Shown here piece by piece: positions 1 through 25,516 of a stretch of DNA of 25,516 nucleotides (position 1 is the stretch's first letter; each line of letters begins with the position of its first letter). The translations under genes were made by a program, and so were the position numbers. A model generated the notes under the pieces. It made no database searches. It was not told the origin of the DNA and was given only the letters and a program-made list of their open reading frames with translations. The stretch comes from a virus: positions 1-25,516 of the IMG/VR virus record IMGVR_UViG_3300010373_000122; one strand, written 5' to 3'.

Positions 1-601
1 TCCCATCAGGGCCAATCCTGGTCATGCTCGTCTTGCCGTCTTGCGACGTTGTGAGGCTGGGCATGAAACCAGCACCCAAACGGTTCCGGTCGTAGGCGTA
101 GCCGTTGGTGACCTGCATGTCTCGGCCGCCATTCTTCTCAATCATCGCGGCGATGCCCTTGCCGCCATTGAAAGCCACGTCAGCCTGGATCGCTTGCTCC
201 GGAATGCCCAAGGAGCGGGCCAACTCTAGGATTCCGCCCCCCTGGCTACCGCCGCCAGTCGCTGGCATGCCGGCACTAGGCGCAGCCCCAGAAGATCCGC
301 TAGCTCCCACAAAGCCAGCACCATGCCCCTGAGCCGAGCTGCCACCCATCAAGCGCTCAATCCACGCCTGCTGGCGGGCATCTTTCACAGACGCCAGCTT
401 GCGCGCTTCGATCTCGCTCTCGTAGTTGTTCATCTGAGCCTGCAGAAGCTTCTGCTGCAGGTCGCCTTTGCGCTGCGAGTCCGCGTATTGCACAGCACTC
501 AGCAGGCCCGGGCCGAACTTTTGCCCACTGCCTGCGGCAGCCAGCAGGCCCAGCCCCAACTGAGACTCAGGGCTGCTCAGGAAATCGAGTAGTCCAGCCA
601 T
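1..601 (-). CDS. Partial virion-type protein, C-terminus off the left edge
   Basis: The open frame begins with ATG at 601 and stays open to base 1, so about 200 residues are visible and the end is missing. It starts MAGLLDFLSSPESQLGLGLL, continues with an Ala/Gln-rich helical stretch (about residues 30-85), a Gly/Ser/Ala-rich linker (about 87-125) and a more ordered part from about residue 126 (GGILELARSLGIPEQ). Its ATG overlaps the TGA of the preceding gene by one base, so it is probably translationally coupled. Position after the nozzle and GNAT-like genes, together with this low-complexity architecture, fits an internal virion or DNA-ejection protein of a podovirus. That role is inferred; I recognise no catalytic motif in the visible part. 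Confidence 0.8.
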   Translation of the reverse strand, partial: MAGLLDFLSSPESQLGLGLLAAAGSGQKFGPGLLSAVQYADSQRKGDLQQKLLQAQMNNYESEIEARKLASVKDARQQAWIERLMGGSSAQGHGAGFVGASGSSGAAPSAGMPATGGGSQGGGILELARSLGIPEQAIQADVAFNGGKGIAAMIEKNGGRDMQVTNGYAYDRNRLGAGFMPSLTTSQDGKTSMTRIGPDG

Positions 602-1395
602 CACGCACCTCCGTCACCATAGCCATACTGATCGCGGCGGAACTGGTCCTGAGCTGCCTGGCGGCGCAGATACTCGATCTCTGCATCAGTCAGATTGCCC
701 ATGTTGCTCTCCGGCGCCTTTGGCTCAGGGATAGCTCCAGACGTGTAGGGGTTCAGCGCCTTGAAGTCAATCTGCCCGTAAGCCTGCCCAGGGTTCGTCC
801 TCATCGTCGGGATCATGTCAGTCGGGCGAAGGCCGCTGGACTGCATGCCCTGGCCGGCGCCCTGAGTCATGTCCTGGCCTCCGCCGCTCATCAGGCCTCC
901 AGCACCGCCCAGCGCGCCAGAGATGCCACCCAGAAGCCCGCCGTTTGTCAGCGGCGAATAGCCTTGGCCTGCCTGCCCCAACAGACCAGCCAGCGCGCCA
1001 CCCTGGCCGCCGCCTGCCGCCTGTCCCATGCCACCCATACCAGATCCCATGCCGCGCTCTGGCCGCAGGAATCCACCCATCTCCGACCCAGCCGGCGCGC
1101 GCTGGTAGTTCGAGTTCATCAGGCGGTTGGCGAGCGCCATGCCGGAGGGAGCAATGTTCTGCCGGTAGTTGTCGATGTCGCCGTACAGGTTCTGCAGTGA
1201 CGTCTGCTGCAGCTGGTTGAATGGGTTCTGCTCATAGTAGCCCTGAAGGGTCTGCCCCTTCTTGATTGAGTCAATCAACGGCTGCTGAGCCGGCCCCCAG
1301 GGCTGTTTTGTCTCCGTAGTTTGCTTTCCGCCGCCGCTGTCACTCAACAGGCCACCGACCAGGGCGCCTCCGATTTGTCCGATTGCTGATGGCAT
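601..1395 (-). CDS. Gly/Gln/Met-rich phage protein, possible internal virion protein
   Basis: A 264-residue protein starting MPSAIGQIGGALVGGLLSDS. The first 20 residues form a small-residue hydrophobic stretch. A Gln/Asn-rich helical segment follows (about 30-95), then a long Gly/Met/Gln/Ala-rich low-complexity region (about 103-185), and a charged C-terminus (ending YGYGDGGA) containing EIEYLRRQAAQDQFRRDQ. It starts one base after the stop of the GNAT-like gene and its own TGA overlaps the next ATG. It belongs to a block of four low-complexity proteins at the distal end of the tail genes. In podoviruses this slot usually holds ejection or internal proteins; I infer such a role but cannot name a family. 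Confidence 0.8.
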   Translation of the reverse strand: MPSAIGQIGGALVGGLLSDSGGGKQTTETKQPWGPAQQPLIDSIKKGQTLQGYYEQNPFNQLQQTSLQNLYGDIDNYRQNIAPSGMALANRLMNSNYQRAPAGSEMGGFLRPERGMGSGMGGMGQAAGGGQGGALAGLLGQAGQGYSPLTNGGLLGGISGALGGAGGLMSGGGQDMTQGAGQGMQSSGLRPTDMIPTMRTNPGQAYGQIDFKALNPYTSGAIPEPKAPESNMGNLTDAEIEYLRRQAAQDQFRRDQYGYGDGGA

Positions 1396-1396
1396 G

Positions 1397-1753
1397 TCAG
1401 AGGTCCTTTTCTACTGAAACTGCTTTTATCCGGTAGCCAGGTCGACGGCGAGTCATGCCGCGACGCACTTCGGCCACCACCTGCCTGCATCCAACGGAGC
1501 GCCCCCAGGCCTCCATCTCATCCACAAGCTCGTTGTTGTACTTGCCAGCACTGGCGACAAGATGCAGGACGCGGCACGCCTTGCCTTCAATGACCTCACT
1601 GATAGCCCAGTAACCGTCATGCATCCAAAGCTGCGCCAAGTCTCCCCTGCAACGCTCCAGCCACATCTGTGCAGTGTCTGTGTGCGTGCGTCGGAAAGCA
1701 GGCTCCAGAGCATCGGCCGCCTCAGCAGGGATGGTGTGGGGAAGGTAGTGCAT
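1397..1753 (-). CDS. GNAT-like phage protein (T7 gp13-type)
   Basis: A 118-residue protein beginning MHYLPHTIPAEAADALEPAF. The pattern of a central strand pair (AQLWMHDGYWAISEVIEG), a short helix (NNELVDEMEAWGRSVGC) and a final strand-turn-strand (RQVVAEVRRGM, then RRPGYRIKAVSVEKDL) is that of small GNAT-fold proteins found among podovirus virion genes. T7 gp13 is the known comparison and is needed for virion morphogenesis. The acetyl-CoA pyrophosphate loop is not obvious, so enzymatic activity is doubtful. The start ATG overlaps the upstream TGA by one base. Family assignment is from fold pattern and context, not from a search. Confidence 0.6.
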   Translation of the reverse strand: MHYLPHTIPAEAADALEPAFRRTHTDTAQMWLERCRGDLAQLWMHDGYWAISEVIEGKACRVLHLVASAGKYNNELVDEMEAWGRSVGCRQVVAEVRRGMTRRRPGYRIKAVSVEKDL

Positions 1754-2673
1754 CAGCCCATCGTCCCCCAGCCATTAGTCGCACCAATGAACCCATCAAG
1801 CCCCGTTCCATTGGTGTTGGCAGCGTTCAGAGCGGACTGATTGCCGGGAGATGTGCCCCACAAGCCGGAAAGCTGGCCGCCAAGCTGCGCCCCACCAAGT
1901 GCGCCCAAAAGAGGGTTGCCTTGTGTGTTTGTGCTGCCTGTGGTGCTGCCGTAGCCATTGCCAATGCCGTTGAACATATTGGCGAACTGGCTCCAATAGT
2001 TCATCGGTGTGTTCTGCACATTCGTCCCAGCCGTCAACCCGGTCTGGTTGTTGCCCATCAGGTTGCTTTGGGCGTTGTTTGCAAGGTTCCAGCCCTGCAT
2101 GGCCCAGCTGTTGTTGTCGTTGTTGATCTGACGGTCCAGGCCGGCATATCCGAGGCCAAGATTCCCCAGGCCGAGGTTGTAGCTGTTGGCAGCGTTGTAG
2201 TAGCCCAGATCGTTGTTGCGCCGGCCCAGGTCATACTGCATGCCGGAGTTGAACCCCTGTGCATTGAGTTGCGCCAGGCCATTGCCGATCTGCTGGTTCA
2301 GGTCGTTCGTGGCATTAGCCTCCATGACCCCTTGCCGGGAGCCGCCGTAGCCACCAGAGGCCGCAGCAGCGCTGGAGATGCCGGGCAACACACGTGTGTT
2401 GAAGTTGTCCGTCATCTGCTGCGTCATGGCCTTGCCAGCCGCGTCTAGATAGGGCTTGGCTTGGTCGAAGTAGTTGCCGGCATAGCCCCCACCGGACGAG
2501 CCGCCATAGCCGATTTCTCCACCACCCCCGCCACCGCCACCACTGGAGGTCGTAGGCGCTTGCGGGTTCGTGAAGTCCAGACCCTGACCGTTGTTGCCGA
2601 CATAGAACGAGTTGACAGTGCCGTTGTCGTCCCAGACGTGCTTCCAGCCGTTTACGAGTTCTTCTCTTGCCAT
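1753..2673 (-). CDS. Gly/Asn-rich virion-type protein
   Basis: A 306-residue protein. The N-terminus (MAREELVNGWKHVWDDNGTV) is ordered, then residues about 43-65 are a poly-glycine linker, followed by a segment starting NYFDQAKPYLDAAGKAMTQQ, then Asn/Gly/Leu-rich repeats such as NLGLGNLGLGYAGLD and a Gly-rich tail. GAGGTG lies four bases upstream of the ATG. The composition resembles internal or tail-tip proteins that are only partly folded until assembly. It sits between a small tail-side protein and the GNAT-like protein and overlaps the latter's start. Function is inferred from position only; the poly-Gly codon run could be a length-variable spot. Confidence 0.75.
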   Translation of the reverse strand: MAREELVNGWKHVWDDNGTVNSFYVGNNGQGLDFTNPQAPTTSSGGGGGGGGEIGYGGSSGGGYAGNYFDQAKPYLDAAGKAMTQQMTDNFNTRVLPGISSAAAASGGYGGSRQGVMEANATNDLNQQIGNGLAQLNAQGFNSGMQYDLGRRNNDLGYYNAANSYNLGLGNLGLGYAGLDRQINNDNNSWAMQGWNLANNAQSNLMGNNQTGLTAGTNVQNTPMNYWSQFANMFNGIGNGYGSTTGSTNTQGNPLLGALGGAQLGGQLSGLWGTSPGNQSALNAANTNGTGLDGFIGATNGWGTMG

Positions 2674-2681
2674 TTTTCACC

Positions 2682-2927
2682 TCATCCAAGAAAGCGCCAG
2701 GCGCCGGCGCGGCGACCATAAAAGCCAGACCCGCTGCCCGGGTTCCAGTCCGTGCCATCAGCAAGCACAACAAGGCCCTCGAAGAGCTTTGCAGGCTCCT
2801 TGTGCAGCGTCTGCAGGTAAGCGAATGGGGCAGATCCTTGCAGTGCGGTTTGCAGGTTCTGCAACTCTTGCTGCAGAAACTGCGGGATCTGCGCCGGGTC
2901 CTGCGGGACATTGCGCGGCGTATACAT
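2682..2927 (-). CDS. Small conserved-type phage virion protein
   Basis: An 81-residue protein starting MYTPRNVPQDPAQIPQFLQQ. An N-terminal helix rich in Gln and Leu is followed by a C-terminal part containing VLADGTDWNPGSGSGFYGRR and ending in W-R-F-L-G. This resembles small modules seen on podovirus and siphovirus structural proteins in which a Gly-rich hairpin is followed by a terminal Trp. Its ATG overlaps the TGA of the nozzle gene (TGATG), so it is coupled to it. No family is named with confidence; a minor tail or decoration role is inferred. Confidence 0.65.
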   Translation of the reverse strand: MYTPRNVPQDPAQIPQFLQQELQNLQTALQGSAPFAYLQTLHKEPAKLFEGLVVLADGTDWNPGSGSGFYGRRAGAWRFLG

Positions 2928-4471
2928 CAGTACCTCCCTCTCGGGACGAAGTCCACATCAAAGCTCTGGAACCGCCACGGCTGGTTGTCCAGGGACGTGA
3001 CTCGCAGCGCCAGAAACCGCCCGTTGGCGAACGTGTCTACCTGGCCATATGCGTTTTGACCGACCGTGTGCACCACAGCAGGGGACCATTCGACCGCCTG
3101 CTCCGGACTCATCTGTGCGCCGACTTCGATCTGCAGCATCACGTTCGAAGGGGCCTGTACGCGGAACCGCAAGCCGCGGATCAGCTTCACCGTGTCCGTC
3201 GAGTCAAGCGCAAGGCCCGTCCGCTCGATGAAGCTTGTGTAACCAGCGCCGTTGATCGTGCCGGTGATGTCCACGGCATTGATCACAGGGGACTGAAACG
3301 ACATCAGCAAGCGTTCTTGAGCTGGAGAGAGTTCATCCTCACTCCATGCCTGTACGGCGTCGTCCCAAGCGTAGTTCTGCGAGTCCCAGGTGTTGGTTGT
3401 GGCCGCGTCAAGCTGCCCCACTGCTGCATAGGTGGCGTTGTTGAGCCGGCGGATGGACCATGTGTTTTCGTCCCAGTTCCAGACGGCAGCCAGCGTGCAG
3501 CGCTCTGCGCCAAGTTCCGGGAAGCAGACCCACACCTCTTTGTACGGGGGGTTCGTCACGACGAAAGACCGAGCGCGGTTCGCACTGTCGATGCTCTGGA
3601 ACAGCCACTTGCGCAGTGTTCCGTTGATGATCGACCTCGGTCCTTGGCCGGCATGCAGGATCACATCACCGTGGGTCAGAACTACATGGCCGAGCGGGGT
3701 TTGAGCAATGCATCCTCGGCCCAGCGCACCTACAGACCCCGGCAGGCGTTGGAAAGAAAACACGTCCATGCCGCCAGTGGCACGCATGGCATACATGCTG
3801 TTCTCCTTGTAGATGATGTTCACATCGCCTAATGGCAACTGATCGATCATCAAGCTAGGCTCTTCTGCAAGATCCAGCTCGCCTGCAAGTTTCGTCTTGT
3901 CGTTCTGATCCCAGCTTTGCGGGACTGCCCCAGGCACTGCTGCATCGGACCACTTCACCATCTGCGAGAAGCGTGTTGCAGGCGTCCCCGGCTTTGTCAC
4001 ATCCAGCGCGACAAGGAAGTTCTTGAATGGCCGGATGGATGCAGCCTTCATGCCGGCAGTCCATCCAGGAAGAGGCAAAAGTAAGCCTGAGCCACCCCAA
4101 TACCACGGCGCGTCAACACCGTTGTTGGCGATCAGCACCCCGTTGAGCACACCACCCGTGAAGCGGTCATCGACACCGCCAGTCGGCGCGACTGTTGGCG
4201 TGATGTCGGTCCGTGTCGTCCCATCATCAGCAAAGACCTTTGCAGTACCAGCATGGACCCAAAACCGCTTTCCACCCTGGTAGAAAGGCTGTAGCCAGTA
4301 TGGGGTGACAGAAGGGGTCGCGAAGACCTGCAACTCACCCTTCATGCGCTCCAGGCCGCCATTGCGGAACCTCATGTTCACGCAATCTGACCAGGCATTG
4401 ATCGGCAGCTCCTGTGGCTGGACATCCTTCACAACCCCAACCTTGCCGAGATCAAGGAACGTCTTGTTCAT
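2927..4471 (-). CDS. Tail nozzle / packaged-DNA stabilisation protein (P22 gp10-like)
   Basis: A 514-residue protein starting MNKTFLDLGKVGVVKDVQPQ. The N-terminal segment LPINAWSDCVNMRFRNGGLE is typical of podovirus head-closure or nozzle proteins. The body is a series of beta blades (for example RFWVHAGTAKVFADDGTTR, GVLIANNGVDAPWYWGG, VNIIYKENSMYAM, VWVCFPELG, AAVWNWDENTWSIRRL) that read as a beta-propeller, with a beta-rich C-terminal domain. P22 gp10 has this kind of fold and seals the packaged head. The length fits. Its start forms an ATGA overlap with the stop of the gene upstream. I am fairly sure of the class and less sure of equivalence to any single named protein. Confidence 0.75.
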   Translation of the reverse strand: MNKTFLDLGKVGVVKDVQPQELPINAWSDCVNMRFRNGGLERMKGELQVFATPSVTPYWLQPFYQGGKRFWVHAGTAKVFADDGTTRTDITPTVAPTGGVDDRFTGGVLNGVLIANNGVDAPWYWGGSGLLLPLPGWTAGMKAASIRPFKNFLVALDVTKPGTPATRFSQMVKWSDAAVPGAVPQSWDQNDKTKLAGELDLAEEPSLMIDQLPLGDVNIIYKENSMYAMRATGGMDVFSFQRLPGSVGALGRGCIAQTPLGHVVLTHGDVILHAGQGPRSIINGTLRKWLFQSIDSANRARSFVVTNPPYKEVWVCFPELGAERCTLAAVWNWDENTWSIRRLNNATYAAVGQLDAATTNTWDSQNYAWDDAVQAWSEDELSPAQERLLMSFQSPVINAVDITGTINGAGYTSFIERTGLALDSTDTVKLIRGLRFRVQAPSNVMLQIEVGAQMSPEQAVEWSPAVVHTVGQNAYGQVDTFANGRFLALRVTSLDNQPWRFQSFDVDFVPRGRY

Positions 4472-4839
4472 GGCAGTTCTTCGGCAAGAATCGGATCGCC
4501 CAGGATCAACGCGGGATCAATGTCATGGCCTGCAGCTTGCAGCTTCGCCAGTCCAGCCGGCAGTGCCGGGTTGTCCAAATCGATGTATTTCCTGACACTT
4601 GCATCGCGCACCACAGCGCGAACCTCTGGCGACTCATCCGCAAGGATGGCGTACTTGGCTGCGCCAAAGCGGTCATAGAAGGCGCCAACACTGATGTACC
4701 GGGGCGACTTCGGCGCATCGTGCTCATCCTGGGTTGCGCACACACGCCACATGCCAGGGAATTGCTGTTCGGCAACCTCTGGTGTGGCAATGATCGTGTT
4801 GTTGACTTCGCCCGAAGCATTGAGGATTTCAATCCGCAT
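4468..4839 (-). CDS. Small tail-fibre-associated protein
   Basis: A 123-residue protein starting MRIEILNASGEVNNTIIATP. It has a short beta-rich N-terminal part (through FPGMWRVCATQDE), then SPRYISVGAFYDRFGAAKYAIL, and a helical C-terminal half (ESPEVRAVVRDASVRKYIDL). A good Shine-Dalgarno AGGAGG lies six bases upstream of the ATG, inside the end of the glycine-rich fibre gene. Location directly after the fibre gene suggests a fibre-associated or chaperone-like protein. The N-terminal pattern is common in small proteins after phage tail fibres, but I do not recognise a characterised family. Confidence 0.65.
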   Translation of the reverse strand: MRIEILNASGEVNNTIIATPEVAEQQFPGMWRVCATQDEHDAPKSPRYISVGAFYDRFGAAKYAILADESPEVRAVVRDASVRKYIDLDNPALPAGLAKLQAAGHDIDPALILGDPILAEELP

Positions 4840-4840
4840 T

Positions 4841-5890
4841 TCAGGCCTCCTTCAGAACCAGAATGACGAGGCCGGCCGCGCCGGCACTACCGCTGGTGCT
4901 ACCGGCGCCAGATGCCATACAGGAGCCGCCAGCACCGCCATTTGCGGCCAGCGGTGTCGTATTGGTGGTGCCCGGTTGACCATTGCCACCCGGCCCGCCC
5001 ATGTACCCAGTGGTGACAACGGTCGAACCATTTGACGAGCTACCACCACCAGGGCCGGCGGAGAGTGCGCCGGTGCCACCGCCACCAAAAACGTCCAGTC
5101 CCCATTGCGACGCGACGTACTGCAGCAGTGGGGCTGGTGACGCCTGTTGAAGTTGACCAATGAAATTCGGCCCAGGAACGGACACAACACCAGAATTAGA
5201 GTCCACACCAGGACCGCCTGATCCGCCGCCTGTTGGCACCGCCGCCGCAGCGCCGGAGCCTGTGACAGATCCTCCTTTGCCGCCCACTCCTGCCCCTGCA
5301 GACCGCTCTCCTGCGCCTGTGGTGTTGATGTCGCCGCCAGCACGTTGAGAGGGCATGGTTTGCAGAATGCCAACTGCTCCGCTGCCGGCAACCGCGATCA
5401 CCGAGGATGTTGCGATCACAGAGCCACCAGGGCCACCCTCAATATGGACATCACCACCAGTGCCGCCAAAGCCACCGCGCGGGCCTGTTGCGGGTTTTGT
5501 GGTGCTGGCCACAGCACCTCTGCCGGCCTTTGCAATGATCGTGCGGCCAGCAATGACACACTGGCTGTCACCGCCATTGTTGCCGCTGACTCGCACAGCG
5601 CCCGACGCAGTGACTGCAGCGCCACCAGCGCCGATCGTCACAACAGCCGTATCACCGCCTGCCACCGTGATCCCATATGCGAAGGCGCATTCGCCTGTCG
5701 ATGCCCCAGAGACAAAGCCAGTGCCGCCAGCAGCGCCGCCACCACCGTGGCCGCCAATAACCAGCACATCGACCTTGCCGCGCTGCGGAAACGTCACCGT
5801 TTGGGACTGCGAGACCATGTACATGGCGAGAACGCCACCGCCCCCAGCGCCTCCACCGCCGCCGAAGAAATCAGAATAGAAACTGCTCAT
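4841..5890 (-). CDS. Glycine-rich tail fibre / adhesin-like protein
   Basis: A 349-residue protein if it starts at ATG 5890 (MSSFYSDFFGGGGG). A frame nine residues longer exists, but the 5890 ATG has AGGGGGA upstream and makes an ATGA overlap with the preceding fibre gene. The sequence QTVTFPQRGKVDVLVIGGHG followed by long Gly/Ala/Ser repeats (GGxGG, PGG) matches glycine-rich fibre domains, where loops of polyglycine-II type can present receptor-binding surfaces. The C-terminus ends in a hydrophobic strand, AGLVILVLKEA. It is probably the distal receptor-binding part, carried by the fibre encoded just upstream. The family call is from composition and the VIGGxGGGG signature. Confidence 0.75.
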   Translation of the reverse strand: MSSFYSDFFGGGGGAGGGGVLAMYMVSQSQTVTFPQRGKVDVLVIGGHGGGGAAGGTGFVSGASTGECAFAYGITVAGGDTAVVTIGAGGAAVTASGAVRVSGNNGGDSQCVIAGRTIIAKAGRGAVASTTKPATGPRGGFGGTGGDVHIEGGPGGSVIATSSVIAVAGSGAVGILQTMPSQRAGGDINTTGAGERSAGAGVGGKGGSVTGSGAAAAVPTGGGSGGPGVDSNSGVVSVPGPNFIGQLQQASPAPLLQYVASQWGLDVFGGGGTGALSAGPGGGSSSNGSTVVTTGYMGGPGGNGQPGTTNTTPLAANGGAGGSCMASGAGSTSGSAGAAGLVILVLKEA

Positions 5891-6720
5891 ACAAATCCCC
5901 CTGTGGTGGCATCCCACCGTACATAGCCACGCACGTTGTCACCCAGCAAAGACATAACGCCAGGCTGCCGGCCGAAGAGGTTGCGAGTACCCCAATCCAG
6001 CGAGTTCTCGGATGTGACTGAGACATGGACAAAGCCAAAGGTGTCGCCATCCTGGAAAGTGGCCGGCAGCGTGAACGTCTGCCCCGTGCAGTTCAGGATG
6101 TTGAGCTTGCCGATCTGCAGCACGCCACCGACCGTGTGCGTGACGGTCGTCAGTTGCGGCCATTGCCAGCTCGCGTTTGCGCCATCAGTGCCGATGAATC
6201 GGCCTGCGTTACCGGTCTGGCCAGGCAGCGTGCCGGCAAGGCCAGTTGCGGCCACAAACGCCGTGGTGGCCACGTTGTCTGTCGCGTCGCCCGTGGTGCG
6301 GGTCGGAGCGCGCAAAGTGGCCGGCGTGAAGTCGTGAGCACCACTCCACGCCTGGCCAGCAATTGCGCCCTTGCTGTTGATCTGCGCCTGCACATCGCCA
6401 CTAACCGTTGCCAGGTATCCCTGGATGGTTGGCGTCAGCGGGCCGACGGTGGTTGTTGATGGAAACACATGGGTGCCAGTCCACGTCTGCCCGGAAATCG
6501 CCCCTTTTCCATCAATCTGAGGCTGGATCGCAGACGTCACGCCAGTCACATAGCTCAACTGGATGTGCGAAGCTGTGACCGCTCCAGCAACGTTCGGGAA
6601 CGTGGTCTTGACGGCCCCTTTGAACATCCTCAGATGCCCGGCGCCCTCGCGCACGAAGTCAGTCTGCGGGGGAAGAGTCGCATTCAGCTGGTTGATATAG
6701 GTGGCGTTTTCGACAGTCAT
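5887..6720 (-). CDS. Tail fibre protein with two internal repeats
   Basis: A 277-residue protein starting MTVENATYINQLNATLPPQT. Residues 1-50 look like a virion-attachment segment (TDFVREGAGHLRMFKGAVKT). Two copies of a roughly 45-residue unit follow, at about 56-96 and 101-140, sharing KGAI-x-GQ-x-W-x-G-x-H. After them comes DNVATTAFVAAT (about 148-159), a signature common near fibre stems. The C-terminal half is beta-rich and has an NSLDWGTRNLFG turn. Its stop overlaps the start of the glycine-rich protein, which suggests the two act as one fibre assembly. The fibre class is clear; receptor and oligomeric state are not. Confidence 0.8.
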   Translation of the reverse strand: MTVENATYINQLNATLPPQTDFVREGAGHLRMFKGAVKTTFPNVAGAVTASHIQLSYVTGVTSAIQPQIDGKGAISGQTWTGTHVFPSTTTVGPLTPTIQGYLATVSGDVQAQINSKGAIAGQAWSGAHDFTPATLRAPTRTTGDATDNVATTAFVAATGLAGTLPGQTGNAGRFIGTDGANASWQWPQLTTVTHTVGGVLQIGKLNILNCTGQTFTLPATFQDGDTFGFVHVSVTSENSLDWGTRNLFGRQPGVMSLLGDNVRGYVRWDATTGGFV

Positions 6721-6721
6721 G

Positions 6722-7339
6722 TCAATTCACCGTCCTTACTCGTAGCGCGGTTCCGCTATGCACGGCCATATCGTCGGCATCTTGGAGAGCCTTGATCTCC
6801 TGCGTCGCTTTGGATGCCCAGATCACGGCTCGTTCGTCGTTGATCATGAAAAGCTCGGCCTCGGACAGCGCGCAAAACAGGTAGATGCTGGGATGGTTTT
6901 GCAACAGCCAATTCGCTGTGTTCACGTCTGACAGCGGGGCGAACCGCGCGTAGTACGTGACATCGATGTTGTAGACGCCATCAGGCACCGGGCCGAGCAG
7001 CAACTGATTGCCTAGCAGCGTGTACACGCCGGGCATGGCTGTGTAGTTGGCCGGGTATTTGGTGTCCAGGTGCTCGATTGGGACGAACGTCAGTTGCCGT
7101 GGCTCGCCGCCGTCAAGCGTGATGTTCTCGGCCTCAAGGTAGTCGTCTGGGAGCTCAACGCCTTGCACGCCTCCAGTGGTGACAAGAGTCACTTTTGCGA
7201 TCTGCTTGCGCAGCCTCAGATCACGCGCAATCCTTCCCTCCGCCAATGCGATGAAGTCAGGGATGTTCGTGGTTAGGTCGGAGCGCTTGAGCCAGCTCGC
7301 GATGGATGCCTGCAGGCCCGCGTAAGTTGTGAGGCTCAT
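6722..7339 (-). CDS. Head-tail adaptor (P22 gp4 / T7 gp11-type)
   Basis: A 205-residue protein starting MSLTTYAGLQASIASWLKRS. The order LxxxIxxWLxRxDL, IPDFIALAEGRIARDLRLRK, a beta segment with LPDDYLEAENITLD, then YYARFAPLSDVNTANWLLQN and a helical C-terminus is characteristic of podovirus adaptors that bind below the portal and connect it to the nozzle. Length is normal for the class (about 190-210). The gene lies between the small head proteins and the fibre genes, and its start overlaps the upstream stop (ATGA). This is one of the more secure structural assignments. Confidence 0.8.
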   Translation of the reverse strand: MSLTTYAGLQASIASWLKRSDLTTNIPDFIALAEGRIARDLRLRKQIAKVTLVTTGGVQGVELPDDYLEAENITLDGGEPRQLTFVPIEHLDTKYPANYTAMPGVYTLLGNQLLLGPVPDGVYNIDVTYYARFAPLSDVNTANWLLQNHPSIYLFCALSEAELFMINDERAVIWASKATQEIKALQDADDMAVHSGTALRVRTVN

Positions 7340-7647
7340 ATCCGCCCCTTCCAGACCCGAAAAGAGCCCAATGCAGGATCGCTGAGCATGCGGCGCTTGA
7401 GCTCTGCAGAGCGGCCCAGGTCCTCGTATCGCACGCCGTTGTCATTGCACCATTTCTCGATCACAACGACCGGAATGGAGGCAGCCAGGCGCATGTCCTT
7501 GGAGCCGTGCATGCCCTCGTTGTGCAGAGCCTTGCTGCGCTCCAAAATGGACTCGCAGTCCTGCATGGTGCCGGTCGTCAACGAGCCATCGCCATTCAGC
7601 TGGACTAGCGTCTTGACGCCGTTTCCTTGGTCGATGACGGTCCGCAT
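7336..7647 (-). CDS. Small head/tail-region phage protein, unknown function
   Basis: A 103-residue protein starting MRTVIDQGNGVKTLVQLNGD. It has a short beta N-terminus, then a helical body containing the segment CESILERSKALHNEGMHGSK, and the segment IPVVVIEKWCNDNGVRYEDL, with a final strand GSFRVWKGRI. It overlaps neighbours on both sides (TGATG upstream, ATGA downstream) and so is surely part of the structural operon. The position between a beta-rich small protein and the adaptor suggests a completion or assembly function. I do not recognise the family. Confidence 0.7.
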   Translation of the reverse strand: MRTVIDQGNGVKTLVQLNGDGSLTTGTMQDCESILERSKALHNEGMHGSKDMRLAASIPVVVIEKWCNDNGVRYEDLGRSAELKRRMLSDPALGSFRVWKGRI

Positions 7648-7961
7648 CAGGCCTGCTCCAGCGGAGTTACGTTGACCTGGCCAGCAGCCGTGCCCTGGAT
7701 GTACGCGATGTGCGTGATGCCGTTGGGCACATGCAGGATCACGGAATCGGCTGGCTGCACCAGGATGTCATTTGCCGTGGCAACGACAGTCGAGATGCCC
7801 AGCTTCACGTAGCACTCATTGCGCGCGGCCACACGCACATAGCGGGGTCGATTGCCGTCCGACGCCACAGGAATAGCCGTAGCAGCCGAGGAAGCGCCCG
7901 TGGCAGCGCTGAAACCCGGCATCGTGATCGTGACGAAACCGGCGCAGTAGATTTGCGACAT
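7647..7961 (-). CDS. Small beta-rich virion-type protein
   Basis: A 104-residue protein starting MSQIYCAGFVTITMPGFSAA. Alternating hydrophobic strands (YVRVAARNECYVKLG, DILVQPADSVILHVPNG, ITHIAYIQGTAAGQVNVTPL) indicate a small all-beta fold, as in minor head or tail decoration proteins. GGAG lies just upstream of the ATG. Its TGA overlaps the ATG of the following gene. It is the first gene after the stem-loop and T-rich tract at 7991-8016, so its expression may be lower than that of the capsid genes. No family name is offered. Confidence 0.7.
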   Translation of the reverse strand: MSQIYCAGFVTITMPGFSAATGASSAATAIPVASDGNRPRYVRVAARNECYVKLGISTVVATANDILVQPADSVILHVPNGITHIAYIQGTAAGQVNVTPLEQA

Positions 7962-7990
7962 GAGGATCTCCGACGCTTCTCAGCGGTGAG

Positions 7991-8016
7991 AGAAAAAGGA
8001 AGGGGCCGCAGCCCCT
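7991..8016 (-). terminator. Stem-loop with T-rich tail after the cement gene
   Basis: On the minus strand the sequence AGGGGC-TGCG-GCCCCT forms a six-base-pair stem (8001-8016) followed by TCCTTTTTCTC. It starts five bases past the stop of the cement-like gene. It looks like a partial rho-independent terminator that could reduce transcription into the tail genes after strong capsid expression. Confidence 0.55.
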
Positions 8017-8020
8017 GCGA

Positions 8021-8452
8021 TCAGTTGGCCGGGGCCAAAGTCACGGTGACGTTGCCGACTGCCGAGGTGGGCGTGCCGGTCAGGTCGAAGAACAGGCTGT
8101 CGCCTGCTGCAATGACCAAGTCCGTAGCCGTCGTGGACAGCGTGAGCGTCTGCACCGCATTGGCCGTGCCGACCAAGTTGAACGTGCCCGTATGCAGCGC
8201 AGTGCCAGACGTGCCAGCAGTGCCGGAGGACACTTTGCGCATCACTGCAGTACATGCGCCACCCGTGCCGGCCACATCGACGCGGCCACGAATGCCCTTG
8301 ACGATGTACGCCCGGTCAGCCGTGAAGAACGACGTATCGGCGATGGTCGCTGTGTAGGCCAGCGGGGCGATCTCGAAACCGCCATCGCCGCCAGTTGCAT
8401 CACCCACGAGGCCCACGGAGCCATCGGGGTTTTGTTTGAGGTTCACACCCAT
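8021..8452 (-). CDS. Probable capsid cement/decoration protein
   Basis: A 143-residue, almost entirely beta-strand protein starting MGVNLKQNPDGSVGLVGDAT, with strands such as RAYIVKGIRGRVDVAG, ACTAVMRKVSSG, AVQTLTLSTTATDLVIAAGD, SLFFDLTG and NVTVTLAPAN. It follows the major capsid gene directly. In the podovirus BPP-1 a cement protein of about this size follows the capsid gene in the same way, and the two proteins make up the shell. AAGGAGAGAAC precedes the ATG. Stem-loops flank the gene on both sides (8470-8483 and 7991-8016). The cement role is inferred from size, fold type and gene order. Confidence 0.6.
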   Translation of the reverse strand: MGVNLKQNPDGSVGLVGDATGGDGGFEIAPLAYTATIADTSFFTADRAYIVKGIRGRVDVAGTGGACTAVMRKVSSGTAGTSGTALHTGTFNLVGTANAVQTLTLSTTATDLVIAAGDSLFFDLTGTPTSAVGNVTVTLAPAN

Positions 8453-8469
8453 GTTCTCTCCTTGATGGA

Positions 8470-8483
8470 GGGGCCGAAGCCCC
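8470..8483 (-). other. TTCG-loop hairpin between capsid and cement genes
   Basis: The minus strand reads GGGGC-TTCG-GCCCC, a five-base-pair stem closed by the very stable C(UUCG)G tetraloop. There is no T tract, so it is probably not a terminator. It sits eight bases past the capsid stop and could protect the 3' end of a processed capsid message. Confidence 0.5.
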
Positions 8484-8491
8484 GCCGTTGA

Positions 8492-9412
8492 TTACAGGAT
8501 GTCGTACACCGCGCCGTGCGCCTTGGGGGCGCGGCATTCCAGTGTGTACTCAACGATGATCTGTTGAGCATCGCTGTCGCCGGTCTTGGCGATGTCGGTG
8601 GTCTGGAAGGGGCGAAGGTAGGCCACAGCCAGCTTGTCCGACTGCAGCAGGAACACGTCGCGCGTGGCCATGAAGCGGTTGGGAACAGCCTGGATCGTGC
8701 CGAAGTCGGACACGTAGTAGTCCACCGAGGCGTACAGCTTGGAGTCCTCCGACTTGTCCATGCGCGTCGCGTTGCCGGTGAACGTCGAGAACGTCTGCTT
8801 GGCAGCGGGAGGCATCATGATCGTGTCGGGCTCGCCGCCAGCCGTGAAGCACTTCTGCAGCACGTCCTTCACTTGCGACTCCACGAAAGCGCGTTGCGTG
8901 CCGGGGGTGTAGCCGGTGTTGGCCACGTAGTCGGCCAGAGTGCCGCCGTTGCGGTTCACGTTGTCCACCACCCAGCCACGCAGGCCGCGCGACTTGCGGG
9001 GCGACGTCGCCGCCACATCGCTTTGCGTCAGGTCCAGCTCCATGTCGCGCTTGATTTCCAGCGAGGCCAGGGACAGCTGATATGCCAGCTCGTCCTTGCG
9101 GCCTGCGGGGTTCATTGCGCGCTGGGTGCCAGACACACGCACAGTCTTCGTGCTGATCTGCGTGCGGTTGTTCAGGCGCACGGTAGGCGTCACGGTCTTT
9201 GCAGCGGCGTCATCACCTTCCACTGCGGCATTGGACGCGGCTGCTGCCAGGTCCTGGGTCTGCCATTCGTGCAGGGTGTTGGTCGCCTTTGCCTTGGACG
9301 CCATGTTCAACGTCGGCGTCTGGGTCGGGCTGATGCGATAGATCACATCGGTCAGGTCTTCACGGTTGCCGATGGCAGCCGTGGTCAGGAAGGTTCCGCT
9401 GGGTGCGGCCAT
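8492..9412 (-). CDS. Major capsid protein (DUF5309/SU10-type HK97 fold)
   Basis: A 306-residue protein starting MAAPSGTFLTTAAIGNREDL. It has the features of DUF5309/SU10-type capsid proteins: LTDVIYRISPTQTPTLNMAS, then THSK-like strands with HEWQTQDLAAA, RLNNRTQISTKTVRVSGTQR, DELAYQLSLASLEIKRDMEL, an RKSRGLRGWVVDNVNRNGGT loop, and the C-terminal strand HGAVYDIL. Length is normal for the family. It lies directly after the scaffold gene and before the cement-like gene. AAGGACC is upstream of the ATG. The role is self-assembly into the icosahedral head around the scaffold. The identification is strong from motif order and context. Confidence 0.85.
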   Translation of the reverse strand: MAAPSGTFLTTAAIGNREDLTDVIYRISPTQTPTLNMASKAKATNTLHEWQTQDLAAAASNAAVEGDDAAAKTVTPTVRLNNRTQISTKTVRVSGTQRAMNPAGRKDELAYQLSLASLEIKRDMELDLTQSDVAATSPRKSRGLRGWVVDNVNRNGGTLADYVANTGYTPGTQRAFVESQVKDVLQKCFTAGGEPDTIMMPPAAKQTFSTFTGNATRMDKSEDSKLYASVDYYVSDFGTIQAVPNRFMATRDVFLLQSDKLAVAYLRPFQTTDIAKTGDSDAQQIIVEYTLECRAPKAHGAVYDIL

Positions 9413-9446
9413 AGTGGGTCCTTTCAGCGTCTCTCGACGTTAGAAA

Positions 9447-10382
9447 TCAAAGAAATTGGGCGAATACTTGAGCAGCGTCTTCAACACGCCCGGTCTTCGA
9501 AAGCTTCTGGAATGCCGCAGTGCGACGGTCCAGGTTGGGATTGGCGCCAGAGCCCGGCTGCTCCACCTTGGTAGGTAGGTTAGCAACCCTCTTGGTCGCG
9601 GCATCTGCCTTCGAGATCATTTGGTCGTAGAGCATTGCCTTGCGAGCAATGACCACGGCACGCGAGTCGTTCACGCTGTTCACCGCGTCAGCGTCGTAAC
9701 CCTGGCCAAGCAGATAGTCACGAATCGCCGCGCTTTCGGCCTTTGCTTTGGCTTCGTCCTTCCATTCAGGCAACTTGTCAACAAGCTGTTGGTGCTGCTC
9801 CGAGAGTAGGCGCTGATAGCCCTGTCGCTGGTCGGCCTGGATCGCTTGGGCGACGCGCTGTTGCTCCGCATACACCTGCTGCAGTTGAGCTTGCCTCTGA
9901 TCCATGAGGTGCTTCTGACGCAAGGCTTCCTGCGGGTTTTCAGCGATCAATCGGTCCCAATCGATCTGACTTTGAGACTGCAGTGCAGCCTCCGCTTGAA
10001 CCCGCAGGTTGTGCAGGTTCTGAGCGTACTGTTGGCGCTCGTAGTGAGCGCGCTGGGTCTCTGCTTCAGCGGCCTTGCGCTGCTCAGAGACCTCCATCGT
10101 CTTTTTGGTGTAGTCCTGCTGCCGCTGATAGCCGTTCTTGAGCTCGGACAGCGGGATTTCCACCTCTTTGCCGTCGATCTTGACCGTGACCATCTGGTCT
10201 TGCGGCTCGGCCGAGGCATTGGGGTCGGTTTGCGCAGGATCTTGCTGCTCGGCAGGCTGATTGGCTTCCGCAGCAGGTTGCTCGCGCTCCTGTTCAGGCT
10301 CTGCATCGAGCACCTGGCTGAAAGCTTGGGCTGCAGAGTCAAGGTTCAACGGCTGGTTGGATTCCGTGGTCGGATTGTCCAT
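9447..10382 (-). CDS. Capsid scaffolding protein
   Basis: A 311-residue acidic, Gln/Glu/Ala-rich protein starting MDNPTTESNQPLNLDSAAQA. A disordered acidic N-terminus is followed by VTVKIDGKEVEIPLSELKNG (about 64-83), then long coiled-coil helices full of Gln, Glu and Arg (about 95-225) and a basic, helical C-terminus (RTAAFQKLSKTGRVEDAAQV). This is the standard pattern of tailed-phage scaffolds, whose C-terminal helix binds the capsid shell. It lies immediately upstream of the capsid gene. CAGGAG precedes the ATG by seven bases. No protease motif is visible. Confidence 0.8.
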   Translation of the reverse strand: MDNPTTESNQPLNLDSAAQAFSQVLDAEPEQEREQPAAEANQPAEQQDPAQTDPNASAEPQDQMVTVKIDGKEVEIPLSELKNGYQRQQDYTKKTMEVSEQRKAAEAETQRAHYERQQYAQNLHNLRVQAEAALQSQSQIDWDRLIAENPQEALRQKHLMDQRQAQLQQVYAEQQRVAQAIQADQRQGYQRLLSEQHQQLVDKLPEWKDEAKAKAESAAIRDYLLGQGYDADAVNSVNDSRAVVIARKAMLYDQMISKADAATKRVANLPTKVEQPGSGANPNLDRRTAAFQKLSKTGRVEDAAQVFAQFL

Positions 10383-10450
10383 CTACATCTCCTGGGGGCG
10401 CATCACTGCGATACCCAAACACACAACGAACAAGGCCGGTTGCGCTTCGG

Positions 10451-10573
10451 CTAGATCGATTCAGGGCCAACATTGACCTTGATCGGCCAGTCAGCGTGGA
10501 TCACTGGATCAACAGGTGCTGGGTGAGTCACGGTGTTGAAGCTGCGGCCACTGTTCGCGGCCTTTTCCTTCAC
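10451..10573 (-). CDS. Very small conserved-looking protein, GTG start (longer form possible)
   Basis: The preferred reading starts with GTG at 10573, whose GTGA overlaps the stop of the upstream gene, and encodes 40 residues ending DPVIHADWPIKVNVGPESI. The same frame remains open further upstream to an ATG at 10759, which would give 102 residues including a basic PRRGRPRK AT-hook-like motif followed by an acidic Pro-rich stretch. That extension lies entirely antiphase within the well-behaved 104-residue gene, so it may be a chance reading. The stop is followed by a 68-base gap to the scaffold gene. No function is assigned. Confidence 0.5.
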   Translation of the reverse strand: MKEKAANSGRSFNTVTHPAPVDPVIHADWPIKVNVGPESI

Positions 10574-10884
10574 TCGGTCAACGAATCCCAGCCATCCTTC
10601 ACGCGTTGGCGCAGGCTGCGGTTGTGGTTCAGGTCGAGCTCCGCTATCTGCCCGTCCTTCATCGTCGCTTCCAACTGCGTCCGCACCTTCTTCAGCAGCG
10701 TTAGGTACGTCCACAACTTTTCGCGGCCTTCCGCGTCGCGGGCTGGTGATTTCTTCCATTCTTCAATTACCTCCGACTCGATGGCCTCAAAGGCGCCGGA
10801 GAATGCTTCGTTCTCCAGCACCTCACGCGCCCGGTTTGCGTCATAGATGCGCTGTTGCAAGCGCTCGTCAGGAACTCTCTCCAC
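10570..10884 (-). CDS. Small helical phage protein between portal and scaffold
   Basis: A 104-residue charged helical protein starting MERVPDERLQQRIYDANRAR, with AFEAIESEVIEEWKKSPARD, EGREKLWTYLTLLKKVRTQL and a C-terminal LDLNHNRSLRQRVKDGW. Proteins of this size and pattern are frequent directly after portal genes in podoviruses of this type. The start overlaps the portal end by 17 bases. It may assist assembly of the portal or scaffold, but this is context inference only. It overlaps the following small gene by four bases. Confidence 0.7.
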   Translation of the reverse strand: MERVPDERLQQRIYDANRAREVLENEAFSGAFEAIESEVIEEWKKSPARDAEGREKLWTYLTLLKKVRTQLEATMKDGQIAELDLNHNRSLRQRVKDGWDSLTE

Positions 10885-13159
10885 CTTCGTCCCCCAGGGC
10901 CGCGTCTGCAGCGTTGTCCATCTCTTGCGTTGCCAGTGCCTTTGCCTGCATCTGCGCGGCGATAAGCTTGGCCTCGTTGTTCATGTGCGCCACTTGCAAG
11001 GCCGTCTCTTGCTCAAGACGCGCCTTCAGCTCAGCAAGCTGCATCTGCGCCTGGATCTTGAACTGCTCGAGTTCGCGCTCCATGCTCATCTTCAGCTGCT
11101 GCTGCTGTGCCTCGGCCTCCTGGCGGTTGCGGTCAACCTCGGCCTGCATGCTCATGCGCTCGCGCTCCAGTTGGAGCTCTGCCGCCTTGGACTGTTGGTC
11201 CGTTTGAGCCTTCAGCTGGGCCTTCATCGTCTCGACCTGGGCCTGTATCTGGGCTGGGTCAGGCTGAGGAGGCTTGGGAGGCTGCGTAGACGGGTCCACA
11301 AAGAACTTGTCGGGGCTCTTGAAGCCCACAGCCTTGGTCAGCTGCGCCTGCGTCTCGTAGACGTTCTTCGGCGTTGCAGTGCCAATCTGCAGGCCAAGCG
11401 TTTGCTGCTGGCCGATCATCATCAGCTGCTGCACAAGCTGGTCCTTCGAGCCAGTACCCAGGCCAACGTTGATCGTCGCGTTGAAGCCCCGGCGCCACTC
11501 ACGGGGGCTCACCGGCACCCATTTGCCGCGCAACTTCACCATGTCCGCTGTCTGCTGGTACTGCGAGCACAGTTTCAGCATCAGGCGGAACAGCTCACGG
11601 AAACCATCAGCGTAGTTCCGTGCGATCAAATCAAGGCGCATGTCGGCGCGGTTGACGATCTGATTCACTCCTGTGGCTGTCTGGTTGAGCGAGTCGCCGT
11701 CCGAGCCCTGGTTGTAGCGAGTCCAGCCCGTGGAGTCCTCCTGGAACCCCTTCATGTACTCCATCATCTGGAGATTCAGACCAGAGTTGCCAGTGCCTTG
11801 GTCAAGTCGCCCAGCCATACCAGCAGACTTCATGCGGACCACGCCGCCAGGGCGAGAGGTCAGCAAGTCATCCAGATTCACCTGGCCTTCAACAGCGAAG
11901 TACCGCCCGTTGACCTCCAGATTGTTGTTGTCCAGTTGATTGCGCAGCAGGATCGTGTTGATGCGTTGGCCTTCGAGAGCCAAGTCGGCCACGGACAAGC
12001 CAAAGAACTTGTGCGGCATCGGAACGGGCGTGATTGACACGAACGGCGCCACATCGCACACCTCGTTTTCGAGGATCTGATTGCCTGCCCGCACCACCTT
12101 GCGCAGCTCTGCAATGCCGTCACCGTCATAGTCACAGCGGATGTAGCACTCAGTGACCCAGACCTGCCTTTGAGACGTGTCCATTGACTGGACGTTGTCC
12201 ATCTGCAGATAGGCCATCTCGTCGTCCCACGACAGCCGCTCGATGCGCTCCATGTTCAAACTTGCGGCCTGATCGTCGCTGGTGATGCCGTCCACGTTCT
12301 TGTAGCCCATGGACTTGAGCTCAGAGATCGTGCGCGCAACGCGATGGCCGACGAAAGACGCATCCTCGATGGACTTTGCTTTGCGCGAGATCAGGAACTC
12401 TTCAGGCGGCACGTTCTCGACGCGCACCCGTCCGCCCTTCTTCACCCGCTTGCAGACCACGTCCCACAGCATCTTCGGCGGCGTGGCCTGGATCTGCTGC
12501 ATTTGCCCCTGGATCTGGGGGATGGCCTGGGCCGCCTGCTGATTGCCTTGTTGTGCAGCATCCAGCGCCTGATCCATCTGCTCCTGCAGCTTCTCCAGGG
12601 CCTTCGTGCGCTGCTCAGCATCCATCTCGTCTGGGTAGGACTTCTGCTCTGTGACCTCGACCTCTTCGTCGTCCAGCAGTTGGGCCAGCTCAACGTCATG
12701 CAAGCCGATGTAGTCCTCGCGGGTCTCATCCCAGCGCGTGTCCCACCAGACCTTCACGATGCCGTTTTTCGACAGCAGCGCGTCCTTCATCCAGTTGTAG
12801 ACGACACGCTCACCGTGGTTGCGGACGAACAGCAGGTAGTTGAGGTAGTCCGTGGCCTGCTCGGCCATTTCCTCATCGCCCTGCTTCGTGGGCTCGAACT
12901 CCACCACCGTGTCGCCACCGCAGAACTTCACCATGAGTTGCGGGAGCATCGACTCGATGGTGTTGCGCACGTCGGGCGACACCACAGACGAGCGGCCGTC
13001 CACCTCGGGCGGCGAAAGGTCGAGCTTCGCTTCACCCAGGTAATAGACCATGGCCTTCATGCGCTGGTTTGCCAGCTTGCCGGACCAATAGCCGACGGCC
13101 AGGCGCATCTCACTGTCTGTCAGTGCGCGCAGCTCGTCTTCTGTCATTCGTTTTGCCAT
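10868..13159 (-). CDS. Portal protein
   Basis: A 763-residue protein starting MAKRMTEDELRALTDSEMRL. Portal features in order: YWSGKLANQRMKAMVYYLGE near the N-terminus, RNTIESMLPQLMVKFCGGD, NYLLFVRNHGERVVYNWMKD, PPEEFLISRKAKSIEDASFV (wing region), a stem region with FFGLSVADLALEGQRINTIL, and TATGVNQIVNRADMRLDLIA. The last part, from about 640, is a long Gln/Glu/Lys/Ala coiled coil, which would be the barrel helix. Length is close to the P22-type portals (over 700). Its product forms the dodecameric ring through which DNA enters and leaves. It follows the terminase and a 64-residue gene. Confidence 0.85.
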   Translation of the reverse strand: MAKRMTEDELRALTDSEMRLAVGYWSGKLANQRMKAMVYYLGEAKLDLSPPEVDGRSSVVSPDVRNTIESMLPQLMVKFCGGDTVVEFEPTKQGDEEMAEQATDYLNYLLFVRNHGERVVYNWMKDALLSKNGIVKVWWDTRWDETREDYIGLHDVELAQLLDDEEVEVTEQKSYPDEMDAEQRTKALEKLQEQMDQALDAAQQGNQQAAQAIPQIQGQMQQIQATPPKMLWDVVCKRVKKGGRVRVENVPPEEFLISRKAKSIEDASFVGHRVARTISELKSMGYKNVDGITSDDQAASLNMERIERLSWDDEMAYLQMDNVQSMDTSQRQVWVTECYIRCDYDGDGIAELRKVVRAGNQILENEVCDVAPFVSITPVPMPHKFFGLSVADLALEGQRINTILLRNQLDNNNLEVNGRYFAVEGQVNLDDLLTSRPGGVVRMKSAGMAGRLDQGTGNSGLNLQMMEYMKGFQEDSTGWTRYNQGSDGDSLNQTATGVNQIVNRADMRLDLIARNYADGFRELFRLMLKLCSQYQQTADMVKLRGKWVPVSPREWRRGFNATINVGLGTGSKDQLVQQLMMIGQQQTLGLQIGTATPKNVYETQAQLTKAVGFKSPDKFFVDPSTQPPKPPQPDPAQIQAQVETMKAQLKAQTDQQSKAAELQLERERMSMQAEVDRNRQEAEAQQQQLKMSMERELEQFKIQAQMQLAELKARLEQETALQVAHMNNEAKLIAAQMQAKALATQEMDNAADAALGDEGGESS

Positions 13160-13162
13160 AGT

Positions 13163-13357
13163 TCAGGGGCGCTTCTCAGCGTTGCCTTCTTGCGCATCCC
13201 TGGCTCGACCCCATTGCTCAAGCAAACGGGCGCCTTTGGTGCGGCGATCATTCAAACGGTCACCACTCATGCGAACAGCGTCCTCATATACGTCAGCCGG
13301 GATCGGGTACGTGCCGAAGTTCCCAACATAGACAGGGACACCTGCTGTTTTATGCAT
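13163..13357 (-). CDS. Small basic phage protein between terminase and portal
   Basis: A 64-residue protein starting MHKTAGVPVYVGNFGTYPIP, with a hydrophobic/aromatic N-terminal half and a basic C-terminal half rich in Arg, Glu and Lys (LNDRRTKGARLLEQWGRARD). It overlaps the end of the terminase gene by eight bases and stops three bases before the portal ATG. Context suggests a packaging or portal-associated role; no family is recognised. Confidence 0.6.
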   Translation of the reverse strand: MHKTAGVPVYVGNFGTYPIPADVYEDAVRMSGDRLNDRRTKGARLLEQWGRARDAQEGNAEKRP

Positions 13358-14651
13358 GGCTCAGTCTCGGATAGTTCAGTGGTTTGGATTCGCGCGGCTC
13401 TTCATAGGCCACGCACATCAGCCCGAATGCATCAGCACCGTGGCTCGACCAGTCGTGTTCTGGGCCAAGGCCGATGCCGCGCTGTTCGTCTCGCTTTTCG
13501 TGATACCAGCCCAGTGCTTCAAGGCCCGGCTGAGTCGTGGCCTCGTTGAACCACATCGATCCGAACAGACGCCTGCCAGCCTCAATGCGGGCCTTCGCTG
13601 CCCCCTTGCCCTGGTTCGGCACGACAGTGACCGTGTAGCCCGCCTGCCTGAGCGCGGACTCGTAAGACACGTCATGCACCTTGTCTTGAGTTGCGCCATC
13701 GTGTGGCAGCCAGATCTGGGCCTTGTCGTAGCCGCGTTCGCGCATCCAGTTCAGGTGCGACGACAGCGGCTGCCCCACTTGCTCGTAGTAGTCGAGCACT
13801 CGGATCTCTTTGCCGACGAACTGGGCAATCCACATCGCGAAGGCGTCAGCCCTGGCACCTGTGCCGCCGATGTCCACGAATGCCCGCAGCGTCATCAGCG
13901 GGTCAGCCGGTACACGGCCAATCCTGTTGTCCTGCCGCGCCTTGACGATGTGCGATGCAAAGTACGCACCCTCGATCACCGTGGCGTAGTCGCCTTCCCA
14001 GATGTGCGCGTACTGCTCTGGCCGCTCAGCCAGGTCACGCAGCCGCACACGCTCAAGTAGTGCGGGAAACTTCGGGTTGTCCTTCCAGTTGCAGCGCACG
14101 TACTTCATGCGCGGATCGCTCGACCCCTTGAACCGCTTCTCGACCGGCGCGCTTTTGCGCTTCGGGTTCCATGTCACCCAGAGCTCAGCATTCCAATCAG
14201 TGCCTTCCTCCCGCAGCGTGGGAATCAGCGTTGTCCAAGCCTCATCCGTCACAGGCTCGGCTTCATCCACCCAGCACAGCAGCAGGCGCCCCTTGGACTT
14301 GATTGAAGCGATGTTGCGGTCCAGACCAGCAAACGCGAACGTGATCCGCCCGTCACGGCTTTTGATGTACTTGTCGCCCACGTCATAGTAGGCGGCGAGC
14401 CATGGCTCATCCTCAATCGCTCGCTTGCACTCTTCTAGAGAGCTGTCCTCAAGCGAGTTCATGAACTGCCGTGCACACAGCAAAATGCCAGTCACACCTG
14501 CCTTGCCGTACTGATAGCCCTTGACCGCAGCCATCTTGGCGAAGCTGCGCGTCTTTCCAGACCCACGGCCACCATCACACGCGCGCACGTCCGCCTCCCC
14601 AGAGAACAGCTCAATCAGCTTCTCAGGGATGGCAATCTGCGCAGTGGTCAT
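13350..14651 (-). CDS. terL: Terminase large subunit (ATPase-nuclease)
   Basis: A 433-residue protein, the DNA-packaging motor. The Walker A motif GGRGSGKT is at residues 27-34 and Walker B LLLCWVDE at 123-130, followed by an Ala in place of a second Asp. TLIPTLREEG (141-150) and LWVTWNPKR (157-165) complete the ATPase half. The RNase H-like nuclease half shows D260 in RAFVDIGG, D318 in LPHDGAT and D407 in HGADAFG, the expected acidic triad. The layout is that of Terminase_3/PBSX-type proteins. The start is fixed by an ATGA overlap with the small subunit stop. All key residues appear present, so it should be functional. Confidence 0.9.
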   Translation of the reverse strand: MTTAQIAIPEKLIELFSGEADVRACDGGRGSGKTRSFAKMAAVKGYQYGKAGVTGILLCARQFMNSLEDSSLEECKRAIEDEPWLAAYYDVGDKYIKSRDGRITFAFAGLDRNIASIKSKGRLLLCWVDEAEPVTDEAWTTLIPTLREEGTDWNAELWVTWNPKRKSAPVEKRFKGSSDPRMKYVRCNWKDNPKFPALLERVRLRDLAERPEQYAHIWEGDYATVIEGAYFASHIVKARQDNRIGRVPADPLMTLRAFVDIGGTGARADAFAMWIAQFVGKEIRVLDYYEQVGQPLSSHLNWMRERGYDKAQIWLPHDGATQDKVHDVSYESALRQAGYTVTVVPNQGKGAAKARIEAGRRLFGSMWFNEATTQPGLEALGWYHEKRDEQRGIGLGPEHDWSSHGADAFGLMCVAYEEPRESKPLNYPRLSHA

Positions 14652-15121
14652 TTCAGGGGGACTAGCTCAACTCTCGTAACGGTCTCGACTGGGCCGCCAT
14701 TGGCGCCAACAACCTCCTGGGTCACCTTGTCGCCGTATTTCTTCGGGGCCATCTTGCTGGCCACCCATTTGCGCGCATCCACACGCAGCTTGTTGCGGGC
14801 GACTGCCGTGGCATCGAACACCACCTCGGTGTTCCCGTCGCCATCGTCATCTCGCGATCCATGCTTCTCGGCCCGGACCATCGTGCATTCCTCGTCGGCG
14901 ATCTCAAGCATCTCTTCGACCAGCTTGTCGGCCTGAGCATCACGCGCGCATGCGTATTGCTCTCGGAAAGCCGTGTTCTCAGGCCTTCCGAGCCATCGCA
15001 TCACAGTTGCCATGCTTGGCATCTTGGCATCCGTGCAGATCTTGCGGAGGGACTCTCCTGCTGCTATCCGATCACAGAGCTTTGCTGCGATGTCTTCATT
15101 GAATGTGCTGATGCGGCCCAT
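14648..15121 (-). CDS. terS: Terminase small subunit
   Basis: The likely start is ATG 15121, preceded by AGAGG, giving 157 residues (MGRISTFNEDIAAKLCDRIA). The frame is open 43 residues further, but that part overlaps the GIY-YIG gene and reads as shadow sequence. Residues about 8-45 are a helix-turn-helix (IAAGESLRKICTDAKMPSMA, TVMRWLG) that would bind the packaging site. A helical oligomerisation part follows (CARDAQADKLVEEMLEIADE), and a C-terminal segment KWVASKMAPKKYGDKVTQEV is typical of this family and precedes the tail that contacts the large subunit. Its stop overlaps the terL start. Confidence 0.85.
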   Translation of the reverse strand: MGRISTFNEDIAAKLCDRIAAGESLRKICTDAKMPSMATVMRWLGRPENTAFREQYACARDAQADKLVEEMLEIADEECTMVRAEKHGSRDDDGDGNTEVVFDATAVARNKLRVDARKWVASKMAPKKYGDKVTQEVVGANGGPVETVTRVELVPLK

Positions 15122-15128
15122 GCTGCCT

Positions 15129-15575
15129 CTACATTGCCAGCGCTTTGTCGCAAGCCCTGATGTTCTCTGCCATTTCCTCAAGCAAGGCTTCAGCCTGGCC
15201 GCGCTTTGCGCCAGACAACGTGGTGAGTTTCTTGCTGAGGATCTGCACAAACTGTTGAGCCCTCCGCTTTGCCTTCAAAGCATCCGGCTCTCCACCTTTG
15301 GACAGGTTGGTCAAGTTCCAGAGCCCGATCCTTGCGATCTCCTGCTTCTCGAAAACGTATGCCTCAGCTTCTACATCGAATCGCTGCACGATGCGCCTTT
15401 CGACCTCTAGGCCATCCATCCATATTTCGTGGATCAGTGTTTCCTTCGGAGAATTCGCAAAACGCAACTTCTTGGCATCACGCTCATGGTGAGCCACTCT
15501 GCCCCCAGAGCCCTTCCCCACATAGAACACCGTCCCGTTCCTAGGATCGATGAGGTGGTAAACGTAGAAGGCCAT
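15129..15575 (-). CDS. GIY-YIG family nuclease
   Basis: A 148-residue protein with the GIY-YIG fold signature: YVYH at residues 4-7 (in place of GIY), FYVGKG at 17-22 (YIG), the likely catalytic Arg 26 in GGRVAHH, and Glu 76 in VFEKQEIARIG as the metal ligand. The C-terminal half is Lys/Ala/Glu-rich helix (about 98-145) and may contact DNA. It lies seven bases before the terS start, in a position where phages often carry free-standing homing endonucleases or packaging-associated nucleases. The start ATG has only a weak upstream GAGA. The fold call is good; the biological role (homing, DNA processing or exclusion) is open. Confidence 0.8.
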   Translation of the reverse strand: MAFYVYHLIDPRNGTVFYVGKGSGGRVAHHERDAKKLRFANSPKETLIHEIWMDGLEVERRIVQRFDVEAEAYVFEKQEIARIGLWNLTNLSKGGEPDALKAKRRAQQFVQILSKKLTTLSGAKRGQAEALLEEMAENIRACDKALAM

Positions 15576-15652
15576 GGTGGTCTCTGTTGGGTGCAGGGCT
15601 AAGCACTCGAAGGAGGAGGGCTTGAGGGGTTAGTGCCGCCCTGCGGAAATGG

Positions 15653-16021
15653 TTAGGAGGCGAGCTTGTCGAGCAGCCGGAAGCCCAGCAGCGGCCAGAT
15701 CTTCTGCACGGCGTTCTCGCGCGCGATGCGGCGGCCGATGGCGGCGTCGAAGTTCTCGGGGGACGCGCAGGCCGACTCGCCTGTCACGGTGAAGCCGTTC
15801 CGCAAAACCAGCACACAGAAGGTCACCAGGCCAAGGGCAGGTGGAGGAGTCGTATCGCCGACCACAACCAGGCCACGCCGGAGACTCGCTTCACCTGCAA
15901 CGCCCTCCGCCGCAGTGAAATAGTGCTCGCTGATGATCTCCCGCTGGATGTCGTCCGGCGTGACGCGCGGCGCAGTTTTCCCCTTGGCCTGGATCTCTTG
16001 CTCGATGGATTCGTCGCTCAT
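15653..16021 (-). CDS. N4 gp49 / Sf6 gp66 family phage protein
   Basis: The preferred start is ATG 16021 (MSDESIEQEIQAKG), giving 122 residues. A GTG at 16115-16117 would add 32 residues, but that would translate across the terminator hairpin. The segment TPDDIQREIISEHYFTAAEG, then LVTFCVLVLRNGFTVTGESA, NFDAAIGRRIARENAVQKIW and PLLGFRLLDKLAS match the small N4 gp49/Sf6 gp66 family. Its biochemical role is not known to me. It is the first gene of the late operon, directly behind the terminator at 16036-16068, so its level should report late antitermination. Confidence 0.75.
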   Translation of the reverse strand: MSDESIEQEIQAKGKTAPRVTPDDIQREIISEHYFTAAEGVAGEASLRRGLVVVGDTTPPPALGLVTFCVLVLRNGFTVTGESACASPENFDAAIGRRIARENAVQKIWPLLGFRLLDKLAS

Positions 16022-16311
16022 GGATTCTCCAAATGCAAAAAGCCCTGGCCATTTCTGGTCAGGGCTTTGGTGTTGTTCCTGGGGCCTTGCACCCAGGTGG
16101 CTTGTCGCGGCTTTCACGCGCTGCTGGCTGCCGGTGCTGATCTCCGGCTTGCAGATGGCGTTGTCTGCAGCATACCCACGGTGTGTCCTTTCGGCCTACC
16201 GCCGCGCATCAGCCTGCGCTTTAGCCATCATCCTTTGTTGCTCGCACCTATCCCGGCGCATACCGGGACGTTCTAGTGCTATTGCTAACGGTCACCGCAA
16301 CGTTACCACAC
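16022..16311 (-). promoter_or_regulatory. Non-coding late-control region with hairpins
   Basis: About 290 bases without a convincing gene separate the Q-like gene from the late operon. Reading on the minus strand it holds a six-base-pair hairpin TCCCGG-N6-CCGGGA (16251-16268), a second CCTGGG-N8-CCCAGG hairpin (16079-16098) and then the terminator. A late promoter is expected near 16270-16311; TTGCGG followed after 17 bases by ACTAGA is the best I find, and it is weak. Only short frames without convincing coding character occur here. By analogy with lambda this would be the pR'-tR' region; that is inference. Confidence 0.5.
16036..16068 (-). terminator. Strong rho-independent terminator ahead of late genes
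   Basis: On the minus strand GCCCTGACC pairs with GGCCAGGGC around a six-base loop (stem 16042-16065, one G-T wobble) and is followed by TTTTTGC. It lies 15 bases before the ATG of the first late gene. Such a placement blocks late transcription until an antiterminator or activator acts. Confidence 0.8.
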
Positions 16312-16704
16312 TCATTTTCGGATTGCAACTGGCTTGGCGCGATTTTTCAGCATCGCCCGCGCGCCGTGGACCATCTCGTTCAGAGCGTCCATCGTGATGC
16401 CCAGAAGTTTTGCGGCACCCTTGGGATTGCTGGCATACACGTACCACCAACGGACGGCATGGCGGTGCTTCTCGGGCAGGTCAGCGACGAGCTTTTCTAT
16501 CGTGTGAGCGTCCAGGCTGTTGACTGGCATGCTCCCCAATGGCGCGGCCTCGCTGGCCTCCTTCTGCTTGAAGAACCGCCACATTGGGTGAGACAGAGCG
16601 CCGTTGCCGTTCTTGGCCCACCGTGCCCAGTTCTGCAGCCTCAGGTGGATTTCTTCGTGCTCGGCCTTGATCAGGTTGTAGTCAACGTAGGCTTTCATCA
16701 GCAT
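16312..16704 (-). CDS. Putative late-gene regulator, Q-like, with sigma-r4-like HTH
   Basis: Start ATG 16704 is chosen because AAGGAG lies five bases upstream; an alternative ATG at 16698 overlaps the ninG stop. The 130-residue product begins MLMKAYVDYNLIKAEHEEIH, then RLQNWARWAKNG (about 22-33), a pattern common in antiterminator Q-type proteins. The C-terminal half has VADLPEKHRHAVRWWYVYAS followed by NPKGAAKLLGITMDALNEMV, which reads like the sigma-70 region 4 helix-turn-helix used by Q and RinA-type regulators. It is the last gene of the early operon, right after ninG as in lambdoid phages, and a terminator stands between it and the late genes. The assignment rests on motif shape plus position. 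Confidence 0.65.
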   Translation of the reverse strand: MLMKAYVDYNLIKAEHEEIHLRLQNWARWAKNGNGALSHPMWRFFKQKEASEAAPLGSMPVNSLDAHTIEKLVADLPEKHRHAVRWWYVYASNPKGAAKLLGITMDALNEMVHGARAMLKNRAKPVAIRK

Positions 16705-17285
16705 GTGGGCTCCTTCTTTGCTTGCTTGTTCAGTGCTCGGTAGTGGTCGCGGATAGAGATCAACTCTTCTCTGGTCCATTTGCGCGGCTGGTTATCAGAC
16801 TCAAGTGCTTCCACAGCCTCCAGCCCAATGCGGGCCACAAGGCCAATGCGGTAGTCAACAGCACGGCCAGCACCCCAGCGGTTGCAAACCTTGCGCTGGG
16901 CATGAGCATTCCTCTCGTCAAATCGGAGATGGGACGCACTTCCCGTGGAGCGGTAATGCCCGCAGTCGAACGCGCCACCCACTTCTCCTGCGCCCAAAGG
17001 TAGGCCGCAGCAAATACAAGGCTTCTCACGGTCCCGCTCCCTGATGAATGCGTTGAATGCAACTTGGGCCTCCTTGACCAGATCAGGAATGGTCTTGATG
17101 GCCTCCTTGCGCCGGCGCGCCTCAGCCTTCTCGACTTTGGCAGCGGCTCTGGCCTGCTTCTGTCGCTTGCGCTCTGCCTTGGCGCCCTCGGCTTCGGCGT
17201 ACCCGGCGATGCACTGCGGATGGATGCGCTGGCCAGGTTCCAGCTTCTGGCGGCAGTGGGGGCATAGGGTGCGGCGGAATCCCAT
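16698..17285 (-). CDS. ninG: NinG recombination protein
   Basis: The start is probably ATG 17285, which overlaps the preceding small gene's TGA; a frame four residues longer exists. The 195-residue product begins MGFRRTLCPHCRQKL, a CxxC site, then a long basic Ala/Lys/Glu/Arg helix (about 35-65). The conserved NinG core follows: a CICCGLPLG cysteine cluster, FDCGHYRSTGSASHLRFDER and NAHAQRKVCNRW, which resemble an HNH-like zinc site. Lambda NinG (Rap) is a structure-specific endonuclease that resolves recombination intermediates. Placement after ninB and before the Q-like gene agrees. Length is similar to lambda NinG. Confidence 0.85.
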   Translation of the reverse strand: MGFRRTLCPHCRQKLEPGQRIHPQCIAGYAEAEGAKAERKRQKQARAAAKVEKAEARRRKEAIKTIPDLVKEAQVAFNAFIRERDREKPCICCGLPLGAGEVGGAFDCGHYRSTGSASHLRFDERNAHAQRKVCNRWGAGRAVDYRIGLVARIGLEAVEALESDNQPRKWTREELISIRDHYRALNKQAKKEPTC

Positions 17286-17422
17286 CAGAGCCTCCACTTC
17301 CTGCGGAACTCTTCAACCTGGCGGCGGCTGGCCCGGATGCCATCCCAGAGGCTGATGAGCCACCAGCCAATGGCGAGCACAAGCAGGATGGTGGGCGAGC
17401 AGATGAGCAGAAATGCAGCCAT
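17285..17422 (-). CDS. Tiny single-pass membrane protein between ninB and ninG
   Basis: A 45-residue frame exactly fills the gap between ninB and ninG and overlaps both with TGATG junctions (start 17422, stop 17285-17287). It begins MAAFLLICSPTILLVLAIGW, one transmembrane helix through WWLISLW (about residues 3-26), followed by a basic, charged tail (GIRASRRQVEEFRRKWRL), which predicts an N-out, C-in topology by the positive-inside rule. The tight coupling argues that it is a real gene. No family is recognised; a role at the membrane during early infection is only a guess. Confidence 0.65.
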   Translation of the reverse strand: MAAFLLICSPTILLVLAIGWWLISLWDGIRASRRQVEEFRRKWRL

Positions 17423-17838
17423 CACTTCCCCTCCAACAGGTCATAAAACGTCACGCCCAGCTCGGACGCTGCGTAGGCCTCCACCCGGGCGCAGAACTCG
17501 GAGAACTCGGCCGTGGTCAGGTCCGCGCTGCTCTTGCCGATCACGTTGCCATTGGGCAACTCCTCGACACCAATGAACATTTGCTTGAACGCTTCATGCC
17601 AGTTCTCGGCGCTGTGCATGCGGCCATCGGCCGTGGTCGCCTGCTGCGCGATCTGGGCAAGAACGCCGCCGCCCCAGTAGCGGCGGTTCTGCGCCTTTGT
17701 GCGCTTGCGCCGCCCAATGGTCAGCACCCACCGGCCACCGCCCTGCAGCGCATCCCGCAGGAATGGGTACAGCTGCGACTGGATCAGGCTCCAGGCCTGG
17801 GCGCGGTTGTGCAGCTCCAGTTCAAGGCGGTCAGTCAT
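17422..17838 (-). CDS. ninB: NinB recombination protein
   Basis: The start is set at ATG 17838 because GGAGG lies six bases upstream; a frame six residues longer exists. The 138-residue product (MTDRLELELHNRAQAWSLIQ) has the NinB hallmarks: GGGRWVLTIGRRKRTKAQNR, the helix RYWGGGVLAQIAQQ, AENWHEAFKQMFIG and LTTAEFSEFCARVEAYAASE. NinB (Orf) of lambda binds single-stranded DNA and works in RecFOR-like recombination with the phage system. It precedes the tiny membrane gene and ninG. Length fits lambda NinB (146). Confidence 0.85.
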   Translation of the reverse strand: MTDRLELELHNRAQAWSLIQSQLYPFLRDALQGGGRWVLTIGRRKRTKAQNRRYWGGGVLAQIAQQATTADGRMHSAENWHEAFKQMFIGVEELPNGNVIGKSSADLTTAEFSEFCARVEAYAASELGVTFYDLLEGK

Positions 17839-18028
17839 TGCGATCCTCCACGCCACGCAGCCAGAAGACGATGCGCTGCATTACACCGAGCCTCGGCTGC
17901 CATGCATCGAAATCGCGGCCACACATATCGGGATACTTCCGCTCCACATCGCAGTGGAAGCCGGAATACATGCAGCGGCCATAAGACCGGTGCTCGCATG
18001 TGCTGCAAGACTTAGGGATCTTGCTCAT
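17831..18028 (-). CDS. Small Cys-rich phage protein
   Basis: A 65-residue protein starting MSKIPKSCSTCEHRSYGRCM. Cysteines at 8, 11, 19, 26 and 36 (CxxC then CxxxxxxxC) suggest a zinc or disulphide-stabilised N-terminal knuckle, with a hydrophobic/basic C-terminal helix (VMQRIVFWLRGVE). It overlaps the preceding gene by ATGA and ninB by eight bases. It is one of a run of small cysteine proteins in this operon. Function is unknown. Confidence 0.65.
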   Translation of the reverse strand: MSKIPKSCSTCEHRSYGRCMYSGFHCDVERKYPDMCGRDFDAWQPRLGVMQRIVFWLRGVEDRND

Positions 18029-18393
18029 GCCTGAGCCCCCTTCCCCGCCCGCACCATGTCGGCGAGCTCGTCATGGCCCGTGATGGCGTCAATTTCGGCC
18101 ATGGCGCGGCGTAGGTAGATCGCTTGGTCGAGGGCCTCTTCGTATGCGTGCTTGAGCCACTGGCGCAGTTCCAACGGGTTCTGGGCCACAGTGGTGCCGT
18201 ATTTGTGCAATCCGAACTGCTGGCGGCGCGCGATGTCTTCGCAGACCTGGGCCTCGGTGCCGGAGGGTTTGCCTTTTTCATCCTCTTCGATGCGCTCGTG
18301 CAGAACATCGATGTACTCCTGCGGGTTGCAGTAGCGGCAGCCGTCGCCAGTCATGCGCTGGGAGAAGGTGCAAATGCACTTGTCTTTGCTCAT
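18025..18393 (-). CDS. Small phage protein, Cys N-terminus and MazG-like helices
   Basis: A 122-residue protein starting MSKDKCICTFSQRMTGDGCR. Four cysteines (C6, C8, C19, C22) could bind a metal. The rest is helical: VCEDIARRQQFGLHKYGTTV, then LRQWLKHAYEEALDQAIYLR. The pattern of a GLxKYGTT turn followed by HxxEEALDQAIYLRRA is seen in phage proteins related to MazG-type nucleotide pyrophosphohydrolases, with acidic residues at the helix faces. I could not confirm the full metal site. It overlaps genes on both sides. An enzyme acting on nucleotides is possible but unproven. Confidence 0.6.
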   Translation of the reverse strand: MSKDKCICTFSQRMTGDGCRYCNPQEYIDVLHERIEEDEKGKPSGTEAQVCEDIARRQQFGLHKYGTTVAQNPLELRQWLKHAYEEALDQAIYLRRAMAEIDAITGHDELADMVRAGKGAQA

Positions 18394-18710
18394 GCAACCT
18401 CCTTCGGCGCCTGAGCAGCAGCACAGCGCAGGATCGCCAGGCGCATGCGGTCCCAGCGCCGGGATTCGTCGGGGACGTCTTCGACAAAGGCCTTTCTCAT
18501 CCTCAGGGGGCCTCCGTCAATCGACGCGCAGACCCAGGGGCGGGTTTCCTCGGCGTGGTTGTGCTCCACGCTGATGCGCAGCGCGGCGACCAAGTCCATG
18601 CAGTATTCTGGATACAGCACCCCGAACTCGACCCACTTTTCATCGAAGCCAGCAGCCCGTGCCGCTGCTTCGAGCATTTCGCGTTCGCTCTGTGTCTCTG
18701 TCTTGCTCAT
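18390..18710 (-). CDS. Unknown early phage protein
   Basis: The start is ATG 18710 with AAGGAGG five bases upstream, giving 106 residues (MSKTETQSEREMLEAAARAA). The frame is open upstream but has no good start. The protein is helical at the N-terminus, then FGVLYPEYCMDLVAALRISV, then a charged stretch WVCASIDGGPLRMRKAFVED and a helical C-terminus ending QAPKEVA. No enzymatic motif is visible. It overlaps the zinc-finger gene by four bases upstream and the next gene by four bases downstream. It is probably an early-operon accessory gene. Confidence 0.6.
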   Translation of the reverse strand: MSKTETQSEREMLEAAARAAGFDEKWVEFGVLYPEYCMDLVAALRISVEHNHAEETRPWVCASIDGGPLRMRKAFVEDVPDESRRWDRMRLAILRCAAAQAPKEVA

Positions 18711-18886
18711 GCTGCCTCCTTCGATGCCTTTTTGTCCTCGATAACTTGAATTGCGGAACTGCAACATTCCTCGCAGATGCATGCCTCGTCATCAACAGCC
18801 ACAGCCATGTGAATAGCCGCCTTGGACGACATGCCGCAGAAGTCGCAGATGTAGAGCTTCTCGCCCTCTTCCAAATCGATCCTCAT
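18707..18886 (-). CDS. Short ClpX-type zinc-finger protein
   Basis: The start is ATG 18886 with AAGGAG seven bases upstream, giving 59 residues (MRIDLEEGEKLYICDFCGMS). CDFCG (C14, C17) and CICEEC (C38, C41) with about 20 residues between them match the N-terminal C4 zinc finger of ClpX (CxxC-x20-CxxC), but the AAA+ part is absent. In ClpX this finger dimerises and binds adaptors and substrates. A stand-alone version in a phage could compete for adaptors or act as a substrate tether; this is inference. It is coupled to the following gene by ATGA. Confidence 0.65.
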   Translation of the reverse strand: MRIDLEEGEKLYICDFCGMSSKAAIHMAVAVDDEACICEECCSSAIQVIEDKKASKEAA

Positions 18887-18914
18887 TGCCCCACTCCTTT
18901 GTTGATCGGTTGAG

Positions 18915-19886
18915 TTACTGCATGTCGGGCGTGTAGAGCACAAGCGGCTCTTCGCCATGGGATGCAACGAATTGCTGGCTGTCGCGCTCGAACCAGAGGC
19001 CGATGGAGCCTTCCCACTCGCCATTGCGCTGCTTGTCGCAGATAAGCAGGCAGTCGGGCTCCTTCACGTCGGCCTCGTCGGTTAGCAGGCCCTCATCGCG
19101 CTTGCGCTCCTTGGGCTTGTTGCGCCACACAGCGATCACGTTGTCCACTTGGTCAGTGATGGCGCCCGAGCCCTTCATGTCGTACTTGTTGGGCTTGTGG
19201 TCCTCGCTTGCAGGCTTCTTGATGTGGTGGATCAGATGGATGTGGATGCAGTGGTCGCGGGCAATTGCGGTGAGCTCGTCAACAAAGAGCTTCTGGCCGT
19301 TGTAGTCGTCCTCGCCCTGCACGCACTTCATCAAGCTGTCCACGACGAAGTGAGTGACCTTGAGTTCAACCGCGGCGTAGCGGACAACTGCACAAACCTG
19401 TGCAGTTGTGACCGTGCCCTGCTGGTCGTACAGCCACAGCTTGTTGTCGGTCCAGTCGCGGAACTGCTCGTAGGTGTCGATCAGGATGCGCTGGCCGTCG
19501 TCGTTGCCCGCATAGGCCGGGTGCGCGGGGTTCGTGCCCGACCACTGCCGGCCCATGCGCTCCAGCGTCTTGATGGGCTTCATCTCGAAGCTGGCGATTG
19601 CCACGCGCTCGCCCTGCCCGCACAGCGACAGCGCGACTTGCCCAGTGACCAGCGACTTGCCGTTGCCGTTTGCGCCGCCCCAGAGCGTCACCTCGCCAGG
19701 ACGAAACTGCACCAGCTGGGCCGTCTTGCGCCACGGCATGAAAGCCTGCTTTGCGCGGATCGGGTTGCGAATCCGGTCGATCAACTCCTGCACCCAGGAC
19801 GATGCTGGAAGCACCTTTTGCTGCGCGTCGGTCTCGTGCTCGTAGGCAGCGAAATCGATGTCGTCAGGCGTGAATACGTTTGCCAT
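18915..19886 (-). CDS. DnaB-type replicative helicase (short, RecA-core)
   Basis: A 323-residue protein starting MANVFTPDDIDFAAYEHETD. Walker A GGANGNGKS is at 70-78, SFEMKPIKTLER at 99-110 is the usual DnaB H1a with Glu 101, Walker B ends at HFVVDS (D183) and the later HLIHHIKKP and DNVIAVWRNKP motifs match the SF4 helicases. The N-terminal DnaB domain (about 150 residues) is missing, so it resembles phage core-only helicases rather than host DnaB. It unwinds DNA at the fork. The gene overlaps the end of the upstream gene by 23 bases; an O-like initiator lies just before that. Confidence 0.8.
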   Translation of the reverse strand: MANVFTPDDIDFAAYEHETDAQQKVLPASSWVQELIDRIRNPIRAKQAFMPWRKTAQLVQFRPGEVTLWGGANGNGKSLVTGQVALSLCGQGERVAIASFEMKPIKTLERMGRQWSGTNPAHPAYAGNDDGQRILIDTYEQFRDWTDNKLWLYDQQGTVTTAQVCAVVRYAAVELKVTHFVVDSLMKCVQGEDDYNGQKLFVDELTAIARDHCIHIHLIHHIKKPASEDHKPNKYDMKGSGAITDQVDNVIAVWRNKPKERKRDEGLLTDEADVKEPDCLLICDKQRNGEWEGSIGLWFERDSQQFVASHGEEPLVLYTPDMQ

Positions 19887-20238
19887 TGCCGCCTTGCTCC
19901 TTCGTGTAAAACCAGATTTCGTCGGTCATGGCGCAGCACAGAATGGCTGGCTCAACTGCCCGGATTGCTTTGAACAAACGCTGTGCGCGCTCTTGGCCTC
20001 GGTTGGCTTCCAGCACCACGCCCAGCTGGCGGCAGAACCGCACGTCCAGGCGTTCAGGGCTGTCTTCCTGGCCCACGACCACATGCGGCGTGAACAGGCC
20101 GTTTGCCGAGCTCGGGATGCGGTGCCATTGCTGGGCAAGCTCGATTGCGAACTCGCTGTCACCGTCGATGACGTGGACCACGTCGTAGGGCAGCACGCCA
20201 TCGCGGCGCATCTTGAGCAGGGGCGTATGGCCGATCAC
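19864..20238 (-). CDS. Unknown replication-module protein
   Basis: The best start is GTG 20238: its GTGA overlaps the initiator stop and GGGAGG lies five bases upstream, giving 124 residues (V/M-IGHTPLLKMRRDGVLPYD). Alternating strands and helices (VVHVIDGDSEFAIELAQQWH, LFTPHVVVGQEDSP, LGVVLEANRGQERAQRLFKA) give a compact alpha/beta impression. It lies between initiator and helicase, where lambdoid phages keep a helicase loader, but there is no Walker motif here and it does not look like lambda P or P22 12. I do not recognise it. It overlaps the helicase start by 23 bases. Confidence 0.65.
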   Translation of the reverse strand: MIGHTPLLKMRRDGVLPYDVVHVIDGDSEFAIELAQQWHRIPSSANGLFTPHVVVGQEDSPERLDVRFCRQLGVVLEANRGQERAQRLFKAIRAVEPAILCCAMTDEIWFYTKEQGGNGKRIHA

Positions 20239-20909
20239 ACGAACCTCCCGCAGGTGTCGCCACCGCATGCCGCCAGCTTCAAAACCGGCTCGTCATCCCA
20301 TCGGCCCTGGTTCAGCCATGTCGCCGGGTTCGGGATGTACTGCCCCCCGTCCTTCAGCCATTGGTCCGACTGCGCCTGCGTCTCCACGGCTTTCAACATC
20401 CGGTCCAGCAACGGTTGATCCGGCTTGCGTTTGTCGAAGGCTTTGCGGGCGTCATCCTTGCCCACCTTCTTCGGGTAGGTCTTCCAGAAGGCGTCGAACA
20501 ACGACGAGTCACGCGACGCGTCATTCCTTTCCTTTCCTTCCTTTCCTTCCTTCCTTCCGCTTTCACGCGTGGTTGACGCGTGGTGCACGCGTGCCGGTAT
20601 CAGGCTCTCAGACTCCCTGTTGTTGATGATTTGGTGCTTGGCAAACGTGGGGATCTCGGCATAGGTCTTGCCGTCAACCTCGTAGAGCACCACGAGTCCC
20701 GCGTCTGTGAGTTCAGTGCCAAGCACATCAACGTCACAGTTGTCGCCGGGCAGGTAGCGCAGCTTGAACGTCTTTGGCTTCCACTCGAAGCGGCCTTCAC
20801 GGTCTGCCTCACACCACAGCGACACGTAAAAGAGGCGTGCAAGTGGCGACAGGGACACGATGTCTTCGCTTGTGAAGAACTCAGGTTTGATAGTGCGGAT
20901 GCGTGCCAT
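20235..20909 (-). CDS. Phage replication initiator, O-like
   Basis: A 224-residue protein starting MARIRTIKPEFFTSEDIVSL, then LARLFYVSLWCEADREGRFE and FKLRYLPGDNCDVDVLGTEL, the winged-helix domain common to phage O-like replication proteins (about residues 1-95). A low-complexity linker rich in Gly, Lys, Glu and Arg (about 115-130) follows, then a helical C-terminus (FDAFWKTYPKKVGKDDARKA, WLKDGGQYIPNPATWLNQGR) typical of loader- or helicase-contacting parts. The linker is encoded by a purine-rich tract beside 11-bp-periodic repeats (20511-20600), a candidate origin within the gene as in lambda O. Confidence 0.75.
   Translation of the reverse strand: MARIRTIKPEFFTSEDIVSLSPLARLFYVSLWCEADREGRFEWKPKTFKLRYLPGDNCDVDVLGTELTDAGLVVLYEVDGKTYAEIPTFAKHQIINNRESESLIPARVHHASTTRESGRKEGKEGKERNDASRDSSLFDAFWKTYPKKVGKDDARKAFDKRKPDQPLLDRMLKAVETQAQSDQWLKDGGQYIPNPATWLNQGRWDDEPVLKLAACGGDTCGRFV
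20511..20600. other. Candidate replication origin: 11-bp-periodic ACGCGTG repeats plus pyrimidine tract
   Basis: ACGCGT occurs at 20516-20521, 20565-20570, 20576-20581 and 20587-20592. The last three are spaced exactly 11 bases apart, with units ACGCGTGGTTG, ACGCGTGGTGC and ACGCGTGCCGG. A nearly pure C/T tract of about 40 bases (20521-20563) lies between the first and second sites. Since 11 is not a multiple of three, the periodicity is not a protein repeat. Phage initiators often bind iterons within their own gene next to a strand-asymmetric melting tract. Confidence 0.55.
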
Positions 20910-20948
20910 TTGGGGCCTCTAACTTTCGAGTTACTGCTTAGCTACTTG

Positions 20949-21167
20949 CTAGCGAGCAGCGCGGAAACCGAAGAGCCGCGCGAGAGTGCTCGGCTTGGAC
21001 TTTTTTTCATCGTTGTCAGCAGCAGCCAGGAGGGTCTGCAGGGCGAAGTCCTCGAAGGACTTGCCGGACCTGTCTGCTAGCTTTTGAAGAGCGCGCATGC
21101 GCTTCTGGTCAACGCCGGAGAAGTCCAGCGCCATTGGTTCATCGTGGGGATCAGACAAGTCCTGCAT
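20949..21167 (-). CDS. Small unknown early protein
   Basis: A 72-residue protein starting MQDLSDPHDEPMALDFSGVD, with an acidic start and a helical body (VDQKRMRALQKLADRSGKSF, EDFALQTLLAAADNDEKK) and a basic C-terminus. AGGAG lies eight bases upstream. The helical KxLxxLADRSGKSFEDFALQ stretch resembles small DNA-binding or ribbon-helix-helix-like segments, but this is not firm. It is in the leftward operon between a small gene of unknown function and the initiator. No function is assigned. Confidence 0.6.
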   Translation of the reverse strand: MQDLSDPHDEPMALDFSGVDQKRMRALQKLADRSGKSFEDFALQTLLAAADNDEKKSKPSTLARLFGFRAAR

Positions 21168-21184
21168 GGGATGTCTCCTGTGTT

Positions 21185-21436
21185 CTAGGCATTCAGCAGG
21201 GCGCCAAAAGCGTTCCTGTCAAGCCCGTGGCGCTGCCTAGCATTGGCCGCATGACGACGCTCTTCTTCCATCAGCTCCTTGTCTGCCAGGGCCAGGAGCG
21301 CATCCAGCAAAGTCGGGGCCACAGCGCCACCGTTGGACTTCATCTCAGCCCAGGCAATCAGCTTCTCGCGCTCTTCCTTGCTGGCGCGCAGCAGGCACAG
21401 GGGTTTGCGGATGAGGTCACGGTTTTGGTACGACAT
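21185..21436 (-). CDS. Small unknown early protein, second gene after cro
   Basis: An 83-residue protein starting MSYQNRDLIRKPLCLLRASK. It is helical, with EEREKLIAWAEMKSNGGAVA and TLLDALLALADKELMEEERR, and has a Arg/Asn-rich C-terminus. The position directly after the Cro-like gene would be the place of CII in lambda, but I see no CII-like helix-turn-helix. It may be a regulator or accessory protein. Function unknown. Confidence 0.55.
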   Translation of the reverse strand: MSYQNRDLIRKPLCLLRASKEEREKLIAWAEMKSNGGAVAPTLLDALLALADKELMEEERRHAANARQRHGLDRNAFGALLNA

Positions 21437-21463
21437 AGGAGGCTCGGAAACTTTGTTGTTGGG

Positions 21464-21688
21464 TTAGCGGGAGGCAGGGGCGCGGCGCTTGGGCTGCGTC
21501 TTCTTGTCTTGGGCTTGGAAGTAATCCAGCAGCGGCTGGATGGTCTGCACGCCGGGGTTCTCGCGGTCGTTGCAGGCGATCTTTCGCGGCAGGGTCTTGG
21601 CCACGCCGGCTTCAGAAGCGATCAGCTCCCACCGTGCGGCGCCTTCTTCACGCAGCCGACGCTTGAGAAAAGAAATGATGGTTTCCAT
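21464..21688 (-). CDS. Cro-like regulator (HTH)
   Basis: The start is ATG 21688 (METIISFLKRRLREEGAARW), giving 74 residues; a longer frame exists but its extra part crosses the promoter and operators. The segment WELIASEAGVAKTLPRKIA (about 20-38) is a helix-turn-helix, and NPGVQTIQPLLDYFQAQ follows; the C-terminus is basic. It is divergent from the repressor, with a shared operator region between them, exactly as for Cro. No Shine-Dalgarno is seen, and the promoter lies so close that the message may be leaderless. It should repress repressor synthesis in lytic growth. Confidence 0.75.
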   Translation of the reverse strand: METIISFLKRRLREEGAARWELIASEAGVAKTLPRKIACNDRENPGVQTIQPLLDYFQAQDKKTQPKRRAPASR

Positions 21689-21696
21689 GAGGACTG

Positions 21697-21741
21697 AGCA
21701 TAATCCCGAATTTGGGATTTTGTCAATCCCATTTTTGGGAT
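21697..21741 (-). promoter_or_regulatory. pR-like promoter with two OR-type operators
   Basis: On the minus strand TTGACA (21726-21721), an 18-base spacer and TATGCT (21702-21697) form the promoter. Two operators are palindromes: AATCCCGAATTTGGGATT (21702-21719), between the -35 and -10 boxes, and AATCCCATTTTTGGGAT (21725-21741), over the -35. The expected transcription start is about one or two bases before the cro ATG. A weaker rightward promoter for the repressor (TTGTCA at 21720-21725) uses the same DNA. Confidence 0.75.
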
Positions 21742-21764
21742 GCACAGCTTGCGAGACTCCGCGC

Positions 21765-22145
21765 ATGGATTCCGCTCCCCGTCACATACTTGCCAAGAAC
21801 GTCCGCGCGCTGATGAAGGCATCACGCAAACTCACCACGCTCCAGAAGCTGGCCGATGCCTCTGGCGTCTCCAAGGGGGTGGTGGAGCGCATGACCAAGG
21901 CTGAGGCCAACACAGGGATCGATCACCTAGAAGGCATAGCCAAAGCCTTCGAGATCCCTTTGTGGTTGCTGCTATCAGAGGACTTGGATCCGCTGACCAA
22001 GACACATGTGAATGTCTGGCCTTTTGAGGAACTGAGCCCGTATCAATACGCAGAGCTCCCGGACCGAAAGAAGGGCGCTATTGAGGCCAGGGTGCTGGAC
22101 CTCTACAGAGAATGGGAAATCTCGCAGAAGGCTAAAGATGACTGA
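21765..22145 (+). CDS. CI-like repressor, short form (XRE HTH)
   Basis: The start is ATG 21765, just past the operators, giving 126 residues (MDSAPRHILAKNVRALMKAS). A classical XRE helix-turn-helix lies at about 26-67 (LQKLADASGVSKGVVERMTK, then GIDHLEGIAKAFEIPLWLLL). The C-terminal region is only about 55 residues, helical and charged, with no S24 or LexA-like peptidase residues, so RecA-triggered self-cleavage is unlikely and induction must use another route. The gene is divergent from the Cro-like gene. It is probably the master repressor of the phage. Confidence 0.75.
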   Translation: MDSAPRHILAKNVRALMKASRKLTTLQKLADASGVSKGVVERMTKAEANTGIDHLEGIAKAFEIPLWLLLSEDLDPLTKTHVNVWPFEELSPYQYAELPDRKKGAIEARVLDLYREWEISQKAKDD

Positions 22146-22419
22146 TCAACAGAGCTCACACAACAATCAGTTCGATGTCTATGAGGACTTCCCGGAAAGG
22201 GTCCCACCGGAGGACCTTCATAGAGGCCGCATGGAAAGGCATGCAGATGACCTGCACAAAGCCGTGTATTCAATCTACCTATTGCAAGTTGAACGTCGCG
22301 ACGCAGATCGAATTCAGGTTGTCGAAATCCGCAAAGAGCTAACCGGCCTTAGGAGAGATCTGAACTGGCTGCTCTTGGTAGTGTTGGTCCTGACTGGATA
22401 CATCCTCTACAAATACTGA
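22138..22419 (+). CDS. C-tail-anchored membrane protein behind the repressor
   Basis: The ATG at 22138 overlaps the repressor stop by eight bases, with AGAAGG upstream, and gives 93 residues (MTDQQSSHNNQFDVYEDFPE). The cytoplasmic part is charged and helical (QVVEIRKELTGLRRDLNW), and the last 18 residues are one hydrophobic segment WLLLVVLVLTGYILYKY, a C-terminal anchor. Coupling to the repressor means it is made in the lysogen, so it is a candidate for superinfection exclusion or prophage-maintenance function. No family is recognised. Confidence 0.65.
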   Translation: MTDQQSSHNNQFDVYEDFPERVPPEDLHRGRMERHADDLHKAVYSIYLLQVERRDADRIQVVEIRKELTGLRRDLNWLLLVVLVLTGYILYKY

Positions 22420-22513
22420 TGGTGACAGCCTGTATGGTGGCTACCGCTTGGTCAGCCGCCTGATTTCCAGTAAGCATGCAAGAGTCATTGCTTCTAGAAG
22501 AAAGATATTTACC

Positions 22514-22882
22514 GTGAGCCACCAAGACATTACTTCGTACTTGGCGCTTGTTGTATCTGTTGTAGGCGTTGTAATCGCCTGGATCAGTATGCGCCCTGAA
22601 GCGGAAAGGGCTAATGTCGCCGATAGGATGAAGATCCACATCATCGGCTTGGCGATGGCCGCCTTGCCCCTGGCTAGCATGGCCTTCGCCTTCAATGACA
22701 AGTTCACCGCAGCGGTTGCTTGCATGTTCGTCTCCTGTGTTCTGTACACGATTTACTATCTTCGTGGGAGTGGGCAGCCGGCAAGAATAGAGACGCTGAT
22801 GCTAGTCGTGCAGTTCTTTGGCTTAGTCATGGCTGCCTGCTTCAGCTTTCTCGCCCGCTTGGCCCAGGTGGCCAGTGCTTAG
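22514..22882 (+). CDS. Four-helix membrane protein in the lysogeny operon
   Basis: The preferred start is GTG 22514 (V/M-SHQDITSYLALVVSVV), giving 122 residues; a TTG at 22448 would add 22 basic residues. Four hydrophobic helices are visible at about 9-27, 44-62, 65-84 and 95-118 (SYLALVVSVVGVVIAWISM, IIGLAMAALPLASMAFAF, FTAAVACMFVSCVLYTIYY, LMLVVQFFGLVMAACFSFLA). It follows the tail-anchored protein in the repressor operon. Small polytopic proteins here are typical of exclusion functions, but I cannot name a family. Its end overlaps the oppositely oriented small gene by 41 bases. Confidence 0.6.
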   Translation: MSHQDITSYLALVVSVVGVVIAWISMRPEAERANVADRMKIHIIGLAMAALPLASMAFAFNDKFTAAVACMFVSCVLYTIYYLRGSGQPARIETLMLVVQFFGLVMAACFSFLARLAQVASA

Positions 22883-23051
22883 GCACCTCGCCACGCTCGC
22901 CTACCGAGCTCCACTTCACGTTGCCAGCCAGGTAACGGCGCCCTGCCTCAGTGAGCCGGAGGCTCACCAGGCGATTCTTGAAGGGCAGCACCTTCTTCCT
23001 GGGGAACGGGATCCACACCCCATCTACTGACGAAGGCATCCAGTCACTCAT
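22842..23051 (-). CDS. Small leftward protein within the immunity region
   Basis: A 69-residue frame starting ATG 23051 (MSDWMPSSVDGVWIPFPRKK), with AGGAGG five bases upstream, a very strong site. A GTG one codon earlier is less likely. A segment VSLRLTEAGRRYLAGNVKWS looks like the end of a winged-helix domain; the C-terminus is Pro/Gly/Arg-rich. It reads against the repressor operon and is convergent with the membrane gene. A promoter would have to lie to the right of 23054. Function unknown. Confidence 0.55.
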   Translation of the reverse strand: MSDWMPSSVDGVWIPFPRKKVLPFKNRLVSLRLTEAGRRYLAGNVKWSSVGERGEVPKHWPPGPSGRES

Positions 23052-23062
23052 CACAACCTCCT

Positions 23063-23086
23063 AGCCCGCCCCGTGCGGGCTTTTTT
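23063..23086 (+). terminator. Rho-independent terminator of the lysogeny operon
   Basis: AGCCCGC pairs with GCGGGCT around a five-base loop (23063-23081) and is followed by a T run to 23086 on the plus strand. It ends the repressor operon before the next promoter at 23151. Confidence 0.85.
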
Positions 23087-23136
23087 GCGTCTGCGCAGGT
23101 CAACAGCAACCAGCGTGAGAAAAATTTTACGCCAAA

Positions 23137-23179
23137 TTCCCAAATTTGGGTTGACACCATTTCCCAGATCTGGGACATT
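23137..23179 (+). promoter_or_regulatory. pL-like promoter with two OL-type operators
   Basis: TTGACA (23151-23156), a 17-base spacer and a weak -10 GACATT (23174-23179) form a rightward promoter. CCCAAATTTGGG (23139-23150) abuts the -35 and TCCCAGATCTGGGA (23162-23175) lies between the boxes. The palindromes have the same CCC-N6-GGG form as the pair at 21702-21741, with centres 24 bases apart (23 there). A further half-site lies just downstream (CCC at 23184-23186). Confidence 0.7.
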
Positions 23180-23413
23180 ACATCCCAGACGCAGCAACAA
23201 ACGCGAAACGACCTCGGCAAGCGATACGGAGCCGGGAAGCCCGACAGGAAGCAGAGGGCAGGTCGAGCCTCAAGGGGCGCAGCAGTTGCGGCGGCGGGTG
23301 TCACGGGATCGGCCGGGCGCTGACTGTTCCAAGGGCTATCGATCAGCGCAGGTGCCGGGTGAGCCGGTGTGGAGCGGATACGAGTCCGGGGATCGCGTGC
23401 ATGGGCACGGACG

Positions 23414-23545
23414 ATGGAGCAACTCGGTAAGGCCGCACAAGCCTTCAAACAGCTTGAGTCACGGATTGCAGAAATGCATGCGCGCTGGGTACTGCACCCA
23501 GCGAGAGCTAAAAGCGCAGTCGCCGCCGGGACGGGTTCCCGGTGA
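23414..23545 (+). CDS. Possible small helical protein in the pL arm
   Basis: The frame from ATG 23414 gives 43 residues starting MEQLGKAAQAFKQLESRIAE, which look like an amphipathic helix, then a basic Ala-rich C-terminus. The upstream Shine-Dalgarno is weak. The roughly 230 bases from the pL start to this ATG hold no convincing gene; overlapping frames rich in Arg are present but have no good starts. After its TGA (23543-23545) the same frame stays open to 23674. Confidence is low. Confidence 0.35.
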   Translation: MEQLGKAAQAFKQLESRIAEMHARWVLHPARAKSAVAAGTGSR

Positions 23546-23579
23546 CAACCAGGCAGCCCCGCGCTGCGAAGGAGAGCAC

Positions 23580-23674
23580 ATGCGACACACCTGATCCTGG
23601 ATGAGCAAAGGCTCCGCGCGCTCGAACAGAGCGAACGGGACTGGGAGCTTCTTTTGGAAGAGTGCTCCGTCTGA
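23580..23674 (+). pseudogene. Possible frameshifted or recoded small gene
   Basis: AAGGAG lies five bases before ATG 23580, but this frame ends after MRHT. The adjacent -1 frame continues LILDEQRLRALEQSERDWEL and ends ELLLEECSV with a stop at 23672-23674, which reads like a real small helical protein. It may be a one-base frameshift (mutation or sequencing error) near 23589-23591, or a recoding site. It is followed at once by a hairpin and terminator, as a real gene would be. Confidence 0.4.
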
Positions 23675-23679
23675 CCGCC

Positions 23680-23699
23680 CCCCTGAGCGAAATCAGGGG
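23680..23699 (+). other. Perfect stem-loop after the small gene
   Basis: CCCCTGA and TCAGGGG pair perfectly around GCGAAA. It has no T tract of its own and lies five bases past the stop at 23674. It may be a message-end stabiliser, or, less likely, part of an antitermination (boxB-like) site. Confidence 0.5.
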
Positions 23700-23707
23700 A
23701 AAGACCA

Positions 23708-23738
23708 AAGCGCATTCGCCGAGTGCGCTTCGTTTTTT
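23708..23738 (+). terminator. Terminator before the first clear accessory gene
   Basis: AAGCGCA and TGCGCTT pair around a nine-base loop (23708-23730) and lead into CG then six T. It should stop pL-arm transcription unless antiterminated, and lies 20 bases before the next ATG. Confidence 0.7.
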
Positions 23739-23758
23739 CAACACAGGAGCAGCACAGC

Positions 23759-24052
23759 ATGACAGCGAAGATGAAAGCGCCCATCCAGATCGATCTGAAG
23801 ATCAAGATCACCAATGGGAGCCAGGACGGCGTCGTGACCATCGGGATGGGCCATGCCTGTTTCCCGACAGAGCAGGAATTCCGCGACCGCATCGCCAAGT
23901 TCGTGGATGAGGAAATGCCCGACGGCTTCCGCCTGATGACCAAGCGCGAGTGGTTCAACAGCCTGTTCGGCCAGTGCGCTGAGCAAGACGAAGACGGCGA
24001 GACCACCTACATCGACTACGCAATGCCCGGCGGCAACGACTGGGACGCCTGA
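23759..24052 (+). CDS. Acidic accessory protein of the pL arm
   Basis: A 97-residue protein starting MTAKMKAPIQIDLKIKITNG. It is acidic, with an N-terminal strand pair, TEQEFRDRIAKFVDEEMPDG, FRLMTKREWFNSLFGQCAEQ and YIDYAMPGGNDWDA at the end. AGGAG lies ten bases upstream. It is not a recognised family, but FRLMTKREWFNSLFG followed by an AMPGGxxWDA tail looks like a conserved small-phage-protein pattern. It is the best supported gene of the arm, with a terminator before it and a hairpin after it. Confidence 0.7.
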   Translation: MTAKMKAPIQIDLKIKITNGSQDGVVTIGMGHACFPTEQEFRDRIAKFVDEEMPDGFRLMTKREWFNSLFGQCAEQDEDGETTYIDYAMPGGNDWDA

Positions 24053-24060
24053 CCAACGCT

Positions 24061-24077
24061 CCCGGCTCGTAGCCGGG
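24061..24077 (+). other. Stem-loop between accessory genes
   Basis: CCCGGCT-CGT-AGCCGGG makes a perfect seven-base-pair hairpin eight bases past the stop at 24052. No T run follows, so it would stabilise or separate messages rather than terminate strongly. Confidence 0.55.
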
Positions 24078-24095
24078 GCACACCAAGGAGATGAG

Positions 24096-24449
24096 ATGAA
24101 CGATAGGAAGATGGTGAAAGGCCTCATGCATAGCTTCGCATGGGCCCGTGACGACGGGAAGTTCTTCCAGCACATCGATGACAACGGAGGCTGGCCTGTG
24201 GGCTTCAAGTACGTCGGTTTCGAGCACACCGAGGAGCGAGCTGCTGGTTTCACGAATAGCAGAACGAACAGCGGATGGTGGACTGTTGTAGCGAGCAGCG
24301 ACGACTACTACATGTGGAAGCTGTCTCCCGATGCCGTGCGCCGAATTATCGAAGGCGTCTGGCGCAACGCGACGGTCTCCGTGAATCGCGCAACGCTGAC
24401 CATGAGGAACAGCATGGACAGCCCCACATCGTTCTCCACGAACCCCTGA
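24096..24449 (+). CDS. Unknown accessory protein of the pL arm
   Basis: A 117-residue protein starting MNDRKMVKGLMHSFAWARDD. The AAGGAG site is followed at once by an ATG that makes a two-codon reading, while the ATG at 24096 is five bases away, so the latter is the start. It contains WPVGFKYVGFEHTEERAAGF and SGWWTVVASSDDYYMWKLSP, an aromatic-rich beta pattern, and ends in a Ser/Thr/Asn-rich tail. I recognise no family. Hairpins precede and follow it. Confidence 0.65.
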   Translation: MNDRKMVKGLMHSFAWARDDGKFFQHIDDNGGWPVGFKYVGFEHTEERAAGFTNSRTNSGWWTVVASSDDYYMWKLSPDAVRRIIEGVWRNATVSVNRATLTMRNSMDSPTSFSTNP

Positions 24450-24457
24450 CTCCTCCC

Positions 24458-24476
24458 GCCCTGGCAAGCCCAGGGC
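24458..24476 (+). other. Stem-loop between accessory genes
   Basis: GCCCTGG-CAAGC-CCAGGGC is a perfect seven-base-pair hairpin nine bases past the stop at 24449. It continues the pattern of one hairpin after each small gene in this arm. Confidence 0.55.
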
Positions 24477-24496
24477 CCATCACGAAAGGATAGACG

Positions 24497-24634
24497 GTGA
24501 TCTTTCAACTGCTGGAGATCATCGCCACCGCCATCCAACTCACGCAGCCCGCGCCGTACACGCAACAAAGGCTAGTGAGCCATGAAGCTGCGACAGCCTT
24601 TCCGGCTGCAGCACCTCGGCGGTGGCGATGGTGA
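24497..24634 (+). CDS. Possible short accessory ORF (GTG start)
   Basis: A GTG at 24497 with AAGGAT upstream starts a 45-residue frame that begins V/M-IFQLLEIIATAIQLTQP, a hydrophobic helix, and ends basic and Trp-rich. It overlaps another possible small frame by 53 bases, so at most one may be real. It may be a tiny membrane-active or leader peptide. Confidence is low. Confidence 0.3.
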   Translation: MIFQLLEIIATAIQLTQPAPYTQQRLVSHEAATAFPAAAPRRWRW

Positions 24635-24728
24635 TTCGGGTGTCTGCCTGTACGGGGCAGTGACCCGCCAAGAACATCGTCTTGTGGCCCACGAAAGCGG
24701 CCAACTCAGACCCAGAGACCGTGGGTGA
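24582..24728 (+). CDS. Possible small accessory protein
   Basis: An ATG at 24582 starts a 48-residue frame (MKLRQPFRLQHLGGGDGDSG) ending in Arg/Asp-rich sequence. The stop at 24726-24728 is followed two bases later by a CTCAG-N6-CTGAG hairpin (24731-24746), as with the other genes of the arm. The protein itself gives no clear fold or family signal, and it overlaps the 24497 frame. Confidence 0.35.
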   Translation: MKLRQPFRLQHLGGGDGDSGVCLYGAVTRQEHRLVAHESGQLRPRDRG

Positions 24729-25059
24729 CTCTCAGGAAAGACTGAGGCCATCACATCTGCAACTGGGTCCCTCGGGATAGTGCTGCAGCTCTGCCGGTTG
24801 CAGTTGTGATGGTGAACGCGCAGTTGCGATGCGCTACGAGTGCCAGTTACTGGACTGGTTCGACAAGCTATGACTCTATGGTGCGCGGAATAGCGGGCTC
24901 GCTGGCAAATCCTCCGAGCAATAGGCTCCCGCTGCAAACGTAAGGACACCAAGCCGGACAAGCAACCGGCCACCATCAACTTTTCCAGCCGCGCGCGCCC
25001 AGGAATCGGGGATTGATCGCACGGAACGTGGCGCGCACCACGCGGCTTTTCTACAGCAC
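24729..25059. other. Stretch without a supported gene
   Basis: About 330 bases hold a short hairpin (24731-24746), an inverted repeat CAACTG...CAGTTG (24759-24826) and several short frames without good starts. One frame from 24807 has a V/M-MVNAQLR start but no coding feel. I see no gene I can support here. Confidence 0.5.
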
Positions 25060-25085
25060 AGGCTCTGCAATGCAGGGCCTTTTTT
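25060..25085 (+). terminator. Rho-independent terminator before the repeat gene
   Basis: AGGCTCTGC and GCAGGGCCT pair around AAT (one T-G wobble; 25060-25080) and run straight into a T tract to 25085. It isolates the following gene, which has its own Shine-Dalgarno, so antitermination or a nearby promoter is needed for its expression. Confidence 0.75.
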
Positions 25086-25116
25086 CATGGCCTGCGGGCC
25101 GCACACAGGAGAAATC

Positions 25117-25516
25117 ATGTCTGAAGCCCAAAGCACCATCATCACCAAGGCCCGAGTCAAAGCATGGGAAGCATGCTCGTCTGGATACAGCTGGTTCCTG
25201 GAGAACTACAAGCCCGCCGAGGCCGAGTTTGTGCCGGTATATCAGCACCTGATTCGCGATGACCGTGGCGGCGATGCCGATTGGCTGATGGGCAAGCTGT
25301 TCCCAGAGATCAGTGTGGAGCTGCGGGTCAAGCTGGTGACGCAGATTGCTGGCGCGGACGAGAAGCTGATTGCTGAGCAGCATGCAGCTGGTGCTCCTGG
25401 CGTGTCCACAGAAGACTGGGCCAACGCAGCGACGACGGGCTACCGGGCCAACGCAGCGACGACGGGCGAAGGGGCCAACGCAGCGACGACGGGCGAAGGG
25501 GCCAACGCAGCGACGA
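25117..25516 (+). CDS. Partial repeat protein, 3' end outside the window
   Basis: The ATG at 25117 has AGGAG six bases upstream, and the frame is open to the window end (about 133 residues). The N-terminus (MSEAQSTIITKARVKAWEAC) is helical and ordered, with WFLENYKPAEAEFVPVYQHL and DWLMGKLFPEISVELRVKLV. From residue about 102 a nine-residue repeat begins, ANAATTG plus two variable residues (YR, then EG, EG). Repeats of this AATTG type occur in phage and prophage proteins that I remember as uncharacterised; they suggest a beta-solenoid-like arm. The visible part has no enzymatic motif. Confidence 0.75.
   Translation, partial: MSEAQSTIITKARVKAWEACSSGYSWFLENYKPAEAEFVPVYQHLIRDDRGGDADWLMGKLFPEISVELRVKLVTQIAGADEKLIAEQHAAGAPGVSTEDWANAATTGYRANAATTGEGANAATTGEGANAAT
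25420..25516 (+). repeat. Perfect 27-bp tandem repeat (coding, truncated by window end)
   Basis: Units of 27 bases begin at 25420, 25447, 25474 and 25501 (the last cut off after 16 bases). The first 20 bases are identical in all complete copies; copies two and three are identical over the whole unit. Each encodes ANAATTGxx. The near-perfect identity implies recent duplication and possible length variation by slippage. Confidence 0.9.

Follow-up and report, generated by a model that had tools for sequence, protein, structure and literature searches.

A phage early gene encoding a nonapeptide array that varies mainly in two codons and turns over between fixed flanks

The repeat gene and its locus

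The window analysed here (25,516 bases) is an entire IMG/VR contig from a virus, and its last features belong to an open reading frame that stays open to the contig end (Table 1). The encoded protein begins with a YdhT-like domain followed by nine-residue units. The first-pass annotation had reported nonapeptides that start at residue 102 and are nearly identical at the DNA level, and this description holds: three full units are present, and a fourth is cut after 16 nt. All copies agree in the 21 nt that make up the seven constant codons, and the differences are confined to the last six nucleotides, which read TACCGG (YR) or GAAGGG (EG). TRF gave a period of 27 bp with 3.7 copies and 95% matches; at a lag of 27 the longest exact run measures 45 nt, and 20 shuffles never exceeded 11.

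Table 1. Features of the repeat gene and of the repressor region in the window.
Feature	Position	Strand	Details	Basis
Cro-type repressor	21464..21766	-	divergent from CI	phrog_9425, E 4e-23
CI-type repressor frame	21540..22145	+	HTH region in second half; start of rightward early operon	
Intrinsic terminator	25060..25080	+	36 nt before the start codon; nine pairs and a T-run	
Ribosome binding site	25107..25112	+	AGGAGA	sequence
Repeat gene, open at contig end	25117..25516	+	ATG at 25117	
N-terminal domain	25117..25419	+	residues 1-101; YdhT-like; motif ITKxRVKxWxACxxGYxWFL	sequence; homology
Repeat unit 1	25420..25446	+	ANAATTG-YR	sequence, TRF
Repeat unit 2	25447..25473	+	ANAATTG-EG	sequence, TRF
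Repeat unit 3	25474..25500	+	ANAATTG-EG	sequence, TRF
Repeat unit 4	25501..25516	+	16 nt, cut at contig end	sequence

The array is cut because the assembly broke off within the repeats. Of the 80 contigs found through the C-terminal cap described below, more than 40 likewise begin in or beside the array, and contig 3300008448_000275 starts and ends inside it (L014, L028); the array accounts for the break of many phage assemblies in the repeat gene. The earlier cautions, a contig-end artefact or a frame break just past the window, apply to the cut and not to the array itself. In relatives the frame stays open, with 5 to 19 units and then a conserved C-terminus. A scan of the window for Rfam families and tRNAs found none. 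A short imperfect 9-bp repeat (TTCCTTCCT) is present at 20524-20558, within the minus-strand gene for a replication protein.

The locus had been described as an accessory one with its own upstream terminator, and this is borne out in the window and in L009, L030, L012, L014 and L018. In the first four of these relatives the terminator lies at a similar place before the gene with a different stem, and in L018 it is followed by a promoter-like site, TTGACA-17-TATATT. A terminator upstream of the repeat gene was also looked for in L013, and none was found. With a terminator before the start codon, expression of the repeat gene probably depends on read-through or on a promoter of its own.

In the phages ES18, S107 and GF-2, the repeat gene comes after the N antiterminator and ahead of other genes of the early set; in ES18, gp53 lies between N and cIII/kil/erf. 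Phages of the window type have a Peptidase_S24 repressor upstream of the repeat gene and RecT, ERF and YqaJ genes downstream, with RecT detected in four of the nine records searched. In pCFSAN000929, SieB adjoins the repeat gene. Across these phages the repeat gene stands between the CI repressor and the recombination genes, in most cases behind an intrinsic terminator, as in an early-left operon.

Two side observations concern this region. Circular 5.9-kb plasmids made of the phage immunity region only are found in CP148862.1 (L131:1-5872) and similar Salmonella records; they encode CII, Cro, CI, ParA, FumD, an antiterminator and a DUF7666 repeat gene, and they recall lambda-dv plasmids. In L017 (4077-4721), a pentapeptide-repeat-like protein (NLSGAYLSDANLSGA) is encoded directly upstream of the nonapeptide gene, as a second short-period repeat protein at that place.

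Full-length relatives and three-part architecture

Four viral contigs match the N-terminal domain of the window protein at 89-91% identity. The three complete close relatives carry 19, 10 and 5 units and end in a conserved cap, some 62 residues long, with the sequence AVxAxLGxxxKAxAxxGGAIVxxHRxDDGxLxxxxAxxVGxxGIKPxxWYxLxxDGxFVE. The plan of the family thus comprises a variable N-terminal domain, 1 to about 29 nonapeptides and the conserved cap. The same arrays and caps stand behind an unrelated N-terminal domain, DUF7666, in L020, L021 and L022, and L135 represents a third type with other repeats and another N-terminal domain.

Homology of the cap reaches ES18 gp53 and phages of Pseudomonas, Salmonella and Acinetobacter, as well as GF-2 and E. 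coli YdhT. The cap turned up in 7 genomes out of 398 from Pseudomonadota, and for the family of Paracidovorax cattleyae the count was 3 out of 301. The terminase of the window has a 67% identity match in that same family, and the relatives L030 and L031 come from Paracidovorax and Acidovorax; the host of the window phage is therefore probably a relative of Acidovorax.

Within the longest arrays, L127:2998-4353 (about 29 units) and L035:2840-4189 (about 27 units), multi-unit blocks recur, which suggests multi-unit duplications. L052, L111, L112 and L113 have the cap but no intact array or N-terminal domain and are apparently broken or recombined copies. A frameshift is annotated in the repeat gene of Emek.

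Variation is concentrated in two codons

The variation was analysed in 78 distinct arrays with 629 units; a small share of these arrays was collected with a permissive pattern and contributes noise. A search of viral contigs with a 20-base degenerate unit was too loose, returning mainly single chance matches. Across the 78 arrays, the pairwise difference per site was 0.334 in the six variable nucleotides; for the constant codons it was 0.050 at third positions and 0.014 at first and second positions. The variable codons were the more diverse in 75 of the 78 arrays, with three ties (Wilcoxon p 5e-14), and in 43 arrays two or more residue pairs occur although the 21-nt background is the same in every unit.

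N, D, Y and E predominate at residue 8, and R, W, Q, Y and G at residue 9. The two are coupled: in the three main groups their mutual information is 1.28, 0.45 and 0.90 bits, compared with means of 0.21, 0.06 and 0.03 bits after shuffling. The same repertoire recurs with other codons in other lineages, for example GATTAT and TATCGA in L054. A repertoire common to lineages that use different codons indicates selection at the protein level. The order of the residue pairs within arrays looks random, and the period-2 pattern expected if alternate edges were selected separately was absent, with all lags within one standard deviation.

A serious rival explanation is that the array is a neutral minisatellite, serving as a spacer whose turns tolerate a few polar residues while unequal crossing-over does the rest. 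It would account for the random-like order and for a copy number ranging from 1 to about 29. However, homogenisation should then erase variation in the turn codons as it does synonymous variation, yet the two lie about sevenfold apart, and the variable codons stand about 15-fold above all constant sites. The non-random pairs, with residues 8 and 9 coupled well above the shuffled level, and the repertoire held in common despite different codons also argue against it, and we consider a neutral spacer rather unlikely.

Array turnover between fixed flanks

In 48 phage pairs the N-domain DNA is 100% identical, and the array matches as well in just 7 of them. L048 and L102 show zero mismatches in the 351-nt N-domain, in the cap and in 1500 nt downstream, and their arrays are three units apart. 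In the Salmonella-type L041, L048, L102, L083 and L068, the N-domains and caps are identical, while the arrays comprise 9, 5, 8, 4 and 2 units and differ in their pairs. The extended arm that varies in length and in a two-residue face, proposed at first from the window, is borne out by these comparisons and by the full-length relatives. The "recent expansion" read from the near-perfect copies is better described as continuous turnover, since copy number and pair order differ between phages with identical flanks.

A change in a single unit separates the phage-like plasmids pHPA0271-2 and pHPA0008-2, which are identical over 45,000 bp except for 3 nt, all in that unit. TACCGC in the former is GACTAC in the latter, turning YR into DY and making the unit like the preceding one. 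A short conversion is the simplest account, though the difference may also come from a polishing error in assembly; some arrays may be collapsed or mis-polished by assembly. In an evolved clone of Serratia symbiotica, exactly 54 bp were lost within ydhT_1 at 782,372, a coordinate that falls in a prophage region induced by mitomycin C (PMC12505973); the homology of this gene rests on its name and on 54 bp being two units. In contrast, the chromosomal YdhT gene is constant at 813 bp in the sampled E. coli genomes, and its units have drifted apart.

The other serious rival is a tuning of length or valency, in which the number of units alone matters, as a ruler or through avidity, and the residue pairs are secondary. 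The wide range of copy number between constant flanks would follow from it, and the removal of exactly two units during laboratory evolution (PMC12505973) is in keeping with it. Nevertheless, it leaves unexplained both the concentration of variation in two codons and the single-pair change of pHPA0008-2 at constant length, and we hold it to be unlikely.

Predicted structure and resemblance to RIIB

AF2 models of both versions of the protein, the window type and the DUF7666 type, give each unit a five-residue strand and a four-residue turn, with the variable residues in the turn. The DUF7666 model has a mean pLDDT of 78, a moderate value, and the window-type model one of 67, a low value, with confidence across its array of about 54-68. 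The N-terminal domain, described initially as helical, contains helices in the model of the close relative L008, at modest confidence. Support for a beta-solenoid fold of the array comes from these models; a fold search of the PDB with both gave no significant match (best E 0.07 and 0.99).

In a Foldseek comparison with viral models, the DUF7666 version matched T4-type RIIB (E 8e-4) over 107 columns (100-110 over the matches), with predicted models on both sides. T4 RIIB and DUF7666 have the motif C..G[LF]HxC in common. An HHalign profile comparison, built with seven rows, aligned 14 columns at the C..G[LF]H motif with a probability of 5.6%, and 1 of 100 shuffled controls was as good. T4 RIIB is annotated as protecting T4 from prophage-induced early lysis, and its known role is counter-exclusion against lambda Rex. 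Together, the resemblance and this role give a hint towards counter-exclusion, which concerns the DUF7666 sister version rather than the N-terminal domain of the window protein. In predicted structure DUF7666, including the copy in L108:4395-4740, resembles part of T4-type RIIB, and it is also listed in giant viruses.

Proposed role and remaining alternatives

The reading that we favour, tentatively and at a little under an even chance, is that of an early cytoplasmic beta-solenoid in which the variable diresidues serve as a ladder for binding; recombination would reshuffle this ladder, and its use would probably be in counter-exclusion or counter-defence. The three parts of the protein, seen in full-length relatives, are an exchangeable N-terminal domain, a nonapeptide rod and the conserved cap. 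The variable residues at the turns would stack into a ladder, N/D/Y/E beside R/W/Q/Y/G, that binds a variable partner. Homologous exchange among the 27-bp units, through slippage, unequal exchange and short conversions, would alter both length and residue order, perhaps with the aid of the phage's own RecT/Erf annealase. Expression would come from the early-left operon, often only on read-through of the upstream terminator. The protein would most likely counter an exclusion or defence system that belongs to the host or to a prophage it carries, and an anti-defence role is our best guess for the repeat protein. A PADLOC search gave no significant match.

A bolder proposal is that the order of pairs is a readable specificity code on the solenoid, in which the array picks a host factor or a molecule of a rival phage and recombination rewrites the code. 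We regard it as distinctly unlikely; if true, it would represent TALE-like recognition in a strand-based repeat, in the setting of phage-phage or phage-host conflict.

The diversity could also be one of escape, the repeat protein being an abundant early product that is sensed by a host defence and selected to avoid binding. The early operon and the diversification pattern fit this equally well, but the restricted residue set, rich in residues of binding surfaces, suggests an interaction that is kept, and escape seems improbable. It is very improbable that the gene encodes a surface, tail-fibre or adhesin protein of collagen-like or lectin-like type, despite records annotated "putative collagen-like" or "c-type lectin precursor" and a collagen profile match for GF-2. 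The gene lies in an early operon by repressor and recombination genes, away from the structural genes, and the nonapeptides have no Gly-X-Y triplets and are modelled by AF2 as strands. The surface option of the first-pass annotation likewise finds no support: by eye the N-terminus is unlike a signal peptide, the place is that of an early-left operon and the E. coli homologue belongs to the ydhYVWXUT operon.

A diversity-generating retroelement mutating the two codons, attractive where variation is limited to defined codons, was rejected as scarcely credible, since a search of six array-bearing phage records found no reverse transcriptase (PF00078), the first variable codon nearly always keeps an A at its second base where mutation would be expected, and the new pair of pHPA0008-2 copies one already in the array. 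A DNA-mimic reading was rejected as well: four DUF7666-type arrays have net charges of -4 to +5 and are not strongly acidic.

Variation in the array offers a clear, testable handle on the role of this early accessory gene, which is widespread among temperate phages, with a turnover that is measurable in the laboratory. The array is a very fast-changing coding feature, with exact units and two-codon variation while tens of kilobases stay identical, and it is also of relevance to ydhT, an uncharacterised gene of E. coli.

Comparison with known systems

The protein family itself is already catalogued, as phrog_4433, DUF7666 and YdhT; what is new are the near-perfect units with a repeat-variable diresidue and their turnover while the flanks stay fixed. 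In the literature searched, no description of array variation in this family was found, and one relevant paper was found for YdhT; searches on DUF7666, ES18 gp53 and P22 gene 17 with Fels-1 found nothing.

E. coli YdhT, the last gene of ydhYVWXUT, has the three-part plan and the N-terminal motif in common with the window type, with nonapeptides of the kind ARIGSSGxx and a related C-terminal cap. It differs in being chromosomal, with about 13 strongly diverged units. With the MG1655 ydhT as query, 59 genomes in a sample of 60 from E. coli gave a match over all 813 bp, whereas E. coli genomes searched with ES18 gp53 or GF-2 DNA gave no match. The YdhT-like order of N-terminal motif, nonapeptide array and cap is found in the window type, the cap being seen in relatives about 90% identical in the N-terminal domain. 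The close relative L008 scores 57.8 bits with the YdhT model (NF007410), against a curated equivalog cut-off of 300, and is thus a homologue of YdhT and not an equivalog. In E. coli K-12, fumD stands beside ydhYVWXUT (L118:2748-9142), and it is also near the plasmid repeat gene (L131:3718-3927); ydhT and fumD may therefore have a phage history in common.

The repeat proteins of phrog_4433, ES18 gp53 and DUF7666 resemble the window relatives in nonapeptide array, cap and operon place, and differ in having DUF7666 instead of a YdhT-like N-terminal domain. Matches to phrog_4433 cover array and cap in L008 (E 6e-27) and L009 (E 2e-30), and the partial window protein, with its N-terminal domain and first units, gave no match to it. 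DUF7666 (PF24703) scored above the Pfam cut-off in L020, L022 and L040, and had no match in the window protein or in L008 and L009. YuA_Gp49 (PF20788) reached 16.4 bits (E 0.011) with the window protein, below its 27-bit cut-off. The "collagen-like" protein of Edwardsiella phage GF-2 is 41% identical in the N-terminal domain and has a nonapeptide array and a place in the pL operon after N, but its repeats read A[RQ]IGSSGxx.

More distant likenesses are those of single features. T4 RIIB differs from the repeat proteins in having neither array nor cap. RTX nonapeptides and pentapeptide repeats form short-period beta-solenoids, but their GGxGxDxUx calcium motif and A(D/N)LXX pattern, respectively, are absent here. 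TAL effectors carry near-identical repeats with two adjacent variable residues, in arrays reshuffled by recombination; their repeats comprise 33-35 residues, are helical and bind DNA. The likeness to them lies in the pattern of diversification only, the units of the phage arrays being nine residues long and predicted to form strands.
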